Below the pieces are notes generated by a model. That model was given only the letters and a program-made list of their open reading frames with translations. It was not told the DNA's origin and ran no database searches. The position numbers and the translations under genes were made by a program. Below are positions 1 through 64,000 of a stretch of DNA of 64,000 nt, one piece after another; the stretch's first letter is position 1, and each line of letters opens with the position of its first letter. This DNA is from Selenomonadaceae bacterium (GTDB lineage Bacteria > Bacillota > Negativicutes > Selenomonadales > Selenomonadaceae): the NCBI GenBank assembly GCA_030523645.1, contig JAUNIB010000001.1, forward strand, positions 682,001 to 746,000, read 5' to 3'.

Positions 1-136
1 CAGCAGCTCCGGCGGTCTCTGCATCCGCGCCGTAGAGATGGACGGCCAGCCCATCGGCGGCAAAGACAAGGAAGCCTTCGACAAGCTGCAGATGGCTGTA
101 GAGCATCACTACCTGAAGGATGTTGGTCTGGAATAA
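1..136 (+). CDS. C-terminal tail of a probable class IV aminotransferase (partial)
   Basis: Open frame from the window edge to a TAA at 134-136, encoding 44 residues that end in KDVGLE. The segment RAVEMDGQPIGGKDKEAF resembles the C-terminal stretch of fold-type IV PLP aminotransferases (branched-chain or D-amino-acid aminotransferase family), where a VDG.xIG-type turn precedes the last helix. The catalytic lysine and cofactor residues lie outside the window, so the family call rests only on this short similarity. It converges with rarA and the two genes are separated by the 171-214 hairpin. Confidence 0.45.
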   Translation, partial: SSSGGLCIRAVEMDGQPIGGKDKEAFDKLQMAVEHHYLKDVGLE

Positions 137-170
137 ACGAAAACTTAATCATTTCTTTGTAAAAGCACAA

Positions 171-214
171 AAGGGCCTGTGAAAAAATGAGTACTCATTT
201 TTTCACAGGCCCTT
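171..214 (-). terminator. Long perfect-palindrome terminator of rarA
   Basis: A 44-bp perfect palindrome whose arms read AAGGGCCTGTGAAAAAATGA and meet at AGTACT. Read on the minus strand, downstream of rarA, the hairpin runs into TTTTGTGCTTTT, so it should stop rarA transcription; the plus-strand side has no U-run. It belongs to a family with the hairpins at 19237-19282 and 25156-25204, which share the GTGAAAAAATGA core but differ by paired changes in the stem. Confidence 0.8.
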
Positions 215-263
215 CCTCTACGTCTGCTGCGTCCTGTCATAGTTCAGCAGAGCAGGAAGCACA

Positions 264-1589
264 CTACCACCGCTTCGGCCAGCAATGGTGCAGATACTCT
301 CGGAGATACCGTTCTCTGCCGTTTTCGGTCGGCTCGTAGTAGTGAGAGTTCTTCGATTTGTCCGGCAGATACTGCTGAGGTGTGAAGTGTCCGGGATAAT
401 CATGGGGATAGATGTACTCTATGCCGTGTCCCAGCTTCGCGGCTCCCTTGTAGTGGGCATCCCGCAGGTGCATCGGTACCGGCCCTGCCGCACTGCCCCG
501 CACCTCCGCCAACGCTCTGTCGATGGACAGGTAGGCGGCGTTGCTCTTGGGTGCCGAAGCTATGTAGGTCACAGCTTGTGCCAGCGGTATCCGAGCCTCC
601 GGCCAGCCGACGAATCTAACGGCATCTACAGCCGCCATTGCCAGCACCAGAGCCATCGGGTCGGCATTGCCTACATCCTCTGCCGCACAAATAGCCACCC
701 GACGGGCGATAAATTCCAAATCCTCACCACCGGCAATCATCCGGGCAAGGTAGTGAATAGCCGCATCAGGGTCACTGCCCCGCATACTCTTGATAAAGGC
801 AGATACGGTATCGTAGTGATTGTCGCCTTTTTTATCGTACTTCTGTACCCGCTCTCCGACGATTGCTTCCAAGGTTGAGAGAGTTATTTCCCTGCCTGAG
901 TCAGCCGCCGCCAGCTCTGCCGCTTCTTCCAGCAGATTCAGGGCTATGCGGGCATCACCGCCGGACAGTCCGGCTATAGCCAGAGATATTTCATCCTTCA
1001 TGGCCAGCTTTTTCTGGCCAAGTCCCCTCTCTTCGTCGTTTAGAGCATGGCGGACTATCCGAGCCACCGCATTATCATCCAGCGGCGAGAGCTTCACTAT
1101 CCGCACTCTGGACAACAGAGCATGATTTACCTCGAAGAAAGGATTCTCCGTAGTAGCTCCGATAAGTATCAGCCGCCCATCCTCAACATAGGGCAGCAGC
1201 ACATCCTGCTGACTCTTGTTGAAACGGTGTATCTCATCGATGAAAATTATCGTCCGTCGGTGGTACAGATGGCGGGCATCTTTCGCTTCCTCCACGATTC
1301 GGCGAATGTCCGCAATGCCGGCAGCTACAGCGTTGAGCCGCTTGAACTCGCTGTCGGTAGTCCCTGCAATCATTCTCGCCAGTGTGGTCTTACCCGTCCC
1401 CGGGGGGCCGAAGAGAATCATGGACGGTACCTTATCAGCCTCCAGCATCCGACGAAGATAAGTCCCGGGGCCAAGCACATCCTCCTGCCCCACAAATTCG
1501 TCGGCATTGCGAGGACGCATACGCTCTGCCAGCGGCTCGAAGGCTGTGCTGTCATCCTCTGCCGCAGAGAAAAGGTCAAAGTTTTCCAT
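264..1589 (-). CDS. rarA: Replication-associated recombination protein A (RarA/MgsA) AAA+ ATPase
   Basis: 441-residue clamp-loader-like AAA+ ATPase of the RarA/MgsA/WRNIP1 family, which acts at stalled replication forks. Walker A is GPPGTGKT at 61-68 and Walker B IIFIDE at 114-119, followed by HRFNKSQQD, the family signature. The C-terminal half matches the RarA tetramerisation region, including CAAEDVGNADP and the Tyr/Pro-rich end. The length is normal for the family. Its ATG overlaps the dut stop codon (TAATG), so rarA is translationally coupled to dut. The 171-214 terminator follows. Confidence 0.95.
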   Translation of the reverse strand: MENFDLFSAAEDDSTAFEPLAERMRPRNADEFVGQEDVLGPGTYLRRMLEADKVPSMILFGPPGTGKTTLARMIAGTTDSEFKRLNAVAAGIADIRRIVEEAKDARHLYHRRTIIFIDEIHRFNKSQQDVLLPYVEDGRLILIGATTENPFFEVNHALLSRVRIVKLSPLDDNAVARIVRHALNDEERGLGQKKLAMKDEISLAIAGLSGGDARIALNLLEEAAELAAADSGREITLSTLEAIVGERVQKYDKKGDNHYDTVSAFIKSMRGSDPDAAIHYLARMIAGGEDLEFIARRVAICAAEDVGNADPMALVLAMAAVDAVRFVGWPEARIPLAQAVTYIASAPKSNAAYLSIDRALAEVRGSAAGPVPMHLRDAHYKGAAKLGHGIEYIYPHDYPGHFTPQQYLPDKSKNSHYYEPTENGRERYLREYLHHCWPKRW

Positions 1590-2038
1590 TATCGTATACC
1601 TGTAGAGCCGAAGCCGCCTGTCCTGGCACCCTCAGCCGTATCATCATCGGCAACGAGATACCGATAGAAAATTCCCTGCGCGATACGATCGCCCTTGTTG
1701 ATGCTTACCGGTTCACTGCCCATATTGCGCATAGCAATAATGATATGCCCCTCATTGTCAGGATTGTTGTAGTAATCGGCGTCAATTACCCCCTGACTGT
1801 TGGCCAGCATCAGCTGCCGGTTTATTCCCAGAGATGACCGTATATGAATACCGAGGTATTCATCGTCCTGCATATATGCCTTCAATCCGGTGGCAATCTT
1901 TACCAGCTCACCGGGACTGACGATAACGCTTTCGGCCGCCTCTATATCATAGCCGGCACTGCGGGCAGTTTTACGGACGGGGATATTAATATTCTTATCA
2001 AGAAATGCTGTTACTATTTCAAAGCCTCGCGTCTTCAT
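1589..2038 (-). CDS. dut: Deoxyuridine 5'-triphosphate nucleotidohydrolase (dUTPase)
   Basis: Hydrolyses dUTP to dUMP and PPi, keeping uracil out of DNA and feeding dTMP synthesis. Trimeric dUTPase motifs are visible in order: AGYDIEA (motif 1), the RSSLG segment (motif 2), GVIDADYYNN (motif 3, with the catalytic Asp), GDRIAQGIF (motif 4) and the flexible C-terminal RTGGFGSTG (motif 5). A longer frame could start at a TTG at 2053, but the bases TTGGAGAG form the Shine-Dalgarno for the ATG at 2038, so I choose the 149-residue product. It is first in a two-gene operon with rarA. Confidence 0.95.
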   Translation of the reverse strand: MKTRGFEIVTAFLDKNINIPVRKTARSAGYDIEAAESVIVSPGELVKIATGLKAYMQDDEYLGIHIRSSLGINRQLMLANSQGVIDADYYNNPDNEGHIIIAMRNMGSEPVSINKGDRIAQGIFYRYLVADDDTAEGARTGGFGSTGIR

Positions 2039-2180
2039 TTCATCGCTCTCCAAAAATCTTTTCTATTATTTTAACACAGAGGATAAGCCGCTAAAAGAGG
2101 AAGATAAAAAAGAGAGGAATTTTACTATCCGTTGTCGAATTATTCTCACAAGTAATAAATCGATGAAAGGAAGGGTATTC

Positions 2181-3689
2181 ATGGATTTTCAGATTTCCCG
2201 ACGCGATATGCTGAAAATGGCCGGCTGTGCGATGGCCGCCTACGCAATCGGCCCTTTTACATCTGCACCTCAGATTGCAGAGGCTGCCGCCGCTAGTGAT
2301 ACGGTCATGTTCAACGGCAAGGCCATTCCCGTCCTCTGCGAAGCCGATGTATGCGTTACCGGCGGCGGCTGTGCCGGTGTAGCTGCCGCTGTCATGTCTG
2401 CTAGACGCGGAGCTGTCACCGTATTGATTGAGCAGGGTATCTCTCTGGGCGGCAGCCAGACACTCGGCCTTGTTAATCCCATGATGCCCACCTTCGCCGC
2501 AAATACGGAGACTCCCCTGCTGAAAGAAATAGTCAAGCGACTGACTGACTATGACAGCAGCCGTCTGATACTGGACAGATACGGACTCTCAAACTGTATC
2601 TGCTTCTCTACCGAGGGACTTGCTCAGGTCTACGATGACATCTGTCTTGAAGCCGGCGTGACTGTTCTCTACCGCTCCACACTGGTTGAGGCAATGTGCT
2701 CAAAGAATAAAATTCACTGCTGTATTATTCAGACTGTGGAGGGCCTGGCCGCCGTAAAGGCCAAGACTTTTATAGATGCCAGTGGCGACGCCGTACTGGC
2801 ACGGCTGGCAGGCGTTCCCGCCGATAAGGGAAATCCCGAAAATGACGGCCGCAATCAGCCCATGAGTTTCCGGTTTGAAGTCTCTAATGTCGATGTTGAA
2901 AAGCTGTATCAGTATGTAACCGTTCAGCTTGGAGATAAATTCTGCTCCAAAAAACCGCCCTTCTTCTACGAAATAGGCTATGTATACGGCAACACGAAGT
3001 CCAAGCTGGATCCGTTTTTCAAAAAAGCTGTACAGTCTGGGGCACTCACCAAGGAGCATTGCGCCCACATTCAGGCCTGCACCGTCCCGGGCCGGCAGGG
3101 TGTCATGTCCTTCAACTGTCCGGAGCTGCCCAACAGCTACAGTGCAACAAACCCTATAGAGTACGCTCAGGCTGTGCAGGTAGGACGAAAAATGCAGCGT
3201 GAGCTTATTGAGTATTTCCGCCGTAATATGCCGGGCTTCGCAAAGGCATACATCAGCCGGACGGCTTCTATATTAGGCGTAAGAGAATCGTGGCGGATAA
3301 GAGGTCAGCTGATTATGACCGGCAAAGACTACTACGGACAAAGCCGGTTCCCGGACGCTGTTGCCCGCTCCGCTTACTATGTGGACATTCACGGCGGGAA
3401 AAACGGCACTCCGCTGAAAAAGGGAGAATACTATGAAATCTCCTTCCGCACTTTAATTACCAACGAAATAGGCAATCTCGCCGTTGCCGGCCGGTGCGCC
3501 AGTGCCGATTTTGAGCTGAACGCCTCCATGAGAATACAGCCCACCTGTATCGCTACCGGTGAGGCCGCCGGCATTGCCTCGGCCTGGGCCGTTGCCAACG
3601 GAATCCCGGTCAATGAAGTAAAATGGGAAGAAATACCCGCCGAGCTGCGCAGCTACTCATCCGAAGAGAGCAATCGCCCCGTCAAGTAA
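2181..3689 (+). CDS. Tat-exported FAD-dependent oxidoreductase (FAD_oxidored family)
   Basis: 502-residue flavoprotein. The N-terminus carries a twin-arginine signal (SRRDMLKM at 6-13, a hydrophobic stretch to about residue 37, then AEAAAAS). The Rossmann FAD motif VTGGGCAGVAAA starts at about residue 60, with the ribose-binding acidic residue in VLIEQ. The rest, including the GDAVLARLAGVPA and NASMRIQPTCIATGEAAG segments, matches the FAD-dependent oxidoreductases of PF12831; the substrate cannot be told. No heme or Fe-S motif is present, so electrons must pass directly or through a partner. Start: AAAGGAAGG at 2166-2173 favours the ATG at 2181 over the one at 2163. It stands alone, divergent from dut and convergent with hfq. 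Confidence 0.8.
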   Translation: MDFQISRRDMLKMAGCAMAAYAIGPFTSAPQIAEAAAASDTVMFNGKAIPVLCEADVCVTGGGCAGVAAAVMSARRGAVTVLIEQGISLGGSQTLGLVNPMMPTFAANTETPLLKEIVKRLTDYDSSRLILDRYGLSNCICFSTEGLAQVYDDICLEAGVTVLYRSTLVEAMCSKNKIHCCIIQTVEGLAAVKAKTFIDASGDAVLARLAGVPADKGNPENDGRNQPMSFRFEVSNVDVEKLYQYVTVQLGDKFCSKKPPFFYEIGYVYGNTKSKLDPFFKKAVQSGALTKEHCAHIQACTVPGRQGVMSFNCPELPNSYSATNPIEYAQAVQVGRKMQRELIEYFRRNMPGFAKAYISRTASILGVRESWRIRGQLIMTGKDYYGQSRFPDAVARSAYYVDIHGGKNGTPLKKGEYYEISFRTLITNEIGNLAVAGRCASADFELNASMRIQPTCIATGEAAGIASAWAVANGIPVNEVKWEEIPAELRSYSSEESNRPVK

Positions 3690-3715
3690 CACGCTAAATT
3701 TATATCAGGACAAAA

Positions 3716-3751
3716 AACGGCTCCACACCCGACATTGGATGCGGAGCCGTT
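3716..3751. terminator. Bidirectional intrinsic terminator between the flavoprotein gene and hfq
   Basis: Stem AACGGCTCC / GGAGCCGTT with a 17-18 nt interior. On the plus strand it is followed by TATATTTTT, on the minus strand by TTTTTTG. It therefore serves both convergent genes. Confidence 0.85.
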
Positions 3752-3757
3752 ATATTT

Positions 3758-4018
3758 TTACTTTTCCTCAGGCTTTGTGAAGTCAAATCCGTGAGCCAGC
3801 GGCCGCGTCGGACTGATGGTAGAGATGGCGTGCTTGTAGACCATCTGCTGCTTACCGAGGGAGTCAAGGATTACCGTGAAGCTGTCAAAGCCACGGACAT
3901 TTCCCTTGATTTGAAATCCATTTACCAGATAAATGGTGACTGCAACATTTTCCTTCCGAACCTGATTCAGGAATGTATCCTGCAGATTCAAAGCCTTTCC
4001 GGCTTGCTTCTGATTCAT
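3758..4018 (-). CDS. hfq: RNA chaperone Hfq
   Basis: 86-residue Sm-like RNA chaperone that forms a hexamer and helps sRNAs pair with mRNAs. Sm1 covers [20 protein letters not shown] and Sm2 contains YKHAISTI at 61-68, with the His-containing motif typical of bacterial Hfq. The start at ATG 4018 is set by AGGAGG nine bases upstream; a longer frame to 4066 has no ribosome binding site. In many bacteria hfq lies next to miaA, as here, but this hfq has its own promoter (4119-4147). Confidence 0.95.
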
Positions 4019-4118
4019 AACGATGTGCCTCCTGTCAAGTAAAAGATTTGACGAAAAACAAAACAAAACAAGACATCAAGCGAAAAATTATCGTCTATCG
4101 ATAAATTTCGTTTAGGCT

Positions 4119-4147
4119 ATTATATCACCGTTTAATCAAAACTGCAA
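4119..4147 (-). promoter_or_regulatory. Sigma-70 promoter of hfq
   Basis: On the minus strand a perfect TATAAT (complement of 4119-4124) lies 17 bp downstream of TTGCAG (complement of 4142-4147). Transcription from here would give hfq a leader of about 95 nt that includes an imperfect hairpin around 4081-4110. Confidence 0.55.
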
Positions 4148-4170
4148 TCAATTCATTAAATATTCAAGAA

Positions 4171-5142
4171 TTAATCTCCGATTTTTTCAAAGTGTTCCCG
4201 GAAAATTCTCAACAGCTCATCATTCAGAGTTTCCTCTGAATACCCGGTGGGGTCTACCCAGTGGATATACGGCATACGGCGATACCAGGTCAGCTGCCGC
4301 TTGGCGAAATGACGGGTGTTTTTCTTTATGTCATCCGCCATTTTTTCCTGAGATATTTCCCCGGCTAAATAAGCTGCCGTCTCCCGGTATCCGATTGCCC
4401 GCATAGACTGCGCGCTGCGGTCTATCCCTGTCTCCAGAAGTCTCCTGACCTCCTCCGTCAGTCCCTCCTGCAGCATAATATCCACCCGAAGGTTCACCCG
4501 CTCATAAAGCAGTGACCGCTCTCTGATAAGGCCGATTACACAGGCATCATATACGAGATCCTTTGCTTCCGCTGTATCTTCGGCTTCGCTGACCCGTTCC
4601 CGGGAGATACTTTCTCCTGCCGCCGCTACTTCAATGGCTCTGACAATCCTCCGCACATCACGGTTGGCCAGTGCTTCTGCCACAGCCGGATCAAGTCCCT
4701 GCAGTTTTTCCAGCAGATAGCCTCGGGGATTTTCCGGCTGTGCCGCCCTTGCCTCCTGCTCCAGACTCTCACGGTATTCTTCATTGCCGGTGGTTTCGTT
4801 GAATTTGTAGCCCTCAAGCAATGCCTTTACATAGAGTCCGGTGCCGCCGCAAAGGATGGGGATTTTGCCCGCAGCATTCAGCTCAGCTATTTTTTCCCGA
4901 GCCGCAACACAGAAATCCGTGACATTGTAACCCTCATTGCCGTCGAGAATATTCACAAGATGATGGGGTACAGCCGCCAGTTCTTCAGGAGTTGGCTTGG
5001 CTGAGCCGATGTCGAAGCCGCGATATACCAGCTGAGAATCACCGGAGATTATCTCCGTGTTCAGCCTTTTGGCCAGAGCTATTGCCGCCCCGGTCTTGCC
5101 CACCGCCGTGGGGCCAAGTATGACAATAAGGCGGGACTTCAT
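4171..5142 (-). CDS. miaA: tRNA dimethylallyltransferase MiaA
   Basis: 323 residues, the usual length. Transfers the dimethylallyl group of DMAPP to A37 of tRNAs that read UNN codons. The P-loop is GPTAVGKT at 10-17 and the conserved DSQLVYRGFDIGSAKP follows; the CGGTGLY and RAIGYRE segments are also family hallmarks. The ATG overlaps the last base of the UPF0173 gene stop, so the two are cotranslated. Confidence 0.95.
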   Translation of the reverse strand: MKSRLIVILGPTAVGKTGAAIALAKRLNTEIISGDSQLVYRGFDIGSAKPTPEELAAVPHHLVNILDGNEGYNVTDFCVAAREKIAELNAAGKIPILCGGTGLYVKALLEGYKFNETTGNEEYRESLEQEARAAQPENPRGYLLEKLQGLDPAVAEALANRDVRRIVRAIEVAAAGESISRERVSEAEDTAEAKDLVYDACVIGLIRERSLLYERVNLRVDIMLQEGLTEEVRRLLETGIDRSAQSMRAIGYRETAAYLAGEISQEKMADDIKKNTRHFAKRQLTWYRRMPYIHWVDPTGYSEETLNDELLRIFREHFEKIGD

Positions 5143-5804
5143 TACAGTTCAACACTCTCGCCGGGCTTAACCACCGTGACGGTCGCCTTGCCCTTTGCCT
5201 CTACCTGCTTCTTAAATTCTTCCGCATCGGCTGCAATGAGCGGCCAGGTGTTGTAATGAATGGGGATTACCTTCTTTGCTCCCACAAACTCTGCAGCTAG
5301 AGTTGCTTCCTTAATGCCCATAGTGAAGTTGTCACCGATAGGCAGGACGGCTACCGTGACACCGCAAAGCTCACCGATGAGCTTCATATCGCTGAAGAGA
5401 GCCGTATCACCGGCGAAGTAAACTACCTGACCGCCAATCTCGATAACGAAGCCTGCTGCCACGCCGCCGGCTACCATGCAGCTATGAATGGCCGGTACCA
5501 TCTTGACACTGCCGAAGGGAAGCTTCACGGTGCCGCCCACATTCATACCGTGTCCGTTGATGCCGTCCATAGTGCCGAGGATTTCCGGGATAGCCAGCAC
5601 CTGGGCTCCGGTACGCTTGGCAATCTCCTCTGCCTGCCCCTGATGGTCAAAATGGCCGTGAGACACGAGGATGAAATCGCACTGGATATCCTCGGGCTTT
5701 GCTGCCGCAAGGGGATTTTCGGTAAGGAAAGGGTCAGTCAGCACCTTGTACTGACCATCATCCAGCAGAAAACAGGAATGACCGTAGTAAGTGTAAGTAA
5801 GCAT
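5142..5804 (-). CDS. UPF0173 family metal-dependent hydrolase (metallo-beta-lactamase fold)
   Basis: 220-residue protein of the metallo-beta-lactamase superfamily. The metal site HGHFDH is at 49-54, and the later conserved His/Asp positions fall in PAIHSC, AGDTALF and IPIHYNTWP, as in the UPF0173/YtkL-like group. The substrate is unknown. A clear SD (GGAGGGAATTAA before the ATG) fixes the start. It forms a two-gene operon with miaA by one-base overlap. Confidence 0.85.
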   Translation of the reverse strand: MLTYTYYGHSCFLLDDGQYKVLTDPFLTENPLAAAKPEDIQCDFILVSHGHFDHQGQAEEIAKRTGAQVLAIPEILGTMDGINGHGMNVGGTVKLPFGSVKMVPAIHSCMVAGGVAAGFVIEIGGQVVYFAGDTALFSDMKLIGELCGVTVAVLPIGDNFTMGIKEATLAAEFVGAKKVIPIHYNTWPLIAADAEEFKKQVEAKGKATVTVVKPGESVEL

Positions 5805-5832
5805 TTAATTCCCTCCGTTCATTTTATAAAAA

Positions 5833-5855
5833 GGGGCTGTCTCAACGACAGCCCC
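5833..5855 (-). terminator. Intrinsic terminator after the 81-residue orphan gene
   Basis: Perfect stem GGGGCTGTC / GACAGCCCC with a 5-nt loop, followed on the minus strand by CTTTTTATAAAAT. It lies between the orphan gene at 5872 and the UPF0173 gene. Confidence 0.85.
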
Positions 5856-5871
5856 AACATTCCTTGCTGAA

Positions 5872-6120
5872 TCAGCGAATCGGCAGCTCTACCAGAACAT
5901 CGCCGCGGCCTTCGTGCTTCTTCACATAGTCCGCATACTCGCTTACCTTAACATTCTTCGGCAGAACCATACCCTCTACCTTCGGCTCCTTGGAGCGGGT
6001 AAGCTCGTCTGTCTCCTCAGCGGTAAGCTCACGCTCGAACTTATAAACAGTGTAATAAGCGGCACCGTCTACCTTTGCTACCTGCTGACGGGTGTCAACA
6101 TAAATGAACTGCTTTGCCAT
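5872..6120 (-). CDS. Small conserved-looking protein of unknown function
   Basis: About 82 residues (MAKQFIYVDTRQQVAKVDG...) with no signal peptide, membrane segment or Cys. It is rich in charged residues and ends in DVLVELPIR. I do not recognise the family. The gene looks real: AAAGGAG lies ten bases before the ATG at 6120, and it ends just before a strong terminator. An in-frame ATG at 6129 is too close to the SD to be used. It forms its own transcription unit between the YbaK-type gene and the UPF0173 gene. Confidence 0.7.
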   Translation of the reverse strand: MAKQFIYVDTRQQVAKVDGAAYYTVYKFERELTAEETDELTRSKEPKVEGMVLPKNVKVSEYADYVKKHEGRGDVLVELPIR

Positions 6121-6312
6121 AATAATCATTCTCCTTTGCTGAAAACAATAGATAGTTCTTACAGGCTGTTCATTGCTTTCTTGTTTACTATTGATATTTC
6201 GCCGTCCGCCGATAAATCCCTGCTAAAAAACAAAAATTATTTACGAATCAACAATCAGCGTCAGAAATACGCCTTGATTTTGTAAATTCCCTGTGCTAAT
6301 TTAAGGAAGGTA

Positions 6313-6798
6313 TCAGTGAATAACATCACCGACAACGGCGTTTGTTGCTTTTACCAGATCAGCCGGAGCCAGTACAAGCTGCGCTCCCCTCTTGCCGGCA
6401 CTTACGGTGACTTTTTCATGCTCGTTCACCGACTGATGAATGAATACCGGGTACGGCTTCTTCGCTCCCAGAGGTGAGCAGCCTCCCCGGATATAGCCTG
6501 TGAGACCGAGGACTTCCTTCAAGGGTACCAGCTCGCAGCGTTTATGACCCGATATGGCAGCCAGCTTTTTCAAATCCACCTCTGCCGCACCGGGAATACA
6601 GCACATGATAACATCCTTGTCCGCACGAATGACAAGGGTCTTGAATACCATGTCCACCGGCAGACCTACCGAAGCCGCCACATGGACAGCGGAAAGGTCT
6701 TCCTCGTCGACCGGGTATTCCATCAGCTCATAGTCTATTTTCAGATTATCCAGTATTCGTGCCGCATTTGTTTTCGGCGCTGCTTTCTTCTTTGCCAA
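6313..6798 (-). CDS. ybaK: YbaK/EbsC-family aminoacyl-tRNA deacylase
   Basis: 161-residue YbaK/ProX-type deacylase, a family that hydrolyses mischarged tRNAs (typically Cys-tRNA-Pro). Family features are the VFKTLVIRADKD strand, the GCSPLGAKKPYPVFI segment and the C-terminal GKRGAQLVLAPADLVK. The upstream frame runs to 6912 but crosses the divergent promoter region. The likely start is the TTG at 6798, which has GAGG eight bases upstream and gives an N-terminus (MAKKKAAPKTNAARIL) of normal length. Divergent from nadE. Confidence 0.85.
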   Translation of the reverse strand: MAKKKAAPKTNAARILDNLKIDYELMEYPVDEEDLSAVHVAASVGLPVDMVFKTLVIRADKDVIMCCIPGAAEVDLKKLAAISGHKRCELVPLKEVLGLTGYIRGGCSPLGAKKPYPVFIHQSVNEHEKVTVSAGKRGAQLVLAPADLVKATNAVVGDVIH

Positions 6799-6887
6799 TT
6801 TTCTTACCTCTTTGCATACAGTTCCCGGCAGTGTTGACTGCCTGTTTCTCGATACATTATAGCACAAATTTTGAAAGAAGGTACATC

Positions 6888-8837
6888 GTGTCAAAGCCTC
6901 TGAAGATTGCACTTGTACAGACAGAAGTGTTGCCCGGCTGTCCCCGGGACAATGCCGACAATATAATCAGGCTCATGTCCGAAGCAAAGGATAAGGCAGC
7001 GGAGCTTGTTATTTTCTCCGAGATGGCCGTCCCCGGTTATCTTTTGGGAGATACATGGGAATCGGCGGCCTTCCTTGCGGACTGCCTGACTCAGAATGAA
7101 CGCATCATCGCCGCCACAAAGGAGCTTGGCATTGCCGTGATGTTCGGCAGTGTGGCTGTCGACCCTGACCGCCGGAACAACGACGGCCGTCTCCGGAAGT
7201 ACAATGCCTTCTTCACCGCCGCTGACGGTGCTCTCGTTGCTCCGGCTGATGCGCCCTATCCTTTTACCATTAAAACCCTGCTCCCCAACTATCGGGAGTT
7301 CGACGACAGCCGCTACTTCTTCAGTCTGCGGAAGCTGGCCTACGAGCTGAACAGGCAGCCGGAAGAGCTTCTCTATCCGCTCTCTATTACTCTTAATGGC
7401 GAGGATTACCTCATCGGCCGGCTGATTTGTGAGGACGGCTGGGGTGACGACTACGATTTTCAGGTAGCCGATGCCCTTGTAAATAACTGCTATAAAAAGT
7501 ACGGCAAGGCTCCCGACATTTTCATAAACATTTCCGCCTCTCCCTTTACGCTGGGAAAAAATCAAAAGCGCCACCGGGTGTTCGGCGAAAATTCACGCCG
7601 TCACAACATTCCCCTGATTTATGTAAATCATACCGGCATACAGAACAACGGAAAGACCATCTATACCTTCGACGGCTCCTCTACAGTCTATGACCGGAGC
7701 GGTGCAATCCTCGCCGCATCTGCTCCCTACGAGGAGGAAATCCTCTACGCGGAATACAGCAAATCTTCCGGTGAAATTGTCGCCGTCAACCGGATGCAGC
7801 CTGCCGCAGACACTGCCGCCTGTGAGTCCGAGAGCATATACCGCTCCCTCAGCTACGGTATAAAGCACTTCCTGCAAAGCACTGGCATAAGCAAGGTAGT
7901 CATCGGCATATCCGGCGGCATTGACAGCGCTGTAACAGCTGCTCTCTACGCGGCTGTGCTTCCTCCGGAAAACCTGCTGCTCATCAATATGCCCAGCCGT
8001 TTCAACTCCGCTACCACAAAGGACTTGGCCAGACAGCTGGCCGATGCTGTAGGCTGCCGCTACGCTGTAGCCCCCATTGAGGAAAGTGTAGAGCTGACTG
8101 TTCAGCAGATAAACAGTACACCCATCTGCTTCAAGGGAGATACCGCCGTCTTCACCGTCAGCGATTTCGTCCGGGAAAACATTCAGGCCCGCGACCGGTC
8201 TGCCCGGGTGCTGGCCGGATTTGCCGCCGCCTTCGGTGGGGCCTTTACCTGCAACGCCAACAAGGCTGAGCTGACGGTCGGCTATTCCACCCTATACGGC
8301 GATCAGGCCGGGTTCCTCTGTGCCTTGGCCGACCTCTGGAAATATCAGGTATATGATTTGGCCCGGTATCTCAACAGAGAGGTATTCCACCGGGAGATAG
8401 TACCGCAGGGCACCATAGACATCGTTCCCAGTGCTGAGCTTTCAGATGCACAGGATGTAGACGCCGGCAAAGGCGACCCCATAATCTATCCCTATCACGA
8501 TTACCTGTTCCGCTCCTTTATCGAGCGCTGGGACAAGGCCACCCCTGCCGACCTGCTGCGCTGGTACGAGGAAGATACCATTGACAGTGAGCTGGGCTGC
8601 GAGGCCGGACTCACCAGACGGCTTTTCCCCACGCCGGATAAGTTTACCGAGGATTTGGAGAGATGGTGGAAATGCTTCTCGGGTCTCGGTATCGCCAAGC
8701 GTATTCAGGCTCCGCCGGTGCTGGCTGTCAGCCGCCGGGCCTACGGCTTTGACCATCGGGAAAGTCAGAACGGCGTTTACTTCACGACGGAATATATTGA
8801 GCGAAAAAATAAACTTTTAAGCGCCGAATATAATTAA
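6888..8837 (+). CDS. nadE: Glutamine-hydrolysing NAD+ synthetase
   Basis: 649 residues with an N-terminal nitrilase-type glutaminase domain (about 1-290) and a C-terminal synthetase domain. Ammonia from glutamine is used to amidate deamido-NAD+ in the last step of NAD synthesis. The glutaminase triad is visible as Glu in FSEMAVPG (residue 45), Lys129 and Cys181 in LICEDGW. The ATP pyrophosphatase P-loop SGGIDSA is at about residue 340. Start: GTG at 6888, preceded by GAAGG; an upstream ATG would add an unrelated hydrophobic tail. Large form of NadE, as in other bacteria that lack a separate ammonia supply. Confidence 0.93.
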   Translation: MSKPLKIALVQTEVLPGCPRDNADNIIRLMSEAKDKAAELVIFSEMAVPGYLLGDTWESAAFLADCLTQNERIIAATKELGIAVMFGSVAVDPDRRNNDGRLRKYNAFFTAADGALVAPADAPYPFTIKTLLPNYREFDDSRYFFSLRKLAYELNRQPEELLYPLSITLNGEDYLIGRLICEDGWGDDYDFQVADALVNNCYKKYGKAPDIFINISASPFTLGKNQKRHRVFGENSRRHNIPLIYVNHTGIQNNGKTIYTFDGSSTVYDRSGAILAASAPYEEEILYAEYSKSSGEIVAVNRMQPAADTAACESESIYRSLSYGIKHFLQSTGISKVVIGISGGIDSAVTAALYAAVLPPENLLLINMPSRFNSATTKDLARQLADAVGCRYAVAPIEESVELTVQQINSTPICFKGDTAVFTVSDFVRENIQARDRSARVLAGFAAAFGGAFTCNANKAELTVGYSTLYGDQAGFLCALADLWKYQVYDLARYLNREVFHREIVPQGTIDIVPSAELSDAQDVDAGKGDPIIYPYHDYLFRSFIERWDKATPADLLRWYEEDTIDSELGCEAGLTRRLFPTPDKFTEDLERWWKCFSGLGIAKRIQAPPVLAVSRRAYGFDHRESQNGVYFTTEYIERKNKLLSAEYN

Positions 8838-8842
8838 CTCTC

Positions 8843-8871
8843 TTTTATTATTCCACGATTTAATGTATAAT
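8843..8871 (+). promoter_or_regulatory. Probable promoter of the DUF815 gene
   Basis: Perfect TATAAT at 8866-8871, 17 bp after a weak TTTATT (8843-8848). It leaves a leader of about 40 nt before the SD (GAAAGGATC) and ATG at 8917. Confidence 0.4.
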
Positions 8872-8916
8872 AAGTGTGTAGAAACATGAAAGCTTATTTT
8901 TGAAAGGATCTTTAGT

Positions 8917-10191
8917 ATGGAAAAGAAAATAGCGCCGGCCAATCTGCTGGTCTGCCGCAGTCTGACCAATGACCCGGTACTGAAAACCGTAGCTGCAGCC
9001 ATGGCTTCCCCCGAGGCTTCTGCCGCCGAAGCTATAGCCGCCCTTATCGAATGTGCTGAAAACTGCAATCTCTCCGGCAATATACTCAAGTCGTACATTG
9101 TGGAGCGCCTTGTTACCGACAAGAACATCGTAAACTGCACCCTTGAGCGTTCCGGCGGTCAAATCGGCGCCAGCCTTCGGGCAGCATTCATCCATGATAT
9201 GGAAATGCTGCTGCCCCTGTTCACCATGAAGCCCTCTGAGCTGATCAAGGATGCCCCCGCTTTCCTCGATGATTATCAGCCCACCAGTGAGCGGGAAATG
9301 ACCGATGCTACCGCCTGTCTTTCCTCCTTCATGTCTAATTCCACCACCGCCGAACAGCTGGCTGACGGCTTCCTGACCTACTACCGGACTTACGGCTACG
9401 GCTCCATCGCCATCTACAGAGCCTTTGCCTGGAACAGTGAGAAGGAGCTTCTCAAAGGTATCACTCACTTCGAGCCGGCTCTCCTTCGCAACATCATCGG
9501 CTATCAGCGTCAGAAGGACGCCCTTACGAAGAACACTCTGGCTTTCCTCTCCGATCTGCCTGCCAACAATGCCCTGCTGGTCGGTGATCGCGGTACCGGT
9601 AAATCCACCTGCATAAAGGCCCTCGCCAACGAATATTTCCGTCAGGGTCTCCGCCTCGTTCAGATTACCAAGCATCAGATAAAAGACCTTCCCAAGGTCA
9701 TGGATACGCTTCGTCAGTTTGCCAGCAAGAAATTCATCATCTATCTTGATGACCTTTCCTTCGAGACCAACGAAAGCGACTATAAGTATGTAAAGTCCGC
9801 CATCGAAGGCGGTGTAGAGCCGAGACCGGAAAATGTCCTCATCTATGCCACCAGCAACCGTCGTCACCTTATCCGTGAGACCTGGAACGACCACGAGGAG
9901 AGCCGGGATTCCGAGCTTTACAACAATGACAGCGTAAATGAGACCGTATCCCTCTCCGACAGATTCGGTCTTATCATCAAGTTCCGCGCCCCCAGTCAGG
10001 ACGAGTATCTTGCTATCATCGACCATGCTCTCCGTCAGGAAGGCGTAATCCTCTCTCCTGAGGAGCTCCGTGTCGAGGGCAAGCGCTGGGAGCTTGACCA
10101 CAGCGGACGCAGCGGCCGTACTGCCCAGCAGTTCGCCGCCTACTATCTTGGACAGCGGGTCAACCGCTCCGCTTCCCAGCCGGGCAACTGA
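8917..10191 (+). CDS. DUF815-family AAA+ ATPase of unknown role
   Basis: 424 residues. The N-terminal 190 residues are helical with no recognised domain; the ATPase core follows. Walker A GDRGTGKS is at about residue 222 and Walker B FIIYLDDLSF at about 280, then the highly conserved VEPRPENVLIYATSNRRHL and DRFGLIIKF segments that define DUF815. Such proteins resemble DnaC/DnaA-like ATPases but have no agreed function. It is a single-gene unit with its own promoter; the SD is GAAAGGATC. The terminator at 10224-10262 follows. Confidence 0.85.
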   Translation: MEKKIAPANLLVCRSLTNDPVLKTVAAAMASPEASAAEAIAALIECAENCNLSGNILKSYIVERLVTDKNIVNCTLERSGGQIGASLRAAFIHDMEMLLPLFTMKPSELIKDAPAFLDDYQPTSEREMTDATACLSSFMSNSTTAEQLADGFLTYYRTYGYGSIAIYRAFAWNSEKELLKGITHFEPALLRNIIGYQRQKDALTKNTLAFLSDLPANNALLVGDRGTGKSTCIKALANEYFRQGLRLVQITKHQIKDLPKVMDTLRQFASKKFIIYLDDLSFETNESDYKYVKSAIEGGVEPRPENVLIYATSNRRHLIRETWNDHEESRDSELYNNDSVNETVSLSDRFGLIIKFRAPSQDEYLAIIDHALRQEGVILSPEELRVEGKRWELDHSGRSGRTAQQFAAYYLGQRVNRSASQPGN

Positions 10192-10223
10192 CCGGATTAC
10201 CCAAAACATAATACGCAACTCAA

Positions 10224-10262
10224 AGGGGCTGCCGCACTAATGAAAATTAGTCGACAGCCCCT
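10224..10262. terminator. Hairpin downstream of the DUF815 gene
   Basis: Outer stem AGGGGCTG / CAGCCCCT and inner stem ACTAAT / ATTAGT around GAAA. There is only a short U-run on either side, so its terminator role is less certain than that of others here. The GACAGCCCCTGCTTT end is repeated at 10433-10448. Confidence 0.5.
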
Positions 10263-10288
10263 GCTTTGTGTCGTATTTATCTAAGACA

Positions 10289-10448
10289 GCCTCCCCTCCA
10301 GGGGAGGTGGCCGAGTGCAGCGGGAGGGGTAACGGTACTACCTATTCTTTTACCCCTCAGTCGCCTACGGCGACAGCTCCCCTATAGTGGAGCCTATGAG
10401 TATAGGTTACCACTAGTCGTCTACGGCGACGGCGACAGCCCCTGCTTT
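10289..10448. repeat. GC-rich double-hairpin repeats (types II and III, inverted)
   Basis: The gap between the convergent DUF815 gene and sbcC holds an inverted type II element at 10289-10331 (CTCCCCTCCAGGGGAG hairpin, then GGAGGGGTAA). A type III element lies at 10351-10393 (ACCCCTCAGTCG, GCC-TAC-GGC hairpin, CTCCCC), followed by a second partial GTCTACGGCGAC copy up to the sbcC stop. No ORF here looks coding. Confidence 0.75.
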
Positions 10449-10451
10449 ATT

Positions 10452-13400
10452 CTATATTCCTACGAATTTTGCTTCGCTGGTGCCGTCCCCCTTCTGAATT
10501 ACATCCAGTCTTACATCAATGCGCTCCACCAGTTCCCGCACATGGGAGATTATGCCGACAAGACGGCTGCCTCCGTAGCTGAGCTGTCCCAGCACTTCCA
10601 TTGCCTTGTCCAGCATTTCCGGGTCAAGGGTACCGAAGCCTTCATCAATGAAAACCGTCTCCAGCTTAATTCCCCCGCTGTACTCCATGACAATATCGGC
10701 CGTTCCCAGCGCAATAGCCAAAGCGGTAATAAAGCTCTCGCCGCCGGACAGTGTGGCTACCGGCCGTTCATCACCGCTCCAGCTGTCGTATATCACGAAA
10801 TCAAGACCGAGGTTCTTTCTGCCGCCGGTCTTTTTTTGATTTTTGCCGGTCCGCTGCAGCTCATAGCGGTTTTGGCTCATCTGCCGCAGCCGCTGATTTG
10901 CCTTGTCCGCTATGTCCTCCAGACAGCTCCGCAGGACGAAGTTCTCGAAGTTAAGATTCTTGCCGTTCACTCCGTCGGCAACCTCTGCCAGTCTCGCCGC
11001 CGGGCCGTATTGCTTCTGCAGCCGGTCAATCTTCTCGTCCGCTGCGAATATTTCCTGTGCCTTTTTTCGCTTCAGCTCCAGTTCACGGTTGCGGCCGCCC
11101 ACCAGCTGATTAAGCTCCGTTACCTCTCTTTCCTTTTCCCTTACAGCCTCGGAAATCGACTTCATGTCCGGCGGTGTCAGTCCCTTTACAGCTTCATCCG
11201 CCGCCTTCAGCCGCTCCTGCAGACTGTATAACTCCTTTTCATAGCTTTGCAGATACTTTTCCCATTTCTCAAGTTCCGGCAGCGACTGCAGAGCCTTCCT
11301 GTAATCATCCTTACTGGCAAAGTCTTTCTCCGCCATACAGCGGGCGAATTCTTCCTCCGCTGCCAGCCTTTTCGACTCACAGTCGGACGCCAAATCACGG
11401 GCAGCCTTAAGCTGTGCCGTTTCTGCAGCGACAGCCTGCTCGCTCTGATGAGCGGCAGTCACCGCCATGTTGTAGTCCCGTTCCAGCTTTTCCTTTCTTT
11501 CCGCTGCACCGCTGCATTTTTTCTGCCAGTCATCCATGCTGCGGCAGTCCTCAGGCAATCCCTTTTCGTTGTTTTCGATTACAGCCTTATCCTCTATTAC
11601 AATCTTTGCCCGTGCCTCAGACTTCTTTTCTGCTTCTGCTGCCATTGCCGCAAGAAGCTGACCTGCCTCGATTTCCTTTTGCAGCTCCGGCAGTATTCTC
11701 TCTGTCAGCCGCTTGGCTGCCTTTTGCGCCGCCTCCAGTTCCTTTCTGGCATTTTCCAGCTCTGCTTCCGCGGCGTTACGGTCTCTGCCCTCACCTTTAG
11801 AAGCAAAGGCATTCAGCTTTGCTTCGGCGGCAGCCAGATCCTGCTGACCCTTAGACAGCTTCGCTTTCGCCGCTTCCGACAATTTCCGGGCTTTATTGGA
11901 AGCCGTCTCCGCCTCATTCAGAGCCTCCTCGGTAGGATGGTCAGCCAGAGCTTCCGCCGGATTGGGATGATTGAGGGATCCGCACACCGGACAGGGCATA
12001 TTCTCCCCCAGCTGCTGGGCCAGGACAGCCGCCTGACAGCTAAACCATTTCGCCTGAAGCTGCCTGCAGGCCAGCTCTGCCCGCGTCTCTGCTTCCTCCA
12101 CCGCCTTGCTCCGGCTTATAAGCCCCTCCACTATCTTGGCCTGTTTGTCAGCTTCCGACTTTGCCGTTTCGTAAGAAATCAGCACATTGACCTCATCAAT
12201 GAGCTGCTGTACCTTATTCTCCCACAGCTCAGTCGCTGCCTTCTGCTTCTCCAGTGACAGCTTCTCGGTCTCCAGCTTTTCCTTTCTTTTCACCGAAACT
12301 TCAAGTTTGTTCCTGGTTTCTGTCAGCTCCTGCTGAGCAGACTCCAGCTCCTCCAACCGCAGCTCGTAGAGACCCCGCATAGCGGCATAGGCCCCTACCT
12401 TTTCTTTCAATCCTTCCAGCCGGTGCAGTTCTCTGACAGCCTCCTCCCGGACAGGACTTTTCTTCTCCTGAAGCTCCAGCCCTTCCCTTGCCCGGTCAAG
12501 GGCCTCCTGTGCCTTCCTGACGGCAGTTTCTGCCCGCCTCACCTTTGCCTCTGCCGCCGTCTTGTTTTCTTCCGACAGGGACAAATTATCCCACTGAGGC
12601 TTTATTTCCTTAGCCGCCGCCGTTCGCTGACAGACCAGCTTTACCTGCTGCACCTTATCTTTCTCACCGCATTTTGCCTCGTATTCACTTTTGGCGATTT
12701 CACGCTGGCGGAACTTATCATCAGCGGCCTTTGCCTGTTCCAGTTCTCCCTGAGCATGCTTCAGCTCCTTGTCGGCTGCTTCCAGCTTCCTTGCGTATTC
12801 TGCCGCTGCCTTTTCTTCCTCCAGCAGCTTTTCCTTTATACTCTCCGCCGAATTATCTTCGTCATCCGCAAGAATATCCTTTACCAGTACGCTCCGCTCT
12901 TTGATTGCCTGCTCAAGTTTATCCGCCAGCTCTTTTTTCTTCTCTTTCAGGCTCTTTATGACATCACCGTATATTCCGGTGGAGAAGAGCTTCGACAGCA
13001 GCTTCGCCTTCTCGCTGGTGTCTGCCTTCAAAAACTCTCTGAATTCACCCTGAGGAAGCAGCACCACCTGACAGAATTGCCGCCGGTCAAAGCCAACCAG
13101 CTCCTTTATTCTCTCATTGACAGCCGTGACCTTTTCCTCCAGCAGCTCTTCCTGCCCGTCCTCATGGATTTCCCAGAGGACAGCCTTGGCTGCTGTCTCG
13201 TTTTTGTTTCCCGGCTTCTTGAAGGCCGGCTGTCTCTCTACCCGGTATGACTTTTTCCCCACCGTGAAGGAAAGGACTACCACCGCGCCCTGCTTCTCGT
13301 CTGCCAGATGACAGCGCATATATTCCGCCGGTGTCGGCTCATCTCCCGGCAGCTCATTATACAGAGCATAGCACATAGCGGCGAATATTGCGGACTTGCC

Positions 13401-13523
13401 GCTGCCGGTCTTGCCGTTAATCAGAAAGAGAGAGACATTCTTCTCCTGCAGCCGGTTGAAATCAATAACGGTCTTTTCCGCATAAGGCCCGAATGCAGTC
13501 ATTTCAAGTTTCAGCGGTTTCAT
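10452..13523 (-). CDS. sbcC: Exonuclease subunit SbcC (Rad50-like SMC ATPase)
   Basis: 1023-residue Rad50/SbcC ATPase that, with SbcD, cleaves hairpins and blocked DNA ends. Walker A NGKTGSGKS lies near residue 40. A long coiled coil rich in E/A/K/L occupies about 180-880. The zinc hook CPVCG is at about residue 511, midway along the coil. The signature LSGGESF and Walker B VFIDEGFGTLD lie in the last 110 residues. The ATG overlaps the sbcD stop (TGATG), so the pair is translationally coupled. Confidence 0.95.
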   Translation of the reverse strand: MKPLKLEMTAFGPYAEKTVIDFNRLQEKNVSLFLINGKTGSGKSAIFAAMCYALYNELPGDEPTPAEYMRCHLADEKQGAVVVLSFTVGKKSYRVERQPAFKKPGNKNETAAKAVLWEIHEDGQEELLEEKVTAVNERIKELVGFDRRQFCQVVLLPQGEFREFLKADTSEKAKLLSKLFSTGIYGDVIKSLKEKKKELADKLEQAIKERSVLVKDILADDEDNSAESIKEKLLEEEKAAAEYARKLEAADKELKHAQGELEQAKAADDKFRQREIAKSEYEAKCGEKDKVQQVKLVCQRTAAAKEIKPQWDNLSLSEENKTAAEAKVRRAETAVRKAQEALDRAREGLELQEKKSPVREEAVRELHRLEGLKEKVGAYAAMRGLYELRLEELESAQQELTETRNKLEVSVKRKEKLETEKLSLEKQKAATELWENKVQQLIDEVNVLISYETAKSEADKQAKIVEGLISRSKAVEEAETRAELACRQLQAKWFSCQAAVLAQQLGENMPCPVCGSLNHPNPAEALADHPTEEALNEAETASNKARKLSEAAKAKLSKGQQDLAAAEAKLNAFASKGEGRDRNAAEAELENARKELEAAQKAAKRLTERILPELQKEIEAGQLLAAMAAEAEKKSEARAKIVIEDKAVIENNEKGLPEDCRSMDDWQKKCSGAAERKEKLERDYNMAVTAAHQSEQAVAAETAQLKAARDLASDCESKRLAAEEEFARCMAEKDFASKDDYRKALQSLPELEKWEKYLQSYEKELYSLQERLKAADEAVKGLTPPDMKSISEAVREKEREVTELNQLVGGRNRELELKRKKAQEIFAADEKIDRLQKQYGPAARLAEVADGVNGKNLNFENFVLRSCLEDIADKANQRLRQMSQNRYELQRTGKNQKKTGGRKNLGLDFVIYDSWSGDERPVATLSGGESFITALAIALGTADIVMEYSGGIKLETVFIDEGFGTLDPEMLDKAMEVLGQLSYGGSRLVGIISHVRELVERIDVRLDVIQKGDGTSEAKFVGI

Positions 13524-14689
13524 CAGTCTCTCCCTCCCTCTGCCCGATTTATTTCTTTTCGCAGGATGTCGCGTTCTTCGTCGCTCAGCTTCTCACCGGT
13601 AACTTCCTCGAAGAATGATTCAAAAAGCTTTTCCTTGCTCTGGGACATGAGCTGCCGTCCGTCATCTACCCTGTCCTCGCCGACGGTGCCGCGGTTTACC
13701 CATTCCAGCGATAAGATATTGGGATAGCGCTCCCGCAGTCTTTCCATTGCCCCCAAAACCGGCTCCCGGTCACTGAGCTTCAGCCACAGGAAGTCCTCCC
13801 GCCGTGCTGCCGTCTCCGCTTCCGCTCCTTCGATTACCTCCTGAAAGCTGATGTTTTCCAGCAGCCGCAAATCTCTGGCCGGGACTATTTCCCGCTCGGT
13901 GACGGACACCGCACCGGCTCCGTCAATGTCCACGATAAGAAATGCCTTTCGCTGTGCGTACTCATTCAGTGAATATTTCAAAGGGGAGCCGCTGTACCGG
14001 ATTCGTTCTCCCATCCGCTGCGGCCCGTGAAGATGACCGAGAGCGGTATATGTGTATTGAGCAAAGGACTCTGCCTTCACCTCACCGGAGCCGCCTACCG
14101 ACAGCTCACGCTCCGAGCCGGAAATACTGCCGCCGGTGACGAAGGCATGGGCTACCGCCACGGCTCGCAGGGCTGCCCCCTCCGATGCCGCCGCTTTTAT
14201 TGCTTCGTACTCTTTTCCCGCCACGAAATCCATTGCTTCCTCAAAGGAAAGATTTTCCTCTCCCCAGACTGAGCGCACCCGCTCCGGGGTAACATACGGA
14301 ATGAGAGAAAAATATACCGGCCCGTATTCATCATGGAGGACAACCGGCTCAGGCTCCTTCTGCAAGTCGCCTCTTATATAGACGCCGCCGGAGGACATTA
14401 TTTTTGCTCCATAGTTTATCCGGGCATCGCTGTCATGGTTGCCGGCTATGTAGAGCAGCTTTTTCCCCTTTTCCGATACAAGTCTGCTGACAAAGGAATC
14501 AAACAGCTCTACCGCCTCCTCCGGCGGCACACTGCGGTCGTATATGTCTCCGGCAATGACCACCGCCTCCGCCCCTGTCTCATCAACAAGTGCCAGCAGG
14601 TCATCGAGAACCTTACTCTGTAAATCCGTCAGCCGTTCACCGTTGAGTACCTTGCCCAGATGCAAATCTGCCGTATGGATAAATCTCAT
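13523..14689 (-). CDS. sbcD: Exonuclease subunit SbcD (Mre11-like nuclease)
   Basis: 388-residue Mre11/SbcD calcineurin-like nuclease. Metal-binding motifs appear in order: HTADLHLGK, AGDIYDR, AGNHDSD, VAHAFVTGG and ALGHLHGPQ. Start: the ATG at 14689 follows GGAGAGGT by seven bases and begins directly with MRFIHTADLHLGK; the frame runs on to 14722 but that extension overlaps the RBS. It is the first gene of the sbcDC operon. Confidence 0.95.
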   Translation of the reverse strand: MRFIHTADLHLGKVLNGERLTDLQSKVLDDLLALVDETGAEAVVIAGDIYDRSVPPEEAVELFDSFVSRLVSEKGKKLLYIAGNHDSDARINYGAKIMSSGGVYIRGDLQKEPEPVVLHDEYGPVYFSLIPYVTPERVRSVWGEENLSFEEAMDFVAGKEYEAIKAAASEGAALRAVAVAHAFVTGGSISGSERELSVGGSGEVKAESFAQYTYTALGHLHGPQRMGERIRYSGSPLKYSLNEYAQRKAFLIVDIDGAGAVSVTEREIVPARDLRLLENISFQEVIEGAEAETAARREDFLWLKLSDREPVLGAMERLRERYPNILSLEWVNRGTVGEDRVDDGRQLMSQSKEKLFESFFEEVTGEKLSDEERDILRKEINRAEGGRD

Positions 14690-14710
14690 AAAAATTACCT
14701 CTCCTACAAA

Positions 14711-14733
14711 AATAGAGGGCATAGCCCTCTATT
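14711..14733 (-). terminator. Small hairpin terminator, probably ending ftsH transcription
   Basis: Perfect 10-bp arms AATAGAGGGC / GCCCTCTATT with a 3-nt loop, followed on the minus strand by TTTTTG. It lies between ftsH and sbcD, only about 20 bp before the sbcD SD, so it could also act on the sbcD leader. Confidence 0.55.
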
Positions 14734-14749
14734 TCCTTTATGCAGCTGC

Positions 14750-14899
14750 TGTGAAAAGGTCTGTAAGAAAACCGTTTATTCACCTCACCCACCGGCTACG
14801 CCGGTCCCCCCTCCCCAATGGGGAGGGTAAAGACCTTCCCCATTGGGGAAGGTGGCTCGCGAAGCGAGACGGATGAGGTCTATGTCAGACCTTTTCACA
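14750..14899. repeat. Type I double-hairpin element held between 14-bp inverted arms
   Basis: TGTGAAAAGGTCTG (14750-14763) and its exact complement (14886-14899) flank a complete type I element at 14782-14879. The element opens with CCTCACCC, then an ACCGGC/GCCGGT hairpin, a CCCTCCCC/GGGGAGGG hairpin, an ACCTTCCCC/GGGGAAGGT hairpin, a CTCGC/GCGAG hairpin, and closes with GGATGAGG. The whole is a mirror-symmetric four-hairpin structure just after the ftsH stop. Confidence 0.8.
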
Positions 14900-14907
14900 A
14901 CTTCTTT

Positions 14908-16788
14908 TTATATGCGGTCATTATCTCCCTGCTGGCTGACCTCAGGCTCTGCTACAGCCGCTGCAGTAGCTTCCTCAGTTCCGTACCGCTTGGCCTCTGT
15001 TTCCGCCACTATAGCCTCCAGCTCCTTGGCGTGGAGAGTTTCCTTCTCCATAAGAGCCGCTGCAATAGCGTGCAGGTCATCAATATTTTCTTCCAGTATC
15101 TTCCGGCAGTTCTCATAGGACTCGGAAATGTACCGCTGTACTTCCTTGTCAATTTCTGCCGCAATTTCTTCGGAATAATTTCTCTGCTGCCCCAGCTCAC
15201 GACCGAGGAAAACCTGATGGTTTTCTCCGGCACCGTAGTTGATAGGGCCGAGCTTATCACTCATGCCGTACTGAGTAATCATTGCTCTGGCCAGCTGAGA
15301 AGCCCGCTCTATATCACTGGAGGCACCGGTAGAGATTTCATGAAGGATGATTTCCTCAGCCACCCGACCGCCAAGAAGCGTAGTAAGCTGGTCACGAAGC
15401 TGGCTTCTGGTCTCGTAGGAGCGATCCTCCTGCGGCAGCATCAGAGTATAGCCGCCGGCCCGGCCTCGGGGAATGATTGTTACCTTGTGTACAGGGTCGG
15501 CATTGGGCAGCTTCATACCGGTGAGGGTATGTCCGCCCTCATGGTATGCAGTGAGCTTCCGCTCCCGGTCACTCATTACCTTTGATTTACGCTCCGGCCC
15601 GGCCATTACTCTTTCAACAGCTTCCTCCATGGTCGCCATTGTGACAGTCTTCTGATTGCGGCGGGCAGACAGAAGCGCCGCCTCATTCACGAGATTTGCC
15701 AAATCCGCACCGGAGAAGCCCGGAGTCCGACGGGCCAGCACCGTCAGGTCAACATCATCACTGATGGGCTTGTTCTTCGTATGTACTTTAAGTATTGCCT
15801 CACGGCCCTTCACATCGGGACGGTCAACGGTAATCTGACGGTCAAAGCGGCCGGGACGAAGCAGCGCCGGGTCAAGGATATCCGGGCGGTTCGTTGCCGC
15901 GATAACGATAATTCCTTCGTTGGTCTCAAAGCCATCCATTTCAACCAGCAGCTGATTGAGGGTCTGCTCACGCTCATCGTGACCGCCGCCTACACCGGCA
16001 CCGCGCTGACGACCTACCGCATCGATTTCATCAATGAATACGATACAGGGAGCCTCACGCTTGGCATTATTGAACAAATCACGGACACGGGAAGCACCAA
16101 CGCCCACAAACATTTCTACAAAGTCGGAGCCGCTGATGGAGAAGAAAGGCACACCTGCCTCACCGGCAACAGCCTTGGCCAGCAGAGTCTTGCCTGTACC
16201 CGGAGAGCCGAAGAGCAGGACGCCCTTGGGAATCTTCGCTCCGAGGCCGCTGAATTTATCCGGCTCCTTCAGGAACTCCACTACCTCCTCCAGCCCTTCC
16301 TTTGCCTCATCGGCACCGGCTACATCGGAGAAGTTTACCTTTACATTGTCCGGCATGGTCATTCTGGCCTTGCTCTTGCCGAAGCTGAAGAGACGGCCCG
16401 GGCCATTGTTATTTCCGCCCATAAAGTAAGCGATTGCACCGACGATAACCACCACCGGCAGGACAGACATCAGTACAGAAGACCACCAGGGCGGCTCAAT
16501 AGGATTTTCCACCTTGATGTTTACATTCTTCGCCCGGAGCTTGCCGATAATCTCATTGTCATTCTGCGGGACGGTAGCAGTGAACTCCGTTCCGTCGGAC
16601 AACGAACCTCTGATGACATTATCCGTAATCGTGACCTTGGCTACACTGCCCTCCTCGACCTTCGTCATGAAGCCGGTGTAGTCAATTTCCTTCTTGCTGC
16701 CCTTCTGAGAACCGTGAGAATCAATCAGCGTTACCGCAATCATGATTACCAGCAGGTACAGCATCATATTCTTAAAAAACTTTTCCAT
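14908..16788 (-). CDS. ftsH: ATP-dependent zinc metalloprotease FtsH
   Basis: 626-residue membrane-anchored AAA+ protease that degrades misfolded membrane proteins and short-lived regulators. TM1 is at about 5-23, followed by the extracytoplasmic domain, then TM2 at about 103-123. The AAA module has Walker A GSPGTGKT, Walker [16 protein letters not shown] and the second region of homology. The zinc site is HEGGH at about 414-418 (usual FtsH reads HEAGH), with the third ligand in SSDIERA. The C-terminus has an Ala/Glu-rich tail. Single-gene unit with a -10 TATAAT at 16839-16844. Confidence 0.96.
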
Positions 16789-16838
16789 TCCCCGTGAAAT
16801 TTCCTTCCATACTTAAAATTTTAGCAAAGCATTTATAT

Positions 16839-16844
16839 ATTATA
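16839..16844 (-). promoter_or_regulatory. Probable -10 element of ftsH
   Basis: Perfect TATAAT on the minus strand, about 50 bp before the ftsH ATG. No good -35 is visible at 16-18 bp. It lies partly over the end of the histidine kinase gene region. Confidence 0.4.
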
Positions 16845-16848
16845 CCAT

Positions 16849-19131
16849 TTATCTGAAATAATTACGCATAACCGCCACAAGTTTCTTCATATCAAAAGGT
16901 TTTGGGACATGCTCGTTCATGCCCGCATTTTTCGCCTTGATTACATCCTCGGACATTACATTGGCCGTCATAGCAAATATGGGAATCTGCTTCGCATACT
17001 CGGTATTCAGCTCCCGGATTCGCCGCGTTGCCTCATAGCCGTCCATCACCGGCATCTCCACATCCATGAATATGACATCGTACCAGCCCGGCTGCGACCC
17101 GGTGAACTTATCCACACAAACCTGACCGTTGTCGGCTGAATCTACCTGCATACCTGTCAGGGACAGCAGCTCCGTGGTGATTTCTCTGTTCAGCTCATTG
17201 TCCTCGACCAGCAGCGCCCTGATGTTGCTGAAGTCTGCATTCAGGGTATCTCCGTTTGCCTTTGCCTTCTCCTTGCCCAGAACTTCATTGAACAAGTGAC
17301 GAAGACCGGAGCGGTACAAAGGCTTGCTGATGATACCGTCCACACCGGCTGTCACAGCCTGTCTTTCCAGCTCCTCCGTATCGTAGGAGTAGGCCAGAAC
17401 AACCGGCTGATACTCACCCACGGCCTCCTGCATCTGCTTTGCCACCGCCATGCCGTCATTGCCCGGGATTTTCCAGTTTACTATGAGCGCACTGTAGTCA
17501 TCACGGCAGCCGTGATGCTCCTTTATCCTCTTTACAGCCTCCTCGGCATTGTCGACGAATTCGCCCTTGATACCCACCTGTCCGAGACTCTGCAGCATCT
17601 GCTCCGAATCCTCCATGCTTTCGTCGAGGATAAGGACATAGGTGCCTATCAGGTTTTCGTCCTTCGTCTCCACCTTCTCCGGCAGCTCCAAAAACAGATT
17701 GAAGTAAACCTTCGTACCGACCTGCGGGGTGCTGTCAATCTTAATCACACCGTTCATCATGGTGACGATATTCTGAGCGATTACCAGACCGAGACCCAGC
17801 CCGGCTCTGCCGCTCTTGACCGTATCTTCTCTGTCAAAGGGGTCAAAGACCTTCGCCAGCTGCTTCCGATCCATACCGACGCCATTGTCCTCTACGGTAA
17901 ATTCATAGCAGGCAAAGCCATCGTAGGCTGAGGAAGTCTCACCGATAGTAATGCTTATATTGCCGCCGTCGGGAGAATACTTCACCGCATTTCCCACCAC
18001 GATATCGAAGCACTGCTTTATCCGCTCCGCATCACCGAGGACAACATTATGGACAATATCCTTTACGGAGATTGCCAACCTTTGATTTTTCGTCCTCGCC
18101 ATAGCTCCGGCTTCATCGGAAAGATTTTCGATAAACTGACGGATAACAATATTTTCCGAGGCGGCATTCGTCCCGGAGTCTTCAACCTTGTCCATATCCA
18201 TGACTTCGTTGAACAGCTTCAGGATGCTCTGAGACGACTCCTTTATCTTCCGCAGGCAGTCCTCCACCCTCTCCGAATCATGAATATGCGCCCCGGCAAT
18301 AGTGGAAAGACCGATAATGGAATTCATCGGTGTCCGCATATCACGGCTTATCATTGCCAGGAATTCCCGCTTCGCCTCACCGGCTTTTCCGGCGGTATAG
18401 TAAGCATCCTTCATTGTATTGTATTCCCGGTCAAGCTCATCCCTCTGCTGCCGTATGACTTTGTTGTCAATTATCAGCATCTGGGTGACATTGAGCAGGA
18501 ACACGCAGAGAACAATAGTCATGCAGCCGATGGAATAATAAGGCGAATCGCTTTCGCCCCAGCTCAGGAAGCAGGACACCAGCGGCAAAAAGGATATACC
18601 AAGAGCATACCTGTACAGATTTTTCTCATCGCCGGTTTTCTTCTCAGCTGCCAGCAGCGCACTGATTATCAGATAAAGGATAGCCTGCATACCGAAAATG
18701 ACAGTACGCATAAAGCCGACATTGTAAACGGTACCCGGCCCGATGGTAAACACTTCGCCGGTAAAGGGATTTGCCGCCAGTATCACAAGCTGAACTATTG
18801 ATATGAGGCAGCCAACCTTATTGAGATAATTCCGCTCCGCCTCGGAGGCAAGATAGGTAGCGGTGTACTTCATCCACTTGTAGCAGACAATCACCGAAAA
18901 AGCGAAATACAAATAGGCACAGACCGTAAATAATGACACACTGCTGCCGTAGCCGCCGGCATAAGACAGCCCCCACAGGCAATCCACCACAGTGAAGCCG
19001 ATAGCCGACTGCAGGAACTTCTTAAACTGCCCCGCACCATTGTGGAACACCCGCAAATGGCGCATTCGTATATACAGCAGCAGGAGAAAAAAACAGCTGA
19101 AAACTGCCGCTGCGGAATAATAATTTCTCAA
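16849..19131 (-). CDS. Membrane hybrid histidine kinase with degenerate phosphorelay sites
   Basis: 760 residues. About seven hydrophobic segments fill residues 1-220 and there is no obvious periplasmic sensor domain. A HisKA-like region at about 235-310, an HATPase_c domain at about 345-470 and two receiver domains (about 480-610 and 635-755) follow. The ATPase boxes are intact: N box (VVGNAVKYS), VEDNGVGMD, FDPFDRED and GLGLGLVIAQN. However, the H box reads MISRDMRTPMNSIIG, with Arg263 where the phosphoacceptor His should be. The first receiver reads LIVNWKIPG, with Asn552 where the Asp should be. The second receiver keeps Asp690 in FMDVEMPVMDG. Starts at TTG with AAGGA upstream. No separate response regulator gene is next to it. 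Confidence 0.85.
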   Translation of the reverse strand: MRNYYSAAAVFSCFFLLLLYIRMRHLRVFHNGAGQFKKFLQSAIGFTVVDCLWGLSYAGGYGSSVSLFTVCAYLYFAFSVIVCYKWMKYTATYLASEAERNYLNKVGCLISIVQLVILAANPFTGEVFTIGPGTVYNVGFMRTVIFGMQAILYLIISALLAAEKKTGDEKNLYRYALGISFLPLVSCFLSWGESDSPYYSIGCMTIVLCVFLLNVTQMLIIDNKVIRQQRDELDREYNTMKDAYYTAGKAGEAKREFLAMISRDMRTPMNSIIGLSTIAGAHIHDSERVEDCLRKIKESSQSILKLFNEVMDMDKVEDSGTNAASENIVIRQFIENLSDEAGAMARTKNQRLAISVKDIVHNVVLGDAERIKQCFDIVVGNAVKYSPDGGNISITIGETSSAYDGFACYEFTVEDNGVGMDRKQLAKVFDPFDREDTVKSGRAGLGLGLVIAQNIVTMMNGVIKIDSTPQVGTKVYFNLFLELPEKVETKDENLIGTYVLILDESMEDSEQMLQSLGQVGIKGEFVDNAEEAVKRIKEHHGCRDDYSALIVNWKIPGNDGMAVAKQMQEAVGEYQPVVLAYSYDTEELERQAVTAGVDGIISKPLYRSGLRHLFNEVLGKEKAKANGDTLNADFSNIRALLVEDNELNREITTELLSLTGMQVDSADNGQVCVDKFTGSQPGWYDVIFMDVEMPVMDGYEATRRIRELNTEYAKQIPIFAMTANVMSEDVIKAKNAGMNEHVPKPFDMKKLVAVMRNYFR

Positions 19132-19236
19132 AATAATTCTTCCTTCTATGTGTAAACGGTGATATTAATCAGCGCTAATCAAATTCGTTGCATAACCGTT
19201 CATTATTTTAGCATTATTCAGAAAGGAAGTAAATAA

Positions 19237-19282
19237 AAAGGGTCTGTGAAAAAATGAACAATCATTTTTCACAGACCCTTTA
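19237..19282 (-). terminator. Long terminator downstream of hsdS (covarying family)
   Basis: Arms AAGGGTCTGTGAAAAAATGA and TCATTTTTCACAGACCCTT, with one unpaired A and a 4-nt loop. On the minus strand it is followed by TTTTTATTTAC. It should end the hsdRMS transcript before the histidine kinase. Confidence 0.75.
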
Positions 19283-19327
19283 CTCTCTGAGTGTGCATGA
19301 GCAATTAATGAGCTCAGCTGAGGTTGT

Positions 19328-19493
19328 GTCCGCCCTTTTTAAGGGCGGGGGACCGCCGAAAGGCGGTGGTGGGTTAAATGGATTATTCCTCTTTCCTTAC
19401 CCTCCACCATGCTGCGCATGGTCCCCCTCCCTGCAAGCAGGGAGGACACATGAGACGGATGCGGTCTATGTCAGACTTTTTTCACAGACCCGT
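19328..19493. repeat. Type IV 120-bp repeat plus a spare terminator arm
   Basis: The 19132-19509 gap holds no gene. A type IV element covers 19328-19447. It contains four hairpins: CCGCCCTT/AAGGGCGG, ACCGCC/GGCGGT, ACCATGC/GCATGGT and CTCCCTGC/GCAGGGAG. A near-identical 120-bp copy is at 42768-42887. It is followed by GACGGATGCGGTCTATGTCAG and TTTTTTCACAGACCC (19477-19491), a second copy of the right arm of the adjacent 19237-19282 hairpin. Confidence 0.8.
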
Positions 19494-19509
19494 AAAAAGT
19501 ATTCTTTTG

Positions 19510-20979
19510 TTACTGCTGGGCTTTCGCCAGAGTGTCGCAAAGCGGCAGCAACTGCTCCAGCTTCGCAACAATACGCTTCTGCTCGGCGAGAGGTGGGAGT
19601 GGTACAGTGTACTGTCTAAAAACTTTCAGTGAAACAAATGATTGAACTCCGCCCGAAGCTCCTTTTCTCATTCTTTCCTGAAAAAAATATAGTACCCAAA
19701 ACCAATACTTCATTCCGATTGTTGCTTTAATATATGGCTTAAATAAGGCTATATTTTTTATACAAAATTCCCTATTCTTTTTTACAATGACTGGATTTCC
19801 TATAGAGCCTATCATTGCAAATAGTATGTCGCCATCATCTACATTTGATCGAGAATTTATTATTTTAGCATCCTCTTCTGATATATATTTCACCTCATCA
19901 AAGCTCAGTTGTCCGCTACTAATATTTTTACTTGTAACTAATGGTATTCCAGTTGGGCAATATTTAGGTGTATCATGCGTTCCATCCCTGACATCAACGA
20001 CATTGCCCATTCTAACCCAACACCAACTTTCAGGAATTTCAAAAGGAATTTCGTCCTCTGCTATTTCCGGCAGAGGTTTTTCCTTTTTTATTACTCCGTC
20101 CTTCACCAGCTTGGCTTTCTCGGCTTGTATCTCCTTCAACAGGTCAGCGGCGTTGCCATCCTCGGGGCGCTGGTCGGTCAGCTTTCCCTCCACAGCCATT
20201 TGCAGCAGACTGTTTTTCAGCTTCCCGGGGAAAGCTTTGTTCAGCTCATGCAACTCATTGTAGGCTTTTTCGTAATCATCTACCAATGGAAGAATTTTTT
20301 CCAAACGGTCGACAATACGCTTTTGCTCGGCGAGTGTCGCTAACGGAACTAAAAGATTACACCACCCATCTTTGTTAATAATTGGTGTTGCTGTCCCCGT
20401 AGAATTTTCACGCAATTTCTTGTAGAAAAAGTCTGATTGTATGACACTGAATATATATTTACTTAGTGATAACAGTGGTTTAATAGCATTGATTTGCTGA
20501 TTGAATCCACATTTTCTATCAACAATTGCAACTTTACCAATTGACCCACCTATACACACTTGTACTATATCCTGATTATCCAATGCCCGACTATTAGCCA
20601 ATCCGGATTCTGTCAATCTTTTATCCGTATCATACTGTATAGTTCCAGAGCTTGATATGTTCCCTGGACCAATAAACGGATATTCCCCATCATAGTATTC
20701 TGAACAAGTTGTTGATGGTGTTTTTCCAGTAATGGTAATTCCAACTTCACCCAGTCTGCACCAGCACCAGCTTTTCGGCACCTCAAATGGAATCTCATCC
20801 TCTGCTATTTCCGGCAGAGGCTTTTCTTTTTTTATTACTCCGTCCTTCACCAGCTTGGCTTTCTCGGCTTGTATCTCCTTCAACAGGTCAGCGGCATTGC
20901 CGTCCTCGGGACGCTGCTCCGTCAGCTTGCCCTCGATAGCCATTTGCAGGATGCTGTTTCTCAGCTGCTCCGGTGTCAT
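19510..20979 (-). CDS. hsdS: Type I restriction-modification specificity subunit HsdS
   Basis: 489 residues with two target-recognition domains (about 70-230 and 320-460), each followed by a conserved helix carrying LAEQKRIV. TRD starts are marked by SWCWCRLGEV and SWCWVRMGNV. Residues 9-73 and 257-321 are almost identical repeats (SILQMAIEGKLTEQRPEDG... against SLLQMAVEGKLTDQRPEDG...), the central spacers of this HsdS subtype. The TRD-coding DNA is visibly more AT-rich than the repeats, as expected of exchanged recognition modules. Overlaps hsdM by 4 bp (ATGA). Confidence 0.93.
   Translation of the reverse strand: MTPEQLRNSILQMAIEGKLTEQRPEDGNAADLLKEIQAEKAKLVKDGVIKKEKPLPEIAEDEIPFEVPKSWCWCRLGEVGITITGKTPSTTCSEYYDGEYPFIGPGNISSSGTIQYDTDKRLTESGLANSRALDNQDIVQVCIGGSIGKVAIVDRKCGFNQQINAIKPLLSLSKYIFSVIQSDFFYKKLRENSTGTATPIINKDGWCNLLVPLATLAEQKRIVDRLEKILPLVDDYEKAYNELHELNKAFPGKLKNSLLQMAVEGKLTDQRPEDGNAADLLKEIQAEKAKLVKDGVIKKEKPLPEIAEDEIPFEIPESWCWVRMGNVVDVRDGTHDTPKYCPTGIPLVTSKNISSGQLSFDEVKYISEEDAKIINSRSNVDDGDILFAMIGSIGNPVIVKKNREFCIKNIALFKPYIKATIGMKYWFWVLYFFQERMRKGASGGVQSFVSLKVFRQYTVPLPPLAEQKRIVAKLEQLLPLCDTLAKAQQ
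20017..20211. repeat. hsdS internal direct repeat, copy 2
   Basis: Encodes residues 257-321 of HsdS. It is the partner of 20761-20955, displaced by exactly 744 bp, a multiple of three. The two share a 68-bp identical core at 20084-20151. Confidence 0.9.
20761..20955. repeat. hsdS internal direct repeat, copy 1
   Basis: Encodes residues 9-73 of HsdS. The identical 68-bp core is at 20828-20895. Recombination with the 20017-20211 copy would remove the first TRD without breaking the frame. Confidence 0.9.
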
Positions 20980-22475
20980 GCTTTTACCTCCAGCATAGCC
21001 TCGATAGCCGACAGCACATCGTCAATCTTCTTGTTGAGAGCTGTACGCTTGGCCTGATAGTCGGCAATCAGCTCATCCGGCGGCAGGATTTCTTCTTCCT
21101 CGTGAGGGAAGCCGCAGAGGTCAAGATTGTATCCACCGGCGACGATTTCCTCGGCGGTGAATTTCTTCGCCTTCGGCCAGTCCTCCACGGTGATTTCTTC
21201 CCGGTTGTTCCACCAGTCGATAACCGGCTGGAAATGCTCCAGCTTCATAGGCTTCGTCTTGGAGAAGTGCTTGTATCCCTCCGGCATATCGAGGCGATAG
21301 AACCAGACATTTTCCGTGGCGTGAGTGTTGTCGAAGAAAAGGATATTGGTGGTGATACTGGTATAGGGGGCAAAGACGCTGCCGGGCATACGGATGATGG
21401 TGTGGAGGTTGAAGTCAGCCAGCAGCTTCTTCTTGATACTGGTCTTGGCGTTGTCGTTGCCAAAGAGGAAGCCGTCAGGGAGAATGACCGCCGCCCTGCC
21501 CTTCCTTTTCAGTCGGTACATGATGACGGACATAAAGAGGTCGGCTGTCTCGCTGCTGGCCAAATCATCTGGGAAGTAGCCCTTGACGCTGGCATCCTCG
21601 TGACCGCCGTAGGGAGGATTCATCAGTACCACATCGAACTTGTCATCCTCGGTGTAGTCCAGCACATTTTTCAGCAGAGAATTTCCGTGATTGATATTGG
21701 GGTTTTCCATATCGTGAAGCAGCATATTGGTAATGCACAGGAGATATGGAAAAGGCTTCTTCTCTACCGCGTAGACGGAGCTGTCCGCTGCCGCATCGTC
21801 CCCGGTATTCACTATCTGTTTCCGCAGCTCATTCAGCCAGCTGGTGAGGAAGCCGCCGGTACCGCAGGCAAAGTCCGCCATCTTCTCCCCCAGCTTCGGC
21901 TGTATCATCTTGGCCATGAACTCGGTGACGGATCTCGGTGTATAGAACTCACCGGCAGAGCCGGCGGCCTGCAGCTCTTTCAGTATCGTTTCGTAGATTT
22001 CGCCGAAAGCATGACTCTCCTTTGTGTCCTCAAAGTCAATTTCGTTGACGACATTGATGACCTGACGGAGATAAACGCCATCCTTCATGTAGTTGTTGGC
22101 ATCGGCAAAAGCGGCCAGTACGATTGATTTCTTCAATGGTGTGTCGGCGTTGACCTTGATGCCCCTGATAGCTACATTACCGCTATTGTCCTTTGCATCT
22201 CTGCCCTTCAATACCGGGAAAAGGGTGTTATTGACAAACTCCAACAGCTTATCACCGGTAAGGGACTGGTCGGCTGCCCAGCTGCGCCAGCGACATTCTT
22301 CGGGGATGATGGACTCGTATTCGTCGTCGTCAAATTCCCAGTTTTCTTCCTTGGCATCGTAGACTTTTAGGAAGAGAATCCAGACCAGCTGCTCAATGCG
22401 CTGAGCATCGCCGCTGATACCGGCGTCCATCCGCATAATGTCTCTTATTCGCTTGACAAATCCTCCGATTGCCAT
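20976..22475 (-). CDS. hsdM: Type I restriction-modification DNA methyltransferase HsdM
   Basis: 499-residue adenine-N6 methyltransferase subunit. The N-terminal helical domain (HsdM_N) covers about 1-140. The SAM-binding motif I is FACGTGGF at 202-209 and the catalytic motif IV NPPY at 286-289. GAGGTGG within the end of hsdR is its SD. Two bases separate it from hsdR and it overlaps hsdS by four, so the three subunits are coexpressed. Confidence 0.95.
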   Translation of the reverse strand: MAIGGFVKRIRDIMRMDAGISGDAQRIEQLVWILFLKVYDAKEENWEFDDDEYESIIPEECRWRSWAADQSLTGDKLLEFVNNTLFPVLKGRDAKDNSGNVAIRGIKVNADTPLKKSIVLAAFADANNYMKDGVYLRQVINVVNEIDFEDTKESHAFGEIYETILKELQAAGSAGEFYTPRSVTEFMAKMIQPKLGEKMADFACGTGGFLTSWLNELRKQIVNTGDDAAADSSVYAVEKKPFPYLLCITNMLLHDMENPNINHGNSLLKNVLDYTEDDKFDVVLMNPPYGGHEDASVKGYFPDDLASSETADLFMSVIMYRLKRKGRAAVILPDGFLFGNDNAKTSIKKKLLADFNLHTIIRMPGSVFAPYTSITTNILFFDNTHATENVWFYRLDMPEGYKHFSKTKPMKLEHFQPVIDWWNNREEITVEDWPKAKKFTAEEIVAGGYNLDLCGFPHEEEEILPPDELIADYQAKRTALNKKIDDVLSAIEAMLEVKA

Positions 22476-22477
22476 GG

Positions 22478-24823
22478 TCAGACCACCTCATCCTCATATA
22501 AATGTTCTTTCAGCTCCAGCACGGCCTCTCTGTATTCCTGCTTGCCGCCGAAGAGCTTGGCTATCCGGCTGGGCTGACCGAACTTAGTAAAGTCTGCCAG
22601 CTTCAGCACTTCTGTCTTTTCGATTTCCTTAATACCCAAATCCTTGTACTTTTCCAAGAGGGTTTCCAGCACTTCTTTCGCAGCACCGCTGTACTTGCTG
22701 AAGAAGTCATTTTTCTTTGTGTTGTTCGCCCTTTCCCTTCTGGTGAGGGCTTTCTTGCCGTAAGCGATGTAGCAGATGAAGTCAAAGTCGTCCACATCGG
22801 CCATGCCCTGCTCAGCTTTCAGCTTGTCTATGTCAATACCGACATCCGCCAGATGTTCAGCAATGACGGCTTTTCGTTCTTCGCCTTTCCAGCGGCGGAT
22901 GAAGGCTTCCAATGAGGCACACTCGCCGATGATGTTCGCCTTGGTGTAGTCAATGATGTTTTCGTTGACCAGCAGCTTGCCGTTGGCATCGTAGACAGCA
23001 ACGCTCTCATTGACCACCACAGCCTTACCGCCCTCCGGTGTGACATAGTACACCGGCTTTTTCTCCGGCGGGTCGACAGGCTCAATCGGGTCATCGGGAA
23101 GCGGTTTTGTTCCTTTGCCATTACCCGGCTGAAAGCCGTCATCCTGCTCTACCGGCCCATCCCAATCCGGGTCGGCAAAAAGTGATGTGATATTGCGAAA
23201 GTCCATGACCATGAAGCTGAGCTTGCCTTCCTTCTCCCGCAGCCTCGTTCCCCGGCCGATAATCTGCTTGAAGGTGGTCATAGAGGAAATCATCTTGTCC
23301 AGCACTACCAGCTTAGTCATCTTGCAGTCGGCTCCGGTGGTAAGCAGCTCAGAGGTGGTGGCAATGACCGGGTATTCTGCCGCCACGGAGATGAAGTAGT
23401 CCAGCTTGCTCTTGCCGTAGACATCACTGCCGGTAATGCGTACTACATAGTCGGGATTTTCCTTCACCATGTCGGCGTTGCAGTTGACGAGAGCCTGTCT
23501 CATTCGCTCGGCGTGGTCTTCGGTGGCACAGAAGACGATAGTTTTCTGCATCCTGCCGGTCTGCTTCAGATAGTTCGTGACCGTCTGAGCTACCTGATTT
23601 ATTCTGTCTTGCAGAATAAGGTTGTAGTCGTAGTCACGATTGTTGTAAATCCTGTCCTCAATCTCGTTGCCGAAGTAGTCAAGCTGTCCGGCGGTAGGTC
23701 GCCAGCCGTCGGATATGTCCATTGTTACCTTGATGACTTTGAACGGAGCAAGGAAGCCGTCGTTGATGCCGGAGTTAAGGCTGTAGGTGTAGAGTGGCTC
23801 CCCAAAGTAATCAATGTTGGAAATGTATTTTGTTTCTTTCGGGGTGGCGGTCATACCTATCTGGGTGGCACACTTGAAATACTCCAGCACTTTGCGCCAG
23901 CGGCTTTCTTCCTTGGCAGAGCCGCGATGACACTCGTCGACGATAATCAGGTCGAAGAAATCCGGCTGGAACCAGTCACGGAAATGCTCCTCATCCTTGT
24001 CTCCTACCATCTGCTGATAGAGGGCAAAGTATACCTCATAGGCACCGATGGTGGTCTTGTCGTCCTTGGCAAAATTTACCTTGTGAATCGTCTTGCTGAG
24101 GGGCGCGAAATCCTGCTGAATGGTCTGGTCAACCAGCATATTTCTGTCCGCAAGGTAGAGGACTTTCTTCTTCATGCCGGACTGGAGCAGACGATAGACA
24201 ATCTGAAAGGCCGTATAGGTCTTGCCTGTACCGGTAGCCATGACGAGGAGCAGTCTGTCCTGTCCCCGGGCAATGGCTTCTACCGTCCTATTGATAGCGA
24301 TACGCTGATAGTATCGTGGAGAGTTTGCCCCCATGCCGGAGTAGTAGGGCTGATTGATGATGTCCTCTTCTTCCGGGGTTATACCGGCACCGCCGTTTGA
24401 TTCCTGCTTGAAGCGACGGACAAGCTCGGCTTCATCGGGGAATTCGTCGAGAGACAGATGACGCTCTTTGCCGGTGAGGAAGTCATGCTCCACGAAGCCG
24501 TCACCGTTGGAGCTGTAGGCAAATGGCAAGTCAAGCATAACGGCGTAGGTCATTGCCTGCTGCAAGCCGTAACCGACAGAGTGATTGTGGTCTTTTGCTT
24601 CGACGACAGCAATAGGTTTGTTGTCGGTCAGGTAGATGAGATAGTCAGCCCGCTTTGGCTTCTCCCTCGCCGCCATGTTACCTTTGATATTTATCCGTCC
24701 GTCGGTAATCTTTGTCTCCATGGTGATGTAGTGAGAGTCCCACTTTGCTGTGATTGCCGGAGTGATGTATTGCAGTTTAATGTCTTCTTCGGACATTTGG
24801 TTAATATTTAATACAGCAGCCAT
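22478..24823 (-). CDS. hsdR: Type I restriction endonuclease subunit HsdR
   Basis: 781-residue translocating endonuclease. The PD-(D/E)xK nuclease site is visible as Asp60 ... Glu75-Ala-Lys77 (RADYLIYL / VVEAKDH). The SF2 motor has motif I MATGTGKT, the DEAH-type box DECH, motif III MTATP and motif VI QIIGRGTRLR. The C-terminal 150 residues form the HsdM-binding helical region. Start: ATG 24823, with GGAG nine bases upstream; a longer frame to 24892 lacks an RBS. First gene of hsdRMS. Confidence 0.94.
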   Translation of the reverse strand: MAAVLNINQMSEEDIKLQYITPAITAKWDSHYITMETKITDGRINIKGNMAAREKPKRADYLIYLTDNKPIAVVEAKDHNHSVGYGLQQAMTYAVMLDLPFAYSSNGDGFVEHDFLTGKERHLSLDEFPDEAELVRRFKQESNGGAGITPEEEDIINQPYYSGMGANSPRYYQRIAINRTVEAIARGQDRLLLVMATGTGKTYTAFQIVYRLLQSGMKKKVLYLADRNMLVDQTIQQDFAPLSKTIHKVNFAKDDKTTIGAYEVYFALYQQMVGDKDEEHFRDWFQPDFFDLIIVDECHRGSAKEESRWRKVLEYFKCATQIGMTATPKETKYISNIDYFGEPLYTYSLNSGINDGFLAPFKVIKVTMDISDGWRPTAGQLDYFGNEIEDRIYNNRDYDYNLILQDRINQVAQTVTNYLKQTGRMQKTIVFCATEDHAERMRQALVNCNADMVKENPDYVVRITGSDVYGKSKLDYFISVAAEYPVIATTSELLTTGADCKMTKLVVLDKMISSMTTFKQIIGRGTRLREKEGKLSFMVMDFRNITSLFADPDWDGPVEQDDGFQPGNGKGTKPLPDDPIEPVDPPEKKPVYYVTPEGGKAVVVNESVAVYDANGKLLVNENIIDYTKANIIGECASLEAFIRRWKGEERKAVIAEHLADVGIDIDKLKAEQGMADVDDFDFICYIAYGKKALTRRERANNTKKNDFFSKYSGAAKEVLETLLEKYKDLGIKEIEKTEVLKLADFTKFGQPSRIAKLFGGKQEYREAVLELKEHLYEDEVV

Positions 24824-24981
24824 TGTAATCCGCTCCAAGTTAGTAATCAGCCTTTGTCTTCGTTGATTGTTATATGTCTTAAATTTTACCAATGATTGAT
24901 GGGAATGTCTACTTTTGAAAGAGTAGGTTTATGTACAGAGAGGAAGTTTTTTCTGTCATCCTGCTTTCAAATGCTGTATTT

Positions 24982-25144
24982 ACCCCTCCGACCTCGCCCT
25001 GCTCGGCCACCTCCCCTATAGGGGAGGCTTTATTATGGGATTCTTAACCTCATCCACCGGCTTCGCCGGTCCACCCTCTCCATAGGAAAGGGGTAAACCT
25101 TCCCCTTTGGGGAAGGTGGCAGCCGAAGGCTGACGGATGAGGTT
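24982..25144. repeat. Type II and type I double-hairpin elements upstream of hsdR
   Basis: The 24824-25227 gap has no gene. A type II element at 24982-25029 (ACCCCTCCGACCTCG..., then a CCTCCCC/GGGGAGG hairpin) is followed by a complete type I element at 25047-25144 (CCTCATCC ... GGATGAGG). This type I copy has a variant last hairpin, CAGCC/GGCTG, in place of CTCGC/GCGAG. Confidence 0.8.
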
Positions 25145-25155
25145 ATCTGCTTACA

Positions 25156-25204
25156 AAAAGGGACTATGAAAAAATGAGAAACTCATTTTTTCATAGTCCC
25201 TTTC
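25156..25204 (-). terminator. Terminator of the hydrogenase operon (covarying family)
   Basis: Arms AAAGGGACTATGAAAAAATG and CATTTTTTCATAGTCCCTTT around GAGAAACT. On the minus strand it is followed by TTTTGTAAG. Third member of the family at 171-214 and 19237-19282; here the stem has ACTAT/ATAGT where the others have CCTGT/ACAGG and TCTGT/ACAGA. Confidence 0.85.
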
Positions 25205-25227
25205 TTATTCGTAAATCCTATATGAAA

Positions 25228-25965
25228 TTACATTCTCTCTTTCAGCATATCCGCTGCGGCCAGCAGACCGGCTATCATTGCTGACGGTCTGGGGGGACAG
25301 CCGGGTACGCAGATGTCTACCGGCACCACCTTGTCGGCGGCTCCTACTATGGCATAGCTTTCGCCGTAGGTGCTGCCGCCGGCGGCACAGGCACCGCAGG
25401 CCATGACAAGTCTAGGCTCAGGCATTGCTTCATAGGTCATTCGCAGTGCCTGCTCCAGATTTCTTGTTACCACACCGGTGACCATCAGGAGGTCGGCATG
25501 ACGGGGGCTGGCTACGAAGTGAACGCCGTAGCGGGCCAAGTCATACATTGGGCCGCCAAGCGCGCCCATCTCAAAGTCACAGCCGTTGCAGCTTCCGGCA
25601 TCAAGATGGCGGACATGAAGGCTGCGGCCCAGCTTCTGCTTCAGCACATCGGCTGTAATCTCTGCTCCCACAGCAGTGATGAAGGGCATGGCATCATCAC
25701 TGCTGTGGGAAAGAGCGGTGTCACCCATGGACATTGCTTTCTCAACACAGCGTCCGCAGAAAATGCACTTGCTGTAATCTATCTCGCAGTCGTCCCCGGC
25801 AGCATTTATCCGGAATGCTCCTACCGGGCATACACCGGCACATTCCTTCAGGCAGCCGGCAGATGGACAACCCTTCAGCTGTCCTCTGTACCGCTCACTG
25901 CCGGTAAGGCTGATTTCCTCTGTGGCAATTTTATCGTGAAAGAGTCGTTCTAATACCTTAAACAT
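25228..25965 (-). CDS. hyfI: Hydrogenase-4 HyfH-HyfI fusion: ferredoxin domain plus small subunit
   Basis: 245 residues that combine two usually separate subunits. Residues 30-80 are a ferredoxin-like domain with Cys33, 38, 42, 46 and Cys67, 70, 73; the eighth canonical Cys is missing, although Cys60 could substitute. Residues 115-245 are the HyfI/HycG/NuoB-like small subunit, with a proximal 4Fe-4S site formed by Cys126 and Cys129 (GSCNGCD), a Cys in ACGAC and Cys223 in VPGCPPRP. It relays electrons from a soluble carrier to the NiFe subunit. Last gene of the operon; six bases separate it from hyfG. Confidence 0.88.
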   Translation of the reverse strand: MFKVLERLFHDKIATEEISLTGSERYRGQLKGCPSAGCLKECAGVCPVGAFRINAAGDDCEIDYSKCIFCGRCVEKAMSMGDTALSHSSDDAMPFITAVGAEITADVLKQKLGRSLHVRHLDAGSCNGCDFEMGALGGPMYDLARYGVHFVASPRHADLLMVTGVVTRNLEQALRMTYEAMPEPRLVMACGACAAGGSTYGESYAIVGAADKVVPVDICVPGCPPRPSAMIAGLLAAADMLKERM

Positions 25966-25971
25966 GATTAT

Positions 25972-27495
25972 TTACCTATCAATGCAAGCATAGCAAAGCT
26001 CAAAGCTCTTGTTAATCAGCGGAAAATCGGGAATGATATCGCCCTGAACGGCAATTGTCAGAGCCGGCCAGTTGGGATAAGAAGCACTGCGGATAAATAC
26101 CCTGTCGATAGCTCCTGCTTCATCCAGCGCCACATACCAGAGGTTGCTGCCTCTGGCTGACTCGCTGATGCCGTATGCTTCACCGGCCTTGTACTCCACG
26201 GGAGCAATCAGCTCTCCGCCGTTCTCCTTCAGCATTTCCGTCAGCTGACGAACCATGGCGAAGGACTCCTCCAGCTCGTCAAAACGCTGCTTCAGCCTGG
26301 CTGCCACATCACCGCTGGTCTGAGTCCGCACCTTGAAATCAAGTGAGCTGTATACGCCGTAGTCAAAATCCTTCCGGCTGTCGTGAGCATAGCCGCTGGC
26401 TCTTGCTCCGACGCCCACCATAGCCAGATCCTTGGCCGTCTGCAGGCGGACAACGCCGGTGGTGTTGATGCGGTTCTGGAAGTTCTCCTGCTGGGCAAAG
26501 AGGACGGCCATATCATTTACGCCGTTCTCTGTCTTGTCAATAAGCGTCAGGATGTCCTGAGCCAGCTCCGGAGTAATATCCATAGCAACGCCGCCGGGAA
26601 CAATCATCCCGCGGAGGAAGCGGTTTCCCGCTATCCGCTCCTGCAGTCGCATCAAGGCTTCCTTCAGCCGCGCACCAAGGCTGATGGCCGGCTGGAAGCC
26701 TACACCGGCAGGAATATTGCCGATGTCGCCTACATGATTTGTTATACGCTCTATCTCAGACAGGAGGGTACGGATAATCTCAGCCCGCTTTGGAACCTTA
26801 ACTCCGCATATCTTCTCAACGGCCTGACAGAAGCTCCAGGTATTCGCAATACTGCAGGCTCCGCAGACGCGCTCAGCCATGGGGAGCGCCCGCTGGGGAT
26901 TCATCCCCTCCATGGACTTCTCTATGCCGCGGTGAGTGAAGAACAGCTTTGCATCCAGCTGTAGCATCGACTCACCGGCCTGACTGAATCGAAAATGTCC
27001 CGGCTCGATGATACCGGCATGGATGGGGCCGACCGGAACCTGAAACAGTCCCTCGCCCTTTGCCGCAGCTATGGGGAATTCCCGCTGTCCCCTTACCTGC
27101 TGAGTCTTGCTGACACTCTTTCTGAGCGGGTGATAGCCCTCCGGGAAGCTCTCATGGAGAACAAGCGAGCGAAGGTCAGGATGTCCCTCCGGGACAATCC
27201 CGAACATATCATTAATTTCCCGCTCGTACCAGACGGCACCGGGGATTATTTTCGTAAGGGAAGGATAGCTCAGCTCACCCTCCGGGTCAAATACTGCCTT
27301 CACAGTATCAAAGGCGTGCTTTTCGGGATTTTCAAAGACTGCAAAGACTGCATAGCCGCCGCCGTTGTTCGTCTCGTCTCTGCCGAACATCGCCGTGAGG
27401 GCATGGCGACCGCCGTCGGAGATAATATTGGCTCGTCCCCGAAGCTCCTCCGGCTTCACTGTGAGCATTACGCCGCCGGAAAGAAATTTATTCAT
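25972..27495 (-). CDS. hyfG: Hydrogenase-4 large (NiFe) subunit HyfG/HycE-like
   Basis: 507 residues with a NuoC-like domain (about 1-135) fused to the NuoD/NiFe large-subunit domain, as in HycE and HyfG. The NiFe ligands are all present: Cys211 and Cys214 in RVCGACS, and Cys501 and Cys504 in ELCYAC. The C-terminal motif lacks the common Asp-Pro of DPCxxC. The protein ends three residues later (IDR), so there is no cleavable C-terminal extension. E. coli HycE is made with a 32-residue extension that HycI removes just after this Arg. Its ATG overlaps the hyfF stop by one base. Confidence 0.92.
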   Translation of the reverse strand: MNKFLSGGVMLTVKPEELRGRANIISDGGRHALTAMFGRDETNNGGGYAVFAVFENPEKHAFDTVKAVFDPEGELSYPSLTKIIPGAVWYEREINDMFGIVPEGHPDLRSLVLHESFPEGYHPLRKSVSKTQQVRGQREFPIAAAKGEGLFQVPVGPIHAGIIEPGHFRFSQAGESMLQLDAKLFFTHRGIEKSMEGMNPQRALPMAERVCGACSIANTWSFCQAVEKICGVKVPKRAEIIRTLLSEIERITNHVGDIGNIPAGVGFQPAISLGARLKEALMRLQERIAGNRFLRGMIVPGGVAMDITPELAQDILTLIDKTENGVNDMAVLFAQQENFQNRINTTGVVRLQTAKDLAMVGVGARASGYAHDSRKDFDYGVYSSLDFKVRTQTSGDVAARLKQRFDELEESFAMVRQLTEMLKENGGELIAPVEYKAGEAYGISESARGSNLWYVALDEAGAIDRVFIRSASYPNWPALTIAVQGDIIPDFPLINKSFELCYACIDR

Positions 27496-28997
27496 TACAG
27501 CACACCTCCCATGACAATCTTAACTGACTCCTGAAGAATCGGCCCCAGGAAAGGAAGCTCATGAATCGTGGCACTGATGGCACCGGACAGAATCAGCAGA
27601 GCGAAGATTGCCGCCGTGTCCATGATACCCATAAGCTCACCGGCGGATTTTCTGGCCGGCTGACCGCCAAGCATACGCATGGCGTGGTACAGAATACCGA
27701 TAACGATACCGGCCAGCAGCATGAGTGCCAGTATGCCCCGCCACATGGTACCGGAGGCAAACAGGCCGGCGACGATATGGAATTTACTGAAGAATACACC
27801 AATCGGCGGCATACCCAGTATACCGGCAATGCCTAGCAGCCAGACGATGGCCGTCCGGGGAGACTGCTTCAGCATACCGTGAATACGCATCATATTCTTG
27901 GTGGAATAGGTTTCCATGATAGTACCGGCGGTGTAGAACAGCGCATACTTGACCAAAGCATGATTAAGCATGTGCAGGAGGCCGGCCTCTACTGCCGATG
28001 GAAGGAAAATACCGAGACCAACAGCCATAAGACCGAAGTTTTCCATGGAGGAATATGCCAGCATACGCTTAATATCGCGCTGAACAACCACGAAAGGTAC
28101 CGCAAGGCCGATGGTAAGAATACCGAAGCCGACGCAGATACCGCTGATGAAGCCGACACCAACCGTCGGCATCAGAATAACGATGTTGCGGAGCAGTACA
28201 TAAATGGCGCAGATACAGAGGGAGCCGGAGAGAAGTCCGCTGGTGAGAGCCGGTGACTCGGAATGAGCATCCGGCAGCCATGCGTGCATGGGAGCCAGAC
28301 CGACCTTGGTACCGTAACCGACAAACAGGAAGCAGAAGGCAATCTTGGCCAGCGCCGGATTCAGCTCCTGAGCGTGAGCGGTGAGGAACAGCCAATCGAG
28401 CGGCATATCCTGCCCTACGGCCTGCAGCTGTGCATAGTAGACGAGGATTGTTCCCAACAGCGCCAGGCAGATACCAACGGTACATACCATTACATATTTC
28501 CAGGCTGCTTCAAGGGAAGTCTTGGTGAACTTAAAGGCTACCAGCAGAGCCGACACGAGAGTGGTGGCCTCAATAGTAACCCACATAAGACCGAGGTTGT
28601 TTACCAGTACCACCAGCAGCATTGTCCAGACGAAAATGTGGGACAGCGCATAAAAGCGGCCTTCAAGATAGCTGAAGCGGCGGAGATAACCGTAGCGGAT
28701 ATTGGTATCACGGTCGAGGTAAGCCTCTGCGGTAAAGGCAAAAGCCAGATACAGCAGGGTGACGATAATCATCATCCACAGGCTGAGAGCATCAAGGAAC
28801 AAATATGTTCCCTGATAGGGCTGTGCCGGGTCGAAGACCATCATAATCCGGAAGACTGCTGCACCCACCGCTACAGCCGACAGGCGGCTGAGATGATGGA
28901 GAAGAGTCTTACCGAAGAGATTCGATACTGCAAGAATGCTGAAGACAATCGGCACACCCAGTACCACATAGAGAAGCTGACTGATTGAAAATTCCAT
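27495..28997 (-). CDS. hyfF: Hydrogenase-4 membrane subunit HyfF (antiporter-like)
   Basis: 500-residue NuoN/NuoM/MrpD-like membrane subunit with about 14 helices. The TM5 glutamate is in MWVTIEATTL and the TM7 lysine in GTKVGLAPMHAWLPDAH; TM8 and TM12 carry the HALVKYALF-type segment. These residues form the proton channel that couples electron flow to ion pumping. Lies between hyfE and hyfG with a 4-bp gap and a 1-bp overlap. Confidence 0.9.
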   Translation of the reverse strand: MEFSISQLLYVVLGVPIVFSILAVSNLFGKTLLHHLSRLSAVAVGAAVFRIMMVFDPAQPYQGTYLFLDALSLWMMIIVTLLYLAFAFTAEAYLDRDTNIRYGYLRRFSYLEGRFYALSHIFVWTMLLVVLVNNLGLMWVTIEATTLVSALLVAFKFTKTSLEAAWKYVMVCTVGICLALLGTILVYYAQLQAVGQDMPLDWLFLTAHAQELNPALAKIAFCFLFVGYGTKVGLAPMHAWLPDAHSESPALTSGLLSGSLCICAIYVLLRNIVILMPTVGVGFISGICVGFGILTIGLAVPFVVVQRDIKRMLAYSSMENFGLMAVGLGIFLPSAVEAGLLHMLNHALVKYALFYTAGTIMETYSTKNMMRIHGMLKQSPRTAIVWLLGIAGILGMPPIGVFFSKFHIVAGLFASGTMWRGILALMLLAGIVIGILYHAMRMLGGQPARKSAGELMGIMDTAAIFALLILSGAISATIHELPFLGPILQESVKIVMGGVL

Positions 28998-29001
28998 TGC
29001 C

Positions 29002-29634
29002 TTACCCTTTCAACTTTCTCATTACACCGGTATCGGTGGTCATGAAGGAGAGGCGCATACGGCCGGTGAGGATAACCAGCACCACCACAGCGATAAGCAC
29101 ATCGAGAAATACGCCAAGCTCCACAATAAGCGGCAGGCCCTCGGTCATCAGCAGGCCGAAGAAGTATATCCCGTTTTCAAGGGTGATAAGTCCCACAATC
29201 TGCATTATGGCCCGACGGCGCATAACGATGAGAGTAAGACCGGTCATAATCGTCAGGAATGTGGCGGCGAAAATATCACGGCCGATTGTTCCCGGCAGCA
29301 GACGGTCGGCAAGGATATATCCCATAACCAGGAAAAGGGCTGCCGCCAGAGAGGAGTAATTTACATTAATGTTGGAGTTTATCTCGCTGTCATCTTTAAT
29401 CTCGCCGATAAGTCTGAGGATGGCCCAAGGGATGAAAAGCACCTTGACACCGAGGGTCAGAAGACCGGGGAGGAAGGCATGAAATCCGCCGCCTCCGGCA
29501 GAAATGCCTACGATGACGCAGCTTCCGGCAATGATTGCCGACTGAACCGCCAGCAGGTAGGTAGCCCGATGAAGCTCCATTATTCTGGTCTGGAGGAAAA
29601 CCACCAGAATCAATAAGACTACTAAATATTCCAT
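29002..29634 (-). CDS. hyfE: Hydrogenase-4 membrane subunit HyfE (NuoK-like)
   Basis: 210 residues, seven predicted helices, typical HyfE length. The second half (MQIVGLITLENGIYFFGL) corresponds to the NuoK/MrpC core. It is unusually rich in positively charged loops (MRRRAIM). Follows hyfC after 18 bp and precedes hyfF by 4 bp. Confidence 0.88.
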   Translation of the reverse strand: MEYLVVLLILVVFLQTRIMELHRATYLLAVQSAIIAGSCVIVGISAGGGGFHAFLPGLLTLGVKVLFIPWAILRLIGEIKDDSEINSNINVNYSSLAAALFLVMGYILADRLLPGTIGRDIFAATFLTIMTGLTLIVMRRRAIMQIVGLITLENGIYFFGLLMTEGLPLIVELGVFLDVLIAVVVLVILTGRMRLSFMTTDTGVMRKLKG

Positions 29635-29652
29635 TATTTCAACCTCAATTAT

Positions 29653-30537
29653 TTACTGAGCAATAACTGCGACAGCCAGCAGAAGAACAGCGGCAGAAAG
29701 GAAAATGCGTACCTTGAAAAGCCGCATCTTGTTGTTCAGTGTCTCCACAACACCTATCAGCACCGCTCCCATAAGGGCTTTCAGCAGAACAGGAATATCA
29801 ATCGGCAGATACAGGGAGCCGAAGAGAACAAGGAAAACAAGCAGCTTCAGCATCGTGCCGAGGTGAATGAAGGTAAGCAGACGACCGGAGTATTCCAGCG
29901 TCATACATTCTTCAATCATGGTAAGCTCAAGATGAGTATCCGGGTTGTCAACCGGCAGTCGGCCGTTCTCAGCTACGATAACGAGGAAGAAAGCAAAGGC
30001 AGTAAGTACAGCCGGTACGGTAAAATAGAAGCTGTTGTAGTCAATAACCATGTTTGCCAGAGTCGTTGACCCATACCGGAGACTGTTTATGAGGATTGCC
30101 AGCATTACCGCCGGCTCTACCAGTACAGAGATATAGATTTCACGGCTGCCGCCCATACCGCCGAAGGCTGTGGCGGCATCCATAGAGGACAGGGTGAGGA
30201 AGAATCTTCCCAGCGCCATGATATAGACGAAAATGAAGGCATCGCCATAGCTGAAGCCGGTCTTCAGCAGACCCGGCACCATCATAGCGGCCATAAAGGC
30301 GGTAACGAAATAGATAATTGGAGCCAGCACAAAAACCTTGCCGGTATAAGGAGTCAGGATTGAGGGCTTCCGCCACCATTTCCACAGGTCAAAATATTCC
30401 TGAAATACGGAGGCTCCCTGCCGCTTCTGCATTCTTGCCTTCACCTTGTTGATGATGCCGCCGAACAGCGGGGCCAAAATCAGGAGAAGCAGACCCTGCA
30501 GGAGATTCGTACCTACAGACATTAATACGAAATCCAT
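29653..30537 (-). CDS. hyfC: Hydrogenase-4 membrane subunit HyfC (NuoH-like)
   Basis: 294-residue NuoH/HycD-like anchor that connects the soluble NiFe module to the membrane arm. Conserved loops are FGGIINKVKARMQKRQGASVFQEY near the N-terminus and the acidic ENGRLPVDNPDTHLELTMIEE loop, a hallmark of the family. Starts one base after the hyfB stop. Confidence 0.92.
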   Translation of the reverse strand: MDFVLMSVGTNLLQGLLLLILAPLFGGIINKVKARMQKRQGASVFQEYFDLWKWWRKPSILTPYTGKVFVLAPIIYFVTAFMAAMMVPGLLKTGFSYGDAFIFVYIMALGRFFLTLSSMDAATAFGGMGGSREIYISVLVEPAVMLAILINSLRYGSTTLANMVIDYNSFYFTVPAVLTAFAFFLVIVAENGRLPVDNPDTHLELTMIEECMTLEYSGRLLTFIHLGTMLKLLVFLVLFGSLYLPIDIPVLLKALMGAVLIGVVETLNNKMRLFKVRIFLSAAVLLLAVAVIAQ

Positions 30538-32547
30538 TTACATCACCCCCCACAGGAGAACTGCCACCATGGCAATCATGGTGTAGGCAATGTACAGACG
30601 GACACTGCCCTGCTGAATCATCAGCAGCGTTGAAGAAATCCTGACCATAAAATGCTCAATCGGATGATAGAGCCGGTCGGTAAAGCGATCCGGTACAAAA
30701 AGATTGAATCGCATAATGCGGCCGAAGTAATCGTGTTCCTTCTCCAGATAGACCTTCTCGCGGCGAGGCTTCAGGATGAAATCAAAGGCACGGCGCAGGG
30801 GCTTGGAGAAGCCGGTGGCCGAATACTGCTGACGGGCAGTAGGATATGTACCGCAGTTCCATGTAACTTCACTGCGAACAAGGGTATTACCCATAACAGA
30901 GAGATAGCAGAGCGCGAACAGTCCAAGACCGATGACCGCAAAAATAACCGGGCAATAAGCAGAAAGCTGATTGTAGAAATTGCCGGTGCCGCTCCACAGG
31001 AGAGCGAAATCAGTTGCCATCGGTACAACAGCACTGCCTCCGGTAAATACGCCTTCCATAGCGGCTACCAGCGGAGACGGGAAAATACCGACAGCAACAA
31101 TGAGGATTGCCTCCAGACCAAGAGCCAGTACCATGAAGAACGGCTGCTCGTGAGCCTTGTCGATAGCCTTGCTGCGGCAGCGACCAAGGAATACAACGCC
31201 GAACAGACGAACAAAGCAGCCAAGGGCCAAGGCTCCGGTAAGACCAAGAAGAATCAGACCGAAGACCACCAGCAGGCGAAGCTCGTCTCCGCCATTGACA
31301 GCCAAGGTGTAGAGACTCTGGAGAGTGAGCCACTCTCCTACCAGACCGCCGGTAAAGGGCAGCGAGGCCAGCGACATGGAGCCGATGAGGGTAAAGAAAG
31401 CAGTCCAGGGCATTTTCTTTGCCAGACCGCCCATGATTTCAATGTTCTTGCTGCCGGTGGCATGCATGACGCAGCCGGCACTCATGAACAGCAGGCACTT
31501 CATCAGGCTGTGGGTAAAGGCATGAACGAGAACAGCGGTGAAGGCTACCAAAGAAAGAGCTTCAAGTCCGAGATGCTTCAAAAGCATACCGCAGCCGAAG
31601 CCAGTGAATATGATACCCATATTTTCAACGGAGCTGTAGGCCAGGATACGCTTCATATCCTTTTCCATATTGGCATACAGGACACCAAGGAACGCCGAGA
31701 TAAGACCGACGGCCATTACCAGTCCGCCCTGCCAAAGAGTGTCAATGCCGATGAACTGGAAAACAAAGCGGCCAAATCCGTAGACTGCCACCTTCAGCAT
31801 AACGCCGCTCATGAGAGCGGACACATGGCTGGGTGCCGCCGGATGGGCATTGGGCAGCCAGACATGGAGCGGCATGAGGCCGGACTTCAGAGCGAAGCCG
31901 GCGAAAGCAAAGCAGAAAACAATGTGCTTCACATCGGCGGGAAGCTGATTGGTGCAGAAAGCAGTAAAGGAAAAGCTGCCTACACCGCTGCCGAGGATAT
32001 AGAAGGCCACCAGTATCGCAGCAGTACCAAGATGAGTCATTATCATGTACTGGTAGGCTGCACTGACGGTTTCCTTCTTGCTGCTCTCATGGTTGACCAA
32101 CAGGAACGAAACAAGCGCCATGATTTCCCAGGCAAGAATGAAGGTAAAGGCGTCTCCTGCCAGCAGTACCATGACCATGGACAGCAGGAACAGATTCCAT
32201 TCACCGGCGAGCGCCCGGAGGCCGTTGCCCCGATAGCCCTTGGCGTAGTCGAGACCGTACAGGCTGATGATGAATCCGGCCAGACCGGTTATCACCAGGA
32301 AGGGGGCGCTCCACAGGTCTGCATTCAGACTGTAGCTGCCCCAGCTGCCGGAAACCAGCCAGCCGTCCACCGACTCCAGTACGCCGGCGCTTATCAGGTA
32401 CATTCCCGACTTGTAGAGAAGGACGGCGCTGCCGGCAGCAGCGAGCATCATTCCCACATAGTGAGCCGCCATCTCAAGGCTCTTCGGCCAGAGAATGGTG
32501 GCAGTGCCCAGCAAGAACAATACCGGGCTGAGGAAAATTAAATCCAT
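30538..32547 (-). CDS. hyfB: Hydrogenase-4 membrane subunit HyfB (NuoL-like)
   Basis: 669 residues with about 16 helices, the large antiporter-like subunit. The channel Glu is in FILAWEIMALVSF and the Lys in ALKSGLMPLHVWLPNAH; another conserved His/Lys pair is in AFTHSLMKCLLF. The C-terminal third resembles the NuoL/HyfB extension. First gene of hyfBCEFGI, with GGAG upstream of the ATG. There is no hyfA, hyfD or formate dehydrogenase gene nearby, so the electron donor is open; ferredoxin or an unlinked formate dehydrogenase are both possible. Confidence 0.92.
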   Translation of the reverse strand: MDLIFLSPVLFLLGTATILWPKSLEMAAHYVGMMLAAAGSAVLLYKSGMYLISAGVLESVDGWLVSGSWGSYSLNADLWSAPFLVITGLAGFIISLYGLDYAKGYRGNGLRALAGEWNLFLLSMVMVLLAGDAFTFILAWEIMALVSFLLVNHESSKKETVSAAYQYMIMTHLGTAAILVAFYILGSGVGSFSFTAFCTNQLPADVKHIVFCFAFAGFALKSGLMPLHVWLPNAHPAAPSHVSALMSGVMLKVAVYGFGRFVFQFIGIDTLWQGGLVMAVGLISAFLGVLYANMEKDMKRILAYSSVENMGIIFTGFGCGMLLKHLGLEALSLVAFTAVLVHAFTHSLMKCLLFMSAGCVMHATGSKNIEIMGGLAKKMPWTAFFTLIGSMSLASLPFTGGLVGEWLTLQSLYTLAVNGGDELRLLVVFGLILLGLTGALALGCFVRLFGVVFLGRCRSKAIDKAHEQPFFMVLALGLEAILIVAVGIFPSPLVAAMEGVFTGGSAVVPMATDFALLWSGTGNFYNQLSAYCPVIFAVIGLGLFALCYLSVMGNTLVRSEVTWNCGTYPTARQQYSATGFSKPLRRAFDFILKPRREKVYLEKEHDYFGRIMRFNLFVPDRFTDRLYHPIEHFMVRISSTLLMIQQGSVRLYIAYTMIAMVAVLLWGVM

Positions 32548-32662
32548 CTTCTTTTACAGCTCCTATATCTCATGTTTCCTCACAAAAATAAAACAGACAA
32601 AGACCTTGCGACTAAAGAAGATTAATCGAAAAGCCTTCGCCTGTTTAGCAAGCGATTGGAAT

Positions 32663-32668
32663 ATTATA
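32663..32668 (-). promoter_or_regulatory. Probable -10 of the hyf operon
   Basis: Perfect TATAAT on the minus strand, about 115 bp before the hyfB ATG; the -35 (CTTTCA at 17 bp) is weak. The leader between them contains AAACAGG ... TCTGTTT inverted arms followed by ATTTTT, which might form an attenuator-like hairpin. Confidence 0.4.
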
Positions 32669-32710
32669 CTACTTTGGCTGAAAAATGAAAGATATATTGA
32701 AAATTTTTTT

Positions 32711-32731
32711 GCTCCCCTAGAGGGGAGCCTT
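32711..32731. repeat. Isolated core of a type II double-hairpin element
   Basis: The 18-bp palindrome GCTCCCCTAGAGGGGAGC is the same CTCCCCTAGAGGGGAG hairpin as in the 37185-37296 tandem array. It sits next to the chromate transporter stop codon. The A-run on the minus side argues against a terminator for that gene. Confidence 0.6.
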
Positions 32732-32733
32732 GG

Positions 32734-33294
32734 TCATATCAATAGAGTCAATACCAGACCGAGGACACCGGTACCAAGCAAAGTCTTTATAACGCCGAGC
32801 TTTTTCTTGACCATTATGTAGCCAACCGGCAGCAGGATGACTCCCCGCCAGTCAACTGTAGACATATCAGCCGGTACGCGGTCGCTGTTCCAGAGAGCCA
32901 GTATTATGAAGCTGACGGCCGCGGAACAGATAAGGGCGATGACAGCTGGACGAAGACCGTTGAGGACGCTGTACACGCCGTCGATATTGCCGTATTTCAT
33001 AAAGAGCTTTGCCAAAGAAACGCCGATGATGAAGGACGGCAGCGAGAAGCCCGCCGTAGCTGCTACCGCTCCCCCGATACCAGCCACCTTCATACCGGCG
33101 AAGGTAGCGGCGTTGATACCGATTGGCCCCGGGGTCATCTGAGAAATCGTGAAAACATCCACGAACTCAGCCATTGTCAGCCAGTGATGCGCATCGACAA
33201 TACCGGCCTGAATGAGCGGCATGGAGGCGTAGCCGCCGCCGACGCAGAAGATGCCGACCTTGACGAACTCCCAAAACAACTGAAAATATATCAC
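32734..33294 (-). CDS. Chromate transporter, half-size CHR protein (second of a pair)
   Basis: 186-residue single-domain CHR family membrane protein with five to six helices. Family signatures are CVGGGYASMPLIQ and the FTISQMTPGPIGINAATFAG loop. Split CHR pairs work together as one ChrA-like unit; the natural substrate may be chromate or another oxyanion. GTG start at 33294 with AAGGAGGTG upstream. Downstream partner of 33307-33888, with a 12-bp gap. Confidence 0.88.
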   Translation of the reverse strand: MIYFQLFWEFVKVGIFCVGGGYASMPLIQAGIVDAHHWLTMAEFVDVFTISQMTPGPIGINAATFAGMKVAGIGGAVAATAGFSLPSFIIGVSLAKLFMKYGNIDGVYSVLNGLRPAVIALICSAAVSFIILALWNSDRVPADMSTVDWRGVILLPVGYIMVKKKLGVIKTLLGTGVLGLVLTLLI

Positions 33295-33306
33295 TACGGC
33301 ACCTCC

Positions 33307-33888
33307 TTAATTGTATTTGGGATCCCTGAGCAGCAGGAATCCGATGATACCGTCAATAAGTATCAGATACATTACATTCACATCGAAGAAGAAGGAAGCA
33401 ATGAAGGTACCAATCGTAATAGCAATCGGCAGTATCAGCTTTTTCTTCCCCTGCTTCTTCATCAGGTCAAGAGCCACATCCACAATGAGTGCCGTGGCAC
33501 CGCACTGCATACCCTTCAGCATAGCCTTGACATAGTAGTTATCGACCACCAGCGTATAGCAGGAGGCAATGAGAGACAGGGTAATCAGCGGCGGCAGGAC
33601 AGTGGCCAGCAGAGCCGTGAGGGTTCCCATTACGCCGCCCATTCTGTAGCCGAGGATGATAGCCGCATTTACCGCTACTATACCGGGCATGGACTGAGCG
33701 ATAGCCACCAGATCCAAGGTTTCCTTGTCATTAATCCAGCCGTATTCATCTACGAACTTCGCCCGCATCAGCGGTATGATAACAAATCCGCCGCCGATGG
33801 TGAAGGCACTGATAATGAAGGTTGACTTGAAGAGTTTCCAGTAGAAATCTTTGTCTCTTGTCTGCAGAGCCATATTATCACTAGACAT
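33307..33888 (-). CDS. Chromate transporter, half-size CHR protein (first of a pair)
   Basis: 193 residues. After a short charged N-terminus it shows FTIGGGFVIIPLMRAKFVDEYGW and VAIAQSMPGIVAVNAAIILGYRMGG, the CHR signatures. It pairs with the following gene. GGAAG precedes the ATG. It follows the flavin reductase gene by 10 bp, so the three probably form one unit. Confidence 0.88.
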   Translation of the reverse strand: MSSDNMALQTRDKDFYWKLFKSTFIISAFTIGGGFVIIPLMRAKFVDEYGWINDKETLDLVAIAQSMPGIVAVNAAIILGYRMGGVMGTLTALLATVLPPLITLSLIASCYTLVVDNYYVKAMLKGMQCGATALIVDVALDLMKKQGKKKLILPIAITIGTFIASFFFDVNVMYLILIDGIIGFLLLRDPKYN

Positions 33889-33898
33889 AGGTGCTTCC

Positions 33899-34402
33899 TT
33901 ACTCGTTTACCATCAGCTTCTCAATCTCGGCAATATACATGGTGTGATAGTCCCCTGCTCCGTACCACTGCTCATCGCAGGATTTGTCGATGAAGCTGTC
34001 GGAGGTCATTACCTGAGCGTAGAGCTTGCGGCAGACCATTACATATTTTGCCTCTTCATAATAGGTGCAGCCGTTCTCAGAGACAACGGTAAGACCGGAC
34101 TTGCCAATCTTGTCCTCGTCACGGCCGGAGACCGAGCCGAAGTAGCTCATCATCTGCTTCTTATCTTCGCCGAAAACAGAAAGAGTAAAGCGCTCAGCCT
34201 TGTCGACAAATTCCTTGGTATAGCGCTGGGGACGGAGAACGATATAGGCAACATTCTTGCCCCACATTACGCCCAGGCCGCCCCAGGAAGCAGTCATGGC
34301 ATTGGCCTTGCCCTCAGCCTCACCGGTGACCAGAAGCCAGTCCTTGCCGATGAGCTTAGCTGCACTGTAATCGAAATCTTCAACTTTCATTTCCTTAAAC
34401 AT
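33899..34402 (-). CDS. Flavin reductase-like FMN-binding protein
   Basis: 167-residue flavin-reductase-like (split barrel) protein. The FMN-binding stretch is NAMTASWGGLGVMWGKNVAYIVLRPQRYTKEF and the C-terminus carries the DYHTMYIAEIEK strand. Such proteins reduce flavin or act as flavoproteins with their own substrates. Location just upstream of the CHR pair suggests a link to oxyanion handling, but this is only context. GGAGG precedes the ATG. Confidence 0.85.
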   Translation of the reverse strand: MFKEMKVEDFDYSAAKLIGKDWLLVTGEAEGKANAMTASWGGLGVMWGKNVAYIVLRPQRYTKEFVDKAERFTLSVFGEDKKQMMSYFGSVSGRDEDKIGKSGLTVVSENGCTYYEEAKYVMVCRKLYAQVMTSDSFIDKSCDEQWYGAGDYHTMYIAEIEKLMVNE

Positions 34403-34507
34403 CTTGTAATCCTCCGTTTATAAAAGCACTTTCAAGCAAAATAACAAGCGTCGTATTGACTGAACATGATACAACATACTTCCTGTCCGGTCAATTTCCA
34501 AACATCG

Positions 34508-35278
34508 TCAGAAACCGTGGCTGCTGGAGCCGCCGGAGAAGCCTCCTCCGCCGCCTCCGCTTCGTCCACCGCCTCCGGATGAGCCTTTGGATCTCGGCGA
34601 GTAGGTTTTGGTGCGATTGCCCTCCGCTATATCGAGAATGCTTACCTCACCGATGCTGCTCATTTTACCGAACAGCTCCTCCTTGGAAACCTTTTTCCTT
34701 GTAGTAAGGAAGACGGCAATAAAATTCAGCAGAAGCGCCAAAATCAAAGCAAGAATACCATTGGTAATATATCTCATATCATGGGCAATATTCTGATTGT
34801 GCAGCACCGCCCGTATTTCCCGGAAGCATTCACTGGCACAGGCATAATATTGCTTTCTTGTGGCCAAGGTGTATATATTGTCCACTATGGTGTCCCGCTC
34901 GGACCGCAGCCGCTCGTCCAATCCGGTGGAGGTACTGAGGGTCAGCTTCCGGTTGCCCATATCGATTTGAAAGAGCGCTCCCGGCTCATTGCCGCAGAGC
35001 TTATAATAAGTGTCCTCGGCGAACTTTTCATACTGACTGTTTTTCAGCTTCACCGTGACAAAAATCATATTGCCGTAGAAGGCAAGGTCTTTCATTTCCT
35101 CTGCCAGCTGCTTCTCCTCTTCGGCAGTCAGCAGGTCAGCCTTGTCAAGAATGATGACCCGGTACTGCTTATAGGGTACCGACTCTGCCCCGTCCGCCGC
35201 AAATACGGAGGCGGGACAAAGGCTCATCAGAAGGAATCCGAGAGTCACAAACACCAGCGCACGAAGTCTGTTCATCAT
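34508..35278 (-). CDS. TPM-domain protein (YgcG-like) with Gly-rich tail
   Basis: 256 residues with a signal peptide (1-27, ending VFAAD), then a TPM domain at about 38-165 (ILDKADLLTAEEEKQLAEEM, TSTGLDERL). A TM helix follows at about 172-192, then a cytoplasmic tail ending in a Gly/Ser/Arg-rich region (GGGGRSGGGGGGFSGGSSSH). TPM proteins are thought to be involved in membrane protein quality control or phosphatase activity; the function here is unknown. Overlaps the zinc-ribbon gene by 4 bp (ATGA). Confidence 0.8.
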   Translation of the reverse strand: MMNRLRALVFVTLGFLLMSLCPASVFAADGAESVPYKQYRVIILDKADLLTAEEEKQLAEEMKDLAFYGNMIFVTVKLKNSQYEKFAEDTYYKLCGNEPGALFQIDMGNRKLTLSTSTGLDERLRSERDTIVDNIYTLATRKQYYACASECFREIRAVLHNQNIAHDMRYITNGILALILALLLNFIAVFLTTRKKVSKEELFGKMSSIGEVSILDIAEGNRTKTYSPRSKGSSGGGGRSGGGGGGFSGGSSSHGF

Positions 35279-36888
35279 TCTGCCCCCTCCTTCCTGTCGA
35301 AGAACCGGGGAACCGGCCGGGTAATGAACTGATTGTAGCGGCTGACCATTCTTACGGCAGCCACGCCAATACCCAGCATACAGACAACCGCCGCAATATA
35401 GTAATCAATATCCGGGGCCGGGTCATAAATCAGAAGGCCGGCACCCAACACCACGGAAAACAACGCCCCCGCAATGTCCAGCCAGACATTTGAGCTGCCC
35501 TTTTCCTTCAATATCTTAGCGTTATCATACAGACGATATAATGTGTAGATTGGCGTGCCGACAACAGCAATGATCAGACCAACCACCGCATACTCAGGAG
35601 CACCGATGCAGATAACGATAACACTGAAAATAACAACCAGCCAGCCGCCGAGAGAATTTGCTCCAAGGGCTTCCAGTATGGCCATGATGGCATTTTTGCT
35701 TACCTTTTCGTCGCTTTCCTTCTTCGCTTCCTCGTGAGTCTCCAAAAAGCCCATGTCATCAGTATGCATTACCCGGCGAACTATTTTGTCCAGCTCAAAT
35801 ACATAGAGCAGACACATTACCATAGCCAGTATCATTGCAGCGATGAGTATTTCGTTGGCGGTAAAGGTTACTATCTCGTTCAGACCAAAGAAAATCGGTA
35901 CGGCTGTCAGCAGCGAAAATAAAATGTATCTGGTAACCGATACAGGTATTTCCGCATACATATTGCCATTGGAGCCGTTCATCACCGAGTAGGCTACCCG
36001 GTCTCCCTTCCGCCAGGTCAGAAACCACACCGGCAGCATTGCCAGAGAAATCTTCTTTTTCATCCGGAAGTCTTTCTCCATCGTTTCCGGTACTTCCTCG
36101 GTGGGGTGTGCGTCAGATACACCCTTGGACTCGCTGATGGCTTTCCAAAGCTCCTCTTTTATTTCGTCGTTTGACTGCTTCCTGTATACCTCCCTGTCGA
36201 TGTCCGCCGTATCACCGAAGAAGCCGAACATATAGCAGGGGTTGAAGGTCTTCATGTCCTCTCTTTTATAGGGAGCAATCCGCAGACTGATTTCGTCGTC
36301 AAAGTTGGAGGAAGCATCATAAGCAACGCTGTCCACTGTACCGGACGCCTTGCATTTTGTATTGTACTTCTGCTTTATCAGATAGTCTCCCTCACGGGTC
36401 TCAGTCTCGCCCTTAATTTCAATCTCCGGGCCGTACTTATAACCGAAGTTCCAAAAGGGAATATAAATCCCCTTAAAGCCCTGAATGAAATTCTCGTCTC
36501 TGAATTCGCCGGGAGCATAAATCTGACGGCGTATCATCTTTTTATAGGCAGCCTTGCAGTCTTCGGCTGTCTTGGTAAAGGGAATGATATAGTCAGGCTT
36601 CCTTACCCTGCCCAGCTGGCTCTCCAGCGTCACGAAGCTGCCGCAATACAGGCAGTAGTTCACCGCATCCAGCTCTGTGGAATATATCTCTGCTCCGCAG
36701 TTCGGGCAAACAAACATGGTCGCATCATATTTTGGTGTACTGTTCTGCTCGCCCTTGTACTCTTCGGCTGCGGTTTCCGTTTTGAAGGTCTCCGGCTCGA
36801 AGGAGGAGTCACAATGTAAGCATTTTACTTTGCCGGAGGGAATATCGTATTTTAATTCACCGCCGCAATTTATACATCTGCTTGCCAT
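35275..36888 (-). CDS. Zinc-ribbon multi-pass membrane protein of unknown function
   Basis: 537 residues. Two N-terminal zinc ribbons have Cys5, 8, 23, 26 and Cys61, 64, 79, 82. A soluble beta-rich domain (about 95-310) follows, containing IPFWNFGYKYGPEIEIKGETETREGDY and the conserved motif LPVWFLTWRKGDRVAYSVMNG. Then come about eight hydrophobic segments to residue 510. Proteins of this layout are called TFIIB-type zinc-ribbon proteins but have no known function. It is cotranscribed with the TPM gene, whose start lies inside its stop. Confidence 0.75.
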   Translation of the reverse strand: MASRCINCGGELKYDIPSGKVKCLHCDSSFEPETFKTETAAEEYKGEQNSTPKYDATMFVCPNCGAEIYSTELDAVNYCLYCGSFVTLESQLGRVRKPDYIIPFTKTAEDCKAAYKKMIRRQIYAPGEFRDENFIQGFKGIYIPFWNFGYKYGPEIEIKGETETREGDYLIKQKYNTKCKASGTVDSVAYDASSNFDDEISLRIAPYKREDMKTFNPCYMFGFFGDTADIDREVYRKQSNDEIKEELWKAISESKGVSDAHPTEEVPETMEKDFRMKKKISLAMLPVWFLTWRKGDRVAYSVMNGSNGNMYAEIPVSVTRYILFSLLTAVPIFFGLNEIVTFTANEILIAAMILAMVMCLLYVFELDKIVRRVMHTDDMGFLETHEEAKKESDEKVSKNAIMAILEALGANSLGGWLVVIFSVIVICIGAPEYAVVGLIIAVVGTPIYTLYRLYDNAKILKEKGSSNVWLDIAGALFSVVLGAGLLIYDPAPDIDYYIAAVVCMLGIGVAAVRMVSRYNQFITRPVPRFFDRKEGAE

Positions 36889-36933
36889 ATTTCACATTCT
36901 TTCAATGATTGTCTTTTTCGTAGAGTTAGCCGT

Positions 36934-37296
36934 TGTAGGGGCTTGCCGCAGCAAGCCCGCTGTAGGACATACAACTGTATCTCGGGTCGCCTGCGGGCGA
37001 CCCCTACAGGTATTGGTGAGACAAGCGCCCCACCAAGGCCCCCATTCAGTGGAGGCTGTCGCCGTCGGTGACTGGGGGATAACCTTGTGTCCATCTAATA
37101 GGCTCCCATTGAGGGGAGCTGTCAGCGAAGCTGACTGAGGGGTGCGAAAACATTTACTGATTTAGCTTCACCCCTCCGCCCTTCGGGCACCTCCCCTAGA
37201 GGGGAGGCTTTAGGTGGTGGGCTTGCTCGGGCACCTCCCCTAGAGGGGAGGCTTTAGGTGGTAGCTTGCTCGGGCACCTCCCCTAGAGGGGAGGCT
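36934..37296. repeat. Dense cluster of type V, III and II double-hairpin elements
   Basis: The 36889-37309 gap carries no gene. Type V is at 36934-37007 (GTAGGGGCTTGCCGC ... GCGACCCCTAC). Type III copies lie at 37036-37079 (degenerate) and 37101-37143 (CTCCC/GGGAG hairpin, GTCAGC/GCTGAC hairpin, TGAGGGGT). From 37170 a type II element begins; its CCTCCCCTAGAGGGGAGG core recurs three times in tandem, at 37185, 37229 and 37272, with a period of 43-44 bp. Confidence 0.8.
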
Positions 37297-37309
37297 TGGG
37301 GCAATCCTA

Positions 37310-38341
37310 TTACTTCTTATCCAGCAACAGCATAGCATCGCCAAAGGAGAAGAAGCGATACCGCTCCTGTACTGCCTGCTTGTAGGCATCCAGTACGAAC
37401 TCACGGCCTGCGAAAGCCGATATAAGCATAATAAGGGTGGACTTCGGCAGATGGAAATTAGTCACAATACCGTCCACAATCTTGAACTGATAGCCGGGAT
37501 AGATAAAGATATTCGTCTCCCCGGCACTGGCTCCAATCTGTCCCACGGCAGTTGCCGCCGACTCCAGCGTTCTGATGGAGGTGGTGCCGACAGCGATTAC
37601 CCTGTGTCCCTTTGCCTTGGTATCCATGATGAGCTTAGCGGTCTCGGCACTGATGGAATAATACTCCGAGTGCATCACATGCTCCTCTATGGTCTCCGCC
37701 TTCACCGGGCGGAAGGTACCAAGCCCTACATGGAGAGTGACGAATCCAAGGTTTATCCCCTGCTCCTTCAGCTCAGCCATCTGTTCCTTTGTGAAGTGAA
37801 GTCCGGCTGTAGGTGCTGCCGCCGAGCCCCGCTCCCGGTTGTAGACAGTCTGATAGCGTTCGCTGTCCTCCAGCTTCTCATGGATGTAGGGCGGCAGCGG
37901 AGTCTCACCCAGCTCGTCCAGTATTTCTTCAAAAATACCGTCGTATACGAACTCTACCAGACGACCGCCGAAATCTGTATTGCCTACAATCTTCGCCGTC
38001 AGCCGCTCACCGAAGCTGATGGTATCACCGATACGGGCTTTCTTTCCCGGCTTTACAAGAGTCTCCCACACATCCCCTTCGCGGCGGTGAAGGAGGAAAA
38101 TCTCCACATGAGCGCCGTGGGGCTGTCTGGTGCCGAAGAGTCTGGCCGGTATTACCCGGGTGTCGTTGAATATCAGCGTGTCGCCCGGCTCGAGGTATTC
38201 TCCAAGCTGATAGAAATGACGGTGTTCTACTGTCTTTTCTGCCGGATGAAGCACCATCAGCCTTGAAGCGTTGCGCGGCTCTACCGGAGTCTGCGCTATC
38301 AGTTCTTCCGGCAGTTCATAATCAAAATCCGTTAATAGCAT
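37310..38341 (-). CDS. queA: S-adenosylmethionine:tRNA ribosyltransferase-isomerase QueA
   Basis: 343 residues, normal length. Adds the cyclopentene ring to preQ1-modified tRNA, giving epoxyqueuosine. Conserved segments are [27 protein letters not shown] and [13 protein letters not shown]. Last gene of the ruvC-ruvA-ruvB-queH-SpoIID-queA run, 10 bp after the SpoIID-like gene. With queH two rows upstream it gives the last two steps of queuosine synthesis. Confidence 0.95.
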
Positions 38342-38351
38342 TATATTTCCT

Positions 38352-39611
38352 TCAATACAATTTAGTAATAGTCACACCTGTATAGTAGTGGTTCAGTATT
38401 TCCTTGTAATTGTGCTTTGCGGACATAGCCTTTGCTCCCCATTGGGAGAGGCCAAGTCCATGACCGAAGCCGTAGCCGTCAATGACGATTTTCTGACCGC
38501 TCTTCACAGTCAGGTCATTACCCTTGCGGCCGCTGCCGAAATCAAACAGGGCACTTTTCAGCCCGAATATGGAGCGGGCCTGAGTTCCGTTTACGGTGAT
38601 ACTGCGGCTGCTGCCGGTAAAGACAATCTTCGCCGGCCGGCCCGAGGCATAGCGGTCGCCGCTGCCTCCCTTGTCGAGCTTCAGCGGTGACAAGGTTATC
38701 TTCTTCAGAGTCCCCACATCTTTTCCCGCTGCTTTCAGCTTTGCCGCCATCTGCTCCGCTGTCAGAGTCACCTGCCAATGACGATCCGGTGACCCGGCCG
38801 GGTCACTAACGGAAGCTAGATATGCCAGCTCCCCGCCCCATACTTCCCGGCAGGCTGCCGTCTGGCCGCCGGAATCGGTATGAAATGCTGCGTAGATGGG
38901 CTTGCCGTCGTAGGTCATTATCTCGCCGCAGGTGGCATCTACTGCCTTTGTCACGGAGTCCGATTCATCCTCCGTACCACCGTAGACCTGACAATGGGTT
39001 GTGGCACAAATATCCCAGCCGTCCCCATCATGCTTTCCCTCATTCTTAGTATAGAGGGAGAATGTACGGGCGGCCACAGCCTGAGCCTTCAGAGCTTCTG
39101 CCGGCCACTCCGGAGACATTTCCGTCCCTACGACACCCTTTACATAGTCCTCCAGACTGACCCGGTTGACTACGGCTATACTGCTGCCGCTGTTCAGCAG
39201 GATTATTTCGCCTCTATATTCGTCACCGCTGACAGTAATATTGGAATCCCCTGCCTGAATGATTATTTTCTGGGCAGATACAGCTTTTCCGTTTATGCAA
39301 ATCTGCCTGCTTTTATAGGTAAAATTCACGGTGCTTTTTCCGGGGAACTTATTCAGCACCTTGCCGCCGGACAAATCACGGACGACAATATCCTTCGCCG
39401 CCTGTATCACTACAGAATGCTGACCGGTAAGCAAGCCCACATCAATCCGGAGAGCATTCTCTTTTTTCTGTGCCGCAGTCCCCTGCTTCTTCGCGTTGCT
39501 TATCACCTTGGGGCTGTTGCCTTTGTAGTTGTAGGGACTGGCATAGGCTGCGGTGCTGCCGAAAAGCATCAGAGCTGCGGTGAAAACCGATATTCCTGCA
39601 AATCTATTCAC
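38352..39611 (-). CDS. SpoIID/LytB-domain exported protein
   Basis: 419 residues. Signal peptide at 1-24 (ending AAYAS), then a beta-rich N-terminal half and the SpoIID/LytB domain from about residue 155 ([25 protein letters not shown], ...[18 protein letters not shown]) to [18 protein letters not shown]. This domain is a peptidoglycan lytic transglycosylase in SpoIID or an amidase activator in LytB; which applies is open. Start: GTG at 39611, with GGAAAGGATGG upstream, overlapping the end of queH by 8 bp. Confidence 0.88.
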
Positions 39612-40230
39612 TGGCAGCCATCCTTTCCCTTTCAGCCTTCATTGCCTTGCCTATTTTCTTTCGCTGTTTGCGGATTTCTTTACTGAACCGTTCCTCTTCG
39701 CTGAAAATGCAGCCGCAGTAAGGCTGACGGTAAAGACCCAGCTCCAGAGATATGTCTATGCCCTCCTGCCAGCCGGGACGGAAATCTTCATAATAAAATT
39801 CAATGCCGTATTTGCGGCTGCAGGACTCAGCCACTTCCTTCATTACCTCATGCTGCTGATGAATACTGTAAAACAGCGTGGAAGTAAAAGCATCAAAGCC
39901 ATGCTCGGCGGCAAATCTCGCCGCCTCGTCAAGCCGCCAGCCGTAGCAGCTGCGGCAGCGATTGCGGGGAAGAAAAGGATTGTCCGGCTCCTCGATGGGC
40001 ATAACCATCGCCAGGAATTCCTTCAGTCGGTAGCTTTCCTCGGTGTATATTTTCAGCCCCACCTTATCGGCATATTCCTTGGCTGTTTTCAGCCGGTGAT
40101 CCCATTCCAGATACGGATGGATGTTGGGATTAAAGAAGTAGCCTGTCGGCTCGATACCGTCACTGCGGAGCTTCTTCACCGGGTAGCAGGAGCATGGGCC
40201 GCAGCACATGTGTAGCAGTAAATTCATCAC
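39604..40230 (-). CDS. queH: Epoxyqueuosine reductase QueH
   Basis: 208-residue cobalamin-independent epoxyqueuosine reductase (DUF208/QueH family), which reduces epoxyqueuosine to queuosine in tRNA. The iron-sulfur and active-site cysteines are CC at 9-10, GPCSC and [11 protein letters not shown], with the later YCGC motif. It replaces QueG, which needs cobalamin, in many Firmicutes. ATGA overlap with ruvB. Confidence 0.93.
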
Positions 40231-41237
40231 TTATCTCCCGGATACGGTACGCCCATGTGCTGATAACCAAGCTGGGTTACAACTCTCCCTCGCGGGGTAC
40301 GCATAAGGAAGCCGAGCTGAATGAGATACGGCTCATATATATCGGAGATAGTGTCAGTCTCCTCGCTGATGGCTGCCGCCAGTGTCTCAATACCTACCGG
40401 ACGGCCGGAGAACTTGTGAATCATGGTATCAAGCATCCGCCGGTCGGTATGGTCAAGACCGGCCTTGTCTACCTCCAGACGAAGCAATGCCCGGTCGGCA
40501 ATATCATCGGTTATTTCCTCCCCGCCCTCGACCTGTGCAAAGTCACGGACCCGCTTCAGCAGGCGGTTGGCAATACGGGGCGTCCCGCGGGAACGGCGGG
40601 CAATCTCCGCTGCTCCCCGGTCATTGATGGAAATATTCAATATTTCGGCAGCCCGCTTGATAATGGAAACAAGTGAGTCGGGATTGTAGTATTCCAGCCT
40701 CTCGATTACGCCGAAGCGGTCACGAAGCGGAGCGGCCAAAGCGCCTGCTCTGGTGGTGGCACCGATAAGCGTAAAGGGAGAAATATCAAGGCGGATGGAG
40801 CGGGCGCTGGGGCCCTTGCCGATGATGATATCAAGGGCAAAGTCCTCCATGGCCGAGTAAAGCACTTCCTCTACGCTATGAGAAAGGCGGTGTATTTCGT
40901 CAATAAACAGCACATCACGCTCGCCGAGATTAGTCAGTATTGCCGCCAAATCTCCGGAGCGCTCGATAGCCGGGCCGCTGGTGACCCGGAAGTTTACGCC
41001 CAGCTCATTGGCAATAATTCCGGCCAGCGTGGTCTTGCCCAGTCCCGGCGGGCCGTAGAGCAGCACATGGTCAAGGGCTTCCTTGCGCTTCAGCGCTGCC
41101 TGTATGTAGACAGAGAGATTAGCCTTTGCTTTCTCCTGCCCGATATATTCGGTAAATTTCCGAGGCCGGAGACTGTACTGCCAGTCATCTGCCGGCTGCT
41201 CACCCATGGAAACTATGCGGCCTTCCTGTTCGTCCAT
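40227..41237 (-). CDS. ruvB: Holliday junction branch migration helicase RuvB
   Basis: 336 residues. Walker [10 protein letters not shown], Walker [11 protein letters not shown], sensor 1 [10 protein letters not shown] and the [18 protein letters not shown] arginine-finger region are intact. The C-terminal winged helix ends [11 protein letters not shown] at 41237 follows AGGGG by seven bases and I prefer it to the in-frame ATG at 41255, which would begin inside the RBS region. Four bases separate it from ruvA. Confidence 0.97.
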
Positions 41238-41241
41238 GGTA

Positions 41242-41844
41242 TCACCCCTTTGCAAATTCCTTCAGCACGGCCTTTATCAGTGCCTCTGTCGTATCCTTCG
41301 TACCGACCCGCTTCACCACGGGCATTATCTCGCTCTCGGAATAACCGAGCGAAGTGAGTGCCGCCAATGCCTCAGAGAGAACATCACTGCCCACATCAGC
41401 CACTCCGCCGATGTCCTCTGCGGTCAGCTCATCTGCCGAGGTGTTGAGAGAAACCTTGTCCTTCAGTTCGAGAATCATTCGCTCGGCAGTTTTCTTTCCT
41501 ACTCCCGGAAGCTTCGTCAGTACATTGACCTGCTTATTCACTATCCCACGGCAAATGGCATCAACAGTCGATGCTCCCAGCATAGCCTGCGCACTTCGGG
41601 GGCCAATGCCGGATACACCGATAAGCTGCTGAAAGAAGCTGTATTCTTCGGCAGTGGAAAAACCAAACAGCACGATGGCATTCTCACTTACCGCTGTGTG
41701 AATGAAAAGCTCTGCCTGCTCTCCCTGTATGAGACGGCTGCGGGTTGCTCCGGCCACAAAGACACGGTACCCAACTCCATTCACATCGAGGAGACAGAAT
41801 TCCGGCAGGAGATGAGTCACCCGCCCACGCAAATATCCTATCAT
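41242..41844 (-). CDS. ruvA: Holliday junction binding protein RuvA
   Basis: 200 residues. OB fold at the N-terminus ([12 protein letters not shown]), then two helix-hairpin-helix motifs ([12 protein letters not shown] and [14 protein letters not shown]), an acidic linker and the C-terminal domain III that contacts RuvB. Confidence 0.96.
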
Positions 41845-41871
41845 AGTAAAATTCCTTAATATTTTCGGTAG

Positions 41872-42369
41872 TTATAATCCATTTCGCCACGCCGGGCTGT
41901 CCATCTTATATAGGGAAGCAATCGCCACGGCGAGCGCATCGGCTGTATCATCCGGACTTGGAGGCTTCGGCAGATGCAGCAGCTTTGTAACCATGTAGAT
42001 TACCTGCTTCTTGTCCGCCTTGCCGTAGCCGGTTACCGACTGCTTTACCTGAGGCGGCGTCCACTCGATAAGCGGGAGATTGTTCTTCGCTCCCGCCAGC
42101 AGGATAACACCTCTGGCCTGAGCTACCGGTATACCGGTAGTAATATTGTGATAGAAGAACAGCTCCTCTACCCCCATGGCATCGGGGCGGTACTTCTTTA
42201 TCAGTTCGTCAAGCTCGTCATATATCTTTACCAGCCTGTCCTCCGGCCTCGCCTTTGGACTGGTGGTAATGGCACCGTATTCGTGAGCCACCAGACGATT
42301 GCCCGGCAGAGACTCTACGAAGCCATAGCCGCATATTGCAGTTCCCGGATCTATTCCCAGTGCCAGCAT
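41872..42369 (-). CDS. ruvC: Holliday junction resolvase RuvC
   Basis: 165 residues with the RNase H-like fold. Catalytic acidic residues are in GIDPGTAICGYG (Asp7), VEELFFYHN (Glu) and SPDDTADALAVA (Asp residues near the end). First gene of the ruvCAB-queH-SpoIID-queA operon, 27 bp before ruvA. Confidence 0.96.
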   Translation of the reverse strand: MLALGIDPGTAICGYGFVESLPGNRLVAHEYGAITTSPKARPEDRLVKIYDELDELIKKYRPDAMGVEELFFYHNITTGIPVAQARGVILLAGAKNNLPLIEWTPPQVKQSVTGYGKADKKQVIYMVTKLLHLPKPPSPDDTADALAVAIASLYKMDSPAWRNGL

Positions 42370-42438
42370 CTATCTCAGCTCCTAATAGTACATAATTCAA
42401 CTAGAATATCATACCATAAATGTTGAGGAAAATCTATA

Positions 42439-42938
42439 ACCTCACCCACCAGCTTCGCTGGTCCCCCCTCTCCAAAGGAGAGGGTCATTGTAATGATTAT
42501 GTGTTACCTCATACAGTGGCGGCGCTTGTCTCATCAATATCTGTAGGAGGCGCCCGCAGGCGTCCCGAAATAAAGGCGGTCTTTTGTCAGACAGCGGGCT
42601 TGCTGCGGCAAGCCCCTACAACGCCCAGTCCACATCTTTACCCCTCCAACCTCACCCACCGGCTTCGCCGGTCCCCCCTCTCCAAAGGAGAGGGTCAAGC
42701 ACCGCCACCAACCGGAGACCTTCCCCTCTGGGGAAGGTGGCTCGCGAAGCGAGACGGATGAGGTTTTGTCCGCCCTTTTTAAGGGCGGGGGACCGCCGTA
42801 AGGCGGTGGTGGGTTAGTTGGATTTGTCCTTTTCTCTTACCCTCCACCATGCTTCGCATGTTCCCCCTCCCTGCACGCAGGGAGGACATAGTTCACCAAT
42901 CCGAAAGGGCTCCCCTTACTGGACGCCAGGGAGGACAT
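42439..42938. repeat. Array of type I, V, I, IV and partial double-hairpin elements
   Basis: The 631-bp gap between ruvC and pckA holds no gene. In order it has a half type I element (42439-42485) and a type V element (42543-42619). A complete type I element (42649-42764) is followed by a type IV element (42768-42887), which nearly duplicates 19328-19447. A degenerate end with CCAGGGAGGACAT (42911-42938) closes the array. The type V unit nearly matches 44947-45023, with a 30+ bp identical stretch from AGACAGCGGGCTTGC onwards. Confidence 0.8.
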
Positions 42939-42951
42939 GCACCAACACAAA

Positions 42952-42981
42952 AAGGCTGCTGCACTTTCGTGCAGCAGCCTT
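42952..42981 (-). terminator. Terminator of pckA
   Basis: Perfect 13-bp stem AAGGCTGCTGCAC / GTGCAGCAGCCTT with a 4-nt loop. On the minus strand it is followed by TTTGTG after the last paired Ts. 20 bp after the pckA stop. Confidence 0.9.
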
Positions 42982-43000
42982 CTGTTGTATATGTTAAGAA

Positions 43001-44605
43001 TTACAGCTGCGGACCAGCGGCTACAAGAGCCTTGCCTGCATCGTTGCCCTCGTACTTGACGAAGTTCTTTACGAAGCGCTGAGCCAAATCCTTTGCCTTC
43101 TCCTCCCACTGAGCCTTGTCGGCATAGGTGTCACGAGGATCAAGGATATTGGTATCAACTCCCGGCAGTGCAGTAGGTACAGCCAGATTGAAGATAGGAA
43201 TCTGCTTGGTCTCGGCTTCGTTGATAGCGCCGGAGAGGATTGCATCAATGATACCGCGGGTATCCTTAATGGAGATACGCTTGCCGGTACCGTTCCAGCC
43301 GGTGTTTACGAGATAAGCCTTTGCACCGCTCATCTCCATCTTCTTTACCAGCTCCTCACCGTACTTGGTAGGATGAAGCTCAAGGAATGCCTGACCGAAG
43401 CAAGCGGAGAAGGTCGGAGTGGGCTCGGTGATGCCGCGCTCGGTACCGGCCAGCTTGGCAGTGAAGCCGGAGAGGAAGTAATACTTGGTCTGCTCCGGAG
43501 TGAGGATGGAAACCGGCGGCAGAACGCCGAAAGCATCAGCGGAGAGGAAGATTACATTCTTGGCATGCGGTGCGGAAGAAATGGGGCGAACGATGTTCTT
43601 GATATGGTCGATAGGATAAGAAACGCGAGTGTTCTCAGTAACGCTCTTATCATGGAAATCAATCTTGCCGCCCTCGCCTACAGTTACATTCTCGAGGAGA
43701 GCGTTGCGCTTGATAGCATTGTAGATGTCCGGCTCGGACTCTTTGTCAAGGTCGATTACCTTTGCATAGCAGCCGCCTTCAAGGTTGAATACGCCGTTGT
43801 CATCCCAGCCGTGCTCGTCATCGCCTACGAGGAGACGCTTCGGGTCGGTGGAGAGAGTGGTCTTGCCGGTACCGGAGAGACCGAAGAAGATAGCGGTGTT
43901 CTCACCGTTCATATCGGTATTGGCGGAGCAGTGCATGGAGGCAATGCCCTTCAGCGGCAGGTAGTAGTTCATCATGGAGAACATACCCTTCTTCATCTCG
44001 CCGCCGTACCAGGTGTTGAGGATAACCTGCTCATGGCTGGTGATGTTGAAGACGACAGCGGTCTCGGAGTTGAGACCCAGCTCCTTGTAGTTCTCGGCCT
44101 TTGCCCAGGAAGCGGTGTAGACAACGAAGTCAGGCTTGAAGTTTGCCTCTTCCTCTGCGGTCGGCTTTATAAACATATTGCGAACGAAATGTGCCTGCCA
44201 GGCGACTTCCATAATGAAGCGGACAGCCATGCGGGTATCCTTATTGGCACCGCAGAAACCGTCGACAACATAGAGCTTCTTGCCGGAGAGCTCCTTCTGA
44301 GCAATCTCCTTTACAGCAGCCCATGCCTCGGGAGTAGCACGATGGTTATCATTTTTGTACTCGTCGCTGGTCCACCAAACGGTGTTCTCAGAGTTCTCAT
44401 CAACAACGAGGAACTTGTCCTTGGGAGAACGACCTGTATAGACACCGGTCATAACATTGATTGCGTCCAGCTCGGTAAGCTGACCTACTTCGTAGCCCTT
44501 CAGCTCCGGGTTGGTCTCTTCTTCAAAGAGCTTCTCATAGGAGGGATTGTAGATAATCTCTGTTGTGCCGGTAATACCATACTGAGTCAAATCAATTTTT
44601 GCCAT
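43001..44605 (-). CDS. pckA: Phosphoenolpyruvate carboxykinase (ATP)
   Basis: 534-residue ATP-dependent PEPCK that interconverts oxaloacetate and PEP. In anaerobes it often runs towards oxaloacetate in succinate or propionate production. The kinase-1a motif [11 protein letters not shown], the substrate loop [10 protein letters not shown] and the lid and metal site around HCSANTD and GDDEHGW are all present. The ATG at 44605 follows AAGGTGG by five bases; a GTG three codons upstream lies in the RBS. Own promoter at 44704-44732 and terminator at 42952-42981. Confidence 0.97.
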
Positions 44606-44703
44606 TTCGTCCACCTTTTCATTTCAAACATACTTTGAGAAAAATCCGCAAAAACAGAAAATAAAAGAATATCAAACTATTCTTGCAGAATAAATATAGA
44701 GGT

Positions 44704-44732
44704 ATTATACAACTTTACATCAATTAACGCAA
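44704..44732 (-). promoter_or_regulatory. Promoter of pckA
   Basis: Minus-strand TATAAT (complement of 44704-44709) preceded by TTGCGT (complement of 44727-44732) with 17-bp spacing. The leader is about 95 nt. Confidence 0.6.
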
Positions 44733-44792
44733 TAGAAATCAACAATATTGCATTAGTTTTTGTAATGTTTTTCTGCGGATAAACCTCACATT

Positions 44793-45153
44793 GGCTCCCA
44801 TTGAGGGGAGCTGGCAGCGAAGCTGACTGAGGAGTGATTAACAACCTCACCCACCGGCTTTTCCAATCTCACCGCCCCAACGGGTAGGGTCATTATGCCG
44901 ATTATGTGTAAATCACTCTCCTACTTCGCCGGTCTCACTAATACTCGTAGGGGTCGCCCGCAGGCGACCCGAAATAAAGACGGTCTTTTGTCAGACAGCG
45001 GGCTTGCTGCGGCAAGCCCCTACAACAGCCCATACAACAGCCACCCTACTGTCACCCTACTGTCACCCCTCCGACCTCGCTGTGCTCGGCCACCTCCCCC
45101 AGAGGGGAGGCTTAAGTGGTGAGAAAGTGGCTCGCAAAGCGGGACGGATGAGG
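44793..45153. repeat. Array of type III, I (decayed), V and II elements
   Basis: In the 44606-45252 gap, upstream of the pckA promoter, lie type III at 44793-44836 and a decayed type I at 44843-44890. Type V is at 44947-45023, almost identical to 42543-42619, and type II at 45065-45112. A tail matching the end of type I (GTGGCTCGCAAAGCGGGACG ... GATGAGG) occupies 45127-45153. No gene is supported here. Confidence 0.8.
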
Positions 45154-45169
45154 CAGAAAACACAAAAAA

Positions 45170-45191
45170 GAGGCTGTCCGAAGACAGCCTC
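45170..45191 (-). terminator. Terminator of the SLH porin gene
   Basis: Stem GAGGCTGTC / GACAGCCTC with a CGAA loop. On the minus strand it runs into TTTTTTGTG. Confidence 0.9.
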
Positions 45192-45252
45192 GTTGAGTCC
45201 GTATAAAGGGGATTTGTATACGGATTCTTTATATAGTTGTGTGGGGGGATTA

Positions 45253-46503
45253 TCAGAAGAAGAAGCGGATGCGGGAGAAGAGAACCTTAGTCTTCTGGTC
45301 AGAAGTAATATTCTTACCATGGAAGTAACCGAGGTAGAGGCCGATGTTCTTGTCAAGAGCATACTCACCGCTGAGTTCCCAACCCTTTACACCGATAGGA
45401 GTAGTAGTGTAGCCGGTCTGCTGAGTAACAACATGGTCACCGGTATGTCTGTAGGCGAGATGGATACCATAGGAACCACGCTTAGCAACATTCATTCCCT
45501 TGTAATCGAGCTGAATGGTGTATGCCTTTTTCTCTTTGTTGCCTTTTCCTGCAGTGTTCTGAGCATAGTTACCGTAAATGCGGAAGTTCTTTGCAAACTT
45601 GTAACCGGCACCAACAGTCCAAATCTTGGCATTATCGCTATCATCATTGATTTTAGCAATTGCACCATTCTTTGCCTTGAAGCTATAGTAACCTACGCCA
45701 GCAGTAACCTGCTTATTTGCATACTCGACACGAGCACCCAAAAGGTTGGCACCATTGTCACCGTTGGTACCAGCACCAAAGAAACGCTCTTCATTAACGC
45801 GGCCGGCAACTGCGGTAATCTTTACCTGCTTGGTCGGAGCATAGGCAACCTGAATACCAGTAGCAGTATCATCGAAAACCATAGTCTCAGTTACAGGCTC
45901 AGTGAAGTAGAACTGACCGAGGTCGATGGTAGCTTTGCCATAATTGCCCTCGGCATACATCCACTCTACATGGTCGAGGCCTACATCTTTACCGGTTTTG
46001 CCGTTATTCTTTTCGTAGTACTGATACTGACCGTATACACCCCAGTTCTTGTTTACCTGTGCAGCCATCTTGAGACGGAGCTCCATGGTATTGACAGTGG
46101 CAGGTGCTTCACCCTTCTTAAGAGTACGCTTAGCAGTGTAGCGAGCTTCACCGGAGAACTTTACATTGTCAACCTTCTTCTCGAGGGCAGCAACGCGAAC
46201 GCCGAGGGAGTTGAGCTCCTGAGCGAACTCAGCAGCCAGCTTGTCGAGAGCAGCACTGGAAGCGCCCTTAGCCATAGCACGAGCTACCATCTGAGCCATT
46301 TCATAGCGGGTGATTTCCTGCTCGCCACGGTAGGAGCCGTCGCCATAGCCATCAACTACGCCTTCAGCAGCGAGCTGAGCGATAGCATCATAGGCCCAGT
46401 GGTCAGCCGGTACATCGGAGAACGGGTTGGCAGCAGCGAAGGTGGTGCTGGCAGCGCCGACTACGAGAGCGGTAGTCAGAGCGGAAACGAGAGATTTCTT
46501 CAT
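45253..46503 (-). CDS. SLH-domain outer-membrane porin (OmpM-like)
   Basis: 416 residues. Signal peptide (about 1-24), one SLH domain at 27-75 (FSDVPADHWAYDAIAQLA ... TRYEMAQMVARAM), a coiled-coil linker at about 80-115 (LAAEFAQELNSLGVRVAALEKKV), then an amphipathic beta-barrel ending RIRFFF. In Negativicutes this architecture tethers the outer membrane to the cell wall through the SLH domain. Start: ATG 46503 with TAAGGAGG upstream. Single-gene unit. Confidence 0.92.
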   Translation of the reverse strand: MKKSLVSALTTALVVGAASTTFAAANPFSDVPADHWAYDAIAQLAAEGVVDGYGDGSYRGEQEITRYEMAQMVARAMAKGASSAALDKLAAEFAQELNSLGVRVAALEKKVDNVKFSGEARYTAKRTLKKGEAPATVNTMELRLKMAAQVNKNWGVYGQYQYYEKNNGKTGKDVGLDHVEWMYAEGNYGKATIDLGQFYFTEPVTETMVFDDTATGIQVAYAPTKQVKITAVAGRVNEERFFGAGTNGDNGANLLGARVEYANKQVTAGVGYYSFKAKNGAIAKINDDSDNAKIWTVGAGYKFAKNFRIYGNYAQNTAGKGNKEKKAYTIQLDYKGMNVAKRGSYGIHLAYRHTGDHVVTQQTGYTTTPIGVKGWELSGEYALDKNIGLYLGYFHGKNITSDQKTKVLFSRIRFFF

Positions 46504-46638
46504 AGGTTTTAGAACCTCCTTAGAATAATAGAAAGAAAATATATAGCGAATATTCAATCTCTACTACTGCTCCAAGAAAGTGTCCATGTTTCCTAACTTA
46601 ACACAGCAGTAGGGGCAGAATATTTCACACAGGTTTAA

Positions 46639-47679
46639 TCAATGCTCGTCAGCGCAATCACACTCATAGACGAAGCCATCGAAGAGGTGGCAGGCCGCAT
46701 GGTCTGCGGGGCCTACATGAATCATAGGCGGCATGTAGACACGGCACTTCTCGTCGATGCAGTGGACGCAGCGATCCTGGAAGGGGCAGCCCACCGGTCT
46801 GTCAAGGGGGCTGGGGATTTCGCCGTCGAGGGTCTTCAAGTCATGTTCTCCCTTGGGAACTACCGGGAATACGGACTGGAGCAAAGCCTGAGTATAGGGG
46901 TGCTTTGCTTCCTTCAGGTGGCTGGCAGAGAGAGACTCAACTACATTGCCAAGGTACATGACGATAGCACGGTTGCACATCTGATATACGAGAGCAAGGT
47001 CATGGCAAATGAAGATGATAGATACGCCGGTTTCCTTCTGGAGTCGCAGCAGCAGGTCGATAACGGTCTTCTGTACCGACACATCAAGGGCGCTGGTAGC
47101 TTCGTCGCAGATAAGGATATCCGGCTCCAGTACGAGAGCACGGGCGATAGCAATACGCTGACGCTGACCGCCGGACATATTAGCCGGGAAGCGATTTACG
47201 AAGTCGGCAGGCAGCTCGACCTTCTTCAGCATTTCGATGGCCTTGGCTTCGCAGTCTTTCTTTTCAATAAGGCCAAAGTTGATAAGGGGCTCACAGATGA
47301 TGTCCTTGATAGACATACGAGGATTGAACGCCTGTCCAAGGTTCTGGAATACCATCTGAATATTGCGGCGGTTCTGACGAGCTTCTTCACCGGTGAGTTT
47401 GGTAATATCTTTTCCTTTATATATTACGCCGCCGGAGGTGGGCTTATAGAGCTGCATTATCATCTTTACGATGGTGGATTTACCGCAGCCGGACTCACCG
47501 ACGATAGCAAGGGACTCGCCTTTATACAAATTGAAAGAGACATCATTGCAGGCGGTAAGGACTTTACCGTCGTCCATCTCAAATTTCTTTACTAAGTGGT
47601 CTACACGAAGAACAACTTCCGGATGAGCTGCTGCCCCAGCATGGTCGTGATCGTGTTCAGTCATCGTAGTGGAACTCAT
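46639..47679 (-). CDS. ABC importer ATP-binding protein (OppF/DppF/NikE type) with His-rich N-terminus
   Basis: 346 residues with a full ABC domain: Walker A GESGCGKST, signature MSGGQRQRIAIARAL, Walker B LICDEATSALD. The C-terminal oligopeptide-type extension contains CPFQDRC...C...C, which in this group often binds an Fe-S cluster or zinc. The N-terminus carries EHDHDHAGAAAH, uncommon in peptide transporters. Start: ATG 47679 with AGGAG nine bases upstream; the gene overlaps the end of the other ATPase gene by 23 bp. Confidence 0.9.
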   Translation of the reverse strand: MSSTTMTEHDHDHAGAAAHPEVVLRVDHLVKKFEMDDGKVLTACNDVSFNLYKGESLAIVGESGCGKSTIVKMIMQLYKPTSGGVIYKGKDITKLTGEEARQNRRNIQMVFQNLGQAFNPRMSIKDIICEPLINFGLIEKKDCEAKAIEMLKKVELPADFVNRFPANMSGGQRQRIAIARALVLEPDILICDEATSALDVSVQKTVIDLLLRLQKETGVSIIFICHDLALVYQMCNRAIVMYLGNVVESLSASHLKEAKHPYTQALLQSVFPVVPKGEHDLKTLDGEIPSPLDRPVGCPFQDRCVHCIDEKCRVYMPPMIHVGPADHAACHLFDGFVYECDCADEH

Positions 47680-48457
47680 TGGCAGCATCTCCTATCTGAG
47701 GAGCCGCAGCAAGCAGCTTCTTCGTATATTCGGTCTGAGGATTTCTTACAATCTGCTGAGAAGAGCCTTCCTCCATTACATGACCGTTCTGCATAACGAT
47801 GATGTGGTCAGCCATGTATGCTGCAACACCAAGGTTGTGAGTAACGATGATAATGGCGGTGCCGTCCTCACGGCAGATATTCATCATTTCTTTTACTACC
47901 TGTGCCTGGGTAGTAACATCAAGAGCACTTGTGGGCTCATCTGCCAGCAGCAGCTTCGGTGAGAAGCACATTGCCATAGCTACACCTACACGCTGATTCA
48001 TACCGCCGGACAGCTCGAAGGGATAGCTATTCAAAATGACTTCGGGATTCGGCAGACTCATACGCTTGAGCATCTGAATAGCGCGCTCAACAGCCTGTTC
48101 TTCTGTCATGTCCGAATGCTGCTGTATGTACTCAACAAACTGCGTCCTGATACGCTGGATGGGGTCCATCGTTCCGCCGCAGTCCTGGAAGACCATTGAC
48201 ATACCCATGCCGCTAAGCTTGCGCCAATCTTCGGGGGTATTCTTACTCAGGTCTTTTCCGTCGAAGAACATCGTTCCGCCGGTCACGTGGCCAAGTCCTG
48301 GCAGGCAGCCTAAAATAGCGCGAATTACGGTGGTCTTGCCGCTGCCGCTTTCGCCTACGATGGCACATACCTGACCTTTGTCGAGGTTGAGGCTGACGCC
48401 TTCAACGATAGGCCGGTCGCCATAGGCTATCGCTAAATTGGATACCTCTAATAGCAT
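47657..48457 (-). CDS. ABC importer ATP-binding protein (OppD/DppD/NikD type)
   Basis: 266 residues. Walker A GESGSGKTT, signature LSGGMNQRVGVAMAM, Walker B LLADEPTSALD, H-loop THNL. Start: ATG 48457 with AAGGAG seven bases upstream; the frame runs on to 48535 only through repeat-derived sequence. It lacks the longer C-terminal region of its partner. Lies 285 bp after the solute-binding gene, a gap filled by hairpins. Confidence 0.9.
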   Translation of the reverse strand: MLLEVSNLAIAYGDRPIVEGVSLNLDKGQVCAIVGESGSGKTTVIRAILGCLPGLGHVTGGTMFFDGKDLSKNTPEDWRKLSGMGMSMVFQDCGGTMDPIQRIRTQFVEYIQQHSDMTEEQAVERAIQMLKRMSLPNPEVILNSYPFELSGGMNQRVGVAMAMCFSPKLLLADEPTSALDVTTQAQVVKEMMNICREDGTAIIIVTHNLGVAAYMADHIIVMQNGHVMEEGSSQQIVRNPQTEYTKKLLAAAPQIGDAANEFHYDD

Positions 48458-48506
48458 ATCGCCACTCCTTAACATAGAAAATTGAATTTTGTGAAGTATT
48501 TTGTTT

Positions 48507-48663
48507 ACCCCTCCGGTCTCGCTTCGCTCGACCACCTCCCCTTATAAAGGGGAGACATATAGAGTGAGGCAAAGCTCGACCATCTTCCCTAAATGGGAGG
48601 CTTTTGGGGTGTTTTACCCCTCCGGCTTCGCTACGCTCAGCCACTTCCCCTAGATGGGAGGCT
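48507..48663. repeat. Type II double-hairpin elements inside the ABC operon
   Basis: Type II copies at 48507-48556 and 48615-48663, with a decayed copy between (GTGAGGCAAAGCTCGACCAT ... AAATGGGAGG). They lie between the solute-binding gene and the ATPase genes of one operon. Read on the minus strand, part of this sequence extends the ATPase frame (MVERSETGG), but it is not preceded by an RBS. Confidence 0.75.
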
Positions 48664-48690
48664 ACTGGAGGAGAACAATCTAAAGCACCC

Positions 48691-48718
48691 GTATAGGGCG
48701 GGCTCGCCCGCCCTATAC
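48691..48718 (-). promoter_or_regulatory. 28-bp palindromic stem-loop after the solute-binding protein gene
   Basis: Arms GTATAGGGCGGGC / GCCCGCCCTATAC around a 2-nt centre, 25 bp past the stop codon. There is no U-run, so it is better read as an intercistronic stem that stabilises the upstream mRNA than as a terminator. Such stems often raise the level of solute-binding protein above its ATPases. Confidence 0.6.
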
Positions 48719-48742
48719 AAGCACCATGATAGTCAAGAGATA

Positions 48743-50362
48743 TTACTTAGCCGGTTTGATTTCCGGGGTGAGCCAGTAGTAGTCAGCCGGCTTGATGTCT
48801 GCGTTAGCAATCTTGGAGGAGCTGACCATGTTGGTCTGCGGATAGCCCATGAAGATGGAGGCGCAGTCATCGAGGATAATCTGCTGAGCCTTGATCATCA
48901 TCTCACGACGCTTGCCCTTGTCAAACTCGACAGCGAGCTTAGCCATGAGCTCATCATAAGCCGGGTTGCTGTAGCCGGTACCGTTCTGCGGGTTGTTGCC
49001 GTCTACATTGGTACGCCAGTACCAGTTGAGGTAGATTTCCGGGTCACCGGTCGGAGCGGTGATGTTGTTGGAAATCATGAGGTCGAACTCGCCGTTGATA
49101 CCCATGCGGTCAACGAGGTTGTAGTCAACGGTGTTAATCTTGATATCAATGCCGACCTTCTTGGCATCAGCCTGAATAGCCTCGGAGTAGAGCGGCAGCT
49201 CTGCACGGCTGTTGTAGGTAACGATGGTGAGCTGCAGGGGCTTGCCATCCTTATCGAGGATGCCGTCGCCGTTGGTGTCTTTCCAGCCAGCCTCAGCGAG
49301 GAGCTTCTTGGCACGCTCTACATTGTAGGCGTTCGGGTCCTTCAGCTGGTCAAAGCCGTAGTCGAGGGAAGGAGGAACCGGAGCCTTGCCGGCGATGAAG
49401 GTGCCCTTCAGGAGAACCTTGTTGTAGGTCTCACGGTCGAGGGAGCTTACGAGAGCTTCACGGACGCGCTTATCGTTGAGGATACGGCCTTCACGCTGGT
49501 TGAGGCGGGTAATAACGGTACGGAGAGATGCAAGCTCGGATACACGGAACTTGTCCTTGCCGCGGAAGAGGGTCATATCACCGGCAGCGATGTTTACAGC
49601 TGCGTCGATTTCACCGGACTGGAGAGCCATAGCGCGGGTGTTCGGGTCGTCGATGGAGGGAATCTCAACAACCTTGTAAGGCGGCTTGCCACCCCAGTAG
49701 GTGTCGTTGGATTCCATGACAGCCTTTTCCTTTACAAAGCTCTTAACTTTGTACGGGCCGGTGCAGATAGGACCCTGCTTGGAGAAGTCGCGGTCGCCGC
49801 CGGCAGCCTTGTCGGAGGTAACATCAACGATGAGCCAGAGAGGATCAGACAGAGCGCCGTTCAGGTTCGGCATGGGCTCCTTGGTGGTGATCATGAGATC
49901 CTGACCCTTTGCCTCCATCTTGGTGTAGGCAAAGAAGGTACCGGCACGCTTGGACTTTGCAAATACGCGCTCGATGGACTTCTTAACAGCTTCAGCATCG
50001 CACTTCTTGCCGTTGGAGAAGGTTACATTGTCACGGATGTGGATGGTCCAGGTGAGTTTGTCCTCGCTTACGGACCACTTGTCAGCAACCCACGGCTGAA
50101 CGACCATCTTCTCATCGAATTTGAAGAGGCACTCGCCGAGGCCGTAACGCATTACAACCCAGCCAAAGTAGTTATCGGTCGGCTCGAGGCTGTCGGCGAA
50201 GTTGGTAACACCGAACTTGAACTTCTCAGCCTGACCGGAAGCAGCCTTCTTGTCATCGGCCTTCTTGTCACCGCCGCCACCGCAGCCGGTAACGAAGCTG
50301 GCCAGCATACCGGTAGCAAGAGCAGCAGCCATAGCTTTCTTTGCTTTGGTAAAAGTGAACAT
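48743..50362 (-). CDS. ABC importer solute-binding lipoprotein (SBP family 5, peptide/nickel)
   Basis: 539 residues. Lipobox FVTGC with Cys27 as the lipidation site, then a Gly/Lys-rich linker (GGGGDKKADDKK). The family 5 fold is recognised by DNVTFSNGKKCDAEAVKKSIE, GPICTGPYKVKSF, LRTVITRLNQREGRILNDKRVREAL and the C-terminal DPEIYLNWYWRT. These proteins bind peptides, nickel or metallophore complexes; the sequence alone does not decide. GGAGAG precedes the ATG. Confidence 0.88.
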   Translation of the reverse strand: MFTFTKAKKAMAAALATGMLASFVTGCGGGGDKKADDKKAASGQAEKFKFGVTNFADSLEPTDNYFGWVVMRYGLGECLFKFDEKMVVQPWVADKWSVSEDKLTWTIHIRDNVTFSNGKKCDAEAVKKSIERVFAKSKRAGTFFAYTKMEAKGQDLMITTKEPMPNLNGALSDPLWLIVDVTSDKAAGGDRDFSKQGPICTGPYKVKSFVKEKAVMESNDTYWGGKPPYKVVEIPSIDDPNTRAMALQSGEIDAAVNIAAGDMTLFRGKDKFRVSELASLRTVITRLNQREGRILNDKRVREALVSSLDRETYNKVLLKGTFIAGKAPVPPSLDYGFDQLKDPNAYNVERAKKLLAEAGWKDTNGDGILDKDGKPLQLTIVTYNSRAELPLYSEAIQADAKKVGIDIKINTVDYNLVDRMGINGEFDLMISNNITAPTGDPEIYLNWYWRTNVDGNNPQNGTGYSNPAYDELMAKLAVEFDKGKRREMMIKAQQIILDDCASIFMGYPQTNMVSSSKIANADIKPADYYWLTPEIKPAK

Positions 50363-50403
50363 TTACATCTCTCCTATTCCTTATATGATAATTTAAGAAA
50401 CAA

Positions 50404-51219
50404 CTAGTTATTACCACGCGGGTCCATGATATCGCGGAGGCAGTCACCCCAGGTATTGAAGATGGCTACGACGATGAGGATGGCAAGACCGGGGTAAAGC
50501 ATGACCCAGGGGGCAGTCTGGATGACCTGACGACCCTCGTTGAGCATGAGGCCCCACTCAGGAGTCGGCGGCTGAGCACCGAAGCCGAGGAAGGACAGGC
50601 CGGCAATCTCCATAATCATGGTACCGATATCCATAGCGGCGGTAACAATGATGGTGAGGATGATATTCGGCAGGATGTGACGATAGAGCACCTGAATGGG
50701 TCGAGTACCGTTGGTAACAGCAGCTGCTACGAAGTCACGGTCACGAATCTTCATGGTGAGGGAGCGGGCAAGACGAGCGTACTTCGTCCAGCCTACAACG
50801 GTAAGAGCAAGGATGGTATTGATAGCACTACCACCCATGATACCGGCGATGGCGATAGCCAGAACGACACCGGGGAATGCGAGCATGAGGTCAGAGATGC
50901 GCATGAGAACCATGTCGACTCTGCCGCCGCAGTAACCGGCAACGATACCAATCGCGGTGCCGATGGCAGTCATGAGCACTACGATGACCATAGTCATGGA
51001 AAGAGATACGCGGGCACCGTAGAGGATACGGGCGAAGCAGTCACGACCAAGCTTGTCGGTACCGAAGATGTGATTGCCACCCGGCTCCATAAGAGCGTCT
51101 TTCATGTTGGTGGCGTATGGGTCAAAGGAAGTTATCAACGGGGCGAATATTGCAGCGGCAATAATCAGCAGTACGAGACCCGTAAATACTCTGAATGTTG
51201 TTTTGTCACTCATTTTCAT
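50404..51219 (-). CDS. ABC importer permease (OppC/DppC/NikC type)
   Basis: 271 residues with six predicted helices. An N-terminal peptide (TGLVLLIIAAAIFAPLITSFDPY) precedes the permease domain; the EAA-like loop reads RDFVAAAVTNGTRPIQVLYRHILPN. It starts directly after the stop codon of the partner permease, so the two are cotranslated. Confidence 0.92.
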   Translation of the reverse strand: MKMSDKTTFRVFTGLVLLIIAAAIFAPLITSFDPYATNMKDALMEPGGNHIFGTDKLGRDCFARILYGARVSLSMTMVIVVLMTAIGTAIGIVAGYCGGRVDMVLMRISDLMLAFPGVVLAIAIAGIMGGSAINTILALTVVGWTKYARLARSLTMKIRDRDFVAAAVTNGTRPIQVLYRHILPNIILTIIVTAAMDIGTMIMEIAGLSFLGFGAQPPTPEWGLMLNEGRQVIQTAPWVMLYPGLAILIVVAIFNTWGDCLRDIMDPRGNN

Positions 51220-52161
51220 TTAGCGAGTCCCCTTTCTGATGCGCGGATCAAGGTAATGGTACGAGCAGTCGATGATAAGATTGATAACCATATAGAAGAC
51301 CGCTATCCAGAGGACGAAGCCCATGACCAGCGGGTAGTCACGCATTTCGATGGCGTGTACTGCCAGCTTGCCGAGACCCGGCCAGCCGAATACCATCTCG
51401 ATGACGGCAGAGCCGCCGAGCAGCCAGCCGATGGTCAGACCGAGAAGGGTGATGAGCGGCAGGCAGGCATTGGGCAGAATATGATGCCAGAGAACACGGC
51501 TCATGGGAATGCCGCGAGCACGAGCGCCCATTACATAGTCCTGATTGAGTTCTTCGAGAAGAGCAGTACGCACCTGACGGGTGTACTTTGCAGCCATTGG
51601 AATAGCCAGTGTGACAGCCGGGAGAACCATGCGTCTAAATTCTACCTCGCCGCCCGCAATGGGGAACCAACCAAGCTGAAGTCCGAAGATGTAGAGAAGA
51701 ACAAGACCAACCCAGAAGGAAGGCATTGAAATTCCTACGAAGGTAACAGCACGGATTACATTGTCGATGATACTGTTGCGATGAAGAGCGGAAATGATGC
51801 CGAGCGGCAGCGCAATAATCATCATAATGAAGAGAGAGGAACCGGCAAGAGCAATCGTACCAGGCAGAGCTTCCATGAGCTTCTGGGCTACCGGAACGCG
51901 AGCCGAGTAGGACATACCCATATCACCGGTAAGAAGTCCACCTAACCAGCGAACATACTGAACGTGGAAGGGCTGGTCGAGACCGAGCTCCTTTCGAGTT
52001 GCCTCAATGACCTCCTTCGGTATGATAGTATCGCCGACCTCCAAAATCATTTCGACTGGATCACCCGGGGCAATGTAGGTGAGTGCAAAGGTCAGAAATG
52101 TTACGCCCAGGAGCGTGAATATCATCTGCACTAAGCGATGAAGTATTTCTTTCCCTTTCAA
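51220..52161 (-). CDS. ABC importer permease (OppB/DppB/NikB type)
   Basis: 313 residues, six helices. The EAA-like loop reads DYVMGARARGIPMSRVLWHHILPN and the N-terminal helix LVQMIFTLLGVTFLTFALTY. The TTG at 52161 follows GGGAG by eight bases and I prefer it; an in-frame ATG at 52182 has no SD. First gene of the operon, with a near-consensus promoter at 52257-52286. Confidence 0.88.
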   Translation of the reverse strand: MKGKEILHRLVQMIFTLLGVTFLTFALTYIAPGDPVEMILEVGDTIIPKEVIEATRKELGLDQPFHVQYVRWLGGLLTGDMGMSYSARVPVAQKLMEALPGTIALAGSSLFIMMIIALPLGIISALHRNSIIDNVIRAVTFVGISMPSFWVGLVLLYIFGLQLGWFPIAGGEVEFRRMVLPAVTLAIPMAAKYTRQVRTALLEELNQDYVMGARARGIPMSRVLWHHILPNACLPLITLLGLTIGWLLGGSAVIEMVFGWPGLGKLAVHAIEMRDYPLVMGFVLWIAVFYMVINLIIDCSYHYLDPRIRKGTR

Positions 52162-52183
52162 AAGACCATCTCCCTTTTGCATA

Positions 52184-52200
52184 TTGATAATTGATAATAT
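52184..52200. promoter_or_regulatory. TTGATAAT direct repeat in the ABC operon leader
   Basis: TTGATAATTGATAATAT contains two GATAAT units, reminiscent of Fur-type hexamer arrays but arranged as direct repeats with one extra base. It lies between promoter and start codon. A repressor site is possible. Confidence 0.25.
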
Positions 52201-52256
52201 CTGATGAACTCATAATATATTCCATCTATTTATAAGTCCATCTTTTTAACGACATT

Positions 52257-52286
52257 ATTTTAGTTTATGTATAATCATTCTGTCAA
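52257..52286 (-). promoter_or_regulatory. Promoter of the ABC importer operon
   Basis: Perfect -35 TTGACA (complement of 52281-52286) and -10 TAAAAT (complement of 52257-52262) with 18-bp spacing. It leaves a leader of about 90 nt. Confidence 0.6.
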
Positions 52287-52396
52287 GTACTTAGCATAAC
52301 AATTAATAAATTATATTAATAAGTTAGCACGGAATTAGTTATTCAGAACCTATACATATTACAAATATAAATATTTATAATCGTAAATCGCAAAAA

Positions 52397-52425
52397 AATA
52401 AGGAGATTGGGACAATCTCCTTATT
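52397..52425 (-). terminator. Terminator after the M14 deacylase gene
   Basis: Perfect 13-bp stem AATAAGGAGATTG / CAATCTCCTTATT with a 3-nt loop. On the minus strand it is followed by TTTTTGCG. It separates the HMA-ATPase-deacylase unit from the ABC operon. Confidence 0.9.
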
Positions 52426-52457
52426 AATTTTAGCTCAAAAACTACCACTAGGTCTTT

Positions 52458-53495
52458 TTACTCAATTAATTCATGATGGTTGTCATCAGCATGAACTGCA
52501 TCTTCCGTCTCGTGCAGAACATGGCAGTTCTGCTCTACAGCGCAGAACATTACCGCATCGCCTTTGCGGACAGACAGAGCCGACAGCTGGTAGAGAATGG
52601 TGGCTGATTCATTAGCCACAACCTCTTCCCGGATATTCCCAAAGACATCGGTAATTGTACCTACAATCTGCCCTTTGCTCAGAATATCACCGGGCTGAAC
52701 AAGAGGCTTCCACAGGCCGCTCTCTTTGGCCACAATGGGACGGGAATTGCCAAAATCATGGATATGATCCAGCTTCCTTCTCTCTTTTCCGTCATCATAC
52801 ATGCCGAAATATTTCATAAGACGGTACATATCTGCCAGATAGCCGATTTCCTCATTTTCATTCCAGACGCAGTTTCCGCCGCGCTCAATAAGGATACCGG
52901 GCAAGTCATTCAGAGATGCCGCAGCAAGACTGCCGTTGGGAGACTTGGAGCTGACCATCCAGTGAATATACAGGTTCTCCGCTGCCTTTCGGGATTTCTC
53001 TACTATCTCCGGTTTCGCCAGCACGGAGTAGTAGAGGTGCGGTATCAGGTCTTCATGGAGGTCTCCGCTGTGAAGGTCCATGTAGAAGTCATATCCCCTG
53101 CCCATTTCCTGCGTGATAAACCAGGCAATTCGCTCGGCAGCAGTACCATCCTCCTTGCCGGGATATACACGGTTGATGTTCTTTCCGTCTGCCGGAACAA
53201 TGGCAGCTTTGCGCTCCATGAAAGCCCCACCGTTCACAAGGTGGAGAATAGTGAGAGAGCCGGACATCTTCAAGGGGTCAATTCGGCGGACCAGCTGAGC
53301 AGTGGCAAGAATGCCGGGGTACTCATTGCCGTGAATACCGGCGGTAATGAGTATTCGTTTGCCGGGCTTTGCTCCGTTTATGATTGAGAACGGTACATCC
53401 GGGGTATCATCCGTAATGCTGATATAGCCCTGTACCTTTGTTCCCGGTTTCGCTATATAACCGCAAAATTCTATATCTTTTGCTACATCACACAT
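52458..53495 (-). CDS. M14-family succinylglutamate desuccinylase/aspartoacylase-like deacylase
   Basis: 345 residues. Zinc ligands are visible: His55 and Glu58 in GIHGNEYPG, and His142 in YMDLHSGD. The catalytic Glu is probably Glu204 in ILIERGG. A C-terminal barrel-like domain follows (PGDILSKGQIVGTITDVFGN). The last 25 residues are His-rich (HVLHETEDAVHADDNHH), unusual for the family. Substrate unknown; relatives remove acyl groups from amino acids or peptides. It follows the P-type ATPase by 29 bp, in the same direction. Confidence 0.85.
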   Translation of the reverse strand: MCDVAKDIEFCGYIAKPGTKVQGYISITDDTPDVPFSIINGAKPGKRILITAGIHGNEYPGILATAQLVRRIDPLKMSGSLTILHLVNGGAFMERKAAIVPADGKNINRVYPGKEDGTAAERIAWFITQEMGRGYDFYMDLHSGDLHEDLIPHLYYSVLAKPEIVEKSRKAAENLYIHWMVSSKSPNGSLAAASLNDLPGILIERGGNCVWNENEEIGYLADMYRLMKYFGMYDDGKERRKLDHIHDFGNSRPIVAKESGLWKPLVQPGDILSKGQIVGTITDVFGNIREEVVANESATILYQLSALSVRKGDAVMFCAVEQNCHVLHETEDAVHADDNHHELIE

Positions 53496-53524
53496 ACCAA
53501 TAAGTTCTCCTTTTCCGAGGTGTA

Positions 53525-55444
53525 TTATTTTGCATGAGCGCAGGCCAGCCAGGTAGTGTCAACCCGGAGGGCACGAATTGCGTTCAGAATGGCAATAACC
53601 ATAACGCCGACATCGGCGAAGATGGCAAACCACATATTAGCGTAGCCGATAGCACCGAGGATGATGCAGAGTACCTTGATGCCGATAGCCATCCAGATAT
53701 TCTGTCTTACGATTCCCAGAGTCTTGCGGGCAATCATCATGGCGAAGGCAATTCTGGCCGGGTCATCATCCATGATTACGATATCGGCAGCTTCGATAGC
53801 AGCATCAGAGCCGAGAGCGCCCATGGCGATACCGACATCGGCACGGGTAAGTACCGGGGCATCGTTGATGCCGTCACCGACAAAGGCCAGCTGATCCTTT
53901 TCGCTCTTGGCAGACAGCAGCTTCTCTACTTCCTCTACCTTGTTGCTGGGAAGAAGCTCAGCCTTGTACATATCGAGGCCCAGCTCTCCGGCTACAGCCT
54001 TGGCGGTGATTTCCGTATCACCGGTGAGCATTACAGTCTTTGTTACACCTGCATCCTTCAGTCCCTGAATAGCGGCTGCGGAGCATTCTTTAATAATATC
54101 GGAGATAACGATGAATCCGGCGTATTTTCCGTCAACTGCTACATGAATGACGGTGCCCGGTACATCGGGATTTTCTGCGTTGATTTCCAGCTTGGCCATG
54201 AGGCGCTTGTTGCCGGCGGCGACCTTGTGACCGTCTACCGTTGCCGTTACGCCGTGGCCGCTGATTTCTTCATAGTCTGCGACATCATTCATGCTGATGT
54301 CTTTGCCGTAGGCCTTTTTCAGGCTGAGGCTGATGGGGTGCTTGGAGTAGCTCTCCGCATAGGCAGCGTAGCGAATGAGGTCATCATTGCTCATGCCCTG
54401 CGGCTCTACCTTAGTTACTTCAAATACACCTTTGGTAAGGGTACCGGTCTTGTCAAATACTACGCACTTCGTGTCGGCAAGGGCTTCCAGATAGTTGGAG
54501 CCTTTTACCAGAATGCCGTGAGCGCTTGCACCGCCAATACCGCCGAAGAAGCTGAGGGGGATAGAGATAACCAGTGCGCAGGGGCAGCTGATAACCAGCA
54601 TAATCAGCGCACGCTCAACCCATACGCTCCAATCGGGAGAAAGTCCCATGGCATAGCCGCGGACAAGAGGAACACCTACTGCCAGCAGGACGGCCAGGGC
54701 GCAGACGATGGGGGTATATACCCGGGCAAAGCGGGTAATGAATTTTTCACTGCGGGATTTTCTTGCGCCGGCGTTCTCTACCATTTCGATAATCTTGGCG
54801 GCAGTGGATTCATCCGCTTCCTTAGTAGTACGGACGCGGATAACGCCGGACATATTGATGCAGCCGGAGAGGACTTCGTCGCCTTCCTTCGCTTCGCGGG
54901 GTACGCTCTCACCGGTGAGGGCGCGGGTATCAACATTGGTAGTACCGCTCTCAATGATACCGTCGATAGGTACTTTTTCACCGGGCTGAACGATGATAAC
55001 GGAGCCGACCTCTATTTCGTCCGGGTCAACCTGTTTGATTTTCCCGTCTACTTCAATATTGGCATAGTCGGGGCGAATGTCCATGAGGTCGGTAATATTG
55101 CGGCGGCTCTTGCCTACAGCGTAGCTCTGGAAAAGCTCACCAATCTGATAGAAGAGCATAACGGCAGCGCCTTCCTCGTACTCGCCGAGGACCATAGCGC
55201 CGGAGGTAGCGATAGCCATGAGGAAGTTTTCGTCAAAGGCATCGCCGTGGGAAATACCGAGAACAGCCTTGCGAAGGATGTCATAGCCAATGATGAGATA
55301 CGGGATAAGGTACAGGCTTGCTTCCGCCATCCTGCGGGTACCTTCATCCGGGAATACACTTTCAAATGGGAAGAAGGACAATGTTACCATCAGTATAGAT
55401 GTAACAATAATCCTCGCCAACATTACTTTCTGCTTCTTATTCAC
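53525..55444 (-). CDS. Heavy-metal P1B-type ATPase (Zn/Cd/Pb-like, CadA/ZntA group)
   Basis: 639 residues. The actuator TGES is at 177-180, the metal-site CPC at 287-289 in TM6, the phosphorylated DKTGT at 331-335, the HP locus at 369-370 and GDGINDAP in the hinge. It has no N-terminal HMA domain; that is supplied by the gene upstream. CPC with the TM8 Asp in NMWFAIFADVGV suggests a Zn2+/Cd2+/Pb2+ pump (P1B-2). GTG start with GGAGGTG upstream. Middle gene of a three-gene unit. Confidence 0.93.
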   Translation of the reverse strand: MNKKQKVMLARIIVTSILMVTLSFFPFESVFPDEGTRRMAEASLYLIPYLIIGYDILRKAVLGISHGDAFDENFLMAIATSGAMVLGEYEEGAAVMLFYQIGELFQSYAVGKSRRNITDLMDIRPDYANIEVDGKIKQVDPDEIEVGSVIIVQPGEKVPIDGIIESGTTNVDTRALTGESVPREAKEGDEVLSGCINMSGVIRVRTTKEADESTAAKIIEMVENAGARKSRSEKFITRFARVYTPIVCALAVLLAVGVPLVRGYAMGLSPDWSVWVERALIMLVISCPCALVISIPLSFFGGIGGASAHGILVKGSNYLEALADTKCVVFDKTGTLTKGVFEVTKVEPQGMSNDDLIRYAAYAESYSKHPISLSLKKAYGKDISMNDVADYEEISGHGVTATVDGHKVAAGNKRLMAKLEINAENPDVPGTVIHVAVDGKYAGFIVISDIIKECSAAAIQGLKDAGVTKTVMLTGDTEITAKAVAGELGLDMYKAELLPSNKVEEVEKLLSAKSEKDQLAFVGDGINDAPVLTRADVGIAMGALGSDAAIEAADIVIMDDDPARIAFAMMIARKTLGIVRQNIWMAIGIKVLCIILGAIGYANMWFAIFADVGVMVIAILNAIRALRVDTTWLACAHAK

Positions 55445-55488
55445 TGGCTATACACCTCCGGGATATTTGTTCAGAGTTCCTTTATTTA

Positions 55489-55710
55489 TCAGTCTACGAA
55501 GATTTCGCAGTCCGGCTCTACCTTCTTGGCAGCAGCAACAATGTTCTTGGTTACGGTATCAACATCTGCACCGTCAGCAAACTCAACGGTCATTTTCTGA
55601 GCCATGAATGCAATGGCTACTTTGTCAACGCCTTCAACCTTTGCAACAGCATCTTCGATTTTGAGGGCGCAGGCAGCACAGTCGATTTCGGTCTTGAATT
55701 TCTTTTTCAT
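55489..55710 (-). CDS. Stand-alone heavy-metal-associated (HMA) domain protein
   Basis: 73 residues, a single ferredoxin-like HMA domain with the metal site CAAC (Cys11 and Cys14) in a DCAACA context. This is the DCxxC form seen in the N-termini of Zn/Cd ATPases rather than the MxCxxC of copper chaperones. It is probably the detached regulatory or delivery domain of the ATPase, 44 bp downstream. GGAGGT precedes the ATG at 55710. Confidence 0.88.
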   Translation of the reverse strand: MKKKFKTEIDCAACALKIEDAVAKVEGVDKVAIAFMAQKMTVEFADGADVDTVTKNIVAAAKKVEPDCEIFVD

Positions 55711-55762
55711 TGTAAGTACCTCCATTTAATAACGATTTTGATTAGCAGATTACTGCACTTCT

Positions 55763-55786
55763 TATATGTGAATATTTAAGCATATA
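55763..55786. promoter_or_regulatory. ArsR/SmtB-like operator before the HMA/P-type ATPase operon
   Basis: Inverted repeat TATATG-N12-CATATA over the -10 region of the operon promoter. The layout fits the imperfect AT-rich operators of metal-sensing ArsR/SmtB repressors. No regulator gene of this type lies in the window. Confidence 0.4.
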
Positions 55787-55802
55787 TCACCATGATTGTC
55801 AA
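55774..55802 (-). promoter_or_regulatory. Promoter of the HMA/P-type ATPase operon
   Basis: Perfect -35 TTGACA (complement of 55797-55802) and -10 TTAAAT (complement of 55774-55779), 17 bp apart. The proposed operator overlaps the -10. Confidence 0.55.
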
Positions 55803-55865
55803 TAGTTATTTTTTGCATAAGGTCAATAAATAATAAATGTATGGGAAATAAAAAAGCCTGCGAAT

Positions 55866-55966
55866 AACCTCACCCACCGGCTTCGCCGGTCCCCCCTCCC
55901 CAGAGGGGAGGGTTAATGACCTTCTCCTCCGGAGAAGGTGGCTCGCGAAGCGAGACGGATGAGGTT
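55866..55966. repeat. Complete type I double-hairpin element
   Basis: Clean copy: AACCTCACCC, an ACCGGC/GCCGGT hairpin, a CCCTCCCC/GGGGAGGG hairpin, an ACCTTCTCC/GGAGAAGGT hairpin, a CTCGC/GCGAG hairpin, then GGATGAGGTT. The ends form a 10-bp imperfect inverted repeat. Lies just after the metallophosphoesterase gene. Confidence 0.85.
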
Positions 55967-55982
55967 ACAGCACGCTTTATTT

Positions 55983-57155
55983 TTACTTCTTCAATGTAAA
56001 CACGGCAATTTCCGGAGGACAGCCTAGCCGGAAGGGGAACCAGCTTCCGTTGCCGGAATGAACATAGCCGAGGGTTTTCTTTTTTTCTTTTCCGTCTACC
56101 CTATAGACTCCACGCATATATTTGAATATGGGCGGAGCTATCGATACTCCCAACAGGCCAATTTGACCGCCGTGGGTATGCCCGGTGAGAACCGCCGCTG
56201 CCCCCTGCTCCGCACCTCTGTCTATAAAATCAGGATGATGCGCAAGAAGAACCGAGACTGCTCCCGACGGGATATTCCGATAGGCTTCTTCGGTGTATTC
56301 CTTTGCCAGCCGGTCGAATATGTCACGCCGCCGGGGATAATCAACGCCCGCAAGGTAAAGAGAGGCTTCCGTTCCTTCCTTTCCGGCCAGGCAGAGCGAT
56401 TGATTCCTGAGGACTTTTATTTTTGACCCGGAGAGCTTCTCCTCTATAAGAGACATGTTGCGGAAGTATTCATGGTTGCCGAAGATGAATACTATTCCGT
56501 CCTTAAATTTGTCACAGCTGCGATTGACGATTTCGATTGCTTCTTCATTAGTTTCGTTGTCGTCAAAAACATCCCCGGTAAGTACCAGCACATCACCGCC
56601 AAGACCTGCGGCCTTCTCCAGCAGCTCGCCAAGCCGGTCGGGCATCAGGAACGGCCCGCAGTGAACATCGCTGAGCTGGACAATCCGATAGCCGTCCAGC
56701 GATTTGTGAGCCGGCTCCTTCAAGGGAATATCGTAATTGTTGACTACCGTCCCGTCCTTTTCTACCAGTCCGCCGTATAAGCTGGCGGCAGCGGCAGCTG
56801 TCGGGTACAGCACCGCCCCTTTCAGAATCCTTCTCCGTCTTTCATCAACCGGACTGACCAAAGGCGTACTGATAAGCCGCTTCAGACAACGGATACCGAC
56901 ACCGATAGCAACGAACAGGATGAAGCCAATCTCAGCCATCATCAGTATCGTGAACACATGGAGAATGATTTTTGCGGTACCGTTCATATTGCCCCAGCAC
57001 CAGCCCATAGCAAGGGTCGAGCCGATGTTGAACAGAGCCGTATACATTCTTAGCTTTGTCAGCTTCTCGCCGGCTGTCACATAGCGGGCTGCCCACATTG
57101 CGGCGGCTGTTACCAGCAGAATGACACCGCCAAGAAAGAGATAGAATCGTATCAT
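55983..57155 (-). CDS. Membrane metallophosphoesterase (YkuE-like)
   Basis: 390 residues. Three TM helices in the first 95 residues, then a calcineurin-like phosphoesterase domain with QLSDVHCGPF, LTGDVFDD, FGNHEYF, LAHHPDF and TGHTHGGQIG, the five metal-site motifs. Relatives act on UDP-sugar lipids or phospholipids; the substrate here is not known. Monocistronic, upstream of a type I repeat. Confidence 0.88.
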   Translation of the reverse strand: MIRFYLFLGGVILLVTAAAMWAARYVTAGEKLTKLRMYTALFNIGSTLAMGWCWGNMNGTAKIILHVFTILMMAEIGFILFVAIGVGIRCLKRLISTPLVSPVDERRRRILKGAVLYPTAAAAASLYGGLVEKDGTVVNNYDIPLKEPAHKSLDGYRIVQLSDVHCGPFLMPDRLGELLEKAAGLGGDVLVLTGDVFDDNETNEEAIEIVNRSCDKFKDGIVFIFGNHEYFRNMSLIEEKLSGSKIKVLRNQSLCLAGKEGTEASLYLAGVDYPRRRDIFDRLAKEYTEEAYRNIPSGAVSVLLAHHPDFIDRGAEQGAAAVLTGHTHGGQIGLLGVSIAPPIFKYMRGVYRVDGKEKKKTLGYVHSGNGSWFPFRLGCPPEIAVFTLKK

Positions 57156-57203
57156 AAAATGACCTCGAAATCTTCAGTATTGTTTCGCAATAGCTTAAAA
57201 CAA

Positions 57204-57253
57204 AAAACAGGCAAATGTCAACAATCCCGTGAGATGTGACATTTGCCTGTTTT
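57204..57253 (-). terminator. Terminator of the chelatase operon
   Basis: Stem of 17 bp (AAAACAGGCAAATGTCA and its complement) with a 16-nt loop. On the minus strand it is followed by TTTGTTTTAA. It follows the chelatase subunit D gene. Confidence 0.85.
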
Positions 57254-57273
57254 AGTTTGTGAAAGGTTATTAT

Positions 57274-57296
57274 CCCCCTCTCCAATGGGGAGGGTT
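57274..57296. repeat. Fragment of a type I element
   Basis: CCCCCTCTCCAATGGGGAGGG is the second hairpin of type I on its own, directly after the chelatase stop codon. Confidence 0.55.
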
Positions 57297-57301
57297 TCAG
57301 G

Positions 57302-59233
57302 TCATTGTACCGATGTGAGAATCTTCAGCAGCTTGTCCTCGCTGAGCTTCGGCAATGTGTAGTAGGCCCCATTGAGCAGCTGAGCCAGCTTGCGGGCAAT
57401 GCCCAACCGCAGATAGCCGCTCTCTGTGTCAATAATGACAAAGGATGCATTGGCAGTAGAAAGCCGCTCTGCCTGCTCCATGACCCGCTGTACCGGGTCA
57501 TCCCCCTTGTACTGGGCGCTGGTGCGGCCGTCAGTAAGGAGAATAACAACGGTTTCCTGCTGCTCCTGCTGATGTTCCAGACCGTAAAGCTGTCCGCTGA
57601 CACACTCCAAAGCCTCTGCCAGCGGAGTCTTTCCTCCGGTTGGCAGCTCACGCAGAAGTTTCTCTGCCAAATCGACACTGCGGGTCACCGGGAGCATTAC
57701 CTCCGCAGTATCTCGACGGAAGGCAATCAAACCCACCCGGTTTCGCTTCTGGTAGGCCTGCTGCAGCAATCCCATAATAACGCCCTTGACGATGCCCATG
57801 CGCTTTTTTGCACCCATGGAGCCGCTGGCATCAACCACAAAGAGAAGGTTTATACCGGTGCGTTTCTCCCGGACACGCTGACGGTAATCCTCCGGACGGA
57901 TAATCAGGGCACGAGCAGAGTTTTCCTGTGCTCTGCGGAGCCGCTGGAAGGGAGCTGCCGCCCTGACTGTGGCATCAAAGGCCAAATCCAGCTCCTTGCT
58001 GCGGCTGTTCATCTCGCTTTTTACATAGCGTCCCTGCTTCTCACGCGTCCGGACGGTGTTCTGCTTGCCGCTTCCGGTACCGCCCGCCTTGCGGGTAGTA
58101 CGGCCCATGTCTATCTTCATCCCCTCCAGAGTCTTAAAGACTCTGACGATATCCTCCTCGGGAGCAAGACCATCCGGATTACTCTCCGGTGGATTTTCGG
58201 GAGGCTGCTCATTCTGAGCCTGCTCCTCCAGCGGCTGATTGTCCAAATCATTGCTGTCGTTTCCCATATCGGCAGGCTCATCAGTGGGAGGTTCGTTGTT
58301 GTCCTCGGTGACATCCTGCGGAGCAGGTTCCTGCTCCACCGGCTGCTGTTCTTCCTCAGGCGGCAGCTCCTGCGGAGGCGTACCCATGCGGTGCGGCAGG
58401 GCGTACAGGGCAGCCTTCTCCACATCCTTTGGCATGACATAGCTTCGTCCGGCCAGTGCCGCCGCCGCTCGTGCCGCCTCGGCCAGATACAGCTCCGCGC
58501 GGTTTCCCCGGCAATAGGCTCTGGCCGCGAACTCAGCAATAAGCAGCAGCATTGCCTCCGAAAGCTCTACCTCCGGCAGCAGCTCTCTTGCCTTCTGCAC
58601 CTGCTCCGCCAGTTTATTGTCCTGTTCCTCCCACTTCGCAGCAAAGGCATCGGGGTCGGCTTCGTATTCAAGGACTCTCCGGACAATTTCCACCCGCTGC
58701 TCTGCAGTTACCGGCTCATCAAGGGAGGCAAACAGTCCGAAGCTGTCGAGAATTGCTCCATCCAGCAATCCCTCATCCGGTGCCATAGTGCCTATAGGAA
58801 TAAATCTGGTGGGCGATGTGTAGGAAATGCCGTCGCGCTCAAGACTGTAGCTGCCCTGAGCAGCACTGTCCAATACCGTCCGCAGGAAGTCCCGCCGCAG
58901 CAGATTTACTTCGTCCATATAAAGAACACTGCCGTCGGCCTTCTGCAGAATTCCCGGCATGTGGCGCTTCCTGCCCTCAGTCAGTGCCGCTTCCATGTCA
59001 ATGGAGCCAAAGACCATATCCTCGGTGGCACCGATGGGCAGCTCGACAATCCGTCCGTCGGGAGAAAAATCCTCCGCCGCCCGCACCAGCAGTGTCTTTG
59101 CTGTGCCGCCGGCTCCGGAGAGCAGCACACCGGCCAGCCGGGGATTTATCAGTGCCAGCAGCAGAGCTTCTTTTGCCTTCTCCTGCCCTACGACGGCAGA
59201 GAAGGGAAATCTCATCTTCTTCATAGCGGTCAC
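57302..59233 (-). CDS. Chelatase AAA+/VWA subunit (ChlD/BchD-like)
   Basis: 643 residues. An N-terminal AAA+ domain has a Walker A-like GAGGTAKT at 40-47 (Ala for the usual Gly before Lys). An acidic, Pro-rich linker spans about 290-365, then a VWA domain with MIDAS DASGSMG and LTDGR. This is the D subunit that, with the I subunit, drives metal insertion by CobN. It overlaps the I-subunit gene by 4 bp; a GTG or the nearby ATG at 59224 may be the true start. Confidence 0.88.
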
Positions 59234-60252
59234 TCTGCCAAAAGCTCGTCAACCTTTGCCCAATCCAGCTTTCCATCCTCGAAGGGACGACGGCGCATAC
59301 GATGCGGCAGTACCAGCTTGGCGGCTATCCGCAAATCCTCCAGCGCTGCGGCCTTGCGTCCTGCGTAGGCAGCGTGAGTAAGTGCCGCCTTAATCAGCGT
59401 AATATCGGAGCGGTGTCCGTCTACGCCAAGCTCTACAGAGAGAAGTGCCGTCTTTTCCAGCAGCAGGTCAGGCAGCTCTACTTCCGGCAGGAGAACTCTG
59501 GCGGCTCTGATTTTCTCCGTGAGAGCCTGCTGCTCGGTCTCATATTTTGCACAGAAGGCCTCCGGGTCTGCTTCGTACTCGAGACGGCGGCGGATAACCT
59601 CGGTGCGCTTTGCGGTATCCTGCTCGCCTCTTACCATTACCGAAAGGGCGAAGCGGTCAAGCAGCTGGGGACGGATATCGCCCTCCTCCGGGTTCATAGT
59701 TCCAACGAGAATAAACTTGGCCGGATGGGCGAAGGAAATACCCTCACGCTCTACCGTATTAATTCCCATTACAGCGGCATCCAGCAATACATCGACAATA
59801 TGATCCTCCAGCAGATTTACTTCATCAACATAGAGGATGTTGCGGTTTGCCTCAGCCAGAATACCCGGCTCGAAGGCTTTCCTGCCTGCTCTGATGGCTT
59901 CTTCAATATCGAGAGTACCGACGACACGGTCCTCGGTTGCACTTACCGGCAGGTCGATAACCTTCATGGTCACCTCTTCCTCCGGCAGCTTCCCCTCTTC
60001 CATCCGACGGCGGCAATCGTCGCAAAGCTGGGCGGCATTTCTCGGGTCACAGTGATAGCGGCAGCCCTTAACCGCCGGCATGGTGGGCAGCAGTGCTGCC
60101 AATGCCCGGACCGCGGTTGATTTTGCGGTTCCTTTCTCACCTTTTATCAATACGCCGCCAAGGGACGGATTTATAGCATTCAGTATAAGGGACAGCTTCA
60201 TTTCTTCCTGCCCGACGATAGCGGTAAAGGGATAAATTGCGGTGCGTTTCAT
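59230..60252 (-). CDS. Chelatase AAA+ ATPase subunit (ChlI/BchI-like)
   Basis: 340 residues. Walker A GEKGTAKS at 38-45, Walker [11 protein letters not shown], then the [21 protein letters not shown] and [10 protein letters not shown] segments typical of ChlI/BchI. An insertion carries Cys64, 68, 77 and 80, a possible zinc or Fe-S site. ATG with GGAGGAAAACAA upstream. Middle gene of cobN-chlI-chlD. Confidence 0.92.
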
Positions 60253-60264
60253 TTGTTTTCCTCC

Positions 60265-63200
60265 TTAATAGTCGGCTCGTTCTTCCATTTCGCCTTCAAT
60301 ATTCAAATACAGCTCAATCAATTCCTGCTTGGTCTCCGGCCTTGCCTTCCACATACCGCGCTTCTCGGCCTCCAGCAGAGTCTCCGTCATTCTCGACAAT
60401 GCCCAGGGATTGACATCCTGCATCCATTCCTGCATTTTTTCGTCCAGTGTATATGTCTGTGCCAGCTTCTCATACATGGCATCGTCCATTATGCCGGCAG
60501 TAGCATCCCACTGATAGCTGTGAACAAGCCGGTTGGCCAGCTCCATGGCACCCTTATAGCCGTGCTTCATCATGCCCTCAATATATTTCGGATTCATGGT
60601 TTCCGCCCGGAAGATTCGTTTTGCTTCTTCTTCTACAGTGCTGACCTTCACTCTGCTGCCGGCAGAGCTGCTGGTCATGTAGGCCTTGGGAGCCTTGCCG
60701 GTCAGCGACCGTACCGCTGCCACCATGCCGCCGTGATGGGAAGCATAGTCGTCGCAGGTGAACATGTTGATTTCCTTGTTGTCCTCGTTCTTCACCGCTA
60801 TATCTATACCGGACAGGCGGCGGCGGAACAGCTCCGGCTCAAAGGCGGTGGGCTGACCGTCACTGCCGTAGGCATATCCGGAGAACTGCGTATAGACCTC
60901 CTCGATGTCCTTCTCATTCTCCCACTGCTTGCTTTCCAGCAGGTTGTTGATACCGGCGCCGTAAGAACCGGGAGGATTACCGAATACACGGTAGGAGGCT
61001 CTTGCCCAGGCATCCTCCTTATCGCCGCCCTTTTCTTCCAGCCAGGCGGCATCATTCATAACATGCTTGCGGATATAGTTCTCGTCATCGCTTTCTTCCA
61101 GCTCAGCCACTACACCGGCCGCCGCATTGAGCCAGTGAACCGCATCCGGCATACTGTCACGGAACAGTCCGCTGATACGACCGGTGACATCTATCCGAGG
61201 CCGCTTCAATTCATTGAGAGGAATAACCGACAGGCCGATTACATTCTGAGAGCTTCCCTGCCATACCGGCTTCAAGCCCATCAGGTAAAGGAACTCAGCC
61301 ACGCACTGTCCGTGACTTCGCATATTGGCTCCGGACCAGAGAACAAGGCCTACCGTCTCCGGGTAGTGTCCCTCTTCGCTGATGTAGCGGGCCAGCAGCT
61401 CATCTGCCAGCTTTATTCCCATGTGCCACGCGGCCTGAGTAGGCAGTGAACGGGGATCAAGGCCGTAGAAATTCCTACCGGTGGGAAGCAGCTCCGCGCC
61501 GCCGCTGGTGACGGCACCGGCAGCCGCCGGCTCAATGTACTCGCCGTCCAGTGCGGCAATAATATTGCCAATCTCCCATGTCGTGTGGCGAAGACCCGGT
61601 ACAATAACCTCGGCTGTGTAGGAAAGTACCTGTTTCAGTGCCTGCCTGGTTTTCTCGCTGAAGTTCCTGACTTCCAGTACAGCTTCTATCTTATCGGCAG
61701 CGTATTCCTCTGCACCGAAGCTCTCCAGCAGGGAACGCACTTCCTTTTCAACTTTCTTTATCATCTGACCGCAGGTCAGACCATCGGCACAGGGAGCATC
61801 CACATCATCCCAAAGGGTTTCCGGGTCTGCCCCCAGCTCTGCCGCCATGACCTTATTGACGGAAGGAATATCACCATTGATATTTTCCAAAATACCTGCT
61901 GCATATTCCAGCAGCTCCTCACCCTCCGGCGGCTGACCGAGGACATGCATACCGGTCTGAATGCGGGTGCTTTCCAAATCGCTGAGGTAGTTGTGCAGCT
62001 CCGCCGCATAAGCAGCGAAATCATCCCCCTCGACGATTTCATCAGCAAAATCACAGGCGGCCGCCTTCTCCCGCACCTGATTTTCCGCGGCCTCCAGATT
62101 GTCAGGAGCTACCTGACGGAAGTGCTGATACTCCTCCAGCGCCCTATCCAGCGCCGCCCACTCCGCATAGCCTCCGGCCTGCTGCATGGGTGGGGAAAGA
62201 TAGCTGATGAGGCAGGCAGAAGCACGGCGCTTCGCCTGCAGTCCCTCACCGGCAATGGTCATCCAGTAGGGATAAATATTGGGCAGCCAGCCGAGAGCCG
62301 CATCCGGGCCGCAGTCCGCAGACAATGCTGTCCCCTTGCCCGGCAGCCATTCTAGAGAGCCGTGAGTACCGAGATGGATTACCGCATCTGCTTTCCAGAC
62401 ATCTCTCAGCCACTGATAGTAACCGAGATACTGGTGAGAGGGCGGCAGCTCGGAGGAATGAAGCAGCTGCTCCGGGTCATCACCGAAGCCTCGAACCGGC
62501 TGAATAGTAATAAAGATATTTCCGTTCAGCAGACCGGGGACAAAAATTTCCTCATCGGAGCTGAGTACATCCCCCGGTGCCTTGCCCCAAATCCGTTCAA
62601 TATTCTTTTGGAATGATTCCGACTTCTTCCGGAAGAATGCCATGTATTCCTTAATATCAAGGCGTCCGTAAAGCTCCTCCAGCTGTGTCTCACTGAGGAA
62701 CCTACCGTCATTTGTCACCGAGGCGGTCATGACCTTCAGCAGCTCATCGCTGTCGTAGAGATTGTCCACCCTGTAGCCCGCTTCCGACAGAGAACGCAGC
62801 AGAGCGCAGGTGCTGGCCATGGAATCCAGTCCGGCGGCACTGCCGATATTGGAATTGGCCGCAGGATAATTGTGCAGAATCAGGGCAATGCGCTTATCCT
62901 TATTAGCCTTGTGCTTCAGGGCACCCCAGTGCTTTGCTTTTTCTACCGCCTGAGTAATACGCTCCGGCAGCGGTGCATAGGAAATCACTCCGTCAGGTCT
63001 CTTTACCTTTGTGGCAATGGGAACTGTATGAATAACACCGTCAAACTCCGGCATACTGATACTGATAGATACAGCCATGGGGTCAAGACCGGCTTCTGCC
63101 GCTTCCCACTCCTCGAGAGTCGACAATACCGTGTATGTTTCAAGAATCGGAACATTCAGCTTTCGCAGGAAGCTGATAGGTGTCCCGGATGCCTTAAAGG

Positions 63201-63957
63201 AAAACTTCATCGTAGAGACAAGGACATCAATGACAGTCCTGCCGTCTTTAATAAAGTATTTTTCCAGTGCCTCCTGCAGCGGCGGAGATGAAAGACGGGC
63301 GCTGGTCATGGAGTTGGAGAACACCGCAATGGTATTCATACCCTGAGCTTCTATCTCACGAATCAGTGCCGTATGATAAGCGAAATCCCCTGTAAGCCAC
63401 TCGGTACGGAAAAACAGCACACCGACGGTAATCTTTGCGGGGTCAACATGGGCGGCACAATATCCCTCAAAATCCTGACAGTCCCCCTGCCAGTCCGGAT
63501 GCCATACGCCGTGCCAGGGAAGCACCTCCGGCTCTTTTACCGTATGCGCGGCACCACCCAGCTCATTATCAAGCCACAGCAGACAGTTCAGAATATTCTG
63601 CTCACCGTCATACAGGTAGTACTGCTTCAGCTTCAGCAGCTGCTCATCCGACAATCCCTGACTGAGCTTATCCTCCGGGTCTGCCTTTTCCACAAAGCAG
63701 ACATAGCGTCCGCCGTTTTTCTGCAAAAGCTGGGAAGCACCGTGCAGAATAGGCTGCTCCAGCCCGGCTCCCATCCATTGAAGAAGGGAGATGTCCGCTC
63801 CGGCAAATTTCTTTGCCAGTTCATCGTTCCACTTCAGGTCACGATTGCCAAGAATGAGCTCCAGCTCCAAATCCGGGGCAATCTCCTTTATGTTGTCGCC
63901 GCTCTCGGAAAACAGTCTATACATGCGCGGAGCATTCGTTAAAAAAACTATCCTCAA
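60265..63957 (-). CDS. cobN: Cobaltochelatase subunit CobN (large, metal-inserting subunit)
   Basis: 1230-residue CobN/BchH-family protein, close to the usual size. The family is recognised by VGVLFFRTEWLTGDFAYHTALIREIEAQG, HLGTHGSLEWLPGKG, AGEGLQAKRRASACLISYL, RIDVTGRISGLFRDSMP and the ETLLEAEKRGMWKA C-terminus. It inserts cobalt into a corrinoid ring with the help of the AAA+ subunits. Start: TTG at 63957, with GGAG nine bases upstream. Its promoter and any cobalamin riboswitch lie at or beyond the window edge. Confidence 0.93.
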   Translation of the reverse strand: MRIVFLTNAPRMYRLFSESGDNIKEIAPDLELELILGNRDLKWNDELAKKFAGADISLLQWMGAGLEQPILHGASQLLQKNGGRYVCFVEKADPEDKLSQGLSDEQLLKLKQYYLYDGEQNILNCLLWLDNELGGAAHTVKEPEVLPWHGVWHPDWQGDCQDFEGYCAAHVDPAKITVGVLFFRTEWLTGDFAYHTALIREIEAQGMNTIAVFSNSMTSARLSSPPLQEALEKYFIKDGRTVIDVLVSTMKFSFKASGTPISFLRKLNVPILETYTVLSTLEEWEAAEAGLDPMAVSISISMPEFDGVIHTVPIATKVKRPDGVISYAPLPERITQAVEKAKHWGALKHKANKDKRIALILHNYPAANSNIGSAAGLDSMASTCALLRSLSEAGYRVDNLYDSDELLKVMTASVTNDGRFLSETQLEELYGRLDIKEYMAFFRKKSESFQKNIERIWGKAPGDVLSSDEEIFVPGLLNGNIFITIQPVRGFGDDPEQLLHSSELPPSHQYLGYYQWLRDVWKADAVIHLGTHGSLEWLPGKGTALSADCGPDAALGWLPNIYPYWMTIAGEGLQAKRRASACLISYLSPPMQQAGGYAEWAALDRALEEYQHFRQVAPDNLEAAENQVREKAAACDFADEIVEGDDFAAYAAELHNYLSDLESTRIQTGMHVLGQPPEGEELLEYAAGILENINGDIPSVNKVMAAELGADPETLWDDVDAPCADGLTCGQMIKKVEKEVRSLLESFGAEEYAADKIEAVLEVRNFSEKTRQALKQVLSYTAEVIVPGLRHTTWEIGNIIAALDGEYIEPAAAGAVTSGGAELLPTGRNFYGLDPRSLPTQAAWHMGIKLADELLARYISEEGHYPETVGLVLWSGANMRSHGQCVAEFLYLMGLKPVWQGSSQNVIGLSVIPLNELKRPRIDVTGRISGLFRDSMPDAVHWLNAAAGVVAELEESDDENYIRKHVMNDAAWLEEKGGDKEDAWARASYRVFGNPPGSYGAGINNLLESKQWENEKDIEEVYTQFSGYAYGSDGQPTAFEPELFRRRLSGIDIAVKNEDNKEINMFTCDDYASHHGGMVAAVRSLTGKAPKAYMTSSSAGSRVKVSTVEEEAKRIFRAETMNPKYIEGMMKHGYKGAMELANRLVHSYQWDATAGIMDDAMYEKLAQTYTLDEKMQEWMQDVNPWALSRMTETLLEAEKRGMWKARPETKQELIELYLNIEGEMEERADY

Positions 63958-64000
63958 AACAATCTACTCCAATCATTAATATTAAAATAAAGATATTGTT

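Follow-up and report, generated by a model that had tools for sequence, protein, structure and literature searches.

What does a hybrid histidine kinase do once the His of its H box has been replaced? This question is raised by a gene in the window, the whole stretch of 64,000 nucleotides analyzed here, which comes from a 2.3-Mb genome of a rumen-associated Schwartzia lineage. The gene is read from the minus strand, beginning at a TTG start codon at 19131 that is preceded by a ribosome-binding-like GAAGGA, and its stop codon ends at 16849. The initial annotation had noted no frameshift in it; in agreement with this, all 760 codons are open, and neither this gene nor that of the sister species described below has a stop or frameshift. 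The gene, its domains, and the residues discussed are as follows.

16849-19131, minus strand: hybrid pseudo-histidine kinase gene, 760 codons plus stop, TTG start, open throughout
18454-19131, minus strand: N-terminal membrane module, residues 1-226, about 5-7 TM helices (hydropathy)
18181-18375, minus strand: HisKA (DHp) domain, residues 253-317 (Pfam PF00512)
18343-18345, minus strand: Arg263 (CGT) at the phosphoacceptor His position (codon read; same in the orthologue)
17689-18036, minus strand: HATPase_c (CA) domain, residues 366-481, with N, G1, F, and G2 boxes (Pfam PF02518; boxes kept in the orthologue)
17272-17640, minus strand: REC1, pseudo-receiver, residues about 498-620 (Pfam and alignment)
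17476-17478, minus strand: Asn552 (AAC) replacing the REC1 phosphoacceptor Asp (alignment)
17389-17391, minus strand: Tyr581 (TAC) replacing the REC1 Thr/Ser (alignment)
16870-17214, minus strand: REC2, complete receiver, residues 640-754, slowest-evolving domain, dN/dS about 0.04 (Pfam and alignment)
17062-17064, minus strand: Asp690 (GAT), intact REC2 phosphoacceptor (alignment; same in the orthologue)

Pfam matches to HisKA (residues 253-317; E = 1.3e-12), HATPase_c (residues 366-481; E = 2.7e-24), and two Response_reg stretches, all exceeding the curated cut-offs, give the protein the domain content of a HisKA hybrid histidine kinase. Four predicted ATP-binding boxes were recognized in the sequence (N, VVGNAVKYS; G1, DNGVGMD; F, FDPF; G2, GRAGLGLGL). 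The H box reads FLAMISRDMRTPMN, with Arg263 in place of the phosphoacceptor His, and Arg occupies this position in the sister species too. Reading of the codon confirmed the Arg reported earlier at 18343-18345, a CGT that differs from CAT by one transition; next to it, the R-D-x-x-T motif retains its Asp264 and Thr267. A HisKA kinase that lacks its His cannot autophosphorylate in the usual way. Since HisKA biochemistry needs the His, this protein is likewise predicted to be incapable of conventional autophosphorylation, and we infer that no phosphorelay can begin at the H box of this protein. A histidine kinase fold, as judged from sequence, combined with loss of the autophosphorylation residue is what characterizes a pseudo-histidine kinase (PMC12632262), and both features were found here. 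HisKA phosphatase activity, by comparison, does not strictly depend on the His (PMC12632262).

Next, conservation of the gene was examined. Among the genomes compared, the genus is otherwise represented only by Schwartzia sp. RGIG250, a MAG, and this sister species supplied the only close orthologue found (contig JAFNYY010000070.1, L024:302-2584), a protein of equal length that is 81% identical and begins at the same TTG. The gene order kinase-ftsH-sbcD-sbcC is the same in both genomes. The orthologue has Arg in the same CGT codon, Asn at codon 552 (AAC), and Tyr581. Only 47% of four-fold sites were identical between the two genes, showing that synonymous change is near saturation. The whole-gene dN/dS was 0.078, between that of ftsH (0.044) and that of sbcD (0.094), and the values by domain were 0.104 for HisKA, 0.090 for CA, 0.061 for REC1, and 0.036 for REC2, all of them rough ratios from one genome pair and a simple counting method with dS near saturation. 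Eleven of the 19 codons of the H box were unchanged, seven differed synonymously, and one carried a replacement (S271T); the G2, REC1-Thr, REC2 D, and REC2 T segments contained zero replacements. Compared with this single orthologue, both dN/dS and the codon pattern are those of a functional, non-decaying gene, with purifying selection on the dimerization domain, the ATP-binding domain, and REC2.

An alignment of orthologues had been proposed in the initial annotation as a check on the Arg and Asn. The single close orthologue, which shares both, supports a fixed and selected state of Arg263, and by the usual sequence criteria the kinase is real, conserved, and functional. One might suspect an error in sequencing or assembly, or a gene at the onset of decay, given that CGT is one transition from CAT, that REC1 is degenerate, and that one paralogue (L003, described below) looks decayed in the sister species. 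However, Arg, Asn, and Tyr581 are common to two species that were sequenced independently, the dN/dS is low, the H box has seven synonymous changes versus one replacement, and neither species shows a stop or frameshift, such that this explanation is hardly credible. A strain mutation or sequencing error had earlier been considered in the event that relatives carried His and Asp; with Arg and Asn in the only close orthologue, error is excluded within the limits of two genomes. The suggestion of early decay fared little better, being very unlikely in view of the codon pattern and the strong conservation of the ATP boxes and REC2.

The two receivers differ in their catalytic residues. REC1 has E504 at the second acidic position and retains K603, whereas Asn552 occupies an alignment column that is D in 20 of 27 sequences and Tyr581 a column that is T or S in 21 of 27. 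REC1 is therefore a receiver fold in which key phosphotransfer residues are missing, that is, a pseudo-receiver. The Asn552 reported in the initial annotation was confirmed, and the loss of the Thr/Ser had gone unmentioned there. Relatives with an intact His also have a REC1 that lacks the Asp (E in L027, I in L023, S in L003, and G in L025), and for this reason Asn552 is, judged from the alignment, an ordinary pseudo-receiver trait of the hybrid family that is not specifically tied to the Arg; the rare change is the Arg alone. Thus, the earlier proposal that a conserved Arg/Asn pair would mark a fixed function stands in that both residues are kept in the orthologue, but the pairing is not as remarkable as that suggests, and coevolution of the two residues is unsupported. 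In REC2, all catalytic residues (E643, D644, D690, T722, and K744) are kept, and the earlier description of the ATP-binding boxes and of the second receiver with its Asp690 as intact held in both species. REC2 is the slowest-evolving domain, which argues that it may still be phosphorylated although the protein has no donor His of its own.

To place the substitution in context, H boxes were compared across genomes. His was present in 16 of 16 other HisKA proteins found in the source genome. The Arg pattern S-R-[D/E]-x-R-T-P-M-N was matched by the source genome and Schwartzia sp. RGIG250 only among 189 Selenomonadaceae genomes, and by the source genome only in a 399-genome sample of the phylum, while the His form of the pattern gave 92 matches in 41 of the Selenomonadaceae genomes. 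A degenerate DNA pattern with codons beginning with A, G, or T at the His position had zero matches in 121 genomes of the family; these DNA patterns detect kinases ending in RTPMN and cover the codons at that position other than CAR, CCN, and CTN (Gln, Pro, and Leu). Within the scope of these patterns, the idea that Arg is a widespread variant was rejected.

In a tree of the DHp-to-REC2 region, the two Arg proteins pair with 100/100 support, their stem is 1.6 changes per site long, and their sister group (support, 96/88) consists of the His-bearing L002 and L022. L002, the closest paralogue, is a 1,034-residue protein encoded on contig C6 of the source genome, and L022 is its orthologue in the sister species. 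It has the same DHp-CA-REC1-REC2 order, but its His is intact (SHDLRTPMN), its REC1 Asp is present, and its N-terminal region is different. Because the motif was in no other genome scanned and the nearest paralogue has His, Arg probably arose once, on the long stem. Most simply, the protein would have arisen by duplication of, or separation from, an ancestor with His, lost the His while diverging rapidly, and been conserved thereafter; the placement in the tree fits divergence after duplication.

Several characterized proteins resemble the Schwartzia kinase in part. RetS of Pseudomonas aeruginosa has the core order DHp-CA-REC1-REC2, does not autophosphorylate, and takes phosphate from GacS on its REC2; it also dephosphorylates GacS-REC and inhibits GacS autophosphorylation (PMC5992135). 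The Schwartzia kinase shares with RetS a membrane sensor, the same core order with tandem receivers, a complete REC2 (by sequence, D690, T722, and K744), and the expectation that it does not phosphorylate itself, and both have a phosphatase-type motif with Thr at position +4 (HExxT in RetS, RDxxT here). In contrast, RetS has kept its His and has a degenerate HATPase domain, whereas the Schwartzia kinase has lost the His and kept the HATPase domain intact; the parallel is thus one of logic only, RetS having lost ATP binding. In addition, the REC1 Asp (D713) is kept in RetS and lost here, and the 7TMR-DISM sensor domains of RetS had no match in the Schwartzia kinase at Pfam E values up to 0.1.

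DivL of Caulobacter (PMC4211667) likewise combines a HisKA-type core with a replaced His (Tyr550) and is retained by selection. It differs in having Tyr rather than Arg, PAS domains rather than a polytopic membrane module, no tandem receivers, and weak ATP binding; the Schwartzia kinase does not show the DivL combination of Tyr for His, PAS domains, and a DivK partner, since it has Arg and gave no PAS match in Pfam. The ChrS pseudokinase of Corynebacterium glutamicum (PMC9491836) is a dead histidine kinase that affects signaling by its paralogue and forms heterodimers in two-hybrid assays, but its defect is a laboratory-evolved frameshift in the CA domain, and its His is kept. ShkA and CikA (reviewed in PMC12632262) also carry an internal pseudo-receiver within a hybrid kinase; in these proteins the His is kept and the pseudo-receivers regulate autophosphorylation, which is not expected in the Schwartzia kinase.

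We compared mechanisms by which such a protein could act; the initial annotation had listed an ATP-binding scaffold, a phosphatase, and a phosphate acceptor at the second receiver as candidate roles. The reading that we prefer, and to which we give about an even chance, is that of a RetS/DivL-like hybrid pseudokinase of the Schwartzia lineage that modulates partner kinases in the manner of RetS, with Asp690 possibly phosphorylated; its evidence base is a protein seen in two species, one of them a MAG. The membrane module would dictate which conformation the DHp/CA core adopts, and the core would heterodimerize with a His-bearing hybrid kinase and thereby damp or tune that kinase. Asp690 of REC2 would accept phosphate from the partner kinase or from an Hpt protein, as a sink or relay point, and the retained D264 and T267 would permit residual phosphatase action. 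The first candidate partner would be L002, the closest relative, which is kept in the sister species. Alternatively, the DHp/CA core could be a DivL-type scaffold that docks a response regulator and reads its phosphorylation and relays this state by contact, performing no phosphate chemistry itself, with Arg263 lying in the docking surface. DivL, with Tyr for His, has neither kinase nor phosphatase activity and senses DivK~P (PMC4211667), and the region around R263 is strongly conserved. However, DivL is a weak ATP binder without tandem receivers, and a pure scaffold would need neither the ATP boxes nor the REC2 that are conserved here; conservation of REC2 is the reason that RetS-like logic is preferred, and the scaffold is considered unlikely.

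The conserved ATP site leaves room for a different role, in which the protein is the kinase half of a heterodimer. Controlled by the protein's own membrane sensor, its CA domain would act in trans on the His of another hybrid kinase and so feed phosphate from ATP into the relay of that partner. All four ATP-binding boxes are conserved in both species, histidine kinase heterodimers occur (ChrS/HrrS; PMC9491836), and the source genome encodes a formally complementary partner. This partner, L003 (L003:1495-3513, contig C2), is a hybrid kinase with an intact His (SHDIRTPMN) that lacks the G1 and G2 boxes and has an HATPase_c match of only 34 bits; it is the only ATP-dead, His-intact hybrid in the genome. 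An Hpt gene (115 aa), the one stand-alone Hpt candidate of the genome, lies 26 nt upstream of it. In the sister species (L105, contig C121), however, Hpt is kept (89%), and the L003 orthologue lacks about residues 64-349, that is, the DHp domain with its His and most of the CA domain. A conserved reciprocal pair of the pseudokinase and L003, attractive in the source genome, is weakened accordingly, although the shortened orthologue could be an assembly error; there, the Hpt relay protein seems to persist while its kinase decays. Conservation of the ATP boxes might also reflect folding or nucleotide sensing, and we regard a kinase role in trans as rather improbable. Doubtful, too, is its further form, in which the protein would have kept the ATP domain, given up its own phosphoacceptor, and come to phosphorylate a partner His in a heterodimer as the mirror image of RetS; if true, this would be a natural split of a hybrid kinase in which the ATP half and the His half each depend on the other, a previously unknown way of wiring a two-component system. 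It is very improbable that another residue takes the phosphate, for example, Arg263 itself or either of the His residues, His282 and His284, with which the first DHp helix ends. Both orthologues retain these two His residues, but His282 is also found in many His-intact relatives and hence is not compensating, and the two residues lie 4-5 helix turns from the normal site. We know of no precedent for a noncanonical phosphoacceptor in place of the H-box His.

HisKA domains without the His make up 0.9% of the total, and receivers without the acceptor residue make up 2.0% (PMC12632262); few of these roughly 1 in 100 HisKA domains in sequence databases have been studied. The Schwartzia kinase is a rare, well-preserved addition to the class of pseudo-histidine kinases, a class that is itself already known. 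It offers a clean natural case, a hybrid kinase complete but for a single substitution that has been fixed since two species separated, with the closest paralogue, which has His, still present in the same genomes. The unusual points are the exchange of His for Arg with an intact ATP site and its fixation across a lineage of two species. No paper on an Arg-for-His hybrid kinase was found in a literature search conducted mostly outside subscription journals. As the reverse of RetS, the protein could be used to test why a pseudokinase retains its ATP domain, for trans-phosphorylation or only as a nucleotide-responsive regulator.

The N-terminal membrane module matched no Pfam family, and its close matches were from Schwartzia sp. 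RGIG250 only. An AlphaFold2 model gave low-confidence helices in this module, the model being poor overall (3-sequence alignment; mean pLDDT, 53; pTM, 0.28). Distant relatives (22-29% identity) in other Selenomonadaceae were mostly N termini of GGDEF proteins, and two were on His-bearing HisKA proteins; an unnamed membrane sensor module (L048-L064) is thus common to GGDEF proteins and a few hybrid kinases of the family.

The immediate surroundings of the gene include the following two features.

19205-19233, minus strand: promoter-like site TTTACT-17-TAAAAT, with TG before the second hexamer, also upstream of the gene in L024
14908-16788, minus strand: ftsH, 60 bp downstream of the kinase, order conserved in the sister species

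Promoter-like sites in the region were no more numerous than in shuffled sequences, and the site is a candidate lead only. Directly upstream of it, at 19238-19280, is a long inverted repeat (AAGGGTCTGTGAAAAA...TTTTTTCACAGACCCTT), also upstream in L024, that may be a terminator. Cotranscription of the kinase and ftsH is possible; ftsH is noted as a neighbor and not as a functional partner. No response regulator gene was identified adjoining the kinase gene.

A type I restriction-modification set (19510-24892, minus strand), comprising hsdS with two specificity domains, hsdM, and an ORF at 22478-24892 read as hsdR, sits between the kinase and a complex-I/group 4 hydrogenase-like cluster. On contig C104 of Schwartzia sp. 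RGIG250 (L065), the gene for the 20-kDa subunit is followed directly by the kinase start, and contig C43 carries upstream DNA like that of the window; the restriction system shows apparent presence/absence variation. The kinase start on C104 (9911-10144) is a second 5' pseudokinase fragment covering residues 1-78, with ∼89% DNA identity to the L024 copy, that is cut off by the end of the contig ahead of the H box and represents either another strain or a second copy. The hydrogenase-like cluster itself (25228-32547, minus strand) encodes the 20-kDa subunit, a fused 30/49-kDa subunit with a NiFe-hydrogenase match, and two antiporter-type membrane subunits.
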